Source of the DNA: Natronobacterium haloterrestre
GTDB taxonomy: Archaea; Halobacteriota; Halobacteria; Halobacteriales; Natrialbaceae
Direction: 5' to 3'
Length of the DNA stretch: 64,000 nt
NCBI RefSeq assembly: GCF_900112205.1
Contig: NZ_FOKW01000008.1
Coordinates: 124,001-188,000 of the forward strand
The position numbers were made by a program, and so were the translations under genes. The notes under the pieces are model-generated. The model worked only from the letters and a program-made list of their open reading frames with translations, was not told the DNA's origin and ran no database searches. This document shows, one piece after another, positions 1-64,000 of this stretch (within the stretch, counting starts at the first letter, position 1; each line of letters opens with the position of its first letter).

Positions 1-358
1 GGTCGCTGTACTCGTCGGTGCCGAGGACCGTGGCGGTTCGCCACTGCTCGTCGGTGAACTGGAGTTCGACTTCGTCCGCGTCCCGGACCACGTGTGCGTT
101 CGTGACGACGTGGTCGTCGACGACGAACCCGGAGCCGAGTCCGCCGGGACCCGGCCCGTCCATCCCCGAGACGGAGACAAGGACGACGTCGTCGATGATC
201 GACTCGTAGACGTCGACGTAGCGCCCGTCGCTTGCGTCCTCGCCTTCGTCGTCCTGTGCGGCTCCACTGGCGACCGCCGTGCCGGAGCCGACGATTCCGA
301 ACCCGACGGCGGCCCGGAGCAATCCGCGACGTGTGGTGTCGATCGGAGTCTGCGTCAC
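1..358 (-). CDS. HtrA/DegP-like trypsin-family protease, N-terminal part (cut by window edge)
   Basis: The reverse strand encodes a GTG-started protein whose first 40 residues hold a twin-arginine export signal (TTRRGLLRAA followed by a hydrophobic stretch). Further on, GSGFVV and VVTNAHVV are the classic first strand and catalytic His segment of S1C/HtrA proteases. Asp and Ser of the triad would lie outside the window. It is probably folded in the cytoplasm, exported by Tat and acts on or outside the membrane in protein quality control. The GTG at 358 fits a TATA element about 28 bases upstream. The protease family is seen directly; the physiological role is inferred. Confidence 0.85.
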   Translation of the reverse strand, partial: MTQTPIDTTRRGLLRAAVGFGIVGSGTAVASGAAQDDEGEDASDGRYVDVYESIIDDVVLVSVSGMDGPGPGGLGSGFVVDDHVVTNAHVVRDADEVELQFTDEQWRTATVLGTDEYSD

Positions 359-380
359 GCGCGCTTCCACCTCGAGCAGT

Positions 381-390
381 GGTATAAAAC
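381..390 (-). promoter_or_regulatory. TATA element of the HtrA-like gene
   Basis: Read on the minus strand the sequence is GTTTTATACC, centred about 28 bases before the GTG start at 358. This spacing is typical of leaderless haloarchaeal transcripts and supports that start. Confidence 0.55.
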
Positions 391-687
391 CGAGGCCAGC
401 ACGGCCATCCCGTCGAATTGTGGGGCGACCGCGAACCACGACGACGTTCCGCCGGCCGAACTCGACGGGAACCGGCGGTTCAGTTCCTCGAGCGCGGGCC
501 TCCCCCTCGAGGACCCCGAGACACACGCGACCGATCGCGGAGCGTCGTCGTGACTCGTACTCCCGGCCGCTGCCGGCCGACGCTTATTGGCTCGAGCCCC
601 CGACGTATCGGGCACTGACACACGCCGGCCGAGGAATCGCCGTTCGACCGTTCCCGTAGCTTCACCCCACGTCCGAGCGCTCTCCAG
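391..687. other. Intergenic region between divergent genes, no gene seen
   Basis: About 300 bases separate the HtrA-like gene from the GH15 gene. Open frames here are GC-rich shadows without plausible starts or recognisable products. No RNA gene or strong hairpin was noticed. The promoter of the GH15 gene must lie at its right end, but I see no clear TATA box. Confidence 0.5.
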
Positions 688-2637
688 ATGGACTACCCAC
701 CGCTTCGCGATTACGGCGTCATCGGCAACGACGACCGCTGCGCGCTCGTCAGCAGAACCGGCTCGATCGACTGGTGTTGCTTCCCGCACCTCGAGGACGC
801 GAGCGTCTTCGCCCGAATCCTCGACGCCGACCATGGCGGGCACTTCGCGGTCTCCCCGAGGGCGGCCCACGAGTCGAGCCACCGCTACGTCGACCGGACG
901 AACGTCCTCGAAACGACCTTCGAGACCGAACGCGGGCAGGCGACCGTGACCGACTTCATGCCGATCCGGAACGGACGCAAACCCGGCTCCGGCCGCGGCC
1001 GCGACGGCGGCCACGACTACGCGTTCGACTTCGACGACGAGGACGACGCCAACCGCTTCCAGCAGGCGATCTACCGGCGGCTCGAGTGCGAACGCGGCGA
1101 CGTCGAGTTCGGCCTCGAGTTCGCGCCCCGGTTCGACTACGCCCGGGTGACGCCGACGTTCGAACGGATCGCGGACGGCGTCGTCGCCCGTGGCGACGAC
1201 CGGTCGCTGTTTCTGTACACGGGTTGGGAACCGCCGCTCGACGACCTCACGGTCTCGGAGTCCGACGCGACCGTCACCGGCACCGTCTCGCTCTCGGCCG
1301 GCGACCGCTGCTGGACCGGCGTCCAGTACGGCGGCCGGGGGCCGCTTTCGTCGATCGACCTCGAGACCTGCATCGACGAGACGAAACGCTACTGGCGCGA
1401 CTGGCTCGGCACCCGCGACGGCGCGCCCGGAACGATGCCCGAGCGGTGGTACGAGGCCGTCGTCCGGTCGGAACTCGTCCTGAAGCTACTGATCCACCAC
1501 GAGACGGGCGCGATCCCGGCGGCGGCGACGACGTCGATCCCCGAGAAGATCGGCTCCGACCGGACCTGGGACTACCGGTACAACTGGATCCGGGACGCAA
1601 AGTTCACCGTCCAGGCGTTACACGACACGGGCCACGAACGGGAGGGTCGGGAGTACTTCGACTGGTTCGCCGACGTCGCCCGCACGGACCCCGCCGAGAT
1701 CCGGCCCCTCTACAGTCTGCACGGTGAAACCGGCGACGCGGTCGCCGAGCGAACCCTCGAGCACCTCTCGGGGTACCGCGACACGGGTCCCGTCCGTGTC
1801 GGGAACGCCGCGGCCCCGCAGCAACAACTCGACGTCTACGGGACGATCGTCCAGGCCCTTTATGAGACGGTCCAGTTCGACGTGTCGGTCCCGATCGAGG
1901 ACGACTGGGACGCGATCCGCGACATCGTCGACTACGTCTGTGCACACTGGGACGAACGCGACGCCGGGATCTGGGAGTTTCGCGAGGAGCAGCGACACTT
2001 CCTTCACTCGAAACTGCTGTGCTGGGTCGCGCTCGACCGGGGAATCGTGCTCGCGCGGGAAAACGACCTCGAGGCCCCACTCGAGGAGTGGGAGGGGAGC
2101 CGAGCGGCGGTCCGCGAAGCGATCGAGGAACGCGGCTACAGCGAGTCGGCCGGGAGCTTCGTCCAGTACTTCGGCAGCGACGAGGCCCTCGACGCGACCG
2201 CGCTGTTGCTCCCGATCTACGAGTTCCTGCCGCCGGAAGACGACCGCGTCCAGTCGACGATCGACGCCGTCATCGAGCGACTGACGACCGACGACGGTCT
2301 CGTCGTCAGGTTCGTCGACAGCGAGGTCCGCGAGGACGAGGCGGAGCCGTTCCTGCTGTGCTCGTTCTGGCTGATCGACGCGCTGGTCCTCTCGAACCGC
2401 CTCGAGCGGGCCCGGGAGTACTTCGAGTCGGTGCTCGAGTACGCCAGCCCCCTCGGCCTCTACTCCGAGAAGGTCGACCCCGATACCGGCGAACTCCTGG
2501 GGAACTTCCCGCAGGCGTTCTCCCACCTCGGCCTGATAAACAGCGCGACGTACCTCTCGCGGGCGCTCGAGGTCGACGGCGACGTGTCCCCGGAGAACTT
2601 CGACCCGGGCCACGTGGAAACGCTGTTCAGGCGGTGA
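688..2637 (+). CDS. Glycoside hydrolase family 15 protein (glucoamylase/trehalase-like)
   Basis: The 649-residue protein starts with the N-terminal beta-domain typical of archaeal and bacterial GH15 enzymes (YGVIGNDDRCALV and SIDWCCFP near residues 8-32). It continues into an (alpha/alpha)6 barrel with TSIPEKIG followed by TWDYRYNWIRDA near residue 290, the GH15 signature region. Likely activity is inverting hydrolysis of alpha-glucosidic bonds in maltodextrin or trehalose. No signal peptide is seen, so it is probably cytoplasmic. It converges on the gnaD gene, with the hairpin cassette between them. Family assignment is firm; substrate is not. Confidence 0.88.
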   Translation: MDYPPLRDYGVIGNDDRCALVSRTGSIDWCCFPHLEDASVFARILDADHGGHFAVSPRAAHESSHRYVDRTNVLETTFETERGQATVTDFMPIRNGRKPGSGRGRDGGHDYAFDFDDEDDANRFQQAIYRRLECERGDVEFGLEFAPRFDYARVTPTFERIADGVVARGDDRSLFLYTGWEPPLDDLTVSESDATVTGTVSLSAGDRCWTGVQYGGRGPLSSIDLETCIDETKRYWRDWLGTRDGAPGTMPERWYEAVVRSELVLKLLIHHETGAIPAAATTSIPEKIGSDRTWDYRYNWIRDAKFTVQALHDTGHEREGREYFDWFADVARTDPAEIRPLYSLHGETGDAVAERTLEHLSGYRDTGPVRVGNAAAPQQQLDVYGTIVQALYETVQFDVSVPIEDDWDAIRDIVDYVCAHWDERDAGIWEFREEQRHFLHSKLLCWVALDRGIVLARENDLEAPLEEWEGSRAAVREAIEERGYSESAGSFVQYFGSDEALDATALLLPIYEFLPPEDDRVQSTIDAVIERLTTDDGLVVRFVDSEVREDEAEPFLLCSFWLIDALVLSNRLERAREYFESVLEYASPLGLYSEKVDPDTGELLGNFPQAFSHLGLINSATYLSRALEVDGDVSPENFDPGHVETLFRR

Positions 2638-2654
2638 GAGGTATCCTAACGCCC

Positions 2655-2745
2655 CAAATCAAAGATTTGCTGGCTCGACGAAGCTAGGCTTCGTCGAACA
2701 CCGTTGAGCAACGCTCAACGTACTCGACGAGGCTTACGCCTCGTC
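2655..2745. terminator. Cassette of four consecutive short hairpins between convergent genes (copy 1)
   Basis: Four perfect inverted repeats follow each other closely: CAAATC-AAA-GATTTG at 2655-2669, a 10-bp stem with loop TAG at 2675-2697, an 8-bp stem CGTTGAGC with loop AAC at 2702-2720, and an 8-bp stem GACGAGGC with loop TTAC at 2726-2745. The last overlaps the end of gnaD and its loop contains the stop codon. The same cassette occurs after the second gnaD copy at 17873-17963. Position between two convergent genes suggests a bidirectional terminator or mRNA 3' structure; function is inferred. Confidence 0.6.
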
Positions 2746-3972
2746 AAACAACTCCTCACCCTCGACCATATGCTCCTCGACCGCGTCCAGATCCAGGGTC
2801 ACGCCGAGGCCGGGCTTCTCGGGGATTTCGATGTAGCCGTCCTCGATGACGTCCTCCTCGACGAGATCCGACCACCAGCCGAGTTCGTAGGAGTGGTACT
2901 CCACCGCGAGCGAGTTCGGAATCGCCGCGCCGACGTGGGCGCTCGCCATCGTCGCGACCGGCGAGGCGACGTTGTGCATCGCGACCGGAACGTAGTAGAG
3001 ATCCGCCAGGTCCGCGATCTTCCGGGTCTCGCGCATCCCACCGACCTTCGGCATGTCCGGCGCGATGATGTCCACCGCCTGCTCCTCCAACAGTCGCCGC
3101 TGGCCGTGTTTGCGGTAGACGTTCTCGCCGACCGTGATCGGCGTCGTCGTCGACTGGGTGACTTCCCGCTGGACGTCGTGGTTCTCCGGCGGCACCGGGT
3201 CCTCGAGCCACCAGACGTCGTACTCCTCGAGGCGCTTCGCGAGGCGTTTCGCGGAGCCACCAGAGAAGGTCCAGTGACAGTCGAACGCGACGTCGGCCCG
3301 GGAGCCGACGCGCTGGGTGACGGCTTCGACGATGCTTGCCTTGTGTTCGATTTCGGGTGCGCGGAGGTGGCGGTTCGCGCGGTCTTTCTCGTGGCCGGAG
3401 GGGACGTCGAGGTCGAACTTCAGGGCGTCGTAGCCGAGTTCGGTGACGACGCGTTCGGCCTCGTCGGCGCAGGCGATCGGGTCCGCTTCCGCTTCGGTGT
3501 GACAGTCACAGTAGACCCGGACCTCGTCGCGGTACTTTCCGCCGAGCAACTGGTAGGCCGGCACCTCGAGGATCTTGCCCGCCAGATCGTGTAGCGCGAC
3601 CTCGATGCCCGAAATCGCGGTGACCGTGACGCCGCCGATCGAACCCTCGCCGGACATCTTCTGGACGAGGTGTTCCGTGAGGCGATCGATATCCAGCGGA
3701 TTCTCCCCGCGCAGGAACGGGGCCATCCGTTCGATGAGTTCCGGCGCGCCCGCCCCCCAGTAGGCCTCGCCGGTGCCGACGATGCCCGCGTCGGTATAAA
3801 TTCGGACGAGGGTCCACGGGAAGTTGCCGTCGACCATCGTCGTCTGGACGTCCGTGATCTCGACGTCCCGGCCGTCCCCGCGCTCGCGGGTCACGTTCAT
3901 CGTCTCCGCCGACAGATCCCGCATCGTGTATTCCGCGTTCGGATCGCGGAGGTTCGAGTAATCGACTCCCAT
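2734..3972 (-). CDS. gnaD: D-gluconate dehydratase (enolase superfamily), copy 1
   Basis: This 412-residue protein belongs to the mandelate racemase/muconate lactonizing branch of the enolase superfamily and resembles the haloarchaeal gluconate dehydratases. Visible active-site elements in order are the Lys region LKFDLDVP, the metal ligands in AFDCHW, WLEDPVPP and VGENVY, and the AMHNVASP His loop. It converts gluconate to 2-keto-3-deoxygluconate in the semi-phosphorylative Entner-Doudoroff pathway. The ATG at 3972 is chosen over an in-frame GTG at 3984 because the second copy starts at the equivalent Met. A TrmB-type operator lies 13 bases upstream. gdh, kdgA and trmB follow on the same strand. 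Confidence 0.9.
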   Translation of the reverse strand: MGVDYSNLRDPNAEYTMRDLSAETMNVTRERGDGRDVEITDVQTTMVDGNFPWTLVRIYTDAGIVGTGEAYWGAGAPELIERMAPFLRGENPLDIDRLTEHLVQKMSGEGSIGGVTVTAISGIEVALHDLAGKILEVPAYQLLGGKYRDEVRVYCDCHTEAEADPIACADEAERVVTELGYDALKFDLDVPSGHEKDRANRHLRAPEIEHKASIVEAVTQRVGSRADVAFDCHWTFSGGSAKRLAKRLEEYDVWWLEDPVPPENHDVQREVTQSTTTPITVGENVYRKHGQRRLLEEQAVDIIAPDMPKVGGMRETRKIADLADLYYVPVAMHNVASPVATMASAHVGAAIPNSLAVEYHSYELGWWSDLVEEDVIEDGYIEIPEKPGLGVTLDLDAVEEHMVEGEELFDEA

Positions 3973-3984
3973 AGCAAAAATCAC

Positions 3985-4001
3985 TACTCGGGAATCAAGT
4001 A
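3985..4001 (-). promoter_or_regulatory. TrmB-type operator upstream of gnaD
   Basis: On the minus strand the sequence reads TACTTGATTCCCGAGTA, an exact match to the TACT-N8-GAGTA motif described for haloarchaeal TrmB. It sits 13-29 bases before the gnaD start, overlapping the expected core promoter. The match is seen directly; binding is inferred from the trmB gene nearby. Confidence 0.75.
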
Positions 4002-4046
4002 ATTGTTTTCATCACGGTCCGGCCGTCGGCTCGAGGTCCGTGCCGA

Positions 4047-5117
4047 CTACAGAGAGCCGAACTCGACGGCGGTTTTCACGACGTCGTCGCCGGTTTCGAA
4101 CGCCGCGTCGTACTCCTCGAGGCCGTAGACCCCGGTCACGAGGTCGTCGGTGAACCAGTCGGGAAGCTGGGAAAGCGTGTCGACGGCCGATTCGAACTGG
4201 CCGCGGTGGGAATTGACCGTGCCGACCAGCGCCTTGTTGTGCAGGACCATCTCGCGGTGGAGGTGACCGCCGTCGACCTCGAACTCCCAGGGTTCGGGGA
4301 CGCCCAGCAGCGCGCCGACGCCGTTCGGTGCGAGCGCGTCGACCGTCTCGACGGCGTGTTTCGCGTATCCCGTCGCCTCGTAGGCGAAGTCGACGGCCTC
4401 GTACGCGTCGGGGATCTCGGCGACCGGCGTCTTCCGCGAGTCGACGTACGTCGCGCCCAGTTCCTCGATGATGTCGATCGTGGGGTCGGGCCGGTCGCGC
4501 CGCCCGAGACAGTACGTCCGGTCGAACTCGTAGACCTTCTCGAGCATCGCCAGCGTGAGCAGCCCGAGCGAGCCGTTCCCGAGCACGAGGGCGGACTCGG
4601 GGTTCCAGTCGAACGCCGACCGCGAGGCGAAGGCGTGCTCGAAGGCTTTCTCGGAGATGCTGATCGGCTCGACGAGGAAGCCAAGCGCCGCGAGTTCCTC
4701 GGGGATCGAAACGAGGTACTCCGCCGGGCTGGTGAAGTACTCGGACATGAACCCGTGTTCGCCGACGATCCCGCGCTCGACGTACTCGCCGTCGGGCGCC
4801 ATGTCCGGTTCGCCCCGCTCGAAGTACTCGTTGGTCCCGCCCGCGGGCGGTCGGCGCACCGTCGGGACGACGATCTCCCCCTCCTCGAGGTCGGTCCCGT
4901 TCGGATCGGCGACGACGCCGACCGCCTCGTGGCCCAGGACGAGTCGATCTTCGCCGGGGGGCAGTTCACCGTGGTGTCCCGCGATGACTTCCTGGTCGGT
5001 CCCGTCGACACCCACCCGCAGCGTCCGCACCAGCGCCTCGCCCGTACCTGGCTCGGGCTGTGGCCGCTCGACGAGCGTCGGCTCGCCGGCGCCTGGTTCG
5101 ACAGCGATCGCTTTCAT
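4047..5117 (-). CDS. gdh: Glucose 1-dehydrogenase (zinc-dependent MDR family)
   Basis: The 356-residue protein matches haloarchaeal glucose dehydrogenase along its length. It has Asp38 in place of the usual MDR catalytic Cys (GVDGTD), the zinc-ligand pair His63-Glu64 (LGHEAVGV), the NEYFERGEPDMAPDG stretch and a nucleotide-binding turn GNGSLGLL. It oxidises glucose to gluconolactone with NAD(P)+, the first step of the semi-phosphorylative Entner-Doudoroff pathway. It is encoded 74 bases upstream of gnaD on the same strand but has its own AT-rich promoter with a near-consensus TrmB site at 5151-5166. Confidence 0.93.
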   Translation of the reverse strand: MKAIAVEPGAGEPTLVERPQPEPGTGEALVRTLRVGVDGTDQEVIAGHHGELPPGEDRLVLGHEAVGVVADPNGTDLEEGEIVVPTVRRPPAGGTNEYFERGEPDMAPDGEYVERGIVGEHGFMSEYFTSPAEYLVSIPEELAALGFLVEPISISEKAFEHAFASRSAFDWNPESALVLGNGSLGLLTLAMLEKVYEFDRTYCLGRRDRPDPTIDIIEELGATYVDSRKTPVAEIPDAYEAVDFAYEATGYAKHAVETVDALAPNGVGALLGVPEPWEFEVDGGHLHREMVLHNKALVGTVNSHRGQFESAVDTLSQLPDWFTDDLVTGVYGLEEYDAAFETGDDVVKTAVEFGSL

Positions 5118-5150
5118 ACTCGAACCAACGGACCGGGTCGCTAAAGTATT

Positions 5151-5166
5151 TACCCTATCGGTAGTA
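5151..5166 (-). promoter_or_regulatory. Near-consensus TrmB-type site upstream of gdh
   Basis: The minus strand reads TACTACCGATAGGGTA, that is TACT-N7-GGGTA, one base off the TACT-N7/8-GAGTA consensus. It lies 34-49 bases before the gdh start, just upstream of the likely TATA element near 5141-5150. In the published model sites upstream of TATA tend to activate, but the effect here is uncertain. Confidence 0.5.
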
Positions 5167-5282
5167 AATTGTAGAACGTCCCGACCGGCTGGTGATCGCG
5201 ACGACGATCGACGGCCGGATCGCTCGAGGGGGAAGCGATCGGCAGGAAAACGAGGGATCGGATGACCGGGGACCGGCCGGAC

Positions 5283-5936
5283 TCACTCGCTTCGCGCTTC
5301 TTCGACCGCCTCGACGAAGGCGGCGGCCGACTCCCGAACGCGGTCCATGTCGCCGTCGGCGATCGCTTCGTCGTCGACGATCGCGCTGCCGGCACCGACC
5401 GCGAGTGCGCCCGCCTCGAGGTACTCCCCGGCGTTTTCCGCCGAGATACCGCCGGTCGGAATCACGTCGACGTCCCCGAGCGGGCCCTTGATCGCGCCGA
5501 TGTGGCCGGGGCCGACGGTAGAGGCCGGGAACAGTTTGAGTACGTCGGCACCGGCCTCCATCGCGGTTACGGCCTCGGTCGGCGTCATGATGCCGGGCGC
5601 GGCGAGAACGCCGTGACGGTTACAGGTACGGACGACGTCGACGTCCAGGTGCGGCGAGACCACGAACTCCGCGCCCGCGTCGACCATCGACTCCGCAGTC
5701 GCGGCGTCGAGGACGGTGCCAGCCCCGACCACGGCGTCGGTATCGGCCAGCTCGCGCGAGACCGCGGCCATCTTCTCTCGAGCGAAGTCGCCGTCGGCCG
5801 TGATCTCGATCGCGGCGACGCCGCCCTCGTGGAGCGCTCGAGCGACGGGGACGATATCGTCCTCGCCGACACCCCGGAGGACGGCGACGACGCCGCCCTC
5901 GGCGATCCGATCCCGAACCGCGCGTGCGTCGGTCAT
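5283..5936 (-). CDS. kdgA: 2-keto-3-deoxy-(6-phospho)gluconate aldolase, KDPG/KHG class I family
   Basis: The 217-residue protein is a compact TIM-barrel aldolase of normal family length. It shows the general-base Glu44 (AAIEIT), the GAGTVLD motif near residue 71, the Schiff-base Lys134 in DVLKLFPAS and the phosphate-binding PTGGIS. It cleaves KDPG to pyruvate and glyceraldehyde 3-phosphate, finishing the semi-phosphorylative Entner-Doudoroff route whose first two steps are encoded just downstream. The perfect TrmB motif lies about 113 bases before its ATG, which implies a longer 5' leader than usual here. No dedicated KDG kinase is certain in this window. Confidence 0.92.
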   Translation of the reverse strand: MTDARAVRDRIAEGGVVAVLRGVGEDDIVPVARALHEGGVAAIEITADGDFAREKMAAVSRELADTDAVVGAGTVLDAATAESMVDAGAEFVVSPHLDVDVVRTCNRHGVLAAPGIMTPTEAVTAMEAGADVLKLFPASTVGPGHIGAIKGPLGDVDVIPTGGISAENAGEYLEAGALAVGAGSAIVDDEAIADGDMDRVRESAAAFVEAVEEARSE

Positions 5937-6048
5937 CGTCGCGACCCTCCCTCGGTCGTGGGGTTCGATGCGGCGCGGGGCCGCGCTCGACCGCGAATAC
6001 TCCGTCGAGTCATTACGCCCGACGTTCTCCCTCTCGTCCCATGAAGTT

Positions 6049-6064
6049 TACTCACTGCACAGTA
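6049..6064 (-). promoter_or_regulatory. TrmB-type operator between kdgA and trmB
   Basis: The minus strand reads TACTGTGCAGTGAGTA, an exact TACT-N7-GAGTA match. It lies 10 bases past the end of trmB and upstream of kdgA, so it most likely controls kdgA transcription. Confidence 0.7.
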
Positions 6065-6074
6065 AAGGATGACC

Positions 6075-7142
6075 CTACTCCCCGTCCTCGAGGCGGCGAA
6101 GGGTCACCGACTCGGCCTCGAAGTCCTCGAGGAACGCGCCGCTCCCGCCGATGCTGTAGCGGTCGCCGTCGACCTGGATCTCGAACGCGTTCTCGATGGG
6201 AACGGTCGACGAGACGGGCCGGACCAGGCTCTGTCGGACGTCGACGACCTCGCCCGAGAGTCGTGTCGGCAGGTCCCGGTCGGCGACCGGCGCCCCTTCG
6301 ACGGTCGCCTCGAGCCGGGTGTCGCTCGTCCGGTGGAGCGCGATCTGGAAGACTGCGTGCCGGAATCCGTCGTACGTTCCCGGCAACTCCGCCGGCGACC
6401 TGACGTATCGCTCCTCCGCGATCGGCCAGTAGTTCGCCAGGAAGGAACCGGTGAGTACGGGGACCAGTTGTTCCTGTGAGAGGGCGATCGCACGCGTATC
6501 GCTCGTGGAACTCGTGAGGATCTGGTTCGGAGCCAACAGCCCGTGAACTCGATCCACCGTCAACATCGTCGGGACGAGCGCGTCCCAGGTCCGGACAGTA
6601 CTCGCCGTCCCGGCGAGCGACGCGGTATCGATCCGCTCGCCGTCGGCCGTCCCGACGAGCAGGAGGACGAGGACGTCCCGTTCGACGGTCTCCTCGAGCG
6701 TCGACCGGATCCGCGGGAGTATCGACGCGGGCAACGACAGCGTCACCTCGGTTTCGGCGTTTCCCAGCAGCTCTTCGATGCGCTTGAGGACCGTCTGTCG
6801 GGACTTGATCACCTCGAACTGCTCCCCGGTACGCTCGGTCCGCGTGTACCGGGACTCCAGTTCCGGCTCCATCTGCTCGACGCTGCGGGTGAGCCGCTGG
6901 ACGACCGTCTCCGGCTGGACCGGCCGGATGACCGTCGGTACCGCGTGGTCGTCGACCTCGACGAACCCTCGTTCCTCGAGTTCCTCGCTGATGCTGTAGA
7001 CGTACCGCTTCGAAACGTCGGCGGCGTCCGCGATCGTGCTCGCCTTCGATTCCCCGTGATCCAGGATGGCGAGGTACGTGTCGATCTCCTTCTCCGAGAG
7101 GCCGAATTGCTCGAGTAGTCCGGCGAGGCCGTCAGTGTCCAT
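6075..7142 (-). CDS. trmB: TrmB-family sugar-sensing transcriptional regulator
   Basis: The 355-residue protein has an N-terminal winged helix (residues 1-70, with KASTIADAADVSKRYVY as recognition region), a coiled-coil segment around residues 80-110, a PLD-like effector domain with ESRQTVLKRIEELL-type features, and a C-terminal beta-rich sugar-binding domain. This is the full TrmB architecture and length. It is probably the glucose-responsive regulator of the adjoining gdh, gnaD and kdgA genes, whose upstream regions carry TrmB-type sites. I see no good TrmB motif before trmB itself. It is divergent from the GH15 gene at 7310. Confidence 0.9.
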   Translation of the reverse strand: MDTDGLAGLLEQFGLSEKEIDTYLAILDHGESKASTIADAADVSKRYVYSISEELEERGFVEVDDHAVPTVIRPVQPETVVQRLTRSVEQMEPELESRYTRTERTGEQFEVIKSRQTVLKRIEELLGNAETEVTLSLPASILPRIRSTLEETVERDVLVLLLVGTADGERIDTASLAGTASTVRTWDALVPTMLTVDRVHGLLAPNQILTSSTSDTRAIALSQEQLVPVLTGSFLANYWPIAEERYVRSPAELPGTYDGFRHAVFQIALHRTSDTRLEATVEGAPVADRDLPTRLSGEVVDVRQSLVRPVSSTVPIENAFEIQVDGDRYSIGGSGAFLEDFEAESVTLRRLEDGE

Positions 7143-7309
7143 GAGTAGTTAGTGTTGCAAGAATTGCAGCGACGGCTGAAAAAGATTCGCGCTCGGCTCG
7201 AGTGGATCGACCGTCGATTCCACGGACGACGGCGGCTTCGTCGTCGGGCAAAAGTGGGAATACATTTTACAACAAATTTTAGACGGTGGGGGTCGTATCG
7301 GGTTCCACG

Positions 7310-9409
7310 ATGAAACTTCACAGCGCCCTGAACGACGTCAAACGGTCGCGGGGCGACCCTCGTCGGTTTCCCGGCGAGCGACGGTCGACGTCGGGGCTGT
7401 TCTCGGGGCTCGACGATCGACTCGTCCACGTCGCCCCCGACGGGTCGGTCAGGGACTACTCCTATCCCGTCTCGGGGCTCGTCGGCATCGAGAAGTCCCG
7501 GTTCGGGGTCGAACTGGGTAACGGCACCCACTGGCTCGAGGGTGGCCAACAGCGCTACGTCGGCGATACCGCGGTCGTCGAAACCGTCCACCGGATCGAT
7601 TCCGAACCCAAATCGGACCCGGTCACGCTCGTCCAGCACGACGTGACCGTCGGCCGACTACATCTCACGCACTTCGAACTCGAGGGTACCGACGGGACGG
7701 ACAGCCCGTCGGAGCCGTCGATCCACGCGTGTCTCGGCTTCGCCCCCGAGGGCCGGGTCGGCCGGACCGGACAGCTCCGACACGAGGACGTCGTCGAGAT
7801 CTATCACGACCGCGAACGCGATTTCGTCGCCGCCTCCTCGCCGCTCGAGGTCACGGGGCAGGTGCCGCCGAACTTCGAGGAACTGCTCGACGAAGAGCCG
7901 GTCGAGCTTCCCCGTCCGGACGCCGCCGGCCGATACGAGGAGACCTCCCTCAGCCCGATCGGGATGCTCGAGGTCACGCTGACCGGCGACGACCCGAGCG
8001 CGACGATCGCGACGCTCCTCGCGGACGCCTCCGACGGCGACCGGCTCGAGGCCCTCGAACGGGTCCGGGCCGGCGTCGCCGACCATCCCGACCGCGAGAC
8101 GATCCTCGAGGTCGGCCGGACGCAGGCGCAGGGACTTCTGGGCGCTGGTGACTCCTCGAGCACGGTCGGAAACGGGACGATCGACGACGCGGTCGACGAC
8201 CTGCGAACCCTCGCTCTCCTGCGGGGCTCGAACGGGTCCCGGATGGCCGGCCCCGAGTTCGACCCCTTCTTCAGGTATTCCGGCGGTTACGGCTACACCT
8301 GGTTCCGCGACGACGCCGAAATCGCGTCGTTCCTCCTCGCAGCCGACCGACGTGCCGACCTCGGTCTGGAGGAGTGGCACCGTCGAAGCGCCCGGTTCTA
8401 CGTCGAGACACAACTCGAGGACGGCACCTGGCCCCACCGCGTCTGGCCCCACAACGGCGAGATCGCTCCCGGCTGGGCCAACGGCCGCCTCGAGCAGGGG
8501 TCGGCGGGCGTCGACTACCAGGCCGACCAGACGGCGAGCGTCGCGACCTATCTCGCCACGTACCTCCGGGTCGTCGACGACGAGGACGAGGACGTCCGGG
8601 CTGCGCTCGTCTCGGCCCTCGACGGCCTCGACGACACCCTCGAGGACGACGGGCTCCCCGAGCGCGTCCAGAACGCCTGGGAGAACATGACCGGGCGCTT
8701 TACTCACACTGCCGCGACCTACCTCGAGGCCTACGCCGCGATCGCTCGCGCGCCACTCGCCGACGAGTACCGCGAGCGAGCACTCGAGGGTGCTCGCGAG
8801 GTCTACGAGGGGATCGACGCGCTATGGGTTCCCGAACGGGAGTGCTACGGCCTGCGTCTCGACGACGGCGACCTCGACGACCGCCTCGATGGGAGCACCT
8901 TCGCGCTGGCCGGGGCCCACGCCGAGTACGACGCCGTCGCGGGCCTCGCCGTCGACGGCGATCGGCTCGCGCGGCTCCGCTCCCACCTCGAGACGACGAT
9001 CGACGGCCTCTACCGGGACCCCGATGGACCGATCGAGGGGCTCGCGCGGTTCGAGGACGACCCCTGGCGGGTCAGCGACCAGGGCGAGCCGAAGATCTGG
9101 ACGGTGACGACCGCGTGGGGTTCCCACGCAGCGGCCGAGTTGAGCGCCCTGCTGGCCGCCGCCGACGGCGACGCGGCCGCCGAGTTCGACGAGCGCGCGC
9201 GGGACCTGCTCGCGCTGGTCGAGCCGGGCGGACAGCTCCGGCGCGACGGCGAGTACTTGCCCGAACAGCTGTTCGACGACGGGACGGCCGACAGCGCGAC
9301 GCCGCTTGGCTGGCCACACGCGCTTCGGCTGGCGACGGCGACCGCGCTCGCTGAGGCGGATGCGTCCGGCGTAGACGTTTCCGCGGACGGACCGACGGCG
9401 CAGGACTGA
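7310..9409 (+). CDS. Glycoside hydrolase family 15 protein (glucoamylase type)
   Basis: The protein starts MKLHSALNDVKRSRGD; an upstream in-frame Met at 7286 is rejected because a TATA-like AAATTTTAG lies about 28-34 bases before 7310. It has 699 residues with an N-terminal beta-sandwich (about residues 1-260) and an alpha/alpha barrel containing YSGGYGYTWFRDDAE and LEDGTWPHRVWPHNGE, which carry the substrate-binding and acid/base regions of GH15 glucoamylases. No export signal is seen. It likely hydrolyses maltodextrins or isomalto-oligosaccharides in the cytoplasm. It is divergent from trmB. Confidence 0.88.
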   Translation: MKLHSALNDVKRSRGDPRRFPGERRSTSGLFSGLDDRLVHVAPDGSVRDYSYPVSGLVGIEKSRFGVELGNGTHWLEGGQQRYVGDTAVVETVHRIDSEPKSDPVTLVQHDVTVGRLHLTHFELEGTDGTDSPSEPSIHACLGFAPEGRVGRTGQLRHEDVVEIYHDRERDFVAASSPLEVTGQVPPNFEELLDEEPVELPRPDAAGRYEETSLSPIGMLEVTLTGDDPSATIATLLADASDGDRLEALERVRAGVADHPDRETILEVGRTQAQGLLGAGDSSSTVGNGTIDDAVDDLRTLALLRGSNGSRMAGPEFDPFFRYSGGYGYTWFRDDAEIASFLLAADRRADLGLEEWHRRSARFYVETQLEDGTWPHRVWPHNGEIAPGWANGRLEQGSAGVDYQADQTASVATYLATYLRVVDDEDEDVRAALVSALDGLDDTLEDDGLPERVQNAWENMTGRFTHTAATYLEAYAAIARAPLADEYRERALEGAREVYEGIDALWVPERECYGLRLDDGDLDDRLDGSTFALAGAHAEYDAVAGLAVDGDRLARLRSHLETTIDGLYRDPDGPIEGLARFEDDPWRVSDQGEPKIWTVTTAWGSHAAAELSALLAAADGDAAAEFDERARDLLALVEPGGQLRRDGEYLPEQLFDDGTADSATPLGWPHALRLATATALAEADASGVDVSADGPTAQD

Positions 9410-9480
9410 CGGGCGCTCCTCGTCCGTCGAACGCGACGGGGAATCCGCGAACGATTTTCGTATTCTCTACGACGATCGTC

Positions 9481-9588
9481 GTGCTTCTTATTGATACAAT
9501 ACTGACAAGAAATACTAACTATGAAAATATATTTTATCTGTCTTATAGCGTAATATTAAATACGTGCCGTGGTGGCGATTGTCACGCA
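9481..9588 (+). promoter_or_regulatory. AT-rich promoter region of the subtilase gene
   Basis: About 90 bases of strongly AT-rich sequence stand out in a GC-rich genome. TAATATTAAA at 9551-9560 is a good TATA element centred about 32 bases before the ATG at 9589. An open frame runs through the region from 9481, but its composition is non-coding. Confidence 0.6.
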
Positions 9589-10887
9589 ATGCAACTCGAT
9601 AGGCGGTCAGCACTCAAGGGTATCGGCGCAGCAGGGGCGACGTTGTTCGTTACCGGCGTCGCATCGGCGAACGACGGTCGGGCACGCTACATCGCACGAA
9701 CGGCGGAGCAGGCCGACGTGGAATCGGCCGGATTCGACGTTCTGAACGTACTCGCTGGCGGCGAGGTTCTGCTGGTAACCGGCCCGGAAGACGCAGTAGA
9801 CGACCTCGAAGCCGTCGACGGGGTCACCGCTGCCGTCCGGGATCTCGAACTCGAGATCGAACCCGTTATCGAAGACGAACACGACGAGGTTCCGGACGAC
9901 CCCGACGACGTCTACGACGAACTGCTCTGGGACAAGCAGGTTCAGGACGTACGCGAGGCACAGGCGCACGCGACGGGCGAGGAGACCACGGTGGCGATCA
10001 TCGACACGGGAGTCGACGAGACCCACCCCGATCTCTCGAACCTCGACGTGGACGCAAGCGCCGCTATCGTCGACGGCGAGGTCGCACCTCACGAGGGCGA
10101 CCCCTACGGCCACGGGACGCACGTCGCGGGGACGGCCGCTGCGACGGGTGACGAACTCATGACGGGGACAGCTCCCGACGCAACACTCGTCTCTATAGAC
10201 GTGCTGGGGTATGGGACGAGCACGTTCGGGGACATCATGGTCGGAATGGAGTACGCCGCCGCCGTCGGCGCGGACGCCGCCAACATCAGTCTCGGCTTCA
10301 TGGTGGCTCCGGAGGACTTCAGCGAGTTCGACACCAACGTCGGGGTCTACCGACGGCTGTTCGAACCGGTTTCGAACTACGGACAACGCGAGGGGACGCT
10401 GTACGTCGGGTCGGCCGGCAACGACGAGACCGACCTGCAGGACGGCTGGCTCCGGCTCTGGAACGGCCTGTCCGGGGTTATCGGCGTCAGCGCCACCGGG
10501 CCGAACGAGGAACTCACCTTCTACTCGAACTGGGGGCGCAACGACGTGGACGTCGGCGCGCCCGGCGGTGGCTACGAGACGCTGGAAAAAACACTCGATC
10601 CGGAGGCCGATGTCGAGTGGCCCTACCCACTCAACCTCGTGTTCTCGACCTACTCGACGCAAGCGGAGGAGGACCCCGCTCCCTACAATTGGCTGGCGGG
10701 AACGTCGATGGCGGCCCCACAGGTCACCGGGCTCGCCGCTCTCGCACGCGAACTCGACGAGGACGCGAATCCCCAACAGGTACTCGAGGCGATCCGGAAA
10801 GGGGCGGAGGTCGCGGACGACCGCGGCGACTCCTACCTCGGCGCAGGTCGGGTCAACGCGCTGAATACCGTCGAACGAATCGAGTAG
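9589..10887 (+). CDS. Secreted subtilisin-family serine protease (halolysin-like, S8)
   Basis: The 432-residue preproprotein begins with a Tat signal (LDRRSALKGIGAAGATLF, cleavage near ANA/ASA around residue 27). A propeptide-like region follows, then the S8 catalytic domain with Asp139 (AIIDTGVD), His175 (YGHGTHVAG), oxyanion Asn278 (GSAGND) and Ser373 (GTSMAAPQ). It likely degrades proteins outside the cell. It lacks the C-terminal extension found in halolysin R4-type enzymes. The start is fixed by the Tat motif and TATA position; 36 upstream in-frame codons are not credible. It converges on the GH13 gene. Confidence 0.9.
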   Translation: MQLDRRSALKGIGAAGATLFVTGVASANDGRARYIARTAEQADVESAGFDVLNVLAGGEVLLVTGPEDAVDDLEAVDGVTAAVRDLELEIEPVIEDEHDEVPDDPDDVYDELLWDKQVQDVREAQAHATGEETTVAIIDTGVDETHPDLSNLDVDASAAIVDGEVAPHEGDPYGHGTHVAGTAAATGDELMTGTAPDATLVSIDVLGYGTSTFGDIMVGMEYAAAVGADAANISLGFMVAPEDFSEFDTNVGVYRRLFEPVSNYGQREGTLYVGSAGNDETDLQDGWLRLWNGLSGVIGVSATGPNEELTFYSNWGRNDVDVGAPGGGYETLEKTLDPEADVEWPYPLNLVFSTYSTQAEEDPAPYNWLAGTSMAAPQVTGLAALARELDEDANPQQVLEAIRKGAEVADDRGDSYLGAGRVNALNTVERIE

Positions 10888-10984
10888 CGGGCCACAGACA
10901 AACCCTCCGTGGCCGCCCCAATGACGCCGATTTCACGGTTATTCGGGCGTAGCTGTACTCGAAAACGGTTCGCTGTACTCCGTC

Positions 10985-13123
10985 CTACGTATCCGACCGA
11001 ACCGGGACGACTGCAGCGTCTTCGACCTCGAGCACGGTGCCGCCGTCAACGCGCTCGAGGTCGCGTTCCTCGCCCGTCACGAGATCCGTCGTCTCGAGGT
11101 CGCGTTCGACTCGGACGCGTTCCGGATCGGAGCCGAAGTTCAGGACGACGGCGACCGCCTCGTCCGTACTCTCTCGAGTATAGGCGACGACCGGATCGGC
11201 GTCCGCGTCGTATTCGAGGTCGGCGAGGTCGCCCCGCGAGAGCGCCTCGGAGCCGTGGCGCGCGGCGACCAGCCGGCGGTGGAACGTCGTCGCCTCGCCG
11301 TCGCCCTCCCAGGGCATCAACTGGCGGTACTCCGTCGCGCCCCGTTCCTGCCCGTAGTAGACCATCGGCACGCCCGGCATCGTGAGGACGGCCGTCACCG
11401 CCGCCCGCTGGGCCTCGGGGCCACACTCCTCGAGGTAGCGCGTCTCGTCGTGGTTCTCGACGTAGCGCATGTGTAGCGACCACTCGGGGAACCCTTCCCG
11501 GCGCGGTGCTCGCGCGGCCTCGAGGAGGGCGTCGGCGGGCCGTTCGCCGTTGCCGACGTCCCGCAGCGCGTAGTACAGCGTCGTATCGTAGTGGACGTCG
11601 AACTCGGACTCGGCGTACTCGGGTTCGCGCGGAACGGTCTCGTCCAGCAGCAGTACCTCCGAGTCGTGGGACTTGACCCGCTCGTAGATCTCCTTCCAGA
11701 AGCCGTGGGGGACGCCCCAGGCGACGTCACAGCGGAAGCCGTCGACGACGTCGACCCACTCGTCGACGACCTCGAGGAAGAACGACCGAACGGCAAGCGA
11801 ATCGTAGTTGACGTTCGGAATCCCGCGCCAGTTGAAGTAGTACTGGGCGACCTCCGTCTCGCCGTCGGGCGTCGTGCGTGCGGGCGGCGCGTAGTCCTCG
11901 CGGGGGTTCTCGGCCCCGATTTCTGCCGCGAGCTCGTCCGGCTCGACCCCGGTCTCCGCGAGGTCCTCCCAGACGTACCAGTCCTCGTACTCGGAGACAC
12001 AGGCCGCGCTCATGTCGAAGGCGGCGTGCTCGCGCGCGGTATGGTTGATCACGAGGTCGAAGACCACCCGGATGTCGCTCTCGTGGCAGCGATCGACGAA
12101 CGACTCGAACTCCTCGCGCGTCCCGAGATCCGAGGCCGTATCGAAGTAGTCGGTGATGTGGTAGCCGTGTTTCGTCGGGCTCTCGAGGACCGGCGTCAGC
12201 CACAGGCAGTCGACGCCCAGCGACTCGAGGTACGGCACGCGGCGCTCGAGGGATTCGAACGTCGCCTCGTCGGTGAACGAGCGGACGAAGATCTCGTAGA
12301 CGACGGCGTCGCGGGCCCATTCCGGCGGGTCGTTGCGGCGCTCGACGCGTCCGTCCGGGTAGACGATCACGCAGTCGGCGACGCTGTGGCGCTCCCCGAC
12401 GGCGACCGCGTGGATCCGAACGGGTTCCTCGAGGTCGGCGACCGGAACGCGGGCCCGGCCGCCGTCGACCTCGAGGTCCGCGTCGGTCAGTTCGTCGCGG
12501 TCGTCGACGTAGAACTCGACGGCGAGTTCGTCCGCGTCGTACTCGCTGTCGGTGCCCGGCGTCGCCTCGGCCGTGACCGTCGTCGCTTCGGCGTCGCCGT
12601 CGGCCTCGTCCGGCCCGTCGAGGAAAACGCGGGGCTTGCCGGGACCCGGGACCGTCACCTCTCCCCAGACCGCGTTCTCGAAGTCGTCGCCCGGAACGTA
12701 GCCGTACCGGTGGGTGCCCGGTTCGGCGTCGATCTCGTACCGATAGGTACCGCCCTCGAGCGTCGGGTGCTCCCGGTCGAAGAGGTGTTCGTTGAACGGC
12801 CCCATGATCGACACCTCCTCGGGGTCGTGATCGGGGAGTCGATCCCGCTCGAGGTCAAAGCTCGTCGACCGGCGGACGTCAGGGAACGCGCGAATGCGCT
12901 GTTCGTACCGTCCCTCGGGGGTCTCGAGTTCGAACCGGTAGGTCCCGGGTGCGTCCGGCTCGAGATGCCACACCGGATCGTCCGGTACGGAGAGGGCGCT
13001 GTCGGCAGGTGACTCGAGGATCGACCACTCGTAGCTCGCCTCGCGCTCGGGATCCGGATCCCGGGGAGCGAGTTCGACCGATTCGCCGACGGCACAGAAA
13101 CGCGGCGGGCCCGGCTGGTGCAT
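10985..13123 (-). CDS. GH13 alpha-amylase-family enzyme (cyclomaltodextrinase/neopullulanase-like)
   Basis: The 712-residue protein has about 270 N-terminal residues of beta-sandwich modules, then a GH13 barrel starting at DAVVYEIFVRSF. Conserved regions are VVFDLVINHT, the nucleophile Asp in GFRCDVAWG, the acid/base Glu in LLLDETVP and the transition-state Asp in VENHDETRY. A C-terminal beta domain follows. It probably hydrolyses maltodextrins or cyclodextrins inside the cell since no signal is visible. It lies 72 bases downstream of the ABC ATPase on the same strand, with its own ATTTATC-type promoter element about 27 bases before the ATG. Confidence 0.9.
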   Translation of the reverse strand: MHQPGPPRFCAVGESVELAPRDPDPEREASYEWSILESPADSALSVPDDPVWHLEPDAPGTYRFELETPEGRYEQRIRAFPDVRRSTSFDLERDRLPDHDPEEVSIMGPFNEHLFDREHPTLEGGTYRYEIDAEPGTHRYGYVPGDDFENAVWGEVTVPGPGKPRVFLDGPDEADGDAEATTVTAEATPGTDSEYDADELAVEFYVDDRDELTDADLEVDGGRARVPVADLEEPVRIHAVAVGERHSVADCVIVYPDGRVERRNDPPEWARDAVVYEIFVRSFTDEATFESLERRVPYLESLGVDCLWLTPVLESPTKHGYHITDYFDTASDLGTREEFESFVDRCHESDIRVVFDLVINHTAREHAAFDMSAACVSEYEDWYVWEDLAETGVEPDELAAEIGAENPREDYAPPARTTPDGETEVAQYYFNWRGIPNVNYDSLAVRSFFLEVVDEWVDVVDGFRCDVAWGVPHGFWKEIYERVKSHDSEVLLLDETVPREPEYAESEFDVHYDTTLYYALRDVGNGERPADALLEAARAPRREGFPEWSLHMRYVENHDETRYLEECGPEAQRAAVTAVLTMPGVPMVYYGQERGATEYRQLMPWEGDGEATTFHRRLVAARHGSEALSRGDLADLEYDADADPVVAYTRESTDEAVAVVLNFGSDPERVRVERDLETTDLVTGEERDLERVDGGTVLEVEDAAVVPVRSDT

Positions 13124-13195
13124 ACGGATGCGAACGAGCGGGGCCGATTTATCGTTTATGGACGAAGAATTATTACACCATGATTTTTGACCGCG

Positions 13196-14329
<1,134 letters not shown>

Positions 14330-14531
14330 TTGCCAGGAGTTAGTCCCGATAATATAAAGTCTTTCCCAAAATTGGCAATCTAAGATGTAATATTTCACCA
14401 CGCATTTCTCGAAATTCGCTCCGCTCCGATTTTCCCCCGATCTAACTCCTCTCGAGGCGACACAGCGGACGGCCATCCCGACGCGGACCCTAACGATTAA
14501 ATATATGAAGACATAATTCGTAACTACTTTC
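14330..14531. promoter_or_regulatory. Divergent promoter region of the maltose-type ABC genes
   Basis: The 202-base spacer is AT-rich at both ends. A minus-strand TATA (TTTATATT, 14350-14358) precedes the ATPase gene, and a plus-strand TTAAATATAT (14496-14505) is centred about 31 bases before the binding-protein ATG at 14532. I find no TrmB-consensus site here. Confidence 0.6.
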
Positions 14532-15734
14532 ATGCCAATGCAACGCAGGAAGCTCCTGGCGGGGATCGGTGGGATGGCTACGCTGACCGCAGCGGGCTGT
14601 CTCGGGAACGAAGAGCAAGGGACCACTCTCTGGCACGACTTCACCGAAGGCGAGCAGGACGCGCTCGAAGAACAGGTGGCGACGTTCAACGAGGGCCGCG
14701 AGGACGAACTGAACGTCGAACAGGTGCCCGAGATCGTCGACCAGCTGGACACGGCGATTCCCTCCGGCGAAGGGCCGGAGACGTTCGCCTGGGCCCACGA
14801 CTGGGTCGGTACCTACTACGATCGCGAGTTCATCTACGACGCGTCCGACGACCTCTCGATCGACCTCGACGACACGTTTACCGACGCCGCGGCCGACGCC
14901 GCGCGGTGGGAAGGCGGCGTGTACGGGCTCCCGTACGCCGCCGAGACGACGACGTTGATGTACAACAAGGAACTCGTCGACGAGGCCCCGGAGACCCTCG
15001 ACGAGATGGTCGACATCATGGAGGAGTACCACGATCCGGAGGGCAACATGTACGGCCTCTCCTGTCCGCCGGCGGATCCCTACTTCATCAGCGCGTTCGT
15101 CCAGGCCTTTGGCGGCCGGTTCTTCGACTCCGAAACGGAAGACACCCACATCGACGACGACGAGTTCGTCGAGGGCGTCGAACTGCTCCGGGACCAGATC
15201 TGGCCGTACGTGCCGCAGGACCCGGACTACGACGCCCAGGTTCCGGTCTTCGCCGACGGGAACGCCCCGTTCGCGATCAACGGCCCGTGGGAAGTCGGCG
15301 GCTTCCGCGACGGCGGTATCGACGTCGGCCTCACCTCGATGCCCGACATCGACGGCGGCGACCCCACGCCGTACACCGGCATCCAGCTGTGGTACTTCAC
15401 CACGAACCTCGAGGACGCGCCCGAAGAGGAGGTCGAGACCGCCGTCGAGTGGGCCGAGTGGCACTCGACGAACGAGGACGCGATCCTCTCGAACGCGGAG
15501 AACCACGGCTTCATCCCGGTCCACCGGGACTACACAGACGCCGACGACCTCGGTGAGGACGTCGCTGCCTTCGCCGAGACGGTCAGCATGGGCGTCCAGA
15601 TGCCTGCCCACGAGCGGATGGATCAGGTCTGGAACCCGGTCGAGGCCGGCCTCGAGCAGGTGTTCAACGACCAGTCGACTCCACAGGAAGCGATGGAATC
15701 GGCAGCGGAAGAGATTCGGGGGCGCTGGGAGTAA
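14532..15734 (+). CDS. Sugar ABC transporter substrate-binding lipoprotein (maltose type)
   Basis: The 400-residue protein carries a Tat lipoprotein signal (MQRRKLLAGIGG and lipobox TAAGC, mature Cys near residue 21). It continues with a MalE-like fold: LWHDFTEGE near the N terminus, GLPYAAETTTLMYNKEL for the sugar-site segment and FAINGPWEV. It is expected to bind maltose or maltodextrin at the outer face of the membrane and deliver it to the two permeases that follow within 30 bases. Nearby GH13 and GH15 enzymes fit such a substrate. Met3 is an alternative start. Confidence 0.9.
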   Translation: MPMQRRKLLAGIGGMATLTAAGCLGNEEQGTTLWHDFTEGEQDALEEQVATFNEGREDELNVEQVPEIVDQLDTAIPSGEGPETFAWAHDWVGTYYDREFIYDASDDLSIDLDDTFTDAAADAARWEGGVYGLPYAAETTTLMYNKELVDEAPETLDEMVDIMEEYHDPEGNMYGLSCPPADPYFISAFVQAFGGRFFDSETEDTHIDDDEFVEGVELLRDQIWPYVPQDPDYDAQVPVFADGNAPFAINGPWEVGGFRDGGIDVGLTSMPDIDGGDPTPYTGIQLWYFTTNLEDAPEEEVETAVEWAEWHSTNEDAILSNAENHGFIPVHRDYTDADDLGEDVAAFAETVSMGVQMPAHERMDQVWNPVEAGLEQVFNDQSTPQEAMESAAEEIRGRWE

Positions 15735-15757
15735 CCTCACTACGCCGCTATCCAATC

Positions 15758-16792
15758 ATGTCCACGTCATTCTTCGAGCGCTTTTCACAACGCAGCCAGC
15801 AGCGGCTCCCGGACCGCCTGGAGAACCGCGACTGGCTGGCGTTCTTCCTCGTTGCACCGGGTATCGCCCTGTTCCTGTCGTTCATGCTGTTCCCGATCGC
15901 GTTCCTGATCTATCTCTCCTTTACCGACGCAACCCACACCGGAACCGTCATCGGGGGCGGCGCGAGTCTGATCGGATTCGACAACTACATCTCGCTGTTC
16001 TCCGACGCGCAGTTCTGGAACTCCCTCGGGGTGACCTGGCTGTTCATGGCGGTGAGCGTCACCGCCAAAATCGTCGTCGGGATCGCCATTGCGGTGGTCC
16101 TCACGCACGCTCGCGTCCGCGGGAAACGGTACATGCGCGCGCTGGTGATCGTCCCGCTCGGGTTCCCGGAGATCTTCTCGATCACGGTCTGGCGAGGGCT
16201 GTTCAGCAGCGCCCGGTTCGGACCGTTCAATCAGATCCTCTCGATGTACAACGGGGCCGTAACGGCCGTCGTCGGCGCGATCGACTCGGTGCTGTTCTTC
16301 CTGTCGATCAACGCGCCGGAGTTCCTGCTCGCCGACGTTCCGGTCGCGTGGATGGGCAGTCGCTGGGGCGCCTTCGGCTCCTACGTCACGACCGAAGTCT
16401 GGCTGGCGTACCCGTTCATGGTGATCATCATCGTCAGCGCCCTGCAGGACGTGCCGATGGAACTGCACGACGCGGCGAAAGTCGACGGTGCCGGCTACCT
16501 CCAGCGGTTCAGACACGTCACGCTGCCAGCGATCAAGCGACCGGTGATGTTCGCCTCGATCCTCACCGCGGCGGCCTCGTTCCAGCAGTTCCTGGTCCCG
16601 TGGGTGTTCAACCGCGGGGGCCCCGCGCGGGACAACGAGCTCATCCTCGTCTACGGGTTCCGCGAGGCGATCGAACTCAACGAGTACGGGCTCTCATCGG
16701 CGATCATGGTCACGGCACTCGTGTTCGTCGGCATGTTCATGTGGATCGCGGTGAAGAAAGGCGACCTCGCTGACGGGGTGGGTAACGAATGA
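15758..16792 (+). CDS. Sugar ABC transporter permease (MalF type)
   Basis: The 344-residue protein has six or more hydrophobic membrane spans beginning with WLAFFLVAPGIALFLSF. It carries the permease EAA-like loop with DAAKVDGAGYLQRFRHVTLP near residue 245, which contacts the ATPase. It belongs to the operon with the upstream binding protein, and its stop overlaps the next start by four bases (ATGA). MalF-type rather than MalG-type is inferred from gene order and the SLTD-like FTDATH region. Confidence 0.9.
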   Translation: MSTSFFERFSQRSQQRLPDRLENRDWLAFFLVAPGIALFLSFMLFPIAFLIYLSFTDATHTGTVIGGGASLIGFDNYISLFSDAQFWNSLGVTWLFMAVSVTAKIVVGIAIAVVLTHARVRGKRYMRALVIVPLGFPEIFSITVWRGLFSSARFGPFNQILSMYNGAVTAVVGAIDSVLFFLSINAPEFLLADVPVAWMGSRWGAFGSYVTTEVWLAYPFMVIIIVSALQDVPMELHDAAKVDGAGYLQRFRHVTLPAIKRPVMFASILTAAASFQQFLVPWVFNRGGPARDNELILVYGFREAIELNEYGLSSAIMVTALVFVGMFMWIAVKKGDLADGVGNE

Positions 16793-17706
16793 TCGATACG
16801 GTACGAAAGACCATCGAACAGGTACAGACCGGCCGACGAAGCCTCAGTGACGTCGGCAAGACGATCGCGGGAAGCACCGGCGCCACCTTGCTGGTATTGC
16901 TGTTGATGTTCCCGGTGTACTGGATCGTCACGGCATCGTTCTCGCAAGGCGCGGGCCTGATGAGTTCCGAGGGGCTGTTCGCGGACCCCTCGACGTACAA
17001 CCTCGACGCCTACCGCTGGGTGCTGTTCGAGTCGAACTTCGTCTTCGAGGACGGCGAAGTCGGCAAGCCCGGCGCGCTGTTTAACAGCCTGATCGTCGTC
17101 TTCGTCACCGTCAGCGTCTCGCTGTCGGTCATCATCCCCGGCGCGTACGCGCTCTCGAGGCGGAAGTTCGCGGGCCGTGAGAAGGTCCTCTACGGCTACG
17201 TCCTCTTCACCCAGGTCGGCGCGGGGCTGTCGATCGCGACGCTGGTCGCGCTGTACGCCCTGTTCGTCAACCTCGGGCTGAGCAACAACCTGCTCGTGCT
17301 CGGGCTGTTCTACGCCGCGGGGGCGATCCCGTTCAACACCTGGCTGCTGAAGACGTTCATGGACAACATCCCCGTCTCCTACGAGGAGGCCGCGATCGTC
17401 GACGGCGCGAGCCAGTGGCAGGTCATCCGCGAGGTGATCCTGCCGCTCGCGAAGCCGGGTATCGCCGTCGTGCTCATCTTCACGTTCCTGGCCGGCTGGA
17501 ACGAGTTCATCATCGCACAGACGCTCCTGCAGCCGGAGAACTACACGCTCTCGGTCGAACTGTACGCGCTGGTCGACGACTACGAGACCCCCTGGACCGA
17601 GTTCGCGGCGTTCGCGATCCTGTTCGCGCTGCCCGTCGCGATCATCTACTTCGCGGCACAGAACTACGTCGAGAGCGGACTCTCGTTCGGCGGGATGGAA
17701 GGCTGA
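16789..17706 (+). CDS. Sugar ABC transporter permease (MalG type)
   Basis: The 305-residue permease starts inside the end of the preceding gene (ATGA overlap), indicating translational coupling. Six hydrophobic segments are visible. The EAA loop reads YEEAAIVDGASQWQVIREV near residue 200, and the C-terminal part ENYTLSVELYAL with a downstream gly-rich end is typical of MalG-like subunits. It completes the importer with genes 14532, 15758 and the divergent ATPase. Confidence 0.9.
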   Translation: MIDTVRKTIEQVQTGRRSLSDVGKTIAGSTGATLLVLLLMFPVYWIVTASFSQGAGLMSSEGLFADPSTYNLDAYRWVLFESNFVFEDGEVGKPGALFNSLIVVFVTVSVSLSVIIPGAYALSRRKFAGREKVLYGYVLFTQVGAGLSIATLVALYALFVNLGLSNNLLVLGLFYAAGAIPFNTWLLKTFMDNIPVSYEEAAIVDGASQWQVIREVILPLAKPGIAVVLIFTFLAGWNEFIIAQTLLQPENYTLSVELYALVDDYETPWTEFAAFAILFALPVAIIYFAAQNYVESGLSFGGMEG

Positions 17707-17749
17707 CGGAAACGGAGCGCCCGTTCTTCCGTTCCCGTTCCGGTTCTCG

Positions 17750-17806
17750 TTCTCGCGGCTCCGGCCCGTTCTCGCGGCTCCGGCCCGTTCTCGCGGCTCC
17801 GGCCCG
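17750..17806. repeat. Three tandem 19-bp repeats after the permease gene
   Basis: The unit TTCTCGCGGCTCCGGCCCG occurs three times in perfect tandem between the malG-like stop and the second hairpin cassette. No promoter or RNA is recognisable; it may be slippage-derived sequence. Confidence 0.8.
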
Positions 17807-17872
17807 ATCCGATCTTTTCGAGCCACATCGACTCGACGAACTCGAGTTCCGGTCAGGTCTCGTCGAACAGCG

Positions 17873-17963
17873 CAAATCAAAGATTTGCTGGCTCGACGAA
17901 GCTAGGCTTCGTCGAACACCGTTGAGCAACGCTCAACGTGCTTGACGAGGCTTACGCCTCGTC
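17873..17963. terminator. Cassette of four consecutive short hairpins (copy 2)
   Basis: The same four perfect hairpins as at 2655-2745 recur here: stems at 17873-17887, 17893-17915, 17920-17938 and 17944-17963. The last again carries the gnaD stop codon in its loop. Only two bases differ from copy 1 over the cassette. It again lies between convergent genes, which suggests a bidirectional terminator or 3' stability element. Confidence 0.6.
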
Positions 17964-19190
17964 AAACAACTCCTCACCCTCGACCATATGCTCCTCGACC
18001 GCGTCCAGATCGAGGGTGACCCCCAGTCCTGGCTCCTCGGGCACCTCGATGTAGCCGTCCTCGATGACGGCCTCCTCGACGAGATCCGACCACCACTCGA
18101 GTTCGTAGGAGTGGAACTCGATCGCCAGCGCGTTCGAGATCGCCGCGCCGACGTGGACGCTCCCCATCGTCGCGACCGGCGAGGCGACGTTGTGCATCGC
18201 GACCGGAACGTAGTACAGATCCGCCAGATCCGCGATCTTGGCCGTCTCGCGCATCCCACCGACCTTCGGCATGTCCGGCGCGATGATGTCGACCGCCTGC
18301 TCCTCGAGCAGTTGTCGCTGGCCGTGGGTCCGGTAGACGTTCTCCCCGACGGCGACGGGCGTCGCCGTTCCCTTGGTGATCTCGCGCTGGACGTCGTGGT
18401 TCTCCGGCGGCACCGGGTCCTCGAGCCACCAGACGTCGTACTCCTCGAGGCGCTTCGTGAGTCGCTTCGCGCTCTCCGCGGAGAACGACCAGTGGCAGTC
18501 GAAGGCGACGTCGGCCTGCGAGGCGACCCGTTCGGTGACGGCCTCGACGATGCTTGCCTTGTGTTCGATCTCGGGTGCGCGGAGGTGGCGGTTCGCGCGG
18601 TCTTTCTCGTGGCCGGAGGGGACGTCGAGGTCGAACTTCAGGGCGTCGTAGCCGAGTTCGGTGACGACGCGTTCGGCCTCGTCGGCGCACGCGATCGGAT
18701 CGGCCTCTTCCTCGGTGTGGCAGTCACAGTAGACCCGGACCTCGTCGCGATATTTCCCGCCGAGCAACTGGTAGGCCGGCACCTCGAGGATCTTGCCCGC
18801 CAGATCGTGTAGCGCGACCTCGATGCCCGAAATCGCGGTAACGGTGACGCCGCCGGTCGATCCTTCCCCGGACATCTTCTGGACGAGGTGTTCCGTGAGG
18901 CGATCGATGTCGAGGGGGTTCTCCCCGCGCAGGAACGGGGCCATTCGCTCGATGAGTTCCGGCGCGCCCGCCCCCCAGTAGGCCTCGCCGGTGCCGACGA
19001 TGCCTGCGTCCGTGTAGACCCGAACCAGCGTCCACGGGAAGTTGCCGTCGACCATCGTCGTCTGGACGTCCGTGATCTCGACGTCCCGGCCGTCCCCGCG
19101 CTCGCGGGTCACGTTCATCGTCTCCGCCGACAGATCCCGCATCGTGTACTCCGCGTTCGGGTCCCGCAATTTCGAGTAATCGATGCCCAT
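17952..19190 (-). CDS. gnaD: D-gluconate dehydratase family protein, copy 2
   Basis: The 412-residue protein is close to full-length identical with the gnaD product encoded at 2734-3972, with all the enolase-superfamily active-site segments retained (LKFDLDVP, AFDCHW, WLEDPVPP, VGENVY, AMHNVASP). Differences cluster between about residues 195 and 255 and near the C terminus. Unlike copy 1, its upstream region shows no TrmB motif and no strong TATA box, so it may be differently regulated or have a related substrate such as galactonate or xylonate. It follows the maltose-type ABC operon convergently. Confidence 0.87.
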   Translation of the reverse strand: MGIDYSKLRDPNAEYTMRDLSAETMNVTRERGDGRDVEITDVQTTMVDGNFPWTLVRVYTDAGIVGTGEAYWGAGAPELIERMAPFLRGENPLDIDRLTEHLVQKMSGEGSTGGVTVTAISGIEVALHDLAGKILEVPAYQLLGGKYRDEVRVYCDCHTEEEADPIACADEAERVVTELGYDALKFDLDVPSGHEKDRANRHLRAPEIEHKASIVEAVTERVASQADVAFDCHWSFSAESAKRLTKRLEEYDVWWLEDPVPPENHDVQREITKGTATPVAVGENVYRTHGQRQLLEEQAVDIIAPDMPKVGGMRETAKIADLADLYYVPVAMHNVASPVATMGSVHVGAAISNALAIEFHSYELEWWSDLVEEAVIEDGYIEVPEEPGLGVTLDLDAVEEHMVEGEELFDEA

Positions 19191-19422
19191 GCGGCGTCCT
19201 TCACCCGGACTTCAGGAATAGGTTACACCGGCGAATGAACGCCGGGCGTCTCCCACCGGTCTCGAGTTCGTTCGTCGGTCGCCCCCAGTTGTTAGCTCGC
19301 GCCTCGGGCGTTCGATCGATTGAACGAACGAAAGTGTTTAGTTACGGTAATTTCCAATTCGAGTTGCTGTCGGTCATGCCTATCCGGACGTCCCCACGAT
19401 CGTCCACGACAGCACCCGACGC

Positions 19423-20832
19423 TTACTCCCGGTCGAGGTAGCGCCCGATCCTTTCGGGCGCAGCGTCGAACCCTCCCCCTTGTGCCAACCGATCCGAGCC
19501 GCCGCCACCGCCGCCGAACTCCGCCCCCAACTCCTCGAGGACGGCCGTCGCAGGCTGGACCTCGGGGGCAGCCGATCCGACGACTGCGAACGTGGTCTCG
19601 TCGCCCCCGAGTGCGACGACAACGACGACGTCCGCGTCGACCGGGTCGTCCCCGTCCGGGCCCGTGTGCTCGCGCACAGCGTCGCTGACCGGGTCGACCG
19701 GGAGGTCGCCGACGGTCGCCACCAGCCAGGTTTCCCCGTTCTCGTCACCGTCACCGTCACCGTCACCGTCACTGTCCCCGTCACGTTCGATAACCCACGC
19801 GTCCTCGCCCGTGAGACGTGACGCCGCGAGCTGTCGTTCCCGTGTCGCTACCCGGTCGGCGAGTTCCTCCCGGTCATCGACGACGCGTGTTACCTCCTCG
19901 CCGACATCCGCGATCGACGCGCCGAGCGTCCGCTTCGCGTCGAAAACTGCCCGCTTCTCGGTCGTCCGCCGTTCGATCGCGGCCGGCCCGACGGCCAACT
20001 CGACCCGCGTCAGACCCTCGCCCGGGTTCGAGCGGCCGAGCACGGTCACCGGCCCGATCTCGCGAGTGTTTCGGACGTGGGTTCCGCCGCAGGCGGCCAC
20101 GTCCCAGGTGTCGTCCCCAAGTCCGGATCCCGAGCCGTCACCGATCGGCTCGTCCCCGCCGCTCGAGGTGACGACTTTCGGTCCCGCGCCATTGCGTCCG
20201 AAGCCACCGGTTCCGGCCCCGGTGCCGCCGTTTCCGTTCTCGTCTTTCCCGCCGATCGTCACGATTCTGACGCGCCCTTTTCGGAGCGCACCGTCCTCGG
20301 TCGCCTCGTTGAAGGCCACGTCATCGCGCTCGCGGGCCTCCGCGACCGGCACCGACTCCCAGGAGACGGGGCGGGATTCCCAGACCGCGCGGTTGACCAG
20401 TTCGTTCAACTCGATCAGCGTCTCGTCGTCGATCTCGGTACTCGTCTCGAGGTCGACCCGGACCTTCTCCTCGCCGATGTCGAACCCGCCGTAGCCCAGG
20501 TCCTCGAGGAGCCGTCGCCCGGCCCCGTAGAGGACGTGACTGGCCGTGTGCGCGCGCATGCAGTACATCCGGAACGACCAGTCGATCGAGCACAGCACTC
20601 GCCTTCCGACCCGGAACGACGGTTCCTCCGCCAGCACGTGGACCGGCTCGCCGTCGTCCAGTTGAACGTCGACGACTTCGGCGTCGCCGATCCGGCCGCG
20701 GTCGGCCGGCTGGCCGCCGCTTTCCGCGTAGAAGTAGCTTCGTTCGAGCCAGACCCGCTTCCCGTCGATCGACGTCACTTCGGTCTCGAACCGCGTGGCG
20801 TACGGCTCGGCTGCCGCCAGTTGCCCGCTCAT
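19423..20832 (-). CDS. Alanyl-tRNA editing protein AlaX-like with DHHA1 domain
   Basis: The 469-residue protein resembles the editing domain of AlaRS. Its two zinc motifs are HTASH near residue 97 and CGGTH near residue 248, with a YAESGGQPADRG substrate loop at the N terminus and a C-terminal Gly-rich DHHA1 region (EFGGGGGGSDRLAQGGG). It should hydrolyse mischarged Ser- or Gly-tRNA(Ala). The segment between the zinc motifs holds an unusual Gly/Asn-rich insertion of about 50 residues, and another acidic DGDGDG run lies in the C-terminal half. ATG at 20832 is preferred to an in-frame GTG at 20841. Confidence 0.85.
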   Translation of the reverse strand: MSGQLAAAEPYATRFETEVTSIDGKRVWLERSYFYAESGGQPADRGRIGDAEVVDVQLDDGEPVHVLAEEPSFRVGRRVLCSIDWSFRMYCMRAHTASHVLYGAGRRLLEDLGYGGFDIGEEKVRVDLETSTEIDDETLIELNELVNRAVWESRPVSWESVPVAEARERDDVAFNEATEDGALRKGRVRIVTIGGKDENGNGGTGAGTGGFGRNGAGPKVVTSSGGDEPIGDGSGSGLGDDTWDVAACGGTHVRNTREIGPVTVLGRSNPGEGLTRVELAVGPAAIERRTTEKRAVFDAKRTLGASIADVGEEVTRVVDDREELADRVATRERQLAASRLTGEDAWVIERDGDSDGDGDGDGDENGETWLVATVGDLPVDPVSDAVREHTGPDGDDPVDADVVVVVALGGDETTFAVVGSAAPEVQPATAVLEELGAEFGGGGGGSDRLAQGGGFDAAPERIGRYLDRE

Positions 20833-20926
20833 CGGTTTCACTCCGGTGGCCGACAGTAAAAGTCTGCTCGCCGACGCGCCGTCCGGCTACTCGCGGTCGC
20901 CGGTCGACGTCGACGCCGACGCCCCC

Positions 20927-21469
20927 TCACTCCGAGAGCGTGACGTCCAGCCGCTGCTCGAGGGCCTCGATCAGCCCGCCACCGACGCCGGCCTGGGTTG
21001 CCCGGCCCTGCTCGACCGCGAGGATGTCTTTCTCCGGAGCCTCGAGTTCCTCCGCGAGTTCCTCGCGCTGGAGGCCGGCCTCCTGTCGGGCCTCGACGAG
21101 TTTCTCGCCGTAGTCGGAGACGAGGTACGGCAGGGGGTCGTCGTCGTAGTTCGTCCCCTCCTTCTCCCAGTGTTCGGAGTCGCCGTCCCAGACCGGGTTG
21201 GCCTTCGCGACGTTCTGGGCCGCTTTCTGCTTGCGACTGGGGCCGTCATCCTGACCGGACCCGCTCGCGCCGCCGGCCGAGGCCGAACCTGAACCCGAAC
21301 CCGACCTCGAGCCCGACCGCCTCCCTTCGCCGTGTGGCGCACAGTCCGGGCACACCTCGAGTTCCGCGCCGGCAACCGACGCGAGCTCGAGGGAGTCGCT
21401 TTCCGCACCGCAGAGTTCGCAGTTCGTCCCGCCGCCGCCGGAGGACGAACCCGTCGAATACTTGGCCAT
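20927..21469 (-). CDS. Multiprotein bridging factor 1 homologue (zinc ribbon plus HTH)
   Basis: The 180-residue protein has the archaeal MBF1 layout: an N-terminal zinc ribbon (CELCG and CPDC), a flexible Ser/Gly linker, and a C-terminal Xre-type helix-turn-helix (LVEARQEAGLQREELAEEL). In archaea this family links to transcription or ribosome function. MAKYSTG at 21469 is taken as start because haloarchaeal homologues begin there; two upstream in-frame Met codons exist. It is divergent from the tRNA gene. Confidence 0.9.
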   Translation of the reverse strand: MAKYSTGSSSGGGGTNCELCGAESDSLELASVAGAELEVCPDCAPHGEGRRSGSRSGSGSGSASAGGASGSGQDDGPSRKQKAAQNVAKANPVWDGDSEHWEKEGTNYDDDPLPYLVSDYGEKLVEARQEAGLQREELAEELEAPEKDILAVEQGRATQAGVGGGLIEALEQRLDVTLSE

Positions 21470-21556
21470 GGTACAGTTTGGCAACTGCGCCATTTCAACT
21501 CTCCGCTCCACCCGTTCCGTGTGACCTCGCCGCAGGCATCGACCGAAAAGAAAGGT

Positions 21557-21566
21557 CTTTTATAAT
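21557..21566 (+). promoter_or_regulatory. TATA element for tRNA-Leu
   Basis: CTTTTATAAT lies about 47 bases before the mature tRNA 5' end. This leaves room for a short 5' leader removed by RNase P. Confidence 0.6.
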
Positions 21567-21608
21567 CACGCTGGATACGAATGAGTGCGGAAAAGAAAGA
21601 GACTGCGA

Positions 21609-21693
<85 letters not shown>

Positions 21694-22040
21694 TCGCATG
21701 CGCGGCATGACGCCGCGAAACGTGAGGCGAGCGCGGGGCCTCCGGGTCCCGCGGCTGCCACGGGCTCGCCCGTGACGCAGTTCACCGCCGAGCGACACGA
21801 TGCAGGTGATCTCCCTTCGTGGACATCACCCACGCATATTTCCTTTGGAACCAAGTCCGACGAGCGACGGCTGTCGTCGATCTCCGCTGTCCGTTCGACA
21901 CACAATCCACCAGTGAGACCGCTGTCCCGGCGGAATCCGCCGACGTGGTCGACCGATTCGACCGTTGGACGACAACCCTTTTTGAAAACCGGTGCCTCGG
22001 TCGAGACACCCCAGACTGTCGGCCGATCGGGGACTCAACG
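21694..22040. other. Intergenic region after tRNA-Leu, no gene seen
   Basis: The region holds GC-rich inverted repeats, for example CACGGGC-TC-GCCCGTG near 21758-21773, that could end tRNA transcription. An open frame from 21819 reads into the next gene, but its first 74 codons look non-coding. No direct repeat of the tRNA 3' end and no integrase gene is present, so no integration site is supported. Confidence 0.45.
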
Positions 22041-22343
22041 ATGGCTATCGATCCGATTACACTCGCGCAACTGCTCGAACAGTACATCAGCCTCGGTATT
22101 TTCGTCGTCGGGTCGACACTCGCGTTTTTTAGCTATTTGGCGTGGCGTCGCGAACGCGACCGTCGGATGCTCGTCGTTACCGTCGGGTACGGCATGTTCG
22201 CAGTGTACGGCCTGATCGTCTTCCTCGAGTACCTCCTGCTCCCGTACTTTCGCTACGATTTGATCGAACTGGTCGAACACGGCGCGGCAGTCCTCATCCT
22301 CGGTGGACTGCTCACGTTCTTCGTCGCGTTGACCCAGGAGTAA
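22041..22343 (+). CDS. Small three-span membrane protein (DUF7521-like), partner of the next wHTH gene
   Basis: The 100-residue protein has three hydrophobic helices (about residues 15-35, 42-65 and 78-98) with short charged loops such as WRRERDRRM and no known catalytic motif. It resembles a haloarchaeal family of small membrane proteins found next to winged-helix regulators. Start MAIDPITLAQ is chosen because the upstream part of the frame lacks protein-like composition. It ends two bases before the regulator start, so the pair is probably one operon. Function is unknown. Confidence 0.65.
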   Translation: MAIDPITLAQLLEQYISLGIFVVGSTLAFFSYLAWRRERDRRMLVVTVGYGMFAVYGLIVFLEYLLLPYFRYDLIELVEHGAAVLILGGLLTFFVALTQE

Positions 22344-22345
22344 CG

Positions 22346-22897
22346 ATGACGGATCCGACGTCCGATTCCGAAGCGGACCGGAACCCGGCCCTCGAACTCG
22401 AGACCCGCCGAGAAATTTATAAGGAAATTGATGACACTCCCGGCGTTCACTTCCGAGCATTGCTCGAGGAGTTCGACTATGCCAAGGGGACCCTCCAGTA
22501 CCACCTCCGCCAACTCGAACGCGGTGGGCTTCTCGAGGCGTCGGACGACGGAACATACACCCGTTACTACCCGGCCGGGTCGTTCGACGAGGCCGATCGG
22601 GCGGTAATGAACGCACTCCGTCGCGAGTACGCCCGTCGCATCGTCGCACACCTCGCCGTCGAAGGCGGACTGACGACGACCGAGCTGAGCGACCGACTCG
22701 ATCGGTCGCCGTCGACCGTCTCCTGGCACCTCTCGAAGCTCGAGGACGCGGAACTCGTGACGAAAGATCGGGACGGCCGGCGCGTCGTCTACGAACTGAC
22801 CGACCCGGATCGCGTCGAGTACCTCTATACGGTTCACCGGAGGTCGTTTACCGACCGGGTCGTCGACCGACTGTTCGACCTCTGGGACAGTTACTGA
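22346..22897 (+). CDS. Tandem winged-helix transcriptional regulator
   Basis: The 183-residue protein contains two winged helix-turn-helix units. The first spans about residues 18-80 (HFRALLEEFDYAKGTLQYHL), the second about residues 88-155 (LTTTELSDRLDRSPSTVSWHL). This arrangement is common in haloarchaeal ArsR/MarR-like regulators with unknown ligands. It is translationally close to the upstream membrane protein, which may act as sensor or anchor; that link is inference. Its last codons form the first copy of a 21-base periodic repeat. Confidence 0.82.
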   Translation: MTDPTSDSEADRNPALELETRREIYKEIDDTPGVHFRALLEEFDYAKGTLQYHLRQLERGGLLEASDDGTYTRYYPAGSFDEADRAVMNALRREYARRIVAHLAVEGGLTTTELSDRLDRSPSTVSWHLSKLEDAELVTKDRDGRRVVYELTDPDRVEYLYTVHRRSFTDRVVDRLFDLWDSY

Positions 22898-23005
22898 GTC
22901 ACCAGAGACAGTTACCGACTCGAGTGAGCCAGTAACCGAGTCACACGTGAATGGTATGGAGGCAACCGAGCCAGTAACGGAGTCGACCGAGGTAGTTACC
23001 GAGTC
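22887..23005. repeat. 21-base periodic direct repeats around CAGTTACCGAGTC
   Basis: Degenerate copies of the 14-mer start at 22887, 22908, 22929, 22971 and 22992, that is at exact multiples of 21 bases. The position expected at 22950 is degenerate, although a weak copy lies near 22961. The array spans the convergent ends of the wHTH and membrane-protein genes. Two-turn spacing on one face of the helix suggests a protein-binding array or a repeated terminator; no function is known. Confidence 0.65.
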
Positions 23006-23538
23006 GCTGTGGGCGTCGACAGCCACTCCTGTTCCGACAGCAGGCGCAACAGGAGCACGTACGCGAGGAACGCGATCGCCGGGCCGAACACTGGCCGGAT
23101 CAGTCCAGCGACGTCGGTCCCGACGGCCGCCGCGTGGACCGTTGCGAACCCGAACCCGCCGTAGGCGAACGCATGAACGACCCGCGGTCCCCAGGGCCGT
23201 TCGAACCGCCTCGCGTCGGTGAACCCGAGCACAGCCACCGCGAGAAGTACCAGGGCACCGACCCCGACCGCGACGCCTCCGAGGAAGTACGACGTCGAGT
23301 ACGCGGTCTCCGTTACCCGGCCCGTGACGACGTACCACGTATCGATCGTGCCGAGGACGCCGTGGACGACCGTCACGAGCATGGCGAAGACGGACAGTTC
23401 GATGTGCACGCGGCGCGAAACGTCGTGTAAGACCCCGAACGAGGACGCGTTGTAGAGGATGCCGGTCAGCACGGCCAGGTACAGCGCGGGGAAGGCGACG
23501 AGCGCCGACGCCCGGTCGAGCAGCCAGAGCAGGCCCAT
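22996..23538 (-). CDS. Ferric-reductase-like bis-heme membrane protein
   Basis: The 180-residue protein has about five transmembrane helices. Two helices each carry a His pair: His45 and His59 (13 residues between), and His122 and His135 (12 between). This is the classic bis-heme ligand spacing of ferric reductase/NOX/STEAP-type electron carriers. No flavin or NADPH domain is attached, so it would need a separate partner for electrons. It is the last gene of an operon with an ApbE flavin transferase and overlaps the preceding small gene by one base (TGATG). Likely role is moving electrons across the membrane; donor and acceptor are unknown. Confidence 0.75.
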   Translation of the reverse strand: MGLLWLLDRASALVAFPALYLAVLTGILYNASSFGVLHDVSRRVHIELSVFAMLVTVVHGVLGTIDTWYVVTGRVTETAYSTSYFLGGVAVGVGALVLLAVAVLGFTDARRFERPWGPRVVHAFAYGGFGFATVHAAAVGTDVAGLIRPVFGPAIAFLAYVLLLRLLSEQEWLSTPTATR

Positions 23539-23798
23539 CAGGAGGCCCCCGTCGTTTCGACGACTCTCGGTCCATCGGTTCCCTCACCGGGTCTCCGTGG
23601 CGGCCCTGCCCGATCGTCGTGACCTCGGTCGTGGTCGTCGATCGACGCCCCGGCGATCGGATCCGCCTCGTCGGGGAGGTCCGCCCGGTCGGCCTCGGCT
23701 GCCTGGATCGATCGAACCTCGGCGATGCCCCACGTGATCGGAACCGTCGTGATCAGGACGACGATCGCGACGACGGTGATCCACTGTCTATGCGACAT
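23538..23798 (-). CDS. Small membrane-anchored protein with an ApbE-type flavinylation-like motif
   Basis: The 86-residue protein has an N-terminal membrane anchor (residues 6-26) and a polar, acidic, disordered-looking outer part. Residues 46-52 read DPIAGAS, close to the D-x-x-S-G-A-T motif in which ApbE attaches FMN to Thr or Ser in NqrC, RnfG and FMN-binding domains. No folded FMN-binding domain is present. Its start overlaps the end of apbE by 11 bases and its stop overlaps the bis-heme gene by one base, so the three are tightly coupled. A minimal flavin carrier is a hypothesis; the motif and coupling are seen directly. Confidence 0.6.
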   Translation of the reverse strand: MSHRQWITVVAIVVLITTVPITWGIAEVRSIQAAEADRADLPDEADPIAGASIDDHDRGHDDRAGPPRRPGEGTDGPRVVETTGAS

Positions 23799-24663
23799 GA
23801 TTGTCGAACCCCTCCGTCGTGTGAAAGACGCCGTCGTGAACTACGAGCGCCTCGAGGCCGGACCAGGCGGACGCGAGGTCGAGGGCGTCAGACAGCGGCA
23901 TGGCCGCGAGGGCCGTCGCGAGCGCATCGGCCTCGGTGCAGTCGCGCTCTGCGACCACCGTCACCGTCTCGTGTCGAGCGCCGATGTCTCCCCGCGTCGG
24001 ATCGTAGACGTGATCGACGCCCCCACGACGACGACGGTAGCCGCCGGACGTGGCGACGTACCAGTCCGTCTCGAGTACCCGGAGCGGGCGCGCGTCGCCG
24101 TAGGGACTCTCGACGGCGACCGGCCCCGTGGGCGGCGTCATGTCGCCACCGCCGGAGACGAATCCCTGGCGGCCGAGTCCCGACAGCGCGGCTGCCGCCC
24201 GATCGACCACGTACCCCTTCGCGAGGCCGTTCAGATCGAGCGCCGTCCCCTCGACGACGGTGACCCGATCGCCGTCGACCTCGATCGTGCCGTCGTCGAA
24301 CCGCGCCGGCGGGGACTCGCAGTTCCCCCGGAGGTACGCCTTCAAGTCGTGTTCGAGCCGTCCCTGTCGTACGTCGAAGACCCCGTCGGTCCGCTCGTGG
24401 TACTCGAGCCCCCGCCGGACCAACCTGGCGACGTGTTCGTTCTCGGCGCGACCCGTCCGGTTTAACTTCGAGACCGCGCTGTCCGGATCGAACGCGTTCA
24501 GTTCGCGTTCGAGGGACTGGGCGATCCGCCGGGCCCGAGCGGCCGTCGCGTTGGCCCGGTAGCCGGTTGCGTGGACGACGAAGTCGGTGTCACAGCACCG
24601 AAACGACAGCCGGGCATCACCCAGACGTGCGGACATCCCGGTGAGCGTATCCGTCAGACCCAT
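23788..24663 (-). CDS. apbE: FAD:protein FMN transferase (ApbE family)
   Basis: The 291-residue protein shows ApbE family landmarks: FDPDSAVSKLNR near the N terminus, DLNGLAKGYVVDRA in the centre, the glycine turn SGGGDM, HVYDPTRG and the metal-site segment EADALATALAAM. ApbE transfers FMN from FAD to a Thr/Ser of target redox proteins. No signal peptide or lipobox is apparent, unlike many bacterial homologues. The ATG at 24663 lies two bases after the stop of the acidic repeat gene; a TTG six bases earlier is possible. The next two genes encode its best candidate partners. Confidence 0.87.
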   Translation of the reverse strand: MGLTDTLTGMSARLGDARLSFRCCDTDFVVHATGYRANATAARARRIAQSLERELNAFDPDSAVSKLNRTGRAENEHVARLVRRGLEYHERTDGVFDVRQGRLEHDLKAYLRGNCESPPARFDDGTIEVDGDRVTVVEGTALDLNGLAKGYVVDRAAAALSGLGRQGFVSGGGDMTPPTGPVAVESPYGDARPLRVLETDWYVATSGGYRRRRGGVDHVYDPTRGDIGARHETVTVVAERDCTEADALATALAAMPLSDALDLASAWSGLEALVVHDGVFHTTEGFDNHVA

Positions 24664-24665
24664 TG

Positions 24666-25295
24666 TCAATCCTCGTACCGGTCGTCGTCGTACTCCTCGT
24701 ATTCGTCCTCGTACCGGTCGTCGTCGTACCCCTCGTATTCGTCCTCGTACCGGTCGTCGTCGTACCCCTCGTATTCGTCCTCGTACCGGTCGTCGTCGTA
24801 CCCCTCGTATTCGTCCTCGTACCGGTCGTCGTCGTACCCCTCGTATTCGTCCTCGTACCGGTCGTCGTCGTACCCCTCGTATTCGTCCTCGTACCGGTCG
24901 TCGTCGTACCCCTCGTATTCGTCCTCGTACCGGTCGTCGTCGTACCCCTCGTATTCGTCCTCGTACCGGTCGTCGTCGTACTCCTCGTATTCGCCGTATT
25001 CCTGGTATTCGGCATACTCCTCGTATTCGTCCTCGTATCGGTCGTCGTCGTACCCCTCGTACTCGTCTTCGTACCGATCGTCGTACTCCTCGTATTCGCC
25101 GTATTCCTGATATTCGACATACTCCCCGTACTCATCGTACTCGTCGTGGTCACCGAGTTCGGTTACGGACGCCCCATCGTCGTCTCCCGCGAGGTCGAAG
25201 CCGGGGGCAGCAAGCCCGATCGCGACGCCGGTGGTCAAGACGGCACCGATGAGCGTGAACGCCACGAGCCTGTTGGTCGGTACTGGAATGCGCAT
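24666..25295 (-). CDS. Exported acidic Asp/Glu/Tyr repeat protein
   Basis: The 209-residue protein starts with a Sec-like signal or anchor (residues 9-30). A short linker containing DDDGASVTELG follows, then nearly 160 residues made of Tyr, Asp, Glu and Gly repeats with unit EYEGYDDDRYED. The C-terminal part has nine near-identical 12-residue units; the N-terminal part is diverged (EYGEYEEY, EYQEYGEY). The minus-strand frame is chosen because it has a signal sequence, a composition fitting haloarchaeal secreted proteins and a stop two bases before apbE. It heads the ApbE/bis-heme operon. Metal binding, a tyrosine-rich redox role or an extracellular polyelectrolyte are possible; function unknown. 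Confidence 0.7.
   Translation of the reverse strand: MRIPVPTNRLVAFTLIGAVLTTGVAIGLAAPGFDLAGDDDGASVTELGDHDEYDEYGEYVEYQEYGEYEEYDDRYEDEYEGYDDDRYEDEYEEYAEYQEYGEYEEYDDDRYEDEYEGYDDDRYEDEYEGYDDDRYEDEYEGYDDDRYEDEYEGYDDDRYEDEYEGYDDDRYEDEYEGYDDDRYEDEYEGYDDDRYEDEYEEYDDDRYED
24670..25098. repeat. 36-bp in-frame tandem repeat array (nine near-identical copies plus diverged copies)
   Basis: Units begin every 36 bases from 24670 to 24993 and differ at one position. Three or four diverged units follow up to about 25098, one shortened to 33 bases. The period is a multiple of three and free of stops, so several other frames stay open over the array. High identity between units points to recent expansion, and copy number may vary between strains or be misassembled. 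Confidence 0.9.
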
Positions 25296-25463
25296 ACCAA
25301 TACCGGTGCTGGACGCACGTGTATCTCTTCGCGTCCACGCCTCGAATGTTCGTCCGTCCGTCGAATCGTCTCGAGTCGACGGCCAGGAACTCCCGATGAT
25401 CCGGTACCGGCGATTCGAACGGCAGAGGAAAACGGCTTTCCCGTATCGGTCGAACCACAAGAC

Positions 25464-26027
25464 ATGGAGTACGTGCCTCGAGAGCGCGTTCGGTCGCTCG
25501 CCGCCGTCTTGAGCGTCGTCTCGCTTGCGGTCGTCTTCGCGGCCGCCGGCGGACGGATCCCCCAGTCGGCCGTCCCGACGGCCCCCGAATGGGTCCTCGA
25601 CCTGATCCCCCACGTCAACGTCGTCATCAGCGCGACCGCGATCGGGACGATCACGGCCGGCTGGCGTGCGATCCGTCGCGGAAACGTCGACAGACATCGT
25701 GGCGCGATGATCACCTCGTTCGGGCTGTTCGCGGCGTTTCTCGCCCTCTATCTCTACCGGCTCGTGGCCACGGGCGGCCCCCAGCCGTTCCCGGGGCCGG
25801 AAAGCGTCTACCTGTACGTCTACCTGCCGGTGCTGGCGATCCACATCCTCCTCGCGGTCGTCTGTATCCCGTTTCTCTACTACGCGCTGTTGCTCGGGTT
25901 CGCGTACCCGATCGAGGAACTACCCCGGACCGCCCACGCCCGGTTCGGCCGGATCGCAGCCAGCCTGTGGCTGATCTCGTTCAGCCTGGGGATCGTCGTC
26001 TACGTCCTGTTGCACGTCGTCTACTGA
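25464..26027 (+). CDS. DUF420 family membrane protein
   Basis: The 187-residue protein has five to six hydrophobic spans with conserved His residues (PHVNVVISATA, RHRGAMITSF, LAIHILLAV) typical of DUF420. This family is found with heme-copper oxidase and cytochrome genes and is suspected in their assembly. It is divergent from the acidic-repeat/ApbE/bis-heme operon with 168 bases between, so a shared link to membrane redox chemistry is plausible but unproven. Confidence 0.8.
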   Translation: MEYVPRERVRSLAAVLSVVSLAVVFAAAGGRIPQSAVPTAPEWVLDLIPHVNVVISATAIGTITAGWRAIRRGNVDRHRGAMITSFGLFAAFLALYLYRLVATGGPQPFPGPESVYLYVYLPVLAIHILLAVVCIPFLYYALLLGFAYPIEELPRTAHARFGRIAASLWLISFSLGIVVYVLLHVVY

Positions 26028-26087
26028 ACGGGGGGCGCTCGAGATCCGGCCGCTCGGACTCCGCTTCCGTCCGGTTCGTCCGATACC

Positions 26088-26231
26088 TCACGTGACCAGT
26101 TGCTGGAAGAAATCGCTAAACGTGATCAATATGAGGCCAGCGATGACGATCAGGATGAGGAACCCGAAGAAGATGAGTATCGCCTGTCGGCCCGTGAGCG
26201 ATTCGCCCTCGAGAAACTCGTTTACGTCCAT
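26088..26231 (-). CDS. 47-residue single-span membrane protein
   Basis: A short frame encodes MDVNEFLEGESLTGRQ, then one hydrophobic helix of about 20 residues (residues 17-37), then a polar tail FSDFFQQLVT. The ATG follows a T-rich TATA-like element (TTTTTTACT) at about 26 bases. Length and layout fit the many uncharacterised small haloarchaeal membrane proteins. It lies between the DUF420 gene and purF on the minus strand. No function can be assigned. Confidence 0.6.
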   Translation of the reverse strand: MDVNEFLEGESLTGRQAILIFFGFLILIVIAGLILITFSDFFQQLVT

Positions 26232-26329
26232 AGCGGACGTTCTACGGGGCCAGTAAAAAACGGACCGACTGGACTCAAAGGATCGAGTCGCGTTCGGGGG
26301 TCGTCAGCCGTCAGCCCCACCCACAGCAG

Positions 26330-27841
26330 TCAGTCGTCGGCGACCGTCCGATCGGGCTCGAGGTCGGGTCGGGTGACGTCGCGGTCGGTCTCCTCGCCCT
26401 CGATGTCGTAGGGATACTCGCCGGTCACACAGCCCAGACAGAGGTCGATCCGATCCTTCCCGAGCACGTCGGCCACGGCGTCGGTCGAGAGATAGGCGAG
26501 ACTGTCCGCGTCGATGGCCTCGCGGATCTCGTCGACGCTTTTGTCCGCGGCGATCAGTTCCTCGCGGGTCGCCATGTCGATCCCCATGTAACACGGCGCA
26601 GCGATCTCGGGCGCGCCGATGCGCATGTGGACTTCCTCCGCGCCGCAGTCTTTCAGCAGTTTGACGAGCTGCGTCGACGTGGTGCCGCGGACGATCGAGT
26701 CGTCGATCAGGGTAACCGTCTTCCCCTCGACGGTGGACTTGATCGGGTTGAGCTTCAGCCGGACCGCGCGCTCGCGCTCGTCCTGGGTCGGCATGATGAA
26801 CGTGCGGCCGACGTAGCGGTTCTTCATCAGCCCCTCGGCGAACTCGACGCCGTCGTCGTCCTCGTCGCGGGGCTCGCCGTCTGCGGTCGTCTCCCCGGCG
26901 GCGTCGGCGTAGCCCGAGGCGAACGCCCGGCCGGAGTCGGGGACGGGCATCACCACCTCGGTTTCGACGCCGCTTTCTTCCCAGAGTTTTCGTCCGAGGT
27001 TCCGGCGTGCCTCGTAGACGAGCGTGTCGTCGATGACGCTGTCCGGGCGGGCGAAGTAGACGTGTTCGAAGAAACAGTGGGCCGTATGGTCCCGTTCGAC
27101 CAGCTGGTAGGAGTCGAACCCGCCGCCGTCCTCGTCCAGGACGATCAGTTCGCCGGGCCGGACGTCACGGATCAGCTCCCCGTCCAGGGTGTCGATCGCC
27201 GCGGACTCGGAGGCGAGGATGTAGCCGTCCTCGAGTTTTCCGATACAGAGCGGCCGATTCCCCTGCGGATCCCGGACGCCGAGGACGGTGTCGTCGTGGC
27301 TGATCGTCAGCGAGTAGGAACCGTGGATGCGGTTCATCGTCCGCTTGACCGCGCGCACGAGGTCCTCCTCGAGGAGGTTGCGCGCGAGGTCGTGGGCGAT
27401 GACCTCGGTGTCGCCGTCGCTGGTGAACGCGTGGCCGACGGCGGCCAGTTCCTCGCGGATCTCGTCGGCGTTGACGAGGTTGCCGTTGTGCGAGAGGCCG
27501 AGCGAACCGCTCTTGAACGAGACCGAGAACGGCTGGGCACAGGAGGAGTCGACCGAGCCCGCGGTCGGGTAGCGGACGTGGCCGATGCCGGCCGACCCCG
27601 CCAGTCCGTCGAGGTCGTCCTCGCCGAAGACGTCGCCCACGAGGCCCATCTCGACGTGGCTGTGCTGTTGGAAGCCGTCGTGGGTGACGATGCCGGCCGA
27701 CTCCTGGCCGCGGTGCTGGAGCGCGTACAGCGCGTAGTACAGCGGCCGCGCCGCCGGACGACCGGCCAGCGAGACGCCGACGACGCCACACTTTTCGGTC
27801 ATCCCTGTTCGCCGGGGAGTCTCGCCCCGCCCATCAGTCAT
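26330..27841 (-). CDS. purF: Amidophosphoribosyltransferase
   Basis: The 503-residue protein joins a class II glutamine amidotransferase domain (nucleophile Cys in MTEKCGVVG, then LYALQHRGQES and HNGNLVNADEI) to a phosphoribosyltransferase domain with the PRPP loop VTLIDDSIVRGTTS. Four Cys of the C-terminal region (AAPCYMG, CLGC) may bind an FeS cluster as in Bacillus-type PurF. It makes 5-phosphoribosylamine, the first step of purine synthesis. Start 27841 is supported by a TATA box 28 bases upstream and gives a propeptide before Cys; the internal Met at 27802 is the alternative. Confidence 0.94.
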   Translation of the reverse strand: MTDGRGETPRRTGMTEKCGVVGVSLAGRPAARPLYYALYALQHRGQESAGIVTHDGFQQHSHVEMGLVGDVFGEDDLDGLAGSAGIGHVRYPTAGSVDSSCAQPFSVSFKSGSLGLSHNGNLVNADEIREELAAVGHAFTSDGDTEVIAHDLARNLLEEDLVRAVKRTMNRIHGSYSLTISHDDTVLGVRDPQGNRPLCIGKLEDGYILASESAAIDTLDGELIRDVRPGELIVLDEDGGGFDSYQLVERDHTAHCFFEHVYFARPDSVIDDTLVYEARRNLGRKLWEESGVETEVVMPVPDSGRAFASGYADAAGETTADGEPRDEDDDGVEFAEGLMKNRYVGRTFIMPTQDERERAVRLKLNPIKSTVEGKTVTLIDDSIVRGTTSTQLVKLLKDCGAEEVHMRIGAPEIAAPCYMGIDMATREELIAADKSVDEIREAIDADSLAYLSTDAVADVLGKDRIDLCLGCVTGEYPYDIEGEETDRDVTRPDLEPDRTVADD

Positions 27842-27863
27842 GGTCGACCGTAGCGTGCTCCCC

Positions 27864-27873
27864 CGATAAAAAT
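27864..27873 (-). promoter_or_regulatory. purF TATA element
   Basis: GATTTTTATC on the minus strand is centred 28 bases before the ATG at 27841. This fits a leaderless transcript and favours the longer purF product. Confidence 0.6.
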
Positions 27874-27968
27874 CCCGTGTTTGTGCCCTCAATACCGGAT
27901 CGAAAACGTGTTTTTGTCCACGTTTGTGTATATCGAAACCGCAACCACGCTCGAGGCCACCTCCCGCG

Positions 27969-28856
27969 CTACTCCTCGAGACGAACCAGTTCCTCGACGT
28001 CTGGCAACTCGCCGTCGTCGACGATCTGTGCCATCCGGTCGCGGTGTTTCTCCGCGGCGTAGCCGACGAGAGTCTCGTCGTCGACGCCGGTCGCATCCTC
28101 CTCGACCGACTCACCGACGATTCCCTGAACGAGCATCGCGAGTTCGCCGACCGTCCCCTCGATCAGGGCGGGATCGACGCCCGCCTCGTGGACGAGCCGC
28201 TCGAGTTTCCACATCCCGAAGCCGACGTGTCGGCCCTCGTCGCTCCGGATGCTGGAGAACCCCTCGACCAGCCCCGGCAGCCGCGGGAGGTCCGCGTACT
28301 CGCCGCTGAAGTTCCGCTGGACGCCGTAGTAGCCCGTCTGGGCGAGAATTCCCTCGATCGCCATGTGGTAGTGACAGTACGCGAGCGCGCGGTTTTCCGG
28401 CGTGTCCTCGACCAGTAATCGGCCCATCGCCGTCTCGTTTCGCTCGAACAGTTCCTCGTACGGTTCGGAGAACCACCGCTCGTCGGTCGGGGCGGTCGAC
28501 TCGAGGCCTCGCCGCCGTTCCTCGGGCGTGATCACCGTCCGCCAGTAGCGGTCGAAAAAGTCCGCGTGTTTGGCCTCCTCGTAGAGTTGCGTCGTCACGA
28601 ACAACTGGTCGGCGACGTCCTCGAGGACGACCCCGAGCGGCGAGAGGTCCTCGGTGACGGCCTCCTCGCCCGCCCCGAACAGCGCGAGCGTCTCCCGCAG
28701 GCCGTCGAACGCCGGTTTCGGCACGTCCCGGATCGCGTCACGGTCCGCCTCGAGGTCGATCCCGTGGGGGTCCCAGTGACGCTCGACGGCGTTGCGGTAG
28801 TACCGAAAGGAGCGACGATCGTGATCGATCCGACCGCTCGAGTCATTCGTTGACAT
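27969..28856 (-). CDS. Ribonucleotide-reductase R2-like ferritin-fold oxidase
   Basis: The 295-residue protein is all-helical with carboxylate-bridged metal motifs: YEEAKHADFF (ExxH) near residue 95, HMAIEGILAQTG near 165, and SDEGRHVGFG (ExxH) near 200. This matches R2 subunits and the R2-like ligand-binding oxidases that use Mn/Fe centres. No large RNR subunit gene is near, so a stand-alone oxidase is more likely than class I RNR, although annotation as an R2 subunit is common. It ends 127 bases before purF on the same strand. Confidence 0.75.
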   Translation of the reverse strand: MSTNDSSGRIDHDRRSFRYYRNAVERHWDPHGIDLEADRDAIRDVPKPAFDGLRETLALFGAGEEAVTEDLSPLGVVLEDVADQLFVTTQLYEEAKHADFFDRYWRTVITPEERRRGLESTAPTDERWFSEPYEELFERNETAMGRLLVEDTPENRALAYCHYHMAIEGILAQTGYYGVQRNFSGEYADLPRLPGLVEGFSSIRSDEGRHVGFGMWKLERLVHEAGVDPALIEGTVGELAMLVQGIVGESVEEDATGVDDETLVGYAAEKHRDRMAQIVDDGELPDVEELVRLEE

Positions 28857-28898
28857 GGAACGGCGTTCGACGCCACCGGGAAAAACGGTACCGCTCGG

Positions 28899-29207
28899 TC
28901 AGGCGTCCGCGCCGGTCTTCGGCGCGAAGACGACAAGCGCCGTGCTCTCCTCTATAGCGTGTGGCGAGACCTCACTGTCGCCGTCGAACCGCACGAGGTC
29001 GCCCGCCTCGAGGTCGTAGGTCTCTCCGTCGAGGTCGAGGTCGACGGCCCCCGACAGGACGTGGAAGAGGACGTGCGACTCCGGGTGTCGGTGTTCGGGG
29101 ATCCGCTGGTCGGCCTCGAGTTCGAGGCGAACGGTTCGGGGCTCGTCGTCGAACGCGACCGCGTGTGGGGTGTCGGTGAGCGACTCGAGCGACGTACGTT
29201 CTGGCAT
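28899..29207 (-). CDS. Cupin-domain protein
   Basis: The 102-residue protein is a single cupin barrel. Motif 1 is represented by PEHRHPESHVLFHVLSG and motif 2 by EAGDLVRFDGDSEVSPHA, giving three His plus Glu as probable metal ligands. Such small cupins can be isomerases, dioxygenases or ligand sensors, and the substrate cannot be told from sequence. It lies 42 bases upstream of the R2-like gene on the same strand, so they may be co-transcribed. Confidence 0.8.
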   Translation of the reverse strand: MPERTSLESLTDTPHAVAFDDEPRTVRLELEADQRIPEHRHPESHVLFHVLSGAVDLDLDGETYDLEAGDLVRFDGDSEVSPHAIEESTALVVFAPKTGADA

Positions 29208-29305
29208 GAATGGGGCGTGGTCGCTCGTACACTTGTACTCACGGCGAACTCCGGGACTGTGGGAACACGGGAGTTCTCGAGCGCGGAAGAGAGGGGTCCG
29301 TCGGA

Positions 29306-30472
29306 TCAGATCGCGCAGCCGACCTCGCGGTAGAGCCAGTGGGTCATCACGTAGACGCCCAGCACGATCCCCACGGCCGCGATGAACGAGTGGACCGACA
29401 GCGAGGCGATCCCGGAGTAGATGTTGCCGATGTTACAGCCCGGCGCGAGCCGGGAGCCAGCACCCATCAGGAAGCCGCCGACGACGGCGTTCGGGAGCCG
29501 CTGGAGCTTCGGGGTCCGCACGGAGAAGTCGCCGCTCCAGGCGGCGGCGATCCCCGCGCCGACGATGACCATCGCGATCATGATCATGTCGACGGTAACG
29601 GTGACGCCTTCGCCGGCAAAGAGGATCGACCCCCAGTACTCGTAGGAGCTCGCGTCGACGCCGACCTGCTGGAGCAGGTAGCCCGTCCAGCGCGCTTCGG
29701 GACCCGTGACGCCGACGATCGACACCTGCGAGAACCAGAGGACCGCGACGGCGGTGATCCCGAGCGCGGCCGTCCGCGGGTCCCAGGGTCGCTTCGAGGC
29801 GGCTATCGGGTCGTCGATCTCGCGGAAGCCCCGGACGTACGAGCGCGTCCCCTCGAGGAGTCGCCGGGTTCCGACGACGGGCGTCGCGAGGACGACCGGA
29901 CGGAACTCGGCGGCCTGTTCCCGTCCAGTCCCGGTCTCGCCGGCTTCGCGGCCGACGACGGTGACGTACGCGAGGCCGATCAGCGCCGAGGCCAGCAGCG
30001 CCACGAGCGGCGCGGGCAGCGAGGACGCCTCGAAGAGCGTGACGCCCTCGCCGAAGGTCAGCGGCGCGAAGTACGTCGACTGCAGCGTCGGGAAGGCGAC
30101 GGAGAAGGCCGCGTAGCCGACGCCCATGAACAGCAGGGTCAGCCAGAAGTGCAAGTACCCCTGGCCGGCCCGGTAGAGGGTCCCGCTCGCACAGCCACCG
30201 GCGTAGGTCATCCCGACGCCGAAGACGAAGCCGCCGACAAGCCCCGTCAGCCCCCAGTCGGGGGTCCAGAACCCCTGGTAGTAGCCGAGCTGGTAGAGCA
30301 CGCTCCAGCCCAGCATCGTCGATACGACCGCGACGAGGACGCCCTTGGTAACTCGGGTGTCCTTGAACGCGAACAGGTCGCGGAACGCGTGGACGAAACA
30401 GAACCGGCCCTTCTGGAGGAAGACGCCCAGTCCGAGGCCGACCACCGCCGCGACGAGCAGCGTCGATGTCAT
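29306..30472 (-). CDS. YeeE/YedE (TsuA-like) sulfur-compound transporter
   Basis: The 388-residue protein has about nine to ten membrane spans. The conserved cysteines of thiosulfate channels of the TsuA family lie in GRFCFVHAFRD, GGCASGTLYRAG and RLAPGCNIGN. These proteins import thiosulfate or related sulfur species by relay between Cys residues. ATG at 30472 is preferred; a GTG immediately precedes it. It is near the JAMM/UbaA/CysO-like/MetB genes, which fits sulfur assimilation, but co-regulation is not shown. Confidence 0.83.
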   Translation of the reverse strand: MTSTLLVAAVVGLGLGVFLQKGRFCFVHAFRDLFAFKDTRVTKGVLVAVVSTMLGWSVLYQLGYYQGFWTPDWGLTGLVGGFVFGVGMTYAGGCASGTLYRAGQGYLHFWLTLLFMGVGYAAFSVAFPTLQSTYFAPLTFGEGVTLFEASSLPAPLVALLASALIGLAYVTVVGREAGETGTGREQAAEFRPVVLATPVVGTRRLLEGTRSYVRGFREIDDPIAASKRPWDPRTAALGITAVAVLWFSQVSIVGVTGPEARWTGYLLQQVGVDASSYEYWGSILFAGEGVTVTVDMIMIAMVIVGAGIAAAWSGDFSVRTPKLQRLPNAVVGGFLMGAGSRLAPGCNIGNIYSGIASLSVHSFIAAVGIVLGVYVMTHWLYREVGCAI

Positions 30473-30729
30473 CACCGGTCGTTCTCACTGCCCCTCCTAA
30501 ACCGCCCCCGTTACGGGAACCTCTGCACGGATCGATGACGGCCCTCAGGCCGAGATATGGCGCTTCGGTGACCGATACGGCCGACTCAGCCCGATATCCC
30601 TCGGATCGGCGCTCTGAGGCCCCGGCAACACTGGCTTCTATCTACGATCGTCTCCGTCGCGACCTGTCCGGGCCGATTTCGCCGATCCGGAGTGGATAGC
30701 TTAAGGGGCTGTAACCCCCAGCCACGCGC

Positions 30730-31173
30730 ATGATCGAACTGTTGCGTTCGGCGTACGACGAGATCGTCTACCAGGCCTACGACGGCGACGAGCGGGAGGT
30801 CTGTGGGATCCTCGCCGGCGAGTACGACCCGGACCACACCGTCGTCACCGACGCCTATCCGGCCGAGAACGTCGCCGACAACCCCGAGATCCGGTACGCG
30901 ATCGATCCCGAGGAACAGTTCGAGATCACCGAACGGATCGAGGAGGAAGGCCTCGAGGTCGCGGGCTTCTACCACTCCCACCCGGCGGGGCCGGCCGAAC
31001 CCAGCGAGACGGACGCGGCGCGGGCGACGTGGCCCGATTTCTCGTACGTCATCGTCGCGCTCGACGGCTACCCGTTCGTCGGCTCGTGGCGCTGGCGCGA
31101 CGAAGAAGAGCGGTTCGACGGTGAGCGGGTGCGCGTGGTCTCGAGCCGGAGCGACGGGGACGACTCCCGTTAG
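30730..31173 (+). CDS. JAMM/MPN+ metalloprotease (desampylase or Mec/HcyD-like)
   Basis: The 147-residue protein is one JAMM domain with catalytic Glu23 (REVCGIL) and zinc ligands His82, His84 and Asp95 in the motif HSHPAGPAEPSETD. In haloarchaea, relatives remove SAMP proteins from targets. In bacteria, relatives (Mec+, QbsD, HcyD) trim the tail of sulfur-carrier proteins or release the amino acid product. Neighbours encode the E1-like enzyme and a ubiquitin-fold protein with two residues after Gly-Gly, so precursor processing is likely. It converges on ubaA. Confidence 0.87.
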   Translation: MIELLRSAYDEIVYQAYDGDEREVCGILAGEYDPDHTVVTDAYPAENVADNPEIRYAIDPEEQFEITERIEEEGLEVAGFYHSHPAGPAEPSETDAARATWPDFSYVIVALDGYPFVGSWRWRDEEERFDGERVRVVSSRSDGDDSR

Positions 31174-31199
31174 TTGTCGTTGATCGTCGTCATCCGTCG

Positions 31200-32057
31200 T
31201 CAGTCGTCACTGGCTTCGATCTCCGGCTCCTCCGCCGTCCCGTCGATCGAACACGATGCCGTGTACTCGACGTCGTGGACCGAGTCGATCGCGGGATCGT
31301 CGCCACAGACCGGACAGTCGTCTTTCTTGGTGATCTCGACGGTGTCGAACTCCATGTTCAGGGCGTCGTAGAAGACCATCCGGCCGTCGAGGAGGTCGCC
31401 CTTGTCGAGCAGGAACTTCACGGCCTCGGTGGCCTGGATACAGCCGACGGTGCCGGGGAGGACGCCCAGCACGCCAGCAGTCGCGCAGTTGGGGACCATC
31501 CCCGCCGGCGGGGCTTCGGGGAACATACAGCGGTAACACGGCGAGTCCTCGCCGCCGGCGAAGGTCGTGATCTGGCCCTCGAACTTGAAGATCGAGCCGT
31601 GGGAGAAGGGGACGCCGGCGAGGGTACAGGCGTCGTTGACGAGATAGCGGGTCTCGAAGTTGTCAGCGCCGTCGATCACGAAGTCGTAGCCCTCGATCAG
31701 GTCCTCGACGTTGTCGGGCGAGACGCGGAGTTCGTGTTTCTCGACGTCGACGTCGGGGTTGATCGTCTCGACGTACTCCGCGGCGCTGTCGACCTTCTTG
31801 CGACCTACGTCGTCGTCGCCGTGGATGACCTGCCGCTGGAGGTTCGAGAGTTCGACCTCGTCGTCGTCGGCGATGCCGATCGTTCCGACCCCCGCGGCCG
31901 CGAGGTACTGGATGATCGGGGACCCGAGTCCGCCCGCGCCGATCACCAGCACGCGCGAGTCCAGTAGATCGCTCTGTCCCTCCGGGCCGACCTCGTCCAT
32001 GATGATGTGTCTCGAGTACCGGTCCAGTTGCGTCGGCGAGAGATCCAGGTCGCTCAT
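31200..32057 (-). CDS. ubaA: E1-like adenylating enzyme UbaA (MoeB/ThiF family)
   Basis: The 285-residue protein has the Rossmann ATP site VLVIGAGGLGSPI (residues 37-49), the Arg finger region LSNLQRQVIHG, the zinc CxxC pairs CYRC and CPVC, and a candidate catalytic Cys191 in PNCATAGVLG. It adenylates the C-terminal Gly of ubiquitin-fold proteins and enables thiocarboxylate formation, serving sampylation, molybdopterin and tRNA thiolation in haloarchaea. ATG at 32057 is chosen by homology. It is divergent from the CysO-like gene with a 125-base promoter region. Confidence 0.9.
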   Translation of the reverse strand: MSDLDLSPTQLDRYSRHIIMDEVGPEGQSDLLDSRVLVIGAGGLGSPIIQYLAAAGVGTIGIADDDEVELSNLQRQVIHGDDDVGRKKVDSAAEYVETINPDVDVEKHELRVSPDNVEDLIEGYDFVIDGADNFETRYLVNDACTLAGVPFSHGSIFKFEGQITTFAGGEDSPCYRCMFPEAPPAGMVPNCATAGVLGVLPGTVGCIQATEAVKFLLDKGDLLDGRMVFYDALNMEFDTVEITKKDDCPVCGDDPAIDSVHDVEYTASCSIDGTAEEPEIEASDD

Positions 32058-32182
32058 CGTCCCCCGTTGGCACCGGCGCGGAATAAGGACCCCTCCGTCG
32101 GCGTCATCTGCCGCCATCCGCGACGAGAGCCGTTCTTGCCGAGGGCGGGGCCCTTTTAGGACGGTGTCGCCAACCGCCGGGT

Positions 32183-32449
32183 ATGCCAACCATCAAGGTA
32201 CCAGCCGTACTGAGCGGCGGCGGCGCCTCCTCGCGCGTCGAGGTCGAGGGGGAGACGCTCCGCGAGGCGTTCGACGCCCACGCCGCAGAACACGGCGAGT
32301 CCCTGCGCGACAGCGTGATCGAGGACGGCGAGATCAAGGAGTTCATCAACGTCTACGTCGACGGCGACGAGGTCTCGGACCTCGAGGTCCCCGTCGATGA
32401 AGGGTCCCAGATCCGGGTCATTCCGGCGGCCAGCGGCGGCGCGCGGTAG
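32183..32449 (+). CDS. Ubiquitin-fold sulfur carrier (CysO/MoaD/SAMP-like) ending Gly-Gly-Ala-Arg
   Basis: The 88-residue protein has a beta-grasp pattern and resembles CysO, notably in FINVYVDGDEV and IRVIPAASGG near the C terminus. Gly85-Gly86 are followed by Ala87-Arg88, so the diglycine is masked until two residues are removed. Mycobacterial CysO and haloarchaeal SAMPs end in GG, whereas QbsE and HcyS have extra residues cut by a JAMM protease. With the nearby JAMM and E1-like genes this points to a processed thiocarboxylate carrier. Its use as protein modifier or in cysteine/homocysteine synthesis is open. Confidence 0.83.
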   Translation: MPTIKVPAVLSGGGASSRVEVEGETLREAFDAHAAEHGESLRDSVIEDGEIKEFINVYVDGDEVSDLEVPVDEGSQIRVIPAASGGAR

Positions 32450-32461
32450 GCCCCCGGGGTC

Positions 32462-33151
32462 TCACTTCTCGCGTAGTTCACGGTGTAGCTCCTCGAGGCG
32501 CTCGGTTCCCGCCTCGGCGTAGCCGCCGTGGTAGCAGACCACGCCGTCGACCTCGAGACCGGCCAGGTCGCCGACCGATTCGATCGCGCGATCCATGTCC
32601 GGCGTGAACTCCGGTTTGGGTCCCTCGAGCGTCTCCGTGCCGTCCGCGACGAGCGCGTCGCCGGCGAGCAACACCCCGCTCTCGGGGAAGTAAAGCGACA
32701 CGTGCCCGGGCGCGTGGCCGGGCGTCTCGACGACTTCCATCGGGCCGGCGATCGTCGGAATCCGGACGCCGCCGGCGAGTTCCAGGTCGACCTCGACCGG
32801 CGGGTAGCGGTCGCCGTCGCCCCCGAGAGGGTCGCGTTCGCCGGTCAGGAACGGCGCTTCCTCGCGGTGGGTCGCGACGACCGCGTCGGTGTGCTCGAGC
32901 AGGGCCGCGAGTCCGCCCGCGTGGTCGGCGTCGTGGTGGGTGACGACGACCAGCCAGACGTCCGCGAGTTCGTGGCCGAGGCTCCGGACGTGCGTTCGCA
33001 ACGACTCGAGGCTCCCCTCGGGGCCGGCGTCGATCAGGACGAGGCCGCGCTCGGTTTCGACCAGCGCGGGCGTGACGGTTAGCTCGCGGCCGCCGTGGTC
33101 GACCGCGATCGGGAGCGCGTGCAGTCCGACGTCGTCCTCCTGTCGTGACAT
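32462..33151 (-). CDS. Metallo-beta-lactamase-fold hydrolase
   Basis: The 229-residue protein has the MBL metal motif THHDADHAGG near residue 72, followed by ETPGHAPGHVSLYF and the bridging Asp in LLAGDALVADG, then a late His in VVCYHGGYA. It resembles glyoxalase II or persulfide dioxygenase-like members, which handle thioesters or sulfane sulfur; the exact substrate is unknown. It converges on the CysO-like gene and is 59 bases downstream of the metB-like gene on the same strand, so it may belong to the same transcript. Confidence 0.85.
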   Translation of the reverse strand: MSRQEDDVGLHALPIAVDHGGRELTVTPALVETERGLVLIDAGPEGSLESLRTHVRSLGHELADVWLVVVTHHDADHAGGLAALLEHTDAVVATHREEAPFLTGERDPLGGDGDRYPPVEVDLELAGGVRIPTIAGPMEVVETPGHAPGHVSLYFPESGVLLAGDALVADGTETLEGPKPEFTPDMDRAIESVGDLAGLEVDGVVCYHGGYAEAGTERLEELHRELREK

Positions 33152-33210
33152 GCGCGTCCGTTCGTGCGGGACGTAGTTAGGTGTTCAGCGATCGGTCCTG
33201 GCTCGACGGC

Positions 33211-34389
33211 TCACTCGAGTCCGGCCTCGAAAGCCCGCTCGAGGTCGGCGATCAGGTCGTCGACGTGCTCGATCCCCACCGAGACGCGGATCAGGCCGTC
33301 CGTCAGGCCGGCCTCGATGCGCTCCTCGCGGGGGATCGCGGCGTGGGTCATCGGCGCGGGCTGTTCGATCAGGCTCTCGACGCCGCCCAGGCTCTCCGCG
33401 AGGGTGAACACCTCCGTCGAGGAGACGACCTCGCTCGCCTCCTCCATGCTCGCGTCGAGTTCGAAACTCAGCATGCCGCCGAAGTCGTCCATCTGCTCGC
33501 GGGCGATCTCGTGGCCGGGATGGGACTCGAGGCCGGGGTAGTAGACGCGGTCGACCTCGGGGCGGTCCTGGAGCCAGTCCGCGATCTTGCGGGCGTTCTC
33601 GCAGTGTCGGTCCATGCGGACGGGCAGCGTCTTCGTCCCGCGGAGAACGAGGAACGACTCGAAGGGGCCGGGCGTCGCGCCGACGGAGTTCTGGTAGAAC
33701 CCGAACTCCTCGTCGAGGTCCTCGTCGTTCGTGAGGAGCGCGCCGCCGACGACGTCCGAGTGGCCGCCGAGGTACTTGGTCAGCGAGTGCGAGACGACGT
33801 CCGCGCCCAGGTCGAGCGGGTTCTGGAGGTACGGCGTCGCGAACGTGTTGTCGATCGCACAGAGGGCGTCGTGGTCGTGGGCGATCTCGGCCGCGCCCGC
33901 GATGTCGACGATCGACATGAGCGGGTTGGTCGGGGTCTCGAGCCAGAGCAGTTCCGTGTTCTCCCGGAACGCCGCCTCGATCGCGTCGAGGTCCGTCATG
34001 TCGACGAAGCTAAACTCGACGTCGTAGTCCTCGTAGACCTGCGTGAAGATGCGGTGGGTACCGCCGTAGACGTCGTTGCCGGTGACGACGTGATCGCCGG
34101 CCTCGAGCAGGTTGAGGACGGTGTTGATCGAGGCCATCCCCGAGGCGAAGGCGCGGCCGTACTCGGCGTTCTCGAGGGAAGCGAGGTTCTCCTCGAGGTC
34201 GGTTCGCGTGGGATTGCCGGTCCGGGAGTACTCGTAGCCGCGGTGGTCGCCGGGAGCGTCCTGCTCGTAGGTCGAGTTGGCGTGGATCGGCGTCATCAGC
34301 GCGCCGGTCTCCTCGTCGGGGTCCTGTCCCGCGTGGATCGATCGGGTCTCGATCCGATAGTCGGAACTGCTGTCGTGCTCGTCGCTCAT
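33211..34389 (-). CDS. metB: Cystathionine gamma-synthase-like PLP enzyme (Cys/Met metabolism family)
   Basis: The 392-residue protein has the family signature with the PLP Lys in SHSLTKYLGGHSDV, the phosphate-binding FASGMASI and the Tyr loop YEYSRTGNPTR. It likely catalyses gamma-replacement or beta-elimination in cystathionine/homocysteine metabolism. Length favours MetB/MetC over the longer MetY. Start 34389 follows homology; upstream frame codons are not conserved-looking. In Wolinella a related enzyme uses a thiocarboxylated carrier protein, and such a carrier is encoded nearby. A structured region lies 80-200 bases upstream. Confidence 0.85.
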   Translation of the reverse strand: MSDEHDSSSDYRIETRSIHAGQDPDEETGALMTPIHANSTYEQDAPGDHRGYEYSRTGNPTRTDLEENLASLENAEYGRAFASGMASINTVLNLLEAGDHVVTGNDVYGGTHRIFTQVYEDYDVEFSFVDMTDLDAIEAAFRENTELLWLETPTNPLMSIVDIAGAAEIAHDHDALCAIDNTFATPYLQNPLDLGADVVSHSLTKYLGGHSDVVGGALLTNDEDLDEEFGFYQNSVGATPGPFESFLVLRGTKTLPVRMDRHCENARKIADWLQDRPEVDRVYYPGLESHPGHEIAREQMDDFGGMLSFELDASMEEASEVVSSTEVFTLAESLGGVESLIEQPAPMTHAAIPREERIEAGLTDGLIRVSVGIEHVDDLIADLERAFEAGLE

Positions 34390-34470
34390 GGTCGCCACGA
34401 TGCGCGGCCGAAAGTTACGTCTGTCCATCCTCGTTCCGCCGTCGGAACCCCCGACGTCCCGGCCGCAAAA

Positions 34471-34587
34471 CGTCCCACTGGCAGGATGTCAGTCACAGGC
34501 GAGTGGGACGGGCAGGGGATGATGTCACATAGTGGACGGAACCGATCTGGCAACGACTGATTCCCCCAATCCCCTGCCAGGCGTCCC
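34471..34587 (-). promoter_or_regulatory. Structured region upstream of metB with mutually exclusive hairpins
   Basis: Two pairings compete. CGTCCCACT (34471-34479) pairs with AGTGGGACG (34502-34510) in a 9-bp stem. Alternatively GGGACG plus GGCAGGGGAT (34505-34520) pairs with ATCCCCTGCC plus CGTCCC (34569-34587) in a 16-bp stem with a 3-base bulge. Both use bases 34505-34510. As part of a metB leader this could be a switch; it might instead serve the rpl21e side or bind protein as DNA. Nothing known was recognised in it. Confidence 0.4.
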
Positions 34588-34647
34588 TATACGGTCCGTC
34601 CCTGTAAACTTGTTGGTTATCCAACTATCCGGGGTCGGATCGAGACG

Positions 34648-34677
34648 GGATCGGATCGGATCGGATCGGATCGGATC
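34648..34677. repeat. (GGATC)6 short tandem repeat
   Basis: Six perfect GGATC units lie about 55 bases before the rpl21e TATA box. It looks like a simple-sequence tract, probably without specific function. The rest of the 377-base spacer between metB and rpl21e holds the structured region and the rpl21e promoter and no gene. Confidence 0.85.
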
Positions 34678-34728
34678 GGCGTCCCGGGCGAGCGACGCAA
34701 CACCGGTCGTGACGAACCCGGAACGTGC

Positions 34729-34739
34729 GTTTTATAACG
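34729..34739 (+). promoter_or_regulatory. TATA element of the rpl21e operon
   Basis: CGTTTTATAAC is centred about 33 bases before the ATG at 34767, which fits a nearly leaderless transcript for rpl21e and rpoF. Confidence 0.6.
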
Positions 34740-34766
34740 GTCACCAAGTAAGAGGGTCGTACGACT

Positions 34767-35075
34767 ATGCCGAACTCTAATGGCCCTCGTCAGGGAACCC
34801 GGAACAAACTCTCGAACGATCCCCGAGAACGCGGAGCATCACCGCCACAGCGCGCGATTCAGGAGTACGAGGAGGGCGAGAAGGTCCACCTCAAAATCGA
34901 CCCGAGCGTCCACAAGGGTCGCTTCCACCCGCGCTTCGACGGTCTCACCGGCGAAGTCGTCGGCAAGCAAGGCGACGCGTTCAAGGTGCAGATCAACGAC
35001 GGCGGCAAGGACAAAACGCTGATCGTCACCGCCGCCCACATGCGCGCACAGGAACGCGCCGAGGACCGGGTCTGA
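34767..35075 (+). CDS. rpl21e: Large-subunit ribosomal protein L21e
   Basis: The 102-residue protein matches archaeal L21e throughout: [32 protein letters not shown] and [19 protein letters not shown], with a C-terminal tail typical for haloarchaea. It is a structural component of the 50S subunit. It heads the conserved archaeal cluster rpl21e-rpoF-DUF655-ksgA; rpoF follows after 22 bases. Confidence 0.96.
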
Positions 35076-35097
35076 ACGCTCCTCACCCGAACACAGC

Positions 35098-35454
35098 ATG
35101 ACGATCTTCAAAGAGATCGTCGACGAGGAGTTCCTGACGGTCTCGGAAACGAAGGAACTGCTCGCCGACATCGAAGCCGAACGCGCGTTAGACGAGGACC
35201 GCGAGCTCCCCTACGAACTCGCGCGAGCGATCGAACACGTCAACCGCTTCGCCCACCTCGAGCCCGAGGAGGCCCAGCAGCTGGTCGACGACCTCCAGGA
35301 CGTAGAGAAGGTCGACGAAGCGACCGCGTACAAGATCGCTAACCTCCTGCCGCGCAACCGGGACGAACTCCGCTCCGTGTACGCACAGCAACGCTACTCG
35401 CTGTCGGGGGACGAACTCGACGAGATTCTCAACGTCGTCGCGCAGTACGCCTGA
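35098..35454 (+). CDS. rpoF: DNA-directed RNA polymerase subunit F (Rpb4)
   Basis: The 118-residue helical protein has the Rpb4/RpoF pattern: an N-terminal EFLTVSETKELL segment and a C-terminal HRDC-like part with VDEATAYKIANLLP and RDELRSVYAQQRY. It pairs with subunit E (Rpb7) to form the RNA polymerase stalk. The position between rpl21e and DUF655 is conserved in archaea and confirms the call. Confidence 0.95.
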   Translation: MTIFKEIVDEEFLTVSETKELLADIEAERALDEDRELPYELARAIEHVNRFAHLEPEEAQQLVDDLQDVEKVDEATAYKIANLLPRNRDELRSVYAQQRYSLSGDELDEILNVVAQYA

Positions 35455-35558
35455 CGACGAGTCTTTCCGACCGTCTCGAGCATCGAGGACCTGGCGGCGG
35501 TCCGATCGTCCGCGGGCGGGCCGATTCTTTAAGTAAGCCGTCCTCGTATCTACCCGTT

Positions 35559-36158
35559 ATGAGCGAAGCCGACAGCGATGGGACGGACGCGGACGATGAC
35601 GTTCGGCGCGCAGTCGTGTTGGATTACCTCGCCCACGGCCTGTCGGACGACGGACGACCGCAGTACGAGAAGTCCCCCGCGGGGTACGCCCTCGGCGTCG
35701 AGGACTTCCAGCTGTACCAGGTCGCGTTCGACGAGGACGAACGGCTCACGATCGGTACGGAGGTCGTCGTCGAGCCGCCCGCCGAGCGCGACGTGGTCAC
35801 CGAGTGCAACGAGGTCGAGTACGAAGATCTCTCCTCGGGAGCCCAGTCCGAACTCGAGTACGTCGTCCAGGACCTGGTCGAGGAGAACGAACAGCGGTTC
35901 GTCGACTTCTACAACGAGGCCCAGCCGATCACCCTGCGGCTCCACCAGCTGAATCTGCTTCCGGGGATCGGCAAGAAACTGCGAAACAGCATCCTCGACG
36001 AGCGAAAGCGCAAGCCCTTCGAGAGCTTCGAGGACCTCTCCGAGCGGGTCTCGGGGCTGCACGACCCCGACGAGGTGCTCGTCGAACGTATCCTCCAGGA
36101 ACTGCGGGACGACGACCTGAAGTACCAGACGTTCGTCGGCCGGGGGCAGGAACAGTAA
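35559..36158 (+). CDS. DUF655 family protein (predicted RNA-binding)
   Basis: The 199-residue protein has an N-terminal OB/S1-like beta part (about residues 15-80) and a C-terminal helix-hairpin-helix containing LNLLPGIGKKLRNSILDERKRKPFE when read in shorter pieces, which suggests nucleic-acid binding. The family is archaea-specific and almost always sits between rpoF and ksgA, so a role in RNA or ribosome metabolism is assumed. No enzymatic motif is seen. Confidence 0.9.
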   Translation: MSEADSDGTDADDDVRRAVVLDYLAHGLSDDGRPQYEKSPAGYALGVEDFQLYQVAFDEDERLTIGTEVVVEPPAERDVVTECNEVEYEDLSSGAQSELEYVVQDLVEENEQRFVDFYNEAQPITLRLHQLNLLPGIGKKLRNSILDERKRKPFESFEDLSERVSGLHDPDEVLVERILQELRDDDLKYQTFVGRGQEQ

Positions 36159-36281
36159 GCCGGTTTCGCCGACTCGGTGCTGTGCGATCCCCGTTCTCAC
36201 GGCTCGATCGTCCGCCAGCCGTCGGCGTCGCGACCGGCTCGAGACGGTGCGTTTACACCCGCCGCCCCCCAACCGCCGGCA

Positions 36282-37121
36282 ATGAGAGACCCCGACGCGC
36301 TGATCGCCCGGGCCGGCGTCCGCGGCGATCCTGACCGCGACCAGCACTTCCTCGTCGACGATCGCGTCCTCGATCGACTCCCCACCTACCTCGAGGAGAT
36401 CGATGCCGAGACGAACCACCTGCTCGAGATCGGCGGCGGAACGGGGGCGCTGACCGATCGCCTCCTCGATCTCGGCGACGAGGTGACCGTCGTCGAACGC
36501 GACCCCGACCTCGCGGCCTTCCTGCGCGAGGAGTTCGTAGATGCCATCGACGACGGTCGGCTGACGGTGATCGAGGGCGACGCTCTCGAGGCCGACCTCC
36601 CCGAGTTCACGGCGTCGGTGTCGAACCTCCCGTACGGCGTCTCGAGCGAGATCGCCTTCCGTCTGCTCCCGGAGGGGCGTCCGCTGGTGTTGATGTTCCA
36701 GCAGGAGTTCGCCGAACGGATGGTCGCCGATCCCGGCACGTCCGAGTACGGTCGGCTGTCGGTCTCGACGCAACACTACGCCGACGTCGAACTCGTCGAG
36801 ACGGTCCCGAAGGAGGCGTTCTCGCCGCCGCCGGCCGTCGAGAGCGCGGTAATCCGCGCGGTGCCGCGCGATCCCGAGTACGAGGTCGAAGACGAGGACT
36901 TTTTCCTGCGGTTCGTGAAGGCCCTGTTCACCCAGCGACGGAAGACGATCCGCAACGGGATCCGGAACACGGCCCACATCTCCGGGCTGACGGATCCGGA
37001 CGCGGTCGTCGACGCGGCCGACGAGGACCTTCTACGAAAGCGGGCCGACGCGATGGCACCCGCGGAGTTCGCCGCGCTCGCCGAACTGGCACTCGAAGTC
37101 AGCGGGCTCGAGGACGACTAA
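36282..37121 (+). CDS. ksgA: 16S rRNA dimethyladenosine transferase
   Basis: The 279-residue SAM-dependent methyltransferase has motif I LEIGGGTGALTDRLL near residue 47, acidic motif II VVERD and the catalytic motif NLPYGVSS near residue 113. It dimethylates two adjacent adenines at the 3' end of 16S rRNA late in 30S assembly. ATG at 36282 is supported by a GTTTACA element about 28 bases upstream; an upstream in-frame Met at 36177 is not. Gene order confirms it. Confidence 0.95.
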   Translation: MRDPDALIARAGVRGDPDRDQHFLVDDRVLDRLPTYLEEIDAETNHLLEIGGGTGALTDRLLDLGDEVTVVERDPDLAAFLREEFVDAIDDGRLTVIEGDALEADLPEFTASVSNLPYGVSSEIAFRLLPEGRPLVLMFQQEFAERMVADPGTSEYGRLSVSTQHYADVELVETVPKEAFSPPPAVESAVIRAVPRDPEYEVEDEDFFLRFVKALFTQRRKTIRNGIRNTAHISGLTDPDAVVDAADEDLLRKRADAMAPAEFAALAELALEVSGLEDD

Positions 37122-37217
37122 TCGGGGCCGTAGAGACCCAAACCTGCCGACGGCTCGCCGACACCGACCAACGGATACTCAAAGCTCCGCGGTGGACTGC
37201 TGGCAGAGAGAACGACC

Positions 37218-38399
37218 ATGTCGGCGTTACTGACCGGACTCGACTGGCTGTCGCGGGCCGTGGAGCCGACGGAACTACGTTTCGCGGTGACCGTCGCGGC
37301 CGTCGGGCTCCTGCTCGTCGCATTGCTCGGCTATCGGCGAGTGCAACGCTGGGTCACCGAACGGTCCAGGCCCCTGTACGGCGATATCGTCGCCTTCACG
37401 TTACTCACCGGCGCGTGCCTGCTCAGTCTGGCAATCGTCGTCGGCGTGTGGGGCCAGACGAGCGAACTCCAGTCGATCTACGCCGAGCGCGGGCTGGGCG
37501 GCGAGGTCGTCGCGCGAGCGATCGTCTCGTTCATCCTGCTCGTCGCGACGTACATCTTCGTTCGCTTTCTCAAACGGGTCCTCGACGAGGTGCTTGGCTC
37601 GGCGACGGCCGTCACCGACCACCAGCGCGAGATCACCCACCGGATCACGCAGGTCCTCGTCTGGTCGGTGTCGCTGGTCGTCGTCCTCGGCGTCTGGATC
37701 GACGACCTCGGCGGCCTGCTGGTCGGGGCCGGCTTCTTGGGGATCGTCGTCGGTATGGCCGCACGACAGACGCTGGGCACCGTCCTCGCCGGCTTCGTGT
37801 TGATGTTCGCCCGCCCGTTCGAGATCGGCGACTGGATCGTCGTCGAGGACGAGGAGGGGCTCGTCACCGACATCTCGATCGTGAACACGCGGATCAAGTC
37901 GTTCGACGGCGAGTACATCATGATCCCCAACGACGTCATCGCCTCGAGCACGGTGACGAACCGATCGCGGCGGGGCCGGCTCCGGGTCGAGATCGACGTC
38001 GGCGTCGACTACGATGCGGACGTCGAACGTGCCGCCGATATCGTGGAGGGGGTCCTGTCGGACCTCGACCGGGCGCTCGACGCGCCTGCTCCGCAGGTCG
38101 TCTCCAAGGAGTTCGGCGACTCGTCGATCGTGCTCGGCGCGCGGTTCTGGATCGACAAGCCGAGCGCCCGTCGGCGCTGGAAGGCCCGAACGGCCGCCAT
38201 CAACGCGATCAAGCGCGAGTTCGAGGAGGCAGGCGTCGACATCCCCTATCCACAGCGTGAACTCTCGAGTCGGGAACGGACGGACGTCCGACTCGAGACG
38301 ACGAGAGGGACCGTCGACGGCGACGACTCGAACTCCGAATCCGAAGACGGAAACGGCGAGAGCCGCGAGTACCGCATGAGCCAACCGGAGGATCACTAG
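37218..38399 (+). CDS. Small-conductance mechanosensitive channel (MscS family)
   Basis: The 393-residue protein has four to five membrane spans, the Gly/Ala-rich pore helix GGLLVGAGFLGIVVGMAARQTLG near residues 165-190 (read in pieces), and the MscS beta domain starting ARPFEIGDWIVVEDEEG with SFDGEYIMIPN. It opens under membrane tension to release solutes during osmotic downshock. A hydrophilic acidic tail of about 45 residues follows. Its stop directly abuts the ATG of the HemK-type gene. Confidence 0.92.
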   Translation: MSALLTGLDWLSRAVEPTELRFAVTVAAVGLLLVALLGYRRVQRWVTERSRPLYGDIVAFTLLTGACLLSLAIVVGVWGQTSELQSIYAERGLGGEVVARAIVSFILLVATYIFVRFLKRVLDEVLGSATAVTDHQREITHRITQVLVWSVSLVVVLGVWIDDLGGLLVGAGFLGIVVGMAARQTLGTVLAGFVLMFARPFEIGDWIVVEDEEGLVTDISIVNTRIKSFDGEYIMIPNDVIASSTVTNRSRRGRLRVEIDVGVDYDADVERAADIVEGVLSDLDRALDAPAPQVVSKEFGDSSIVLGARFWIDKPSARRRWKARTAAINAIKREFEEAGVDIPYPQRELSSRERTDVRLETTRGTVDGDDSNSESEDGNGESREYRMSQPEDH

Positions 38400-38972
38400 A
38401 TGGGACTGCGCGACCGACGGGACATAGAAACGGACGTCTACCAGCCCGCCGAGGACTCGCAACTGCTGGCCGAGGCGGCCCGTGACCGACTCGAGGCGAG
38501 CGACCGGGTGCTCGAGGTCGGCACCGGCTCCGGCTACGTCGCCGACCGGATTGCCGAGGAGACCGACGCGCGAGTGATCGCCGCCGACCTGAATCCCCAC
38601 GCGGTCCGGCAGGCCCGCGAGCGTGGTCTCGAGACCGTCCGGGCGGATCTCGTCTCGCCGTTCGCCGACGGCGCGTTCGACGCGGTCCTGTTCAACCCGC
38701 CGTACCTGCCGACCGACCCGGACAACGAGTGGGACGACTGGATGGAAGCCGCGCTGTCGGGCGGCGAGGACGGCCGGGCCGTGATCGACCCGTTCCTCGA
38801 GCGCGTCGGCCGCGTACTCGCGCCGGACGGCGTCGTCTACCTGCTGGTCAGCAGCCTGACGGGGGTCGACGAGGTCGTCGAGCGCGCCGGCGAGGAAGGG
38901 TTCAGCGCCGTCGCGGTCGCCGACGAGTCGTTCCCCTTCGAGACGCTGACCGTCCTCGAACTGGTTCGATAA
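38400..38972 (+). CDS. HemK2/Mtq2-type glutamine methyltransferase
   Basis: The 190-residue methyltransferase has SAM motif LEVGTGSGYVADRI near residue 40 and the diagnostic catalytic NPPYLPT motif near residue 100. The short form without an extra N-terminal domain matches archaeal/eukaryal Mtq2, which methylates the GGQ glutamine of release factor aRF1. It starts on the base after the MscS stop codon (zero-base spacing), implying co-transcription, while ksgA upstream fits the conserved translation cluster. Confidence 0.88.
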   Translation: MGLRDRRDIETDVYQPAEDSQLLAEAARDRLEASDRVLEVGTGSGYVADRIAEETDARVIAADLNPHAVRQARERGLETVRADLVSPFADGAFDAVLFNPPYLPTDPDNEWDDWMEAALSGGEDGRAVIDPFLERVGRVLAPDGVVYLLVSSLTGVDEVVERAGEEGFSAVAVADESFPFETLTVLELVR

Positions 38973-39233
38973 CGGAGCTGATCGCGCTGCTTCTTCACTG
39001 AGGTTTTGGCCCGGTTCATGGCGGCGCGCGTCTACCGGAACGCCGTTCTCGAGTCCCCTCCCTCGAGACGCGCCGTGCCGTATCGATGTACGGGCACGTT
39101 TCGGAGATACCCGCCGGTCGGCGTGACAGAGGCGTCCGACAGTCGCTCGAGGGAAGGGGGTGTACCCGGGTCGCTCGAAAGTCGCCGGGTAGCGGTTTTC
39201 GGTCCTCGCTTTCCCTACGGAGTCAGCGAACGT

Positions 39234-41129
39234 CTACCGGACGGTCAGTTCCACAGGCGAACTCACGATCGACGTCCGTTCGTCGATGAAAACGTGATAC
39301 CAGGAGACGTACATGAGTATCATCCAGAGGGTTCGACCGACGGATCTGTCACCGCGGCGGTGAGCGATTCGCAACGCCATGGCCTCTTCAGCGTCGACGT
39401 ACGGCGTGTTCCGTAGCTTCGCTTCCGTAAACCACGACTCGATAGCCTCGTGTTCGTCGCGGAACCAGTCTTCGACGGGCGGTCGCATTCCTTGCTTCTC
39501 CCGCTCGACGATCTCGTCCGGGAGCAGGTCACTGACCGCTCGTTTAAGCACCCGCTTCACGTCCTGATCCGTCATTTTGTGCTGGATCGGCAACGAGCGG
39601 GCGAACTCCACGATATCCGTCGACAGGAAGGGGACCCGAAGCTCCAGCGAGTGGGCCATGCTCGTGTGGTCGGCCTTGTAGAGGTGATAGTCCGGGAGCG
39701 TATAGTGTGTCTCGAAGGCAGTCATGTGTTGCTCGGGAGCCGGATCGTCGACGTGGTCGGTCACCCTCGCGACGCGCCGACGGAGGCCCGACGTCTCGGC
39801 CGTCTCGCCGGTCTCGAGGAAGTCCTCGGGTTCGGGTCTGAACGGCATGAATCCACACGTCTGGTGTAATACCATCTCGGTGTTGTTTTTCAGCCACGAG
39901 AGGTACCTGAAGTATTTAGTTCCGATCGGCGAAACGGGGGCGACGGTGCCGGCGACGTCGTGTGCGATCCCGGGAAGGGGGTCGACTTTCCGTTTGTAGT
40001 TCCCGACCTGCTGGTACCGGGGATACCCCGCGAACAACTCGTCGGCGCCCTCTCCCGCGAGGGCGACTTTCACGTCCTCGCTGGCGCGACGGGAGAGTGC
40101 GAAGATGGGGAGCATCTGCAGGTGGCCGGTCGGTTCCCCCAGATACGTTATCATCTCGTCGAACAGGTCCATCGAGGAGAGGTCGACGTGGACTTCGTGG
40201 TGATCGGTTCCGAAGTGGTCGGCGACCAGCCGGGCCTCGTCGCTCTCGTCGAACCGGTCGTTGCTGAACGACAGGGAGTACGTCTTGAGCGGTCGGTCCG
40301 TCAGATCCGAAGCGATCCCGACGATTGCGGAAGAGTCGAGACCCCCCGACAGGAACGCACCCACTGGGACGTCAGCCATGAGTCGCTGCTCGACCGACCG
40401 TTCCAGCAGACCCGTCAGTCGGTCGGCTGCGCTCTCGAAGCTCGTCGTTGCGCTGCCGGTGTCGACGTCGAGGAGGCTCCAGTACTCCCGCTCTCGCACT
40501 CCGTCGGGGTCGATCCGGATCGTATGGCCCGGCTTGACCTTGTTGACGTCCCGGAGGAGAGTCTGCGACCCCGGCGTGTACTCGAGCGAGAAGTGATTGT
40601 ACACGGCTGCCGGATCGATGGTCCGATCCACGCCGCCGATCAGCAGTGCCGGAAGTTCGCTCCCCCAGACGTACCCGTAGTCGGTTCGCCCGTAGTACAG
40701 CGGCTTGATGCCGAGCCGATCGCGGGCGAGGAAGACCGTCTCCTCCGTTTCGTCCCAGATGGAGAACGCGAACATCCCTTCCAGGTGGTCGACCATCCCG
40801 TCGCCGTACTCCTCCCAGAGGTGGACCAGAACCTCGGTGTCGGACCGGCTTTCGAAGCGGTGTCCCTGCCGTTTCAGCGATTCCCGCAGTTCAGCGTGGT
40901 TGTAGATCTCCCCGTTGAAGACGACACGGACCGACCCGTCTTCGTTGACTTTCGGCTGCGAACCGCCGGTGAGGTCGACGATCGAAAGCCGACGCGCTCC
41001 CATCACGAGTCCGGCGTCCCGGTCGATATACGACCCCTCCTCGTCCGGCCCCCTGTTCTCGATCCAGTCCAGCATCTCGGAGAGCATGCGCTCGTCCGCT
41101 TCGCCGTACGCACCGACGATACCGCACAT
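39234..41129 (-). CDS. asnB: Asparagine synthase (glutamine-hydrolysing)
   Basis: The 631-residue protein begins MCGIVGAYG with Cys2 as amidotransferase nucleophile, followed by RRLSIVDLTGGSQP and FNGEIYNH. The synthetase half has the PP-loop GAFLSGGLDSSAIVG near residue 258 and GEGADELFAGY. It makes asparagine from aspartate; related paralogues modify sugars or peptides in surface-polymer clusters, but no such genes surround it here. The frame is open 15 codons upstream, yet the Cys must be residue 2, which fixes the start. TTACAATAAG about 27 bases upstream is the likely TATA element. Confidence 0.92.
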   Translation of the reverse strand: MCGIVGAYGEADERMLSEMLDWIENRGPDEEGSYIDRDAGLVMGARRLSIVDLTGGSQPKVNEDGSVRVVFNGEIYNHAELRESLKRQGHRFESRSDTEVLVHLWEEYGDGMVDHLEGMFAFSIWDETEETVFLARDRLGIKPLYYGRTDYGYVWGSELPALLIGGVDRTIDPAAVYNHFSLEYTPGSQTLLRDVNKVKPGHTIRIDPDGVREREYWSLLDVDTGSATTSFESAADRLTGLLERSVEQRLMADVPVGAFLSGGLDSSAIVGIASDLTDRPLKTYSLSFSNDRFDESDEARLVADHFGTDHHEVHVDLSSMDLFDEMITYLGEPTGHLQMLPIFALSRRASEDVKVALAGEGADELFAGYPRYQQVGNYKRKVDPLPGIAHDVAGTVAPVSPIGTKYFRYLSWLKNNTEMVLHQTCGFMPFRPEPEDFLETGETAETSGLRRRVARVTDHVDDPAPEQHMTAFETHYTLPDYHLYKADHTSMAHSLELRVPFLSTDIVEFARSLPIQHKMTDQDVKRVLKRAVSDLLPDEIVEREKQGMRPPVEDWFRDEHEAIESWFTEAKLRNTPYVDAEEAMALRIAHRRGDRSVGRTLWMILMYVSWYHVFIDERTSIVSSPVELTVR

Positions 41130-41465
41130 GCCCGCAGGGGCCGTGGCTACGCTTATTGTAAGGCACCTCTTCAAAACGGTTGAAAAGCCATAATTTTGGC
41201 GTGTAAGACCATCCTACTGGGCTTTCATGGTCAGGATCGAGGACTGTACTCGTGTCCAGAACGCGTTTGACGACCGAATTGGACCGAGCCTCGAGGCCTT
41301 CTCACGCGCTCGCGCAGACTTCTGGACCGGGGGACCGGGATTCTCGGCGGGTACCCGTTCGAGTCCCGAAGTCGTCGACCGTTCATACGGTTTCCTGTCC
41401 GTCAGTTCCGGCGCAACCGCGACCCGCGCGGCGGTTGGACCGGTACATCGGGACAGGGATCCGTA
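41130..41465. other. Intergenic region upstream of asnB, no gene seen
   Basis: The 336-base region contains the asnB promoter near 41150 and another AT-rich patch (AGCCATAATTTTGG) near 41187-41200. A plus-strand open frame from 41227 runs antisense into the VOC gene and has no recognisable product or composition bias of its own. Confidence 0.5.
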
Positions 41466-42317
41466 TCAGGAGCGGCGCTCGAGCACGCCCAGCCGACGCC
41501 CCAGGACGTCCGAGTCGAGGAAGGCGACGCGTCCCTCCGGCCACTCGAGCGGCTCCTCCAGCGGGTACGCCTCCCGGGCGGCCTCGAGGTCGTCGGTCGC
41601 CAGCAGGCAGCTACACGGGGTGCCGGGGAACCGCTCGAGACGGTCGGCGAGCCAGCCGTCGCCGTCGGGGGCCGCGAACGCCACCGGCTGGCCGGGGACC
41701 GACGCGACGGTGCCGAACCCGGCCGGCGAGTCGCGGATCGGCGTCGGAATCCCGTAGCAGTCACGGAACGCCCGGATCGCGTCCTCGAGTCCGCCTGGAT
41801 CGACCCCGAGGACGACCTGGCCGATGCCCTCGAGGGGGCCGCCGGAGACGCTCGCGGCGGGCTCGACGCGATAGGAAAGCGGCGTCCGGTCGGCGATGAC
41901 GAAGGGGAACGGCACGTCCTCGTCGGTCCCCGACCCGAACTCGGCCATCTCCCACTCGACGAGCGTGCCGTCCTCGCGCTCGCGCGATCCCGACAGCGGG
42001 CCGTAGACTGCGTAGCCGCGCTCCAGGAGCCGTTTACACTCCTCGCGGACGTCGGGGACGCGACAACACCACGCGGCCGGCCCCGCGTCGGCACGGATGT
42101 GTTCGGGCCAGAAGTCGTGGTCCTCGCCCTTTCTCCGCTCGCGTTCGGCGATCAGTTCCACGTACGAGCGGTCGTCGAAGCCGAGCACGCTCATGTGGGT
42201 GACGCCGTTGCCGTGGACGCCGCCGTACTCGGGCTCGAGTCCGAGTCGAACGAACTCCTCGGTGATCGACTCGAGATCCGCGAACGCGAACGGAACGTGG
42301 TCGACGGTGAGGTCCAT
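41466..42317 (-). CDS. VOC-superfamily (glyoxalase-like) protein
   Basis: The 283-residue protein contains two glyoxalase-like beta-alpha-beta-beta-beta halves, the first starting VDHVPFAFADLE and the second GIGQVVLGVDP near residue 165. His10 and Glu residues such as YVELIAERE fit VOC metal ligands, and the pattern resembles the Glyoxalase-like PF13468 family. Enzymatic activity is unknown. It stands alone between asnB and the metE pair. Confidence 0.75.
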   Translation of the reverse strand: MDLTVDHVPFAFADLESITEEFVRLGLEPEYGGVHGNGVTHMSVLGFDDRSYVELIAERERRKGEDHDFWPEHIRADAGPAAWCCRVPDVREECKRLLERGYAVYGPLSGSREREDGTLVEWEMAEFGSGTDEDVPFPFVIADRTPLSYRVEPAASVSGGPLEGIGQVVLGVDPGGLEDAIRAFRDCYGIPTPIRDSPAGFGTVASVPGQPVAFAAPDGDGWLADRLERFPGTPCSCLLATDDLEAAREAYPLEEPLEWPEGRVAFLDSDVLGRRLGVLERRS

Positions 42318-42489
42318 ACCGGGCGTTTCGCGGCCGGGCGTATAATTCGCGGCGGCCGCCGTGGCGTTTCACCCCGACGACTCGAGGCCCGAGGGTCCTT
42401 GGACCGACCGATGTCTCCCGATAGATTACTAATACGCATTAAACAGGATGGAAAATATTAAGCACTGGTATAGCCTAGCCGTCCGTACG

Positions 42490-43494
42490 ATGACTGAGTA
42501 CGTTTCGACCACGCCGGGGCTGTTTCCGCTCCCGGACTGGGCGAAAGACGACCTCTCGGACCTGAAAGGACACCAGAAGGGCGACCTCATCGGCGGCGAC
42601 GAAGGTGAGGAGATCACCGCAGCCTACGAGGAGGCACGCGAGGAGGTGATCGCCGCCCAGGAGGACGCGGGCCTGGACCGAGTCGTCGAAGGCCAGCTCC
42701 GGTGGGACGACATGCTCGCACACCCGCTTGCCGTCCACGACGCCGTCGACACTCAGGGGATCGTTCGGTACTACGACAACAACAACTTCTATCGCGACCC
42801 CGTCGTCCAGGGCGAACTCGACTTCTCGGGCGACGTCGCGAGCGAACTCGAGTCGGCGTCCGAACTGACCGAGGGCGACGCCCTCCAGGCCGTCCTCCCC
42901 GGCCCGTACTCGCTGGCCGACCTCGCGACCGACGAACACTACGGGGACGAGGCGGACTTCCTCGCAGCCATCGCGGACTTCCTCGCCGGCGAGGTCGAGG
43001 CGTTCCCCGCCCACGAGACGCTGTTCCTGCTCGAACCCTCGCTGATCGAGAATGCGCCCGAAGACGGCGTCGACGAGCGCGCCAGCGAGGCGATCGATAC
43101 CGTCGCGTCCGCGACCGACGCGGACGTCGTCGTCCAGCCCTACTGGGGCGCACTCGAGGAGAAGGTCTACGCCCACCTGCTCGACGCCGACATCGACGCG
43201 GTCGGCTTCGACTTCGTCGCGAACCAGGAGGAAAACGTCTACAACCTCCAGGAGTACGGCGCGACCGACGCCGTCTCGCTCGGGCTCGCCGACGGTCAGA
43301 ACACGCTGGTCGAGGACCCCGAGGCGATCCGCGACCGCGTCGACTGGGTCTACGACCAGATCCCGGTAACGGAGTTCGAGACGGTCTACCTGACGACCAA
43401 CACCGAGACGTTCTACCTGCCCTACGGCAAGTTCGAGGAGAAACTGGCCGTCCTTGCCGAGGCCGCGGACCTCGCGGAGGTGAAAGCAGCATGA
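42490..43494 (+). CDS. MetE-related protein, N-terminal-type partner
   Basis: The 334-residue protein is a MetE-like TIM-barrel related to cobalamin-independent methionine synthase (TTPGLFPLPDW at the start, YYDNNNFYRDP and LPGPYSLADLA in the body). It precedes a second MetE-like gene and overlaps it by four bases (ATGA), as is usual in haloarchaea, which carry two-gene MetE systems. Start 42490 is chosen since GAAAATATTA centred about 34 bases upstream is a TATA element that would lie at the alternative Met at 42448. It probably helps transfer a methyl group to homocysteine. Confidence 0.85.
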   Translation: MTEYVSTTPGLFPLPDWAKDDLSDLKGHQKGDLIGGDEGEEITAAYEEAREEVIAAQEDAGLDRVVEGQLRWDDMLAHPLAVHDAVDTQGIVRYYDNNNFYRDPVVQGELDFSGDVASELESASELTEGDALQAVLPGPYSLADLATDEHYGDEADFLAAIADFLAGEVEAFPAHETLFLLEPSLIENAPEDGVDERASEAIDTVASATDADVVVQPYWGALEEKVYAHLLDADIDAVGFDFVANQEENVYNLQEYGATDAVSLGLADGQNTLVEDPEAIRDRVDWVYDQIPVTEFETVYLTTNTETFYLPYGKFEEKLAVLAEAADLAEVKAA

Positions 43495-44558
43495 CTACCA
43501 AAGAGCAGTTCCGACCCGAGGACCACCCGAACGACAGCTTCCTGCTGACGACCGTCGTCGGCTCCTACCCGAAGCCCAAGTGGCTCAACCGCGCGAAGGA
43601 ACTCTACCAGGACCCCGACCACGAGTTCGACGCCGAGGACTGGCAGGAGGCCAAAGACGACGCCGCCCGCCTCATCACCGACGAGCACGAACGCGCCGGC
43701 CTGGACGTCGTCGTCGACGGCGAGATGCGGCGAACGGAGATGGTCGAGTTCTTCGCCCACCGCATCGAAGGCTACGAGTTCAACGGGCCCGTGAAGGTCT
43801 GGGGCCACAACTACTTCGACAAGCCCTCCGTCGTGAGCGAGGTCGAGTACGACGAAAACTGGCTGGTCGACGAGTACGAGTTCACCGCGGCCGCGAGCGA
43901 CCGCCCGGTCAAGGTCCCCATCACGGGGCCGTACACCCTCGCGAACTGGTCCTTCAACGAGGCCTACGAGGACGACGAGGAACTCGCCTACGACCTCGCG
44001 GACCTCGTCAACGAGGAGATCGAGAAGCTCGTCGACGCCGGCGCGCGTTACATCCAGATCGACGAACCCGCACTCGCCACGACCCCCGACGACCACGCCA
44101 TCGTCGGCGAGTGTCTCGAGCGCATCGTCGCGGACATTCCCGAAGAAGTGCGGATCGGCCTCCACGTCTGTTACGGCGACTACTCCCGCATCTACCCCGA
44201 GATCCTCGAGTTCCCCGTCGACGAGTTCGACCTGGAACTGGCAAACGGGGACTACGAGCAACTGGACGTCTTCAAGGACCCCGAGTTCACGAAGGACCTG
44301 GCGCTCGGCGTCTGTGACGCCCACGTCGCGGAAGTGGAGTCCGTCGAACAGATCGAGGAGAACATCAAGAAGGGGCTCGAGGTCGTCCCGCCGGAACAGC
44401 TCGTGGTCTCGCCGGACTGCGGCGTGAAGCTCCTCCCGCGAGAGGTGGCCTACGGCAAGATGGCGAACATGGTCGAGGCGGCCCGCAACGTCGAGGAGGA
44501 CATCGACGCCGGGAATATCGACGTCGAACGCGGCGCGCCGGCTCCCGCGGACGACTGA
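43491..44558 (+). CDS. metE: Cobalamin-independent methionine synthase, catalytic-type (MetE C-terminal-like)
   Basis: The 355-residue protein matches the catalytic half of MetE. It starts with TTVVGSYPKPKW, and has zinc ligands in GLHVCYGDY (His and Cys) and VSPDCGVKLL (Cys), plus YIQIDEPALAT. It methylates homocysteine to methionine using a folate- or pterin-type donor, still unsettled in archaea. It is translationally coupled to the upstream partner gene. Together with the metB-like gene at 33211 it covers the end of methionine synthesis. Confidence 0.92.
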   Translation: MTTKEQFRPEDHPNDSFLLTTVVGSYPKPKWLNRAKELYQDPDHEFDAEDWQEAKDDAARLITDEHERAGLDVVVDGEMRRTEMVEFFAHRIEGYEFNGPVKVWGHNYFDKPSVVSEVEYDENWLVDEYEFTAAASDRPVKVPITGPYTLANWSFNEAYEDDEELAYDLADLVNEEIEKLVDAGARYIQIDEPALATTPDDHAIVGECLERIVADIPEEVRIGLHVCYGDYSRIYPEILEFPVDEFDLELANGDYEQLDVFKDPEFTKDLALGVCDAHVAEVESVEQIEENIKKGLEVVPPEQLVVSPDCGVKLLPREVAYGKMANMVEAARNVEEDIDAGNIDVERGAPAPADD

Positions 44559-44751
44559 CGAGCGACGCTGAGCCGATCGCCCCGTCCCGGTTCGCTTTCT
44601 ACGCGGCCCGTCTTTCCGCTTTCTCCCACTGACAGTAGAAAGAGTGACAGTTGCTCTCCATGCCGAATGTCCACACGAGCCGACGACACGACCGTTACTA
44701 GGTAACCCTATTGTCCAAAAGAATACATAATCGACCGGGCCCAACGAACGG

Positions 44752-45372
44752 ATGATGCAAGAGCCCGTATCGAAACGACGCGATCTCCGCGAAGACGTCG
44801 CCGAGCACCGTGACCCCGAACACGACGTCGATCCGCTGTTCGTCAACCGGTGGTCCCCGCGCGCGATGAGCGGGGAACCGCTGCCCGAAGACGAGTACAT
44901 GCCGCTGTTCGAGGCCGCCCGCTGGGCACCCTCCGCGTTCAACAACCAGCACTGGCGGTTCCTCGTCGCCGACCGCGAGGACGAGGAGTGGGAGACCTTC
45001 GTCGGTCTCCTGAACGAAATGAACGAGGCGTGGGCGAGCGACGCCGCGGCCCTCGCCGTCATCGCCTCGAAGACGACGTTCGACCACAACGACGACCCGG
45101 CCCCAACCCACGCGTTCGACACCGGCGCGGCCTGGCAGAACCTCGCTCTCGAGGGCGCGCGCCGCGGCCTCGCCGTCCACGCAATGGCCGGCTTCGACTA
45201 CGAGCGCGCGGCCGACGAACTGAACGTCCCCGAGGAGTTCGAGGTCCAGGCGATGGTCGCGATCGGCGAGCGCGCTCCGCCGGAGACGCTGCCCGACGAC
45301 CTGCAGGAGCGAGAGCAGCCGAGCGACCGCAAGCCGCTCGAGGATCTCGTCCACCGCGGCGGCTTCGCGTGA
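44752..45372 (+). CDS. Nitroreductase-family FMN oxidoreductase
   Basis: The 206-residue protein has the nitroreductase FMN-binding pattern: RWSPRAMSGEPLPEDEY near residue 33, APSAFNNQHWRF near residue 60, and a C-terminal MVAIGERAP segment. Such proteins are homodimers that reduce nitro compounds, quinones or flavin. The first of two adjacent ATGs is taken because GAATACATAA centred 26 bases upstream is a good TATA element. No operon partner is seen. Confidence 0.87.
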   Translation: MMQEPVSKRRDLREDVAEHRDPEHDVDPLFVNRWSPRAMSGEPLPEDEYMPLFEAARWAPSAFNNQHWRFLVADREDEEWETFVGLLNEMNEAWASDAAALAVIASKTTFDHNDDPAPTHAFDTGAAWQNLALEGARRGLAVHAMAGFDYERAADELNVPEEFEVQAMVAIGERAPPETLPDDLQEREQPSDRKPLEDLVHRGGFA

Positions 45373-45443
45373 TCGTTTCGGACGCAGAGTACCCGTCGAT
45401 CTCGCCGTAGTCTCTCGCCCACGAATAGAGAACGGCGGAACCG

Positions 45444-45749
45444 GAGATCGTCTTCGTCGTCCGCGGCGGTTCCGGCGCGGTCGCCACCACCTTCGACGGG
45501 GCAACCAGTCACGCCGGCTACGATCTCGACGCCGTCGACACGATCGGCGCGGGGGACGCGTTCGCGGCCGTGGACGATCACGGGGCTGCGCGAAGGACGG
45601 CGGTAGACGAAACGCCCGGGTTCGCCAACGCGGTTGGAGCAGCCGCCACGACGGTCGCGCGATGGAAGCGCTTCCGGACCGCGTGTGCGCCGCGTCGTTC
45701 GTGGGAGGTGACGGACCGTATCGCTGGAACCATCTCGGCGATTCGATAG
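45444..45749 (+). pseudogene. C-terminal remnant of a PfkB-type sugar kinase
   Basis: An open stretch without start encodes IVFVVRGGSGAVATTFDG, then SHAGYDLDAVDTIGAGDAFA and FANAVGAAATTVA, before a TAG. It aligns with the C-terminal third of the PfkB kinase encoded at 52917-53888, including the GAGDAF catalytic motif, but the segment after GAGDAFA is scrambled and the N-terminal two thirds are missing. It is a decayed gene fragment directly beside an IS element, which may have caused or followed the loss. Confidence 0.75.
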
Positions 45750-45805
45750 CTGTCCGGTCGAGACCACCGGTAGTCCCTGTTTTCGATAGGTGACTTCTCC
45801 CACGA

Positions 45806-46978
45806 CTAAAGTCGTGGGCTTCCCTCACGGAGGGTTAGGCCCACGTCGTCTGGGGAGTTCGCAGGTTCCATCTCGCCATTGGTTCCTTCGAGTACGACCT
45901 GCGTTTCGGGCTGAGCCACAACAGCCCCCACCGTCGATAGCGGACTCTGAATGTTCTTACCGACGGCTCGTTTGCCGATGTTCGTCGCGCCATTCTTGTC
46001 GCCGTTGTCGTCCAGTCCACAGTCGTGGCATTCAACACGCCCCTGTACTTCCCGCGATGTGTTCTGTGACCCACACCGCCAACACGTCACGGACGTGTCG
46101 TACTCCTTGACCGGAACGCACTCTCGTCCGTCGAGGTGGGCTTTGTACGTGAGGATGTTCGCCATCTTCGCATACGGCATCTTGTGGGTCTTGTCATTCA
46201 CGTACCGTCCCTTGTCGTTGTCGAAGCGCAACCCGGTCATATCACCGAACACGATGACGGCGTTGCGTTCGCGGGCGCGAGCGACGAGTTCGTTCGCCAC
46301 TTGGTGCAGTTCGTGTTCGACCGTTCGGGATTCCTTGTCACCGAGGCGTTCGATGACCTGCGCTCCCGAGCGAACCTTCGCCTTCCCGATGCTCTTGCGG
46401 AGTTGCTTGTAGTGTTCACGGACGCGACGGACTTCCGCGCCGTGGAACTGCGTGTCGCGGTCAGAGAGGAACGTGCTGACGGCTATCCACTTCGCACCCA
46501 TGTCAACAGCAAGAACATCGTCGTACTCGTCTGAGACGGCCACAGACCGCTTGCAGACGAGATGGATATACCACTCACCGTCCCGGTGGACGAGTTCCGA
46601 GTCGCGGATGTACTCGTCGGTGAGCAGGTGCGTATCCTTCTCGGGGACGCGGACGGGAACCCAGATGCTATCTCCGCGTTCTTTCTCGGGGTTGTAGACG
46701 GGGAGTTTGAACCACCACGACGAGAGAACCGTGTCCTCGTCGTGTTCGATGGTGATGCAGTCGTTGCGGAGGACGACAGGCTGTTCGGTGTCCTCTCGCG
46801 GGTTCTTGTTCGACCGGACTTTGTCCGCCTGTTGCTTGGTGGCGGAGTAGAGGTTCGCGTCGTCGTCACCGTGAACGGCGTCTTGGAACGCGGAGTATTC
46901 GCGTTCGACGAATCGGGTTTTCCGCTCGGTGAGTGAGTGGAGTTTGACCCGTACCGTGGTGGTGACTTCTCGGCGCAT
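45806..46978 (-). CDS. tnpB: TnpB, RNA-guided endonuclease-family protein of IS605
   Basis: The 390-residue protein has the RuvC-I Asp in VLAVDMGAKWIAVS, a zinc finger with CWRCG and CHDCG, and a final RuvC-III segment GDKNGATNIGKRA. At the RuvC-II position the usual Glu of the E-D-L motif appears as Gly (VIVFGDMTG), so activity is uncertain unless Asp substitutes. TnpB proteins cut DNA guided by an RNA made from the element right end, promoting its retention. Its stop codon lies in the 45799 hairpin. It begins two bases after tnpA. Confidence 0.87.
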   Translation of the reverse strand: MRREVTTTVRVKLHSLTERKTRFVEREYSAFQDAVHGDDDANLYSATKQQADKVRSNKNPREDTEQPVVLRNDCITIEHDEDTVLSSWWFKLPVYNPEKERGDSIWVPVRVPEKDTHLLTDEYIRDSELVHRDGEWYIHLVCKRSVAVSDEYDDVLAVDMGAKWIAVSTFLSDRDTQFHGAEVRRVREHYKQLRKSIGKAKVRSGAQVIERLGDKESRTVEHELHQVANELVARARERNAVIVFGDMTGLRFDNDKGRYVNDKTHKMPYAKMANILTYKAHLDGRECVPVKEYDTSVTCWRCGSQNTSREVQGRVECHDCGLDDNGDKNGATNIGKRAVGKNIQSPLSTVGAVVAQPETQVVLEGTNGEMEPANSPDDVGLTLREGSPRL

Positions 46979-46980
46979 CG

Positions 46981-47370
46981 TTATCGTCCAGTCTGTGCTT
47001 CGATGTACTCCTCGATGGTCTGACTCGACACCTCGCCTGCTGAGGAGACGAAGTACGAGCGCGTCCATAGCGAGGGGAGGCCGAAGTCGAACTCGTCACG
47101 GAGGTTCCGCGAGGTGTAGCCCTTGACCTGTTGGATGATTTTGTTCGGGGCGAGTTTCGGGTCGCCCGTGATGAAAAGGTGTACGTGGTCGGGCTGGATT
47201 GCCAGTCGGAGGATGTCGAGGTTGAGTTCGTCGGCTTTCTCCTCGATGAGTTGTTCGAGGCGGTCGGCAACCTCGTCAGTGAGTACCGGCTTGCGGTACT
47301 TCGGGCACCACACGAAGTGGTAGTGGAGGTTCTGTACCGACGTTCGCTCTCGACTGTACCCGCGTGGCAT
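46981..47370 (-). CDS. tnpA: IS200/IS605 transposase TnpA (Y1 HUH type)
   Basis: The 129-residue protein is of normal length and has the N-terminal HYHFVWCPKYRKPVL, the HUH metal motif PDHVHLFI near residue 65, and the catalytic Tyr in QTIEEYIEAQ near the C terminus. It cuts and rejoins single-stranded DNA at the hairpin ends. It appears intact, so the element may still be mobile. MPRGYSRERT at 47370 is taken as start. Confidence 0.9.
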   Translation of the reverse strand: MPRGYSRERTSVQNLHYHFVWCPKYRKPVLTDEVADRLEQLIEEKADELNLDILRLAIQPDHVHLFITGDPKLAPNKIIQQVKGYTSRNLRDEFDFGLPSLWTRSYFVSSAGEVSSQTIEEYIEAQTGR

Positions 47371-47487
47371 ACGATTAGATAGACGCCAATCTATATTAGG
47401 TGCTACCACTACATCAACTCTCGGTCGGCTATCGAGGATGGTTTGTGTCGTGTGTGGTCGGATTCATCCCACGACTGAAGTCGTGGG

Positions 47488-47674
47488 CTTTCTCCTCGAT
47501 TTTGTGTAAAGAGATGAGACAACCGTCACCGACGAGTATTATCCTCGTTGTTTAATATGTATATTACGAAGTAAATAGCATGCATTTTTCATTCTTGGCC
47601 ATATCTGAACACGTGTCGAAGGAAGTATTCAACTATGAGGAAATATTATGGTGTTGGGTCATACGTACTAATGT
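47488..47674 (+). promoter_or_regulatory. AT-rich spacer and promoter of the BMP-type transporter operon
   Basis: This AT-rich stretch separates the IS element from the next operon. AAATATTATG at 47641-47650 is a TATA element about 29 bases before the ATG at 47675. I see no gene in it. Confidence 0.55.
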
Positions 47675-48772
47675 ATGGCACGGAAGGGAACTGGTGTGAA
47701 CAGGGGGAAACGCTTCGAGATGGACCGTCGGACGATACTCGCAACGGGTGCTGCAGCGGTCTCCAGTGTTTCGATAGCTGGGTGTCTCGGTGAGGACGAA
47801 GGGAGTGCGGGGACGGAGGTCGCGATCATCTCCAGTCCTGCCGGCTTCGACGACAACGCGTTCAACGATAATGCAGTTGAGGGTCTCGAAGCTGCCGCAA
47901 ATGACTTCGATCTCGAGTACACGACGATCGAAGAAACCGAGGAAGCGCAGTACGAGTCGACCCAGGCCGACACCGCCGAGAGCGGATACGACCTCATCAT
48001 CTGTGTCGGTGACAACCACACGGATGCGATGGAGACGAACGCCGCGGAGTATCCGGACCAGAACTGGATGCTCATCAACAACATGATCGACGGGGCGGAC
48101 AACGTCTCCGGGTGGATCGAAATGAACAACGAGATGTCGTTCCTCGCCGGGGTCGTGGCCGGCGTGATGACCGACGAGGAGTTCGCACACGAGGACAGCG
48201 AAACGGACCCGGACGAGTCGATCGTCGGTTTCGTCGGCGGCGAAGACATCCCGTTGATCAACGCCTTCGAACAGTCGTACATCGAGGGCGTCGAGTGGGT
48301 AAACGACGACGCGGAAGTACTGACCGGCTACGCCGGTAGCTTCTCCGACACCGGCGCAGCAAACGACGTTGCCGAGTCCCAGATAGACGACGGTGCCGAC
48401 ATCGTCTGGCACGCCGCATCGGCTGCCGGCGCAGGGGCGTTCTCGGCGGCACAGGACAACGACCGCTTCGCGCTCGGTGTCGACGTCGATCAGTCGGTCA
48501 CCGAGGACCAGTACCAGGACGTCATCCTCGGTTCGGCCGTCAAGGCGCTCGACGAAGCGACCTACCAGGTCAGCGAGGCGGTAGTGAACGACGACTTCGA
48601 GAGCGTCGTCGGCGAACAGAACCTCAGTATCGAACAGGGAGGCATCGATTTCGTGGTCGGCCAGTCGTTCGAGGGCGAGTTGCCGGCAGCGGTCGGGGAG
48701 AACCTCGAGGAGGCAAAGGGGGCCTTCGAGAACGACGAGATCGAACTCACCTGCGGTCCGACCAGCTGTTAA
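47675..48772 (+). CDS. BMP-family ABC substrate-binding lipoprotein (nucleoside type)
   Basis: The 365-residue protein has a Tat lipoprotein signal (DRRTILATGAAAV and lipobox SIAGC) and a BMP/PnrA-like periplasmic-binding fold with AGFDDNAFNDNAVEGLEA and GFVGGEDIPLINAFEQSYIEG. Bacterial relatives bind purine nucleosides. A TATA box 29 bases upstream favours the ATG at 47675, giving a longer n-region; MDRRTIL at 47720 is the alternative. ATPase and permease genes follow directly, forming one import operon. Confidence 0.9.
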   Translation: MARKGTGVNRGKRFEMDRRTILATGAAAVSSVSIAGCLGEDEGSAGTEVAIISSPAGFDDNAFNDNAVEGLEAAANDFDLEYTTIEETEEAQYESTQADTAESGYDLIICVGDNHTDAMETNAAEYPDQNWMLINNMIDGADNVSGWIEMNNEMSFLAGVVAGVMTDEEFAHEDSETDPDESIVGFVGGEDIPLINAFEQSYIEGVEWVNDDAEVLTGYAGSFSDTGAANDVAESQIDDGADIVWHAASAAGAGAFSAAQDNDRFALGVDVDQSVTEDQYQDVILGSAVKALDEATYQVSEAVVNDDFESVVGEQNLSIEQGGIDFVVGQSFEGELPAAVGENLEEAKGAFENDEIELTCGPTSC

Positions 48773-48811
48773 CGACCGCAGTTTTCTATGCAGATCGCAG
48801 CTTCATGATCA

Positions 48812-50383
48812 ATGACCGGAAGTAATACACCGCCGGCCGTTCGGCTCGAGGGAATCACCAAACGATTCGGGGACGTGGTTGCGAACGACGACGTCGACTT
48901 TACGCTCGAACGGGGGACGATCCACGCGCTACTCGGCGAGAACGGATCGGGAAAAACCACCCTGATGAGCGTCCTCTACGGTCTCTACGATCAGGACGCC
49001 GGAAGGATTCGTGTCGAGGGCGAGCCACGGACGTTCGAGTCCCCTCGCGATGCGATGGGGGCCGGGATCGGCATGATCCACCAGCACTTCAAGCTGGTGG
49101 AGCCGATGACCGTGCTCCAGAACATCGTTTTAGGGCACGAACCGACCGAAAACGGGATGGTCGACGAGTCCGACGCCAGAGCGGATATCGAGGAGATCTG
49201 TTCCCGATACGGGTTCGACGTCGACCAGTACCTGGATACGCCGGTGGAGGAACTCGACCTCAGTGCACAACAACGCGTCGAGATCGTCAAGAGCCTGTAT
49301 CGCGGGGCGGAGGTACTGATACTCGACGAACCGACGGCGGTCCTCACTCCGCAGGAGGTCGAGAGCCTGATGGACGTAATGAACGACCTCCGCGCCGACG
49401 GTCGCTCGTTGATCTTCATCTCCCACAAACTCGACGAGGCGCTGACGATCGCCGACGAGATCACCGTACTCCGGGACGGGAAAGCCATCGGTACCGTCCG
49501 CGCCGACGAGACCTCGGAACAGGACCTCGCGAGGATGATGGTCGGACGCGAAGTGTTGTTCGATCGACTCTCGCGGGAAACGACGCCGGGCGATCCCGTC
49601 CTCGAGGTCGAAGGATTGCGAATGCGGGGCGATCGGGGTCGCGAACGGGTTTCCGGCGTCGATCTGACGGTCCGCGAGGGCGAGATCCTCGGCATTGCCG
49701 GCGTGCAAGGAAACGGCCAGGGTGAACTCGTGGAGGGGATCACCGGCCTCCGTTCCGTCGCGGAGGGGACGATCCGTCTCCACGGGGACGACATCACCGA
49801 TACGAGTCGGCGACAGCGGATCGAGGACGGGATCGCGTACGTTCCGGAGGATCGACAGCGGGACGGTCTCGTCCAGGAGTACAGCCTCGTTCGGAACGCA
49901 CTTCTCGGGAACCAGACCATCGAACCGTATGCCAACGGCGGCATCCTCGACTGGGATGCAGTAGCGGCCCACGCGGCCGAGATCGTCGACGAGTTCGACG
50001 TCCAGCCCGCCGACCCCGAAGTCGACGCGAAATCCCTCTCCGGCGGTAACCAACAGAAGTTCATCGTCGGGCGGGAGATCGGTCACGACCCAGACGTGAT
50101 GATCGCGTCCCATCCGACCCGGGGCGTCGACGTCGGCTCGATCGAATTCATTCACAATCGACTGATCGAACTCCGTGACGAGGGACTGGCGATCGCCGTC
50201 GTCTCGTCGAAACTCGAGGAGATTCGGAAACTCGCCGACCGAATCGCGGTCATGTACGAGGGCGAGTTCATCGACATCGTCGATCCGGAAGCGGTCGACG
50301 AGGAGGACCTCGGCCTGTTGATGGCGGGCCACTCGCTAGAGGAGAGTGACGCAAGCGAAACCGACCGGGGGGTTCAGGCGTGA
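48812..50383 (+). CDS. Nucleoside-type ABC transporter ATPase with two nucleotide-binding domains
   Basis: The 523-residue protein has two fused ATPase halves. The first has Walker A GENGSGKTT near residue 38 and Walker B VLILDEPTAVLTP. The second is degenerate at Walker A (GVQGNGQGELVEG) but has a signature SLSGGNQQKFIVGREI. This layout matches YufO/RbsA-like ATPases of BMP-linked nucleoside importers. It overlaps the next permease gene by four bases. Confidence 0.92.
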   Translation: MTGSNTPPAVRLEGITKRFGDVVANDDVDFTLERGTIHALLGENGSGKTTLMSVLYGLYDQDAGRIRVEGEPRTFESPRDAMGAGIGMIHQHFKLVEPMTVLQNIVLGHEPTENGMVDESDARADIEEICSRYGFDVDQYLDTPVEELDLSAQQRVEIVKSLYRGAEVLILDEPTAVLTPQEVESLMDVMNDLRADGRSLIFISHKLDEALTIADEITVLRDGKAIGTVRADETSEQDLARMMVGREVLFDRLSRETTPGDPVLEVEGLRMRGDRGRERVSGVDLTVREGEILGIAGVQGNGQGELVEGITGLRSVAEGTIRLHGDDITDTSRRQRIEDGIAYVPEDRQRDGLVQEYSLVRNALLGNQTIEPYANGGILDWDAVAAHAAEIVDEFDVQPADPEVDAKSLSGGNQQKFIVGREIGHDPDVMIASHPTRGVDVGSIEFIHNRLIELRDEGLAIAVVSSKLEEIRKLADRIAVMYEGEFIDIVDPEAVDEEDLGLLMAGHSLEESDASETDRGVQA

Positions 50384-51513
50384 CCGACGACCGCGAAGGT
50401 CGGGTCCGGGCGATGGTCGACCGTGCCGCTTCCCGTATGCTCGACGCGACGGTCCTCGAGCGGATCGGGATCGCGATCGCGTCGACGCTCCTGGCGTTGC
50501 TCATCGGCCTGGGGATCGTCGCGGCGGCGGGACACAACCCGTTCCGCTTTGCCTACCAGTTGATCGTCGGCTCCTTCGGGAGCGAACGGGCAGTAGCGCG
50601 TACGTTGCGTTACTCGGTGCTTTTCGTCCTCGCCGGCGTCGCCGTGGCCGTCGCGTTCCGGGCGGGCGTGTTCAACATCGGCGTCCAGGGCCAGTTCGTC
50701 GTCGGCGGGTTCGCAACGGTCGTCACGATCGTCCGGGTCGCACCGCACTTGCCGAACGGAACCGGCAGCGGGATCGTTCTGATGCTGATCGGAACGATCG
50801 CGGCCATCGTCGCCGGGGGACTGTACGCCGCGCTACCCGGTGTGTTGAAGGCGTACAGCGGCGCGAACGAGATCATTACGACGATCATGTTGAACTTCAT
50901 CGCGATCGGTGCCGTCGGCTGGCTCGTCGCCGGACGATTCGGCGACCCCGAGGCGACTGCAACCCGGACCGAGCGCCTGCCGGAGCACGTCGAACTCCCG
51001 TCGGTCGTGTTCGACGATCCGAACCTCTCGATCGTCGGTATCCTCCTTACCGTCGCCGTCGTAGTGCTCGTTGCCGCGGTTATGGCACGGACCAGTTTCG
51101 GGTACGACATGGTGACGAGCGGCTATCAGGAGACCGCGGCGACGTACTCGGGGGTCGACGCCAGGCGGATGATCGTCTCGACGATGACGCTCTCCGGGAT
51201 GGTCGCCGGGCTCGGCGGTGCAGTGTTTGCGATCATGATACAGGGATATTTCACCGATCCGTCCGGAATCGGGAACTACGGATTCGACGCCATCGCCGTC
51301 AGCCTACTCGCCGCGAACAACCCCGTCGGCGTCGTCCCGGCGGGACTGCTGTTCGGCGGGCTCGAGTCCGCGGGATCGCACATCCAGATCAACAGCGACG
51401 TTCCCGTCCAACTGATCGACGGGATCGTCGGGCTCGTGGTCCTGTTCGTCGCCGTTCCGGAACTGTTCCGGATCGTGGCTCGACGAACGGGGCTCGGAGG
51501 TGACGACGAATGA
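50380..51513 (+). CDS. Nucleoside-type ABC transporter permease 1
   Basis: The 377-residue permease belongs to the BPD_transp_2 family, with about nine or ten hydrophobic segments. Family landmarks are RAGVFNIGVQGQFVVGGF and GANEIITTIMLNFIAIG. The extra N-terminal span and large outer loop (residues 185-210) are typical of the YufP partner. It is coupled to the ATPase and to the second permease by four-base overlaps on both sides. Confidence 0.9.
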   Translation: MTDDREGRVRAMVDRAASRMLDATVLERIGIAIASTLLALLIGLGIVAAAGHNPFRFAYQLIVGSFGSERAVARTLRYSVLFVLAGVAVAVAFRAGVFNIGVQGQFVVGGFATVVTIVRVAPHLPNGTGSGIVLMLIGTIAAIVAGGLYAALPGVLKAYSGANEIITTIMLNFIAIGAVGWLVAGRFGDPEATATRTERLPEHVELPSVVFDDPNLSIVGILLTVAVVVLVAAVMARTSFGYDMVTSGYQETAATYSGVDARRMIVSTMTLSGMVAGLGGAVFAIMIQGYFTDPSGIGNYGFDAIAVSLLAANNPVGVVPAGLLFGGLESAGSHIQINSDVPVQLIDGIVGLVVLFVAVPELFRIVARRTGLGGDDE

Positions 51514-52523
51514 GCGTCGTCGACGCCGTGGATCGAAGACGGATCCGTCTCGTCGGCCTCGCACTGGTCGCGTCGATCGCCATCGGGACCGTCGTTTCGG
51601 TCGGTCTCGACGTTGCGCTCGAGCGGATCTTCACCGTCGGGTTCCTGACTCGGTCGCTGGAGATGGCGACGCCGATCGCGCTCGCCGCCGTTGGCGGGCT
51701 CTATGCGGAGAAAAGTGGCGTGTTCAACATCGGCCTCGAGGGGTTCATGATTTTCGGGGCGTTCAGCGCTGCGGCGACGATGTATCTCCTCGGAGGGACC
51801 TCTCCGACGCAAGGTCACGTCTGGATCGCGATCGTGACCGCGATGTTGGTCACCCTGCTACTGACCGTCGTCTTTGCCGTCCTCCTGATCCGGTACAAGG
51901 CGGACCAGATCGTGGCCGGGTTGGCAGTGTGGTTCCTCGGGCTCGGGTTTGCGCCGTTTACCGCGGCGGTCATCTGGGGGAGTCGCTCTAGCCCCGGATT
52001 GGCGAGCATCGACACGATCGCGTTCGGACAGTCGCCGCTGGTACTGCTTACGGTGGTCGTCGTTCTCGCCGCGTGGGTCGTGCTCTACCGGACGCGATAC
52101 GGCTACTGGATACAGGCCGCCGGAGAGAACCCCGAAGCGCTGGATACGGCCGGTGTCGACGTGAACCGGGTTCGGTACGCGGCGGTGATCTTCTCCGGAG
52201 CGATGGCGGGGCTCGGCGGTGCGGTGTTGCTGGCTCATGCCGGCAACTTCGTCGGTACCGGTGAGACGATGGTCGACGGCCGCGGCTGGATCGGGATCGT
52301 CGCCTATCTGTTCGGCAACTACAATCCGATCGGAGCGGCCGCGGCAGCGCTGCTGTTCGGCGCTTTGGACATGCTGAACGTCCAGTTCCAGACCGTCGGA
52401 ATCGACGCTCCGGCGCGGTTGGTCAACCTGCTTCCGTACGCGGCCGTGATCGTCGTTCTCTCCGCGTGGGGGAAGACCCGAATGCCGGCGTCCGTCGGCG
52501 AACCGTACGAGAGCGAGGAATAA
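51510..52523 (+). CDS. Nucleoside-type ABC transporter permease 2
   Basis: The 337-residue permease resembles YufQ. It has repeated hydrophobic spans, the family segments KSGVFNIGLEGFMIFGA and GWIGIVAYLFGNYNPIG, and a short hydrophilic tail. With the previous permease it forms the membrane channel of the nucleoside importer. It is the last gene of the operon. Confidence 0.9.
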   Translation: MSVVDAVDRRRIRLVGLALVASIAIGTVVSVGLDVALERIFTVGFLTRSLEMATPIALAAVGGLYAEKSGVFNIGLEGFMIFGAFSAAATMYLLGGTSPTQGHVWIAIVTAMLVTLLLTVVFAVLLIRYKADQIVAGLAVWFLGLGFAPFTAAVIWGSRSSPGLASIDTIAFGQSPLVLLTVVVVLAAWVVLYRTRYGYWIQAAGENPEALDTAGVDVNRVRYAAVIFSGAMAGLGGAVLLAHAGNFVGTGETMVDGRGWIGIVAYLFGNYNPIGAAAAALLFGALDMLNVQFQTVGIDAPARLVNLLPYAAVIVVLSAWGKTRMPASVGEPYESEE

Positions 52524-52588
52524 TCGCCGATCGACTGTTTTCCCGTTCCAAGCTCGATTGCTTTTCGTCCGACAGACGAACGCGGGGC

Positions 52589-52916
52589 ATGGAGAACCCG
52601 CTGTCGAGCGACACGCTCCGGGGAGACCGCCGGGAGTCGGATCGTCCACTGGGTCCTGCTCGATGCGAACCGATGGCTGCTCGCGGCCGTGCTGTCCGTC
52701 CTGACGTTCGCCGCCTTCGTCGCGCTCGTCTCGTTTTTCCTGTTTGCGGCCTATTCTGCGGATCGCGACGATCTCGAAGCGAACCGGTTCGGTCGGGCCC
52801 TTCCCTTCGTCCCCCGGCGCGTCGAGCGAACGGCCGCGATCGACTCGTCCGATCGACTGGGACGAGGAGTGGGGGGATCCGTAACGTCTTGTGAGTGGAG
52901 AGTCGAAGGAGCCGTC
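52589..52916 (+). pseudogene. Possible frameshifted remnant of a small membrane protein gene
   Basis: Codons from ATG 52589 read MENPLSSDTLRGDRRE. A second frame from about 52638 onward then encodes RIVHWVLLDANRWLLAAV and a strong transmembrane segment, with GC-rich third positions as in real genes here. The second frame has no start codon before the membrane segment and no stop before the kinase gene. A single frameshift plus loss of the end would explain this. It otherwise fills the 393-base gap between the permease and kinase genes. Confidence 0.35.
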
Positions 52917-53888
52917 GTGAACCACGAGATACTCGTCACCGGCGAAACCCTGATCGACTTTCTACCCGATGGCCCCGGCCCGCTCTCGAGCGTCGAGGGG
53001 TTCGATCGTCGGCCCGGCGGCGCGCCGGCGAACGTCGCCGTCGCGCTCGCCCGCCTCGGAGAGCCGCCGCTGTTCTGGACCCGCGTGGGCGACGACCCGT
53101 TCGGTCGCTACCTCCGGGAGACCCTCGAGGAGTATGGCGTCCCCGACCGGTTCGTCGAACGCGATCCGGACGCGAAAACGAGCCTCGCGTTCGTCACCCA
53201 CGACGAGACCGGCGACCGCGAGTTCTCCTTTTACCGGGACGGAACGGCCGACACCCGGCTCGAGCCCGTCCGGGTCGACGACGCGGCGCTGGCGGACTGC
53301 GAGTGGGTCCACGCCGGCGGCGTCACGCTCTCGAGCGGTCGGTCGCGGGAGGCGACGCTGGACCTGCTCGAGCGTGGGGCCGCACAGGGGTGTACGGTGT
53401 CGTTCGACCCGAACCACCGACCGGAGCTGTGGCCGGACGACGAGACCTACCGCGAGGTCGTCGGGGACGCACTCGCACACGTCGACGTACTGAAAGCGAC
53501 CGAAGACGAACTCGCCGCCCTCGGGCTCGAGGGGGAATCGGCGACGGCGCTCGCCCGCGCGGCGAGGGAAGCCGGACCGGACGCGGTCTTCGTCACCCGC
53601 GGCGGCTCCGGTGCGATCGCCGTCACCGACGAGGGAACCGCGAGCCATCCCGGCTACGACCCCGACGTGGTCGACACGACCGGAGCGGGGGACGCGTTCG
53701 TCGCCGGGACGATCGCCGGATTGCACGAGGGACGGGAGCCGAGCGAGACGCTCGCGTTCGCCAGCGCGGTCGGGGCCGCCGCGACGACCGCCGCGGGCGC
53801 GATGGCGGCGCTTCCGGACCGCGAAGGCGTCGCGTCGATCGCCGAGGGGGAGGAGAGCGGGAACGTGGACCCTGCCGACCGGCGGTGA
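52917..53888 (+). CDS. PfkB-family carbohydrate kinase (fructokinase/ribokinase-like)
   Basis: The 323-residue protein starts with GTG and reads NHEILVTGETLIDFLP. It has the sugar-binding GGAPANVAVALARLG near residue 38 and the ATP/catalytic DTTGAGDAFVAGTIAG near residue 250. It phosphorylates a sugar, possibly fructose, KDG or a nucleoside-derived ribose given the preceding nucleoside importer; substrate is not decided. A decayed homologue lies at 45444-45749. The frame is open far upstream, but homology begins at this GTG. Confidence 0.85.
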   Translation: MNHEILVTGETLIDFLPDGPGPLSSVEGFDRRPGGAPANVAVALARLGEPPLFWTRVGDDPFGRYLRETLEEYGVPDRFVERDPDAKTSLAFVTHDETGDREFSFYRDGTADTRLEPVRVDDAALADCEWVHAGGVTLSSGRSREATLDLLERGAAQGCTVSFDPNHRPELWPDDETYREVVGDALAHVDVLKATEDELAALGLEGESATALARAAREAGPDAVFVTRGGSGAIAVTDEGTASHPGYDPDVVDTTGAGDAFVAGTIAGLHEGREPSETLAFASAVGAAATTAAGAMAALPDREGVASIAEGEESGNVDPADRR

Positions 53889-53905
53889 GATCCGAACCGC
53901 GACGA

Positions 53906-54775
53906 TTACTCGCGGTCCGCGTCGCCGTCCCCGGGCTCGTCGAAGACGAAGAACCGCTCGTCACACGACGGGCAGAACAGTTTCTCCGAGGGACGCTGCC
54001 CCGGGGGCGTCGTCTCGCCGCAGCAACTCGAGCGCGAGACCGTCAACTCGCCGTCACAGAGCGGACACGTCTCGAGCAGCGACCGCAGCGGGCGGCCGGC
54101 CGCCCGACGGATCGCGGGATCGTCGATCCGGGACTCGAGAGCGCGGTCCGCGGCGAGTTCCGCGACGGCGACGCCGCGGTGCAGCGTCGTCGGTGGGCCC
54201 GCGTCGTCGCAGGCGCTCTCGAGGACGACGACCGGCCGTCCCCAGGTCCGAGTCGGTCGCGCCTCGATCGACGGCGGCGTTCGCTCGTCCGCGACGTGTG
54301 CGAGGGCGTCCACGCTCCGATTTCGTAACGCCCGACGTTCCCGACGCCAGTCGGCCCGGAACGCCTCCGTCAGACGGATTTCGTCGTCGGCGGCGGCGAC
54401 GGCGTCAGCCTCGAGGAGTGCGGCGAGGACGTCGTCCCCGTCGGGACCTTCGCTGTCCGCGGTGCCCTCGGCTCCGGCCCTCGAGGCGGCCAGCGAGCCG
54501 GTAGTGGCACCCGGTTCGCCGTGGTCGAACGGGTCGATCGGGAGCCACGCCACGAGACGCGGCGCGACTCGCGGCGTGTAGGGGACGAGGTAGCCGCGCA
54601 GCGTGATCGCACCGGTTCCGACGACCGCGAGCGCCGCGGCGGCAGTTCGCCGCCCGCGACGGAGTGCGATGGTGACCGCGACGACCAGCAGAAGGGCGTT
54701 CGTGATCGTACACGGCCAGCACCGATCCTCGCCGGTGTACTCGGGTCGACGAACGCGGTCCAGCGGATCCGTCAT
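53906..54775 (-). CDS. Conserved haloarchaeal membrane protein with C-terminal zinc-ribbon-like cysteines
   Basis: The 289-residue protein starts TDPLDRVRRPEYTGEDRCWPCT, read from residue 2, followed by two membrane spans near residues 25-60. A mostly helical acidic middle and a Cys-rich tail (CPLCDG, SSCCG, CPSCDERF) follow, which could bind one or two zinc ions. I recognise the pattern from haloarchaeal genomes but know no function. It converges on the PfkB kinase gene with 17 bases between. Confidence 0.7.
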   Translation of the reverse strand: MTDPLDRVRRPEYTGEDRCWPCTITNALLLVVAVTIALRRGRRTAAAALAVVGTGAITLRGYLVPYTPRVAPRLVAWLPIDPFDHGEPGATTGSLAASRAGAEGTADSEGPDGDDVLAALLEADAVAAADDEIRLTEAFRADWRRERRALRNRSVDALAHVADERTPPSIEARPTRTWGRPVVVLESACDDAGPPTTLHRGVAVAELAADRALESRIDDPAIRRAAGRPLRSLLETCPLCDGELTVSRSSCCGETTPPGQRPSEKLFCPSCDERFFVFDEPGDGDADRE

Positions 54776-54919
54776 GCCGCGTGCGTTTCCGCCGAACGGT
54801 CTTGAGTGTAGCGCAGCGATACCCTTTTTTCCGACAACTGATATACTCTGACAGGAATGAACGTAATCGTCCCGGTCGGGAACGGGGAAACTCCCTCCGA
54901 CGGCGCCATCGCTCCCGCC

Positions 54920-55009
54920 GACCCGTCCAACCTGTCCGACCCGTCCCACCTGTCCGATTCGTCCCACCTGTCCGATTCGTCCAATTTGTCCGATTCGTCC
55001 CACCTGTCC
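54920..55009. repeat. Five tandem 18-bp repeats upstream of the second TrmB-like gene
   Basis: Units such as GATTCGTCCCACCTGTCC repeat five times with small changes and a sixth partial unit follows. The array ends about 60 bases before the TrmB-like ATG, within the 297-base spacer to the divergent membrane-protein gene. A plus-strand frame through it would read LSDPSH/LSDSSH repeats but has no support as a gene. It could be a regulator-binding array or a slippage product. Confidence 0.8.
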
Positions 55010-55072
55010 GACCCGTCCAAGCGGACGACACGACGATCGAACCCGAGTCGGAACCGCAACCGGTGATCCCCG

Positions 55073-56149
55073 ATGGACAACGACGAACTCACGGAAACCC
55101 TCGAGGACGCGGGCCTCTCGCCGTACCAGGCCGACGCGTTCGTCACGCTGCTCGAGTTCGGCTCGGCGTCGGCGACCGACGTCGCGCAGGCCAGTTCCGT
55201 CCCCGATCCGCGGATCTACGACGTGTTGCGCGACCTCGAGGACGAGGGATACGTCGAGACCTACGAGCAGGATAGCCTCCACGCGAGGGCTCACGATCCG
55301 GCGGAGGTCCTGGCGGACCTGCGGTCGCGCGCCAACCGGTACGAGACCGCGGCCGACGAGATCGAAGACCGCTGGAGCAGGCCGGACATCGAGGAACACC
55401 GGGTCAGTATCGTCAAACGGCTCGATACCGTGTTGGCCCAGGCCGACGAGTTGATCCGATCGGCCACGACGCAGGTCCAGATCGGCCTGACGCCCGGACA
55501 GTTCGACGACCTCTCGGACGCGCTGTCGGTCGCCGTCGAGAACGGAGCGGACGTCAAAGTCTGTCTGTTCCCGTCGACCGAGGAGGAGCCGGAGCTCCCG
55601 TCGACGGAGGCCCTGGCGGGGACCTGTACCGAAGCGCGGTACCGCGACATTCCGTCGCCGTTCCTCGCGCTGGTCGATCGCTCCTGGACGTGTTTCTCGC
55701 CCCACGGCGGGTCGACCAACGAGTACGGCGTCATCGTCAACGATCGGACCCACGCCTACGTCTTCAACTGGTACTTCCTGACCTGCCTGTGGGAGGTCCA
55801 CGAAATGATCTACTCCGAACGCAACGACGAGCCGCCGATCTCCTACGTCGATCTGCGGCAGTGTCTCCGCGACGTCGTCCCGCTGCTCGAGGAGGGACGG
55901 ACCGTCGACGTGACCGTCGACGGGTTCGACACCGAGACCGGTCGAGAGGTCACCCGACGCGGGACGGTCGTCGACGTCACCTACGCCGGAACGGCGGCCA
56001 ACGACGGGCGCACAACGCCGCTCTCCCAGCTCGCCGGCGAGGCGTCGCTGACGCTTTCGACGGACGACGGCACCTGTACCGTCGGCGGCTGGGGGGCGAT
56101 GATCGAGGACTACGAGGCGACCCGTATCACGATCGAGTCGGTCGACTGA
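55073..56149 (+). CDS. TrmB-family transcriptional regulator (second)
   Basis: The 358-residue protein has an N-terminal winged helix (LSPYQADAFVTLLEFGSASATDVA, read in pieces), a coiled-coil linker near residues 85-100, a PLD-like effector region and a C-terminal beta-rich sugar-binding domain. It is shaped like the regulator at 6075-7142 but clearly divergent in sequence. Its position just upstream of a sugar ABC operon on the same strand suggests local control of that operon. Confidence 0.9.
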   Translation: MDNDELTETLEDAGLSPYQADAFVTLLEFGSASATDVAQASSVPDPRIYDVLRDLEDEGYVETYEQDSLHARAHDPAEVLADLRSRANRYETAADEIEDRWSRPDIEEHRVSIVKRLDTVLAQADELIRSATTQVQIGLTPGQFDDLSDALSVAVENGADVKVCLFPSTEEEPELPSTEALAGTCTEARYRDIPSPFLALVDRSWTCFSPHGGSTNEYGVIVNDRTHAYVFNWYFLTCLWEVHEMIYSERNDEPPISYVDLRQCLRDVVPLLEEGRTVDVTVDGFDTETGREVTRRGTVVDVTYAGTAANDGRTTPLSQLAGEASLTLSTDDGTCTVGGWGAMIEDYEATRITIESVD

Positions 56150-56465
56150 ACGGTCGTGCGCGGAGGGGATCGTTCGCGGTGAAGAATCCGCAGTGACTCG
56201 TTTCTCGACGACGGGTGCCGTCGACTTTCTCCGCCCTCCTTTTCCGCTTCTCGTACCCTCGAGCGAGACGGTTTCCCGCCGATGCGGTACACTCGAAGAT
56301 CGACACCGGAATTTCTGATCGATCCATCCTCGGAATATACCGCATAAGTCCCTCCCGAAGTCGCCCCCGTCTGCTTGCCCCGTCGCGATCCGACCAACCT
56401 GATTAACTACACCCGTTGTACCTCTCCATTAACTATAAATAACCATGACCATCATACACGTTTGC
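56150..56465 (+). promoter_or_regulatory. Promoter region of the second sugar ABC operon
   Basis: AACTATAAAT at 56431-56440 is a TATA element centred about 30 bases before the ATG at 56466. Further upstream, ATGCGGTA (56282-56289) and TACCGCAT (56338-56345) form an 8-bp inverted pair that may mark regulator sites. No TACT-N7/8-GAGTA motif is present and no gene is seen. Confidence 0.55.
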
Positions 56466-57926
56466 ATGAGTGGAAGTGACTCACAGGCTTCGGAGAACGA
56501 GGGATCGAGCGTCTCGCGGCGAACGTTCGTCAAGGCAGCGGGAGCCAGCGGGGCGACGGCGACGCTCGCGGGCTGTATCTACGGCGAGGAGGCGGCGGAC
56601 GATGCGGTCGTCGTCGGCGCCGACCCCAACATGATCGACGCGGTCGGCGACAGGGTCGTCGACCTGATCGAGGAAAACACCGAGGGCGACGTCAGCGTCA
56701 GGCTCCAGGCGGGCGACGAGGATACGGGCGACCGGCGAGACACGTACACGAATCTGTTGCAGGCCGAAGAGACGGAGCCGGACCTGCTGCTCATGGACAA
56801 CGGCTGGGTGAACGTCTTCATCCAGCGGGGGCATATCGCGAACCTGAGCGACGCGCTCGACGACGACGACCTCGAGCGGATCGAGGACGAGTACTTCGAA
56901 TCCTTCACCGCAACGGCTCGAGCGCCGGAGACGAACGACCTCTACGGCGTTCCGATCTTTCCGGACTACCCGACGATGCAGTACCGCAAGGACTACGCAC
57001 GGGAGGCCGGCTACGACGAGGACGACTTCGAAGAGTGGGCCACCGAGCCGATGACCTGGCAGGAGTGGGCGGAACTCACCGAGGAGATCGTCGAAGCGTC
57101 CGACGCGAGCTACGGGCTCGCGACCCAGTGGGACGTCTACGAGGGAACGTCCTGCTGTACGTGGAACGAGGTCATGTCCTCGTTCGGCGGCGCGTACTTC
57201 GGCGGGTTCGACAACCTCTTCGGCCCGGTCGGGGACCGCCCCGTGACGGTCGACGAGCCGGAGTTCGTCGACGGGCTACGGATGATGCGGACGTTCGTCG
57301 CCGAGGAGCACGGCGACCACACGGACGACGACTACCCGACCGGGATCGCGCCCGATTCGATCCTCGGCTGGCAGGAGGAAAACGCTCGAGAGGCGATCCT
57401 CAGCGGCGAGGCCGTCATGCAGCGCAACTGGCCGTACGCGATCAACCTGAACGTCCAGGAGGCAGAGGATCCGCTCGACGTCGAGGATTACGGCGCGATG
57501 CCGATCCCGTACGCCGTCGACGAGGACGAGGCGAACCAGCCCGGAACCGGCGGCTCGACGGCCGCCCTCGGCGGCTGGCATCTCACCCTCAATCCCCACT
57601 CCGAGCGGACCGAGGAAGCGGTCGACGTCCTCCGTGCGACCATGACGGACGACTTCAACCTCGGCATGTTCGACCTCTGGGGCTGGATCCCGCCGAAGCC
57701 GCACCTGTTCGACACCGAGGAGGCCGCGTCCGTCGAGCCGATGGGGCAGTACATGGATACGCTCCGCGTCGCCGGGGAGAACGCCATGCCGCGACCCGTG
57801 ACGACGGTGTGGCCGGACCAGTCGGAGCTCATCGCCGAGGAGGTCAACGCCGCCGTCGCCGGGGAGAAGAGCCCCGAGGACGCCGCCGCGGATCTGCAAG
57901 ACGGACTCGAGGCCACCGAAGAGTAA
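56466..57926 (+). CDS. Sugar ABC transporter substrate-binding protein
   Basis: The 486-residue protein has a Tat lipoprotein signal (SRRTFVKAAGASGA and lipobox TLAGC, mature Cys near residue 44 of this start). A family 1 solute-binding fold follows, with NGWVNVFIQRGHIANLSD, YGVPIFPDYPTMQYRKD and MQRNWPYAINL, characteristic of trehalose/maltose or other oligosaccharide binders. ATG 56466 is chosen over 56445 since the TATA box leaves no room for the latter. Two permeases, an ATPase and a small membrane protein follow. Confidence 0.9.
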   Translation: MSGSDSQASENEGSSVSRRTFVKAAGASGATATLAGCIYGEEAADDAVVVGADPNMIDAVGDRVVDLIEENTEGDVSVRLQAGDEDTGDRRDTYTNLLQAEETEPDLLLMDNGWVNVFIQRGHIANLSDALDDDDLERIEDEYFESFTATARAPETNDLYGVPIFPDYPTMQYRKDYAREAGYDEDDFEEWATEPMTWQEWAELTEEIVEASDASYGLATQWDVYEGTSCCTWNEVMSSFGGAYFGGFDNLFGPVGDRPVTVDEPEFVDGLRMMRTFVAEEHGDHTDDDYPTGIAPDSILGWQEENAREAILSGEAVMQRNWPYAINLNVQEAEDPLDVEDYGAMPIPYAVDEDEANQPGTGGSTAALGGWHLTLNPHSERTEEAVDVLRATMTDDFNLGMFDLWGWIPPKPHLFDTEEAASVEPMGQYMDTLRVAGENAMPRPVTTVWPDQSELIAEEVNAAVAGEKSPEDAAADLQDGLEATEE

Positions 57927-57928
57927 GC

Positions 57929-58942
57929 ATGGGCACCGAAGACCGGACCGCCGGCCCCGCGCGGCAGACGAACCGTTCGGGGCCGGTCGTCGCGTTCACG
58001 CGATGGATGGAGAATCTCGGCGAGACGGGGTTCGCCTACCTGTTGCTGACGCCGGTGTTTCTCCTGCTTGGAACGATCGCGCTCTACCCGTTGTTGCGGA
58101 CCTTCGAGCTCTCGCTGTACCAGAACGTGTTGAGCGATCCCGAGTTCGTCGGCCTCGAGAACTACGTGCAACTGTTCACCGGGGCGGCGGACGCCCGGAT
58201 GCCAGGGACGACGACGTTCCTCCCGGAAATCGCCGTCAGCAGTAGCTTCCCGTTCGTTCACGTGAGCGGACTGTTGCGGAGTGCGCTGGCGGTGACGATC
58301 ATCTTCACGGTCGTCAGCGTCCTCTTCGAGACGATCATCGGCTTCGGGCAGGCGCTGGTGCTCGACCGGGAGTTCCGCGGTCGTCGCTGGGTCCGGGCCG
58401 CGATCATCATCCCGTGGGCGATCCCGATCGTCATCCAGGGGATGATCTTCTACCTGATGTTCCACCCCGACACCGGATTCCTCACCGAGTACCTCGCCAG
58501 TTGGGGCCTGGTCGCGCCGACGAACACGCTCAACGATCCGGCGAGTTCGCTGCTGATCGTCACGGTCGCGGACATCTGGAAGACGACGGCGTTCATGGCC
58601 CTGCTCATCCTGGCCGGACTCCAGAGCATCGACCGCAGTCTCTACGACGTCGCCGAGGTCGCCGGCGCGAGTAAGTGGCAGCAGTTCAAGCTGATCACCT
58701 TCCCGCTGGTCCTCCCGGCGCTCGGGATCGCGGTCCTGTTCCGGACGATCGACGCCATGCGGATCTACGGGCTCGTCGACTCGGTCTCCGGCTGTACGAC
58801 CGTCCCGTCGCTGTCCTGTATGGTCGTCGAGACCTTCAACACGAACCGCGGGCTCGCGTCCGCCATCGCGTTCGTCACTGCGGGTATCATCGCGATCGCG
58901 GTGCTGGGCGTGATCTACCAGCAGTACAAGGAGGGGTTCTGA
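57929..58942 (+). CDS. Sugar ABC transporter permease 1
   Basis: The 337-residue permease has about six membrane spans starting FAYLLLTPVFLLLGTIA and an EAA loop SLYDVAEVAGASKWQQFK near residue 240. It also has a longer outer loop (residues 75-115) than the MalF-like protein at 15758. It starts two bases after the binding-protein stop. With the next gene it forms the sugar channel. Confidence 0.92.
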   Translation: MGTEDRTAGPARQTNRSGPVVAFTRWMENLGETGFAYLLLTPVFLLLGTIALYPLLRTFELSLYQNVLSDPEFVGLENYVQLFTGAADARMPGTTTFLPEIAVSSSFPFVHVSGLLRSALAVTIIFTVVSVLFETIIGFGQALVLDREFRGRRWVRAAIIIPWAIPIVIQGMIFYLMFHPDTGFLTEYLASWGLVAPTNTLNDPASSLLIVTVADIWKTTAFMALLILAGLQSIDRSLYDVAEVAGASKWQQFKLITFPLVLPALGIAVLFRTIDAMRIYGLVDSVSGCTTVPSLSCMVVETFNTNRGLASAIAFVTAGIIAIAVLGVIYQQYKEGF

Positions 58943-58943
58943 G

Positions 58944-59957
58944 ATGGCCACCGCGAACGAACCCCCGACGCAGTCGAGCGACGACGAGAACCCCGGGCCG
59001 CTCGAGCGCTGGACCGTCGGCGTCGTCAACGACCCCGACAAGCGCAGCCGGCTGTACCGGGCGCTGTTTTACGTCGCCTGCGGGTTCTTCCTCGTGACGA
59101 CGCTGTTCCCGTTCTACTGGCTGCTCGTGCTCGCACTGACGCCGAACGCGGCCATTCTCTCCGGCGACTGGGAGGTGACGCTGCCGATCGTCGGTACCGA
59201 ACTGCCGTTCCCGACCCCGCAGGGCTTCAACGTCTCCGCGTTCGTCGAGGTGTTCCAGCAGGTCCCGTTCCACCTCTACGTCTTCAACAGCTTCGTGCTC
59301 GCGACGGTGACGACGGTCATCGTCATCGTGCTCGCGAGCCTCGCAGGGTACGTCTTCGGCCGACTCGAGTTCCCCGGACGCGGGCTGTTGATGCTCGCCG
59401 TCCTGGCGATCTCCTATTTCCCGCCGGCGGCGTTCCTGATCCCGCTGTTCGACGCGTTCCTCGGGAACGCCGTGGTCGTCCCGTTCCTGGGAATCGAACT
59501 GTTCGCGCCGCCGCGACTGGTCAACACGCCCGGCTCGATGATCATGCCGTTCAGCGCGCTGTTCCTGCCGCTCGCGATCTTCATCCTCACGACGTTCTAC
59601 AGCCAGATTCCCGACGGGCTCGAGGACGCCGCGCGGGTCGAGGGGACGACGCGGCTGGGCGCGCTGTTTCGCGTGATCATGCCGCTGTCCGCGCCGGGCG
59701 TCGCGACGGCCGCCGTGTTGACGTTCATCGCCGTGTACAACGAGTACTTCTTCAGCTCGATCATGGCGCTACAGAACGAGCCCAACCAGTGGTCGCCGCT
59801 GGTCGGCGGGATTCTGAGCTATCAGACCCAGTACACCACGGACTTCAATCTCATGGCGGCGGCGAGCATCGTGGGCGTCCTCCCGATGTTGATCCTCGTC
59901 GTGGTGGCACAGGAAAAGATCGTCAGCGGACTCACTGAAGGAGCACTCAAGGAGTAA
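58944..59957 (+). CDS. Sugar ABC transporter permease 2
   Basis: The 337-residue protein has six membrane spans, a MalG-type LFPFYWLLVLALTPN start and the EAA loop GLEDAARVEGTTRLGALFRV near residue 230. It follows permease 1 by one base and precedes the ATPase by three bases, so the genes form a tight operon. Confidence 0.92.
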   Translation: MATANEPPTQSSDDENPGPLERWTVGVVNDPDKRSRLYRALFYVACGFFLVTTLFPFYWLLVLALTPNAAILSGDWEVTLPIVGTELPFPTPQGFNVSAFVEVFQQVPFHLYVFNSFVLATVTTVIVIVLASLAGYVFGRLEFPGRGLLMLAVLAISYFPPAAFLIPLFDAFLGNAVVVPFLGIELFAPPRLVNTPGSMIMPFSALFLPLAIFILTTFYSQIPDGLEDAARVEGTTRLGALFRVIMPLSAPGVATAAVLTFIAVYNEYFFSSIMALQNEPNQWSPLVGGILSYQTQYTTDFNLMAAASIVGVLPMLILVVVAQEKIVSGLTEGALKE

Positions 59958-59960
59958 TTT

Positions 59961-61178
59961 ATGGCACGAGTCACACTCGAACACGTCACGAAACGGTACG
60001 AAGACATCGTCGCGGTCGACGACATGAACCTCGAGATCGAGGACGGCGAATTCGTCTGTCTCGTCGGTCCCTCCGGCTGTGGGAAGTCGACGACCATGGA
60101 GACCATCGCCGGCCTCACGAAACCGACCGAGGGGACCGTTCGCATCGGCGACGCCGACGTCACGACCCTTCCGCCGAAGGATCGTGGCGTCTCGATGGTC
60201 TTCCAGAACATCGCGCTGTTCCCGCACATGGACGTCTACGACAACATCTCGTTCGGTCTCCGGTTGCGGGACTACGACAAGGAGGAGATCGATCGGCGGG
60301 TCGACCGGGCGGCGGACATCGTCCAGCTCGAGGGGATGCTCGACCGCGAACCGAACGAGCTGTCGGGCGGCCAGCAACAGCGGGTCGCGATCGCACGCGC
60401 GATCGTCCGCGAGCCGGCGGTCTTCCTGATGGACGAGCCGCTTGCCAACCTGGACGCGAAGCTCCGAGTACACATGCGGACGGAACTCCAGCGGCTGCAC
60501 AAACAGCTGGATACGACGATCATCTACGTCACGCACGACCAGGCCGAGGCGATGACCATGTCCGACCGGATCGCGGTCATCAACGACGGCAGGCTCCAGC
60601 AGATCGCACCGCCGCTGACCTGCTATAACGAACCCGCGAACCTGTTCGTCGCCGGGTTCATCGGCTCGCCGTCGATGAACTTCGTCAACGGCGACCTCGC
60701 GAACGACGGACTGCGAACCGATCACTACGACCTCGAGTTCGATCCCGCCGCGTTCCCGCTCGAGGGGATCGACGAGGTGACCGCCGGAATCCGACCCGAG
60801 GACATCTACCTCGAGCGGAACACGGAGTCGGTCGTCGACCCCTCGGCGACGATCGAGGCGACGACCGACGTGCTCGAGCCGATGGGCGACGAAATCTTCG
60901 TCTACCTCTCGCTCGACGGCTCGAGCGCCGAGATGATGACGAGCGACGAGGCGTCGACGGCCTCGAACCAGTTGCTCATGAGCGTTGATCCGGACGAGAC
61001 GATCGAGGCGGACCAGCAGGTGTCGATCGTCCTCGATCGGTCGAAGGTTCATCTCTTCGATGCGGCGTCCGGCGAAGCGATCACGCACGGAGTCGCGGAC
61101 GAGTCGGTCCACGAAGCCCCGACCGCCGACGCGGAGGGCGGGGCCACGGAGGTCGAATCGGGTGGTCAGCGTGACTGA
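59961..61178 (+). CDS. Sugar ABC transporter ATPase (MalK/UgpC type)
   Basis: The 405-residue protein has Walker A GPSGCGKSTTME near residue 38, the signature LSGGQQQRVAIARA, Walker B VFLMDEPLANLDA, and the MalK-type C-terminal regulatory domain (EVTAGIRPEDI). An extra acidic stretch ends the protein. It energises the import system encoded just upstream. Its last eight bases overlap the GTG-started small membrane protein gene. Confidence 0.93.
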   Translation: MARVTLEHVTKRYEDIVAVDDMNLEIEDGEFVCLVGPSGCGKSTTMETIAGLTKPTEGTVRIGDADVTTLPPKDRGVSMVFQNIALFPHMDVYDNISFGLRLRDYDKEEIDRRVDRAADIVQLEGMLDREPNELSGGQQQRVAIARAIVREPAVFLMDEPLANLDAKLRVHMRTELQRLHKQLDTTIIYVTHDQAEAMTMSDRIAVINDGRLQQIAPPLTCYNEPANLFVAGFIGSPSMNFVNGDLANDGLRTDHYDLEFDPAAFPLEGIDEVTAGIRPEDIYLERNTESVVDPSATIEATTDVLEPMGDEIFVYLSLDGSSAEMMTSDEASTASNQLLMSVDPDETIEADQQVSIVLDRSKVHLFDAASGEAITHGVADESVHEAPTADAEGGATEVESGGQRD

Positions 61179-61398
61179 CCTGATCCCGATCGTCTACTAC
61201 GGCGGCCTCTCGATCCTGTTTTTCTTCTGGATCTACGGGATCGTCTCGTTCGCCCTCGACCTGAAGAACACGGTCATCCCCGGCATTCGCCAGTATCGCC
61301 GCGGCGACAGCCGCGAGAACGAACGCGATCCCGACGACTTCGACTACGATTACGACACCGATGATGAACGCGCCACCCTCGAAGAGCAGTTGTACTGA
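61171..61398 (+). CDS. 75-residue single-span membrane protein at the end of the sugar ABC operon
   Basis: A GTG at 61171 opens a frame encoding TDLIPIVYYGGLSILFFFW and a continuing hydrophobic helix, then a basic segment (PGIRQYRRG) and an acidic Tyr/Asp-rich tail. It overlaps the ATPase gene by eight bases, which indicates translational coupling. Similar small proteins close some haloarchaeal sugar ABC operons. A role as accessory subunit of the permease complex is inference. Confidence 0.65.
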   Translation: MTDLIPIVYYGGLSILFFFWIYGIVSFALDLKNTVIPGIRQYRRGDSRENERDPDDFDYDYDTDDERATLEEQLY

Positions 61399-61476
61399 GA
61401 GCGAGATCCCGCTGTCCAGCGGTTCCGGCCGCCCTCGGTCGCCCGCCGACGGCGAGTCGCCGGAGGTGAACCCCCG

Positions 61477-62643
61477 ATGACGCCGGGGGAGTCGGGGCCG
61501 ATCCGGACCGGCCTCGTCGGCCTCGGAAACATCGGCCACCACCACGCCGACCGACTGATCGAGCAGGGCGCCGACGTCCGACTGGCCGGGGGAATGGACG
61601 TGGCCGCGGAGACCCGCGAACGGTTCGCCGAGACCTACGACGTCGCGGCCTACGACGACCACCGGGACCTGTACGACGCCGTCGACGCCGTCATCATCAC
61701 CACCCCCAACCGGTTCCACGAGGAGTACGCCGTGGACGCCTTCGAGCGCGGACTCCACGTCCTCCTCGAGAAACCCCTCGCCCACTCCCTCGAGAGCGCC
61801 CGGCGGATCGCCGTGGCGGCGGACGATGCCGACGGCGTCTGTATGGTCGGGTTCGACAAGCGGTTCCTGAACGCCGTACGTCTCGTCCGCGACCGAATCG
61901 AGCGCGGCGAGTTCGGCGAGGTGACCCACGTCGAGGCCAACTACGTCCGCCGGCGGGGGGTTCCCAGCCGCGGCTCCTGGTTCACCCGCCGGGAGATCTC
62001 CGGCGGCGGCGCCCTGATCGACCTGGGCGTCCACGCGCTCGACCTCTCGATGTACCTGCTGGGCTACCCCGACCCGGTCGACGTCTCGGGAGTTACCCGT
62101 TCGGAGTTCGGCTCCCGCGAGGAGTACGCCTACCTCGAGATGTGGGGCGACGACCGGGGAGCCGACGCGTTCGACGTCGACGACTCCGCGAGCGCGTTCG
62201 TCCGCTGTGCGGACGATCGCACGATCTCGCTGGAGGTCGCCTGGGCGACCAACCGGCCGGCGACCCACGAGTTCGTCGTTCGCGGGACCGAGGCCGCGGC
62301 GCGGTTCGACCTGCTCACGAACGAACTCAGCGTCCACACCGCGAGCGCCGACGGACCGGACCACCTGATCGATACGAGCATCGACGCCGGGGAGAACGAC
62401 ACCCACGCCGACGAGCAGGCGGCGTTCTTCGAGGCCATCGCGGCCGGCGGGGAGGCCGGCGGGAGCGTCGCCGACGCGCTGACCGTCCAGCGGATCGTCG
62501 ACGGCATCTACCGCTCGAGCGAGACCGGGCGGACGGTCCGTCTCGACGGGCCGACGCTCGAGTGCGATCCGGAGCGAGCCCCGGAGATCGACCCGGATGG
62601 CGCGGGCGCTGACTCGGAACCGGAGGCCGAACTCGATTCGTAA
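61477..62643 (+). CDS. Gfo/Idh/MocA-family oxidoreductase
   Basis: The 388-residue protein has an N-terminal Rossmann fold (RTGLVGLGNIGHHHADRL, residues 8-25) and the EKPLAHS motif with the catalytic Lys near residue 100. The C-terminal part carries GGGALIDLGVHALDL and its conserved His. It oxidises or isomerises a sugar or inositol with NAD(P). It follows the sugar ABC operon and precedes a TIM-barrel isomerase, so the three likely act in uptake and breakdown of one carbohydrate. The C-terminal 30 residues are acidic and disordered. Confidence 0.9.
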   Translation: MTPGESGPIRTGLVGLGNIGHHHADRLIEQGADVRLAGGMDVAAETRERFAETYDVAAYDDHRDLYDAVDAVIITTPNRFHEEYAVDAFERGLHVLLEKPLAHSLESARRIAVAADDADGVCMVGFDKRFLNAVRLVRDRIERGEFGEVTHVEANYVRRRGVPSRGSWFTRREISGGGALIDLGVHALDLSMYLLGYPDPVDVSGVTRSEFGSREEYAYLEMWGDDRGADAFDVDDSASAFVRCADDRTISLEVAWATNRPATHEFVVRGTEAAARFDLLTNELSVHTASADGPDHLIDTSIDAGENDTHADEQAAFFEAIAAGGEAGGSVADALTVQRIVDGIYRSSETGRTVRLDGPTLECDPERAPEIDPDGAGADSEPEAELDS

Positions 62644-62789
62644 CGACTGCCGGCCATCCCGGATCCTCTGCAGGTCCGAACGCCGGCGTCGATCACACGT
62701 TCCGTTCGGCACGGCCAGCGACATCGCTCCCTATATAATTAACTCGAATAATAGTAAGTAATTTATCGATCGGTGTCGTAGCCACGCGT
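62644..62789 (+). promoter_or_regulatory. AT-rich promoter region of the TIM-barrel isomerase gene
   Basis: The spacer includes TATATAATTAACTCG (about 62732-62746) and AATTTATCG at 62760-62768, the latter centred about 26 bases before the ATG at 62790. This gives the isomerase its own transcript besides possible read-through. Confidence 0.5.
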
Positions 62790-63758
62790 ATGGATATCGG
62801 TGTCCACACGCCACCGCTGGCCGACGAATCGCTCGAGGGAGCGCTCGCCTACCTCGCCGAGATCGGGGTCGACGCGATCGAACCCGGCGTCGGAGGGTAT
62901 CCCGGCGAGGACCACCTCCCGCGACGGGAGTACCTCGACGACGAGGACGCCCAGGCGGAACTCGAGGCGGTCCTCGACGAGCACGACATGCACGTGAGCG
63001 CGCTCGCGACCCACAACAACCCGCTGCACCCCGACGACGAGCGAGCGGAGGAGGCCGATACGGAACTCCGGGAGGCCATCCGGCTGGCCGACCAGCTCGA
63101 GGTCGGTGTCGTCACCTGCTTCTCCGGCCTGCCCGCGGGCGGCCCCGATGACGACGTTCCGAACTGGATCACCGCCCCCTGGCCGTCGGAACACGCCGAC
63201 GCCCACGAGTACCAGTGGGAGGTCGCCGTCGACTACTGGTCGGATCTGGCCGCGTTCGCCGACGACCACGGCGTCGACCTGGCGATCGAGATGCACCCCA
63301 ACATGCTGGTCTACGAGCCCCACGGGATGGCCAGGCTCCGCGAGGAGACCAACGAACGGGTCGGGGCGAACTTCGACCCCTCGCATCTCTACTGGCAGGG
63401 GATTTCGATCACCGACGCGATCCGCTTCCTCGGCGAGCGCGACGCCATCCACCACGTCCACGCCAAGGACACGAAGGTCTACGAAGAGCAGGCACGCGAG
63501 AAGGGCGTCCTCGACACGACCGCCTACGACGACGAACCCAACCGCTCGTGGCTGTTCCGCTCGGTCGGCTACGGCCACGGCGAGTCCCACTGGAAAGACG
63601 TCGTCTCGACGCTGCGGATGGTCGGCTACGACGGGGCGCTGAGCATCGAACACGAGGACTCGCTGACCAGCGGTCGCGAGGGCCTCGAGAAGGCCGTCGA
63701 ACTGCTCGAGCGGGCAGTCTTCCGGACCGAACCGGGCGAGGCCTACTGGGCGGAGTAG
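62790..63758 (+). CDS. Sugar phosphate isomerase/epimerase (AP endonuclease 2-like TIM barrel)
   Basis: The 322-residue protein is a xylose-isomerase-like TIM barrel with IGVDAIEPGVGGYPG, the metal-ligand Glu/His pattern in LAIEMHPNMLV, the Asp in GANFDPSHLYWQG, HHVHAKDTKV and a late SIEHEDSL. Members isomerise sugars, ketoses or inositol derivatives. Its neighbour is a Gfo/Idh/MocA oxidoreductase, a frequent pairing in inositol or rare-sugar breakdown. The substrate is unknown. Confidence 0.9.
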   Translation: MDIGVHTPPLADESLEGALAYLAEIGVDAIEPGVGGYPGEDHLPRREYLDDEDAQAELEAVLDEHDMHVSALATHNNPLHPDDERAEEADTELREAIRLADQLEVGVVTCFSGLPAGGPDDDVPNWITAPWPSEHADAHEYQWEVAVDYWSDLAAFADDHGVDLAIEMHPNMLVYEPHGMARLREETNERVGANFDPSHLYWQGISITDAIRFLGERDAIHHVHAKDTKVYEEQAREKGVLDTTAYDDEPNRSWLFRSVGYGHGESHWKDVVSTLRMVGYDGALSIEHEDSLTSGREGLEKAVELLERAVFRTEPGEAYWAE

Positions 63759-63785
63759 TCGGCGCAGACGTCGTATTCGTTAGTA

Positions 63786-64000
63786 TCACGCTACCGTTCG
63801 CTGGCGTTCGACGTACTTCGCGAGGATGTCCGCCTCGAAGTGAACGGGATCCCCGGCCGTCTTCTCCGAGAGCGCGGTCACCTCGTCGGTCGTGGGAACG
63901 ACGGCGACGCTGAACGTTTCTTCGGAACAGTCGGTGACGGTCAGACTGATGCCATCGAGCGCGACCGCCCCTTTTTCGACGAGATACTGCCGATACCCCT
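63786..64000 (-). CDS. Riboflavin synthase alpha-type, C-terminal part (cut by window edge)
   Basis: The last 70 residues are visible on the minus strand. GAVALDGISLTVTDC is the conserved lumazine-site motif of the second barrel of riboflavin synthase, followed by FEADILAKYVERQ, the family C-terminal helix. It converts 6,7-dimethyl-8-ribityllumazine to riboflavin. Bacterial-type synthase in a haloarchaeon is normal. The start lies outside the window. It converges on the isomerase gene. Confidence 0.85.
   Translation of the reverse strand, partial: GYRQYLVEKGAVALDGISLTVTDCSEETFSVAVVPTTDEVTALSEKTAGDPVHFEADILAKYVERQRTVA

Follow-up and report, generated by a model that had tools for sequence, protein, structure and literature searches.

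The small protein encoded at positions 32183-32449 of the window (the whole 64,000-nucleotide stretch of Natronobacterium haloterrestre DNA analysed here) is probably a CysO-type sulfur carrier that is made with a capped C-terminus, uncapped by a JAMM metalloprotease and employed in a proposed cysteine cycle. The open reading frame, on the plus strand, starts with ATG and specifies an 88-residue product whose C-terminus reads I-P-A-A-S-G85-G86-A87-R88-stop. The features of the locus are the following.

29306-30475, minus strand: YeeE/YedE-type transporter (Pfam Sulf_transp); 20 of the 38 named carrier loci have a relative in the stretch that was fetched
30730-31173, plus strand: JAMM metalloprotease of the desampylase family (NF041370, 144.1 bits against a cut-off of 130; JAMM motif)
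31200-32057, minus strand: UbaA-type E1 (NF047750, 480.3 bits against a cut-off of 450)
32183-32449, plus strand: gene for the CysO-like beta-grasp sulfur carrier, 88 aa (open reading frame, profile match, fold)
32435-32440, plus strand: codons of Gly85-Gly86, invariant in orthologue alignments of 18 and 22 rows
32441-32446, plus strand: two-residue cap Ala87-Arg88; in relatives R, SR, TRA, CSP, RR, Q, QA, QF, QSK, TGQ, G or none
32462-33151, minus strand: metallo-beta-lactamase-fold protein, sitting where many relatives have a CysM-like gene; a candidate member of the system at most
33211-34428, minus strand: PLP enzyme of the cystathionine gamma-synthase type, whose gene is close to the carrier in genome G145 and, of the 38 named loci, in that of H. 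nitratireducens alone

Fold, family and tail of the carrier

By profile and by fold, the carrier is closest to CysO, the carrier of cysteine synthesis. It matches Pfam ThiS with 30.5 bits (cut-off 22.5), and the top PDB match of its profile is 4n6e_B, an entry titled as a BexX/CysO complex (E 3.4e-13). M. tuberculosis CysO (3dwg_C) is also matched, at E 4.7e-9, and the H. volcanii SAMP1 entries stand behind both CysO matches, at about 1e-6. Foldseek again ranked 4n6e_B and 3dwg_C as the top two. Identification of the carrier as SAMP1 itself was rejected, the SAMP1 model NF041918 giving 42.1 bits, below its NCBIfam cut-off of 60. The AlphaFold2 model, based on the window protein together with 21 of its relatives, has a mean pLDDT of 87.6, with residues 85-88 below 50; the C-terminal end is thus uncertain in the model and probably flexible.

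The likeness to CysO extends from the beta-grasp fold to the company of genes for a cysteine synthase and a JAMM protease, found in the loci of relatives and, in the window genome, with the CysM-like gene about 80 kb away. However, Gly-Gly is the last pair of residues in the CysO chain of M. tuberculosis, whereas in the haloarchaeal carrier Ala-Arg is encoded behind it, and the protein is therefore termed here CysO-like and capped, rather than plain CysO. A short extension behind Gly-Gly, together with a nearby JAMM gene with an intact metal-binding motif, is also what characterizes carriers of the QbsE/PtmS2 kind, and the window has both. QbsE is the carrier partnered with QbsD.

The distribution of these tails was followed among orthologues. 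The search covered 392 genomes of the order, and in 27 of them, one being that of the window, an orthologue with at least 50% identity is present, the next matches lying at about 43% or less. A scan of named genomes gave 38 carrier loci, 21 of them titled Halorubrum and others including Halobellus, Haloquadratum MAGs, Halobiforma and Halorutilus. After removal of identical proteins, 47 distinct haloarchaeal orthologues were compared: 43 carry one to three residues behind Gly-Gly and four end at Gly-Gly. Specifically, the cap is R in 30 and Q in three, while AR, SR, RR, TRA, CSP, QA, QF, QSK, TGQ and G occur once each. Since this set was gathered by the PAASGG pattern, the constancy of Gly-Gly within it arises by construction; the diglycine is, however, also invariant in the 18- and 22-row alignments, whose loci were found by similarity or by conserved peptides. 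In other words, the cap sequence differs between genera and Gly-Gly does not. The masking of the diglycine by Ala87-Arg88, proposed by the first-pass annotation, is hence borne out and common in the family, with the qualification that four orthologues are uncapped. That annotation had also named two findings that would count against it. The first, random tails in homologues devoid of Gly-Gly, is seen by half, as the tails do vary and the diglycine stays.

The second was a sequencing error in the last codons. That the cap stems from such an error, or from a wrong stop codon, was rejected and has a practically negligible probability: caps recur in 43 of the 47 distinct orthologues, those in other genomes keep Gly-Gly, and synonymous codon changes are found in the Halorubrum-type genes. 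In 26 genes of that type, parsimony assigns two amino-acid and four third-position changes to the cap codon, the average codon having 1.03 amino-acid changes; these counts do not settle whether the Arg cap is under selection. One genome, halophilic archaeon J07HX64 (L063), has two carriers about 4 kb apart, each beside its own UbaA match.

Genes inherited with the carrier

Four other genes go together with that of the carrier, encoding a JAMM protease, a second copy of UbaA (E1), a rhodanese and a CysM-like cysteine synthase. Within stretches of up to 8 kb on each side of the 38 named carriers, several of which are cut short by the contig end, a JAMM gene was found in 34, UbaA in 33, the CysM-like gene in 29, a rhodanese in 29 and the YeeE-type transporter in 20. 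In the window's genus the CysM-like gene is not adjacent to the carrier and the metallo-beta-lactamase and cystathionine gamma-synthase genes are; in the window genome it lies on the same contig, with a rhodanese beside it.

The association holds at the level of whole genomes. A CysM-like protein of at least 70% identity is present in 22 of the 27 carrier genomes (in one as a 191-residue piece) and in 1 of the 365 others. At E<=1e-80 the figures are 26 of 27 and 23 of 365, the single carrier genome with no match at this threshold being G048, which is 64% complete. Two or more UbaA matches occur in 21 of 27 carrier genomes as against 12 of 365 others, some of the latter probably representing split genes; the window genome has two, of which the copy at 31200-32057 adjoins the carrier. 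A JAMM match is found in 27 of 27 carrier genomes and in 252 of 365 others (Fisher 1e-4, relatedness not removed). A scan of 45 stretches showed the E.CG.L ... HxHPx6SxxD signature of JAMM to be intact in 41, that of the window among them, and the window protein exceeds the cut-off of the haloarchaeal desampylase model in addition to bearing the motif. The first-pass annotation had called it the neighbouring gene; it is nearby, but ubaA sits between it and the carrier. The CysO/CysM context and the second E1 had escaped that annotation.

The CysM-like protein, a putative cysteine synthase, resembles cysteine synthases and scores below the NCBIfam cut-offs for cysKM, cysM and cysK. In genome G132 (L100), JAMM, CysM-like and rhodanese genes stand together with no carrier orthologue in the genome, a pattern that suggests loss or replacement of the carrier.

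JAMM and the occurrence of capped C-termini

If JAMM removes caps, capped ubiquitin-like proteins (Ubls) should be rare where JAMM is lacking. The C-termini of other beta-grasp Ubls of the same order were read with this prediction in view, SAMP3-type proteins being defined by a VAGG or IAGG ending and JAMM-lacking genomes by having no match to the neighbouring-type JAMM at E<=1e-6; the latter were picked from the JAMM search results and do not form a random sample. SAMP3-type proteins are capped in 20 of 34 cases in JAMM-bearing genomes and in 1 of 19 in genomes with no JAMM match (P 1e-4); the 20 include two long extensions with a further Gly-Gly at their end (L211, L212). For SAMP1 and other Ubls the counts are 24 of 77 and 0 of 36, but the JAMM-bearing sample had been selected in part for likely caps; restricted to the first-listed SAMP1 loci, they are 2 of 17 and 0 of 7. 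In all, 1 of the 55 Ubls examined in genomes with no JAMM match is capped, and it comes from an incomplete assembly: this sole exception, G008 (81% complete, with no UbaA match), has an extended SAMP3-type protein.

Counted by genome, a capped Ubl other than the carrier occurs in 42 of 99 JAMM-bearing genomes, the remaining 57 having none among the Ubls examined, and in 1 of 50 with no JAMM match. When JAMM labels were shuffled within families, 4.9 capped JAMM-lacking genomes were expected against the one observed (P 0.003). The link between JAMM and caps is partly tied to lineage. The near-confinement of capped Ubls to the JAMM-bearing genomes examined supports, as far as sequences can tell, a role of JAMM as trimmer. 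The earlier statement that haloarchaeal SAMPs normally expose Gly-Gly consequently fits the genomes with no JAMM match and fails for most of the SAMP3-type proteins examined in those with one. Outside the order, all 15 more distant relatives of the carrier that were fetched end at Gly-Gly, and none of the seven neighbourhoods fetched for them holds a JAMM of the neighbouring type. The first tail controls, in which SAMP-type proteins were capped in 3 of 25 and then 4 of 27 cases (P 2.7e-11), were dropped as proof that the carrier is special, and their P values are not used, because the wider sample showed many capped SAMP-type proteins.

Some observations on the SAMP3-type proteins may be added. 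That of the window genome (G000:C15:284278-284565; L003, L145) is itself capped, with the ending VAGG-CDGR, and its best PDB match is 2m19, titled HVO 2177. Among its relatives, those that are capped carry 1 to 19 residues and the others none, apart from the two long extensions, L211 (G013) and L212 (G010), where the chain continues behind Gly-Gly into a stretch itself ending in Gly-Gly, possibly a fusion of two Ubl-like units. For 11 genomes that lack JAMM and belong to the same family as the window (f1), no match to the SAMP3-type query is stronger than E 2.2e-11; this family may have lost SAMP3 along with JAMM.

Trimming, if JAMM performs it, is not its only job. The four uncapped orthologues keep a JAMM gene in the same stretch (L103 for G011, L092/L104, L056 and L058), and a JAMM-UbaA pair occurs in a genome that has no carrier (L134), facts that indicate another conserved function and for which the nearness of JAMM was rejected as proof of trimming. 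By analogy with the systems described in excerpts of two papers, this function would be either the removal of SAMP conjugates (PMC4443979) or the freeing of cysteine in the manner of Mec (PMC3227635), and trimming may accompany it. The window genome encodes, moreover, a second Prok-JAB protein (G000:C12:211017-211328; L132) with an HSHPx6SxxD motif; it could share the trimming work, and the neighbouring JAMM is thus not necessarily the trimmer. The first-pass view of JAMM as the obvious processing enzyme is therefore narrowed: it is a likely trimmer, matched in every carrier genome and with caps nearly confined to genomes that bear it, and it has other work besides.

These same facts feed a different reading, namely that the JAMM near the carrier only frees cysteine or removes SAMP conjugates and that uncapping falls to a different enzyme, for instance a carboxypeptidase or the second JAMM protein. 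The uncapped orthologues with JAMM, the carrier-less pair, the second JAMM protein and the JAMM matches in so many genomes that have no carrier all speak in its favour; on the other hand, a general carboxypeptidase would not predict that merely one in 55 Ubls is capped where this JAMM is missing, and the reading appears rather unlikely. Other doubts concern what is carried. HcyS represents a homocysteine/methionine kind of sulfur carrier, and a protein of this kind might feed the cystathionine gamma-synthase-type enzyme, whose gene lies just past the metallo-beta-lactamase gene in the window and likewise in G145; in H. nitratireducens about 3 kb separate it from the carrier. Yet one of the 38 named loci has this gene close to the carrier, as against 29 that have the CysM-like gene, which is co-inherited even where it is not adjacent. 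The cystathionine gamma-synthase was set aside as partner, being near the carrier only in the window's genus, and a HcyS-like role is very unlikely.

Alternatively, the carrier might modify proteins in the manner of a SAMP and have an E1 of its own, in which case the cysteine genes would be incidental. UbaA and HvJAMM1 are indeed the enzymes of sampylation and desampylation in Haloferax volcanii, whose SAMP1 serves cofactor synthesis as well as protein modification (PMC4443979, in the part drawn on here). The low score with the SAMP1 model, the rank of CysO as nearest structure by both profile and fold, and the tight co-inheritance with a cysteine-synthase-like gene weigh against such a modifier, which we regard as distinctly unlikely.

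A proposed cysteine cycle and known systems

For the capped CysO-type carrier, the sequence, its conservation, the gene association, the family assignments and the association of JAMM with caps are observed, and from them we infer every chemical step of the cycle. JAMM would cut after Gly86 and release Ala-Arg; Gly86 would then be adenylated by the carrier-linked UbaA, and a rhodanese-type protein would give the sulfur for a thiocarboxylate. The co-inherited CysM-like cysteine synthase would use this thiocarboxylate to build cysteine on the carrier, from which the same JAMM would free it, as Mec does in mycobacteria. Since cleavage behind Gly-Gly is required of JAMM in any case, additional residues there would be of little cost, which would explain both the variable caps and those on other Ubls of the same cells.

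A broader and tentative possibility, to which we give somewhat less than even credence, is that one haloarchaeal JAMM is a general maturation enzyme of Ubls, whose presence frees C-termini to drift, so that capped Ubls exist only where JAMM does, and which in the CysO-like system acts twice per carrier, uncapping it once and then freeing cysteine at every turn. If this were true, desampylation would be a by-product or a partner of a sulfur-assimilation cycle. The association between caps and JAMM is more interesting than the single protein. It amounts to a simple rule, that hidden Gly-Gly ends go with JAMM, which hints at how precursor forms of Ubls arise and persist and touches on why eukaryotic ubiquitin is made as a precursor. 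The locus, for its part, points to a possibly complete thiocarboxylate-based gene set for cysteine in haloarchaea, with its own E1.

The nearest known system, by fold and profile of the carrier, is the mycobacterial CysO/CysM/Mec+ cysteine pathway (PMC3227635, as excerpted). E1-type activation, sulfur transfer, a cysteine synthase and a cysteine-freeing protease are common to both, being predicted from genes in the haloarchaeal case; unlike in mycobacteria, E1 and rhodanese are separate proteins. Capped carriers with JAMM enzymes are already published, in bacteria and in one archaeon (PMC6006322 and PMC6043591, again in excerpt). In bacteria, PtmS2 (cap MV) and PtmS3 (cap C) work with the JAMM protein PtmS1, whose gene is clustered with that of PtmS2, and QbsD has the like role; capped carriers are described as typically needing a protease (PMC6006322). 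The one or two residues behind Gly-Gly in PtmS2 and PtmS3 recall the haloarchaeal carrier, but the Ptm and Qbs carriers serve thio-natural-product pathways, while the present one is archaeal and tied to a cysteine-synthase-like gene. In Caldiarchaeum, the CsUb precursor is cut by CsRpn11, the cut after Gly-Gly having been measured by mass, and CsSAMP precursors are reported to be cut by CsJAMM; the SAMP and CsJAMM genes bear the consecutive numbers Csub_C0702 and Csub_C0703 (PMC6043591). These are likewise archaeal Ubl precursors with JAMM enzymes, in a different archaeal group, and the passages of that paper drawn on here describe no cysteine-synthase set with them. In the titles and abstract openings returned by a literature search that covered few subscription papers, no capped CysO-like set in haloarchaea was named.

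The SAMP1/SAMP3-UbaA-HvJAMM1 system of H. volcanii employs, by NCBIfam, the same E1 and desampylase families as the window, and HvJAMM1 cuts a linear SAMP1-MoaE fusion exactly after Gly-Gly (PMC4443979, in part). The window differs from it in a carrier that scores below the SAMP1 cut-off, a second E1 copy and the cysteine context.

Elsewhere in the window, a long VVVVPLVFVLVP-like unit recurs within the reading frame at positions 24663-25100, a pattern that probably reflects an in-frame reading of tandemly repeated DNA.
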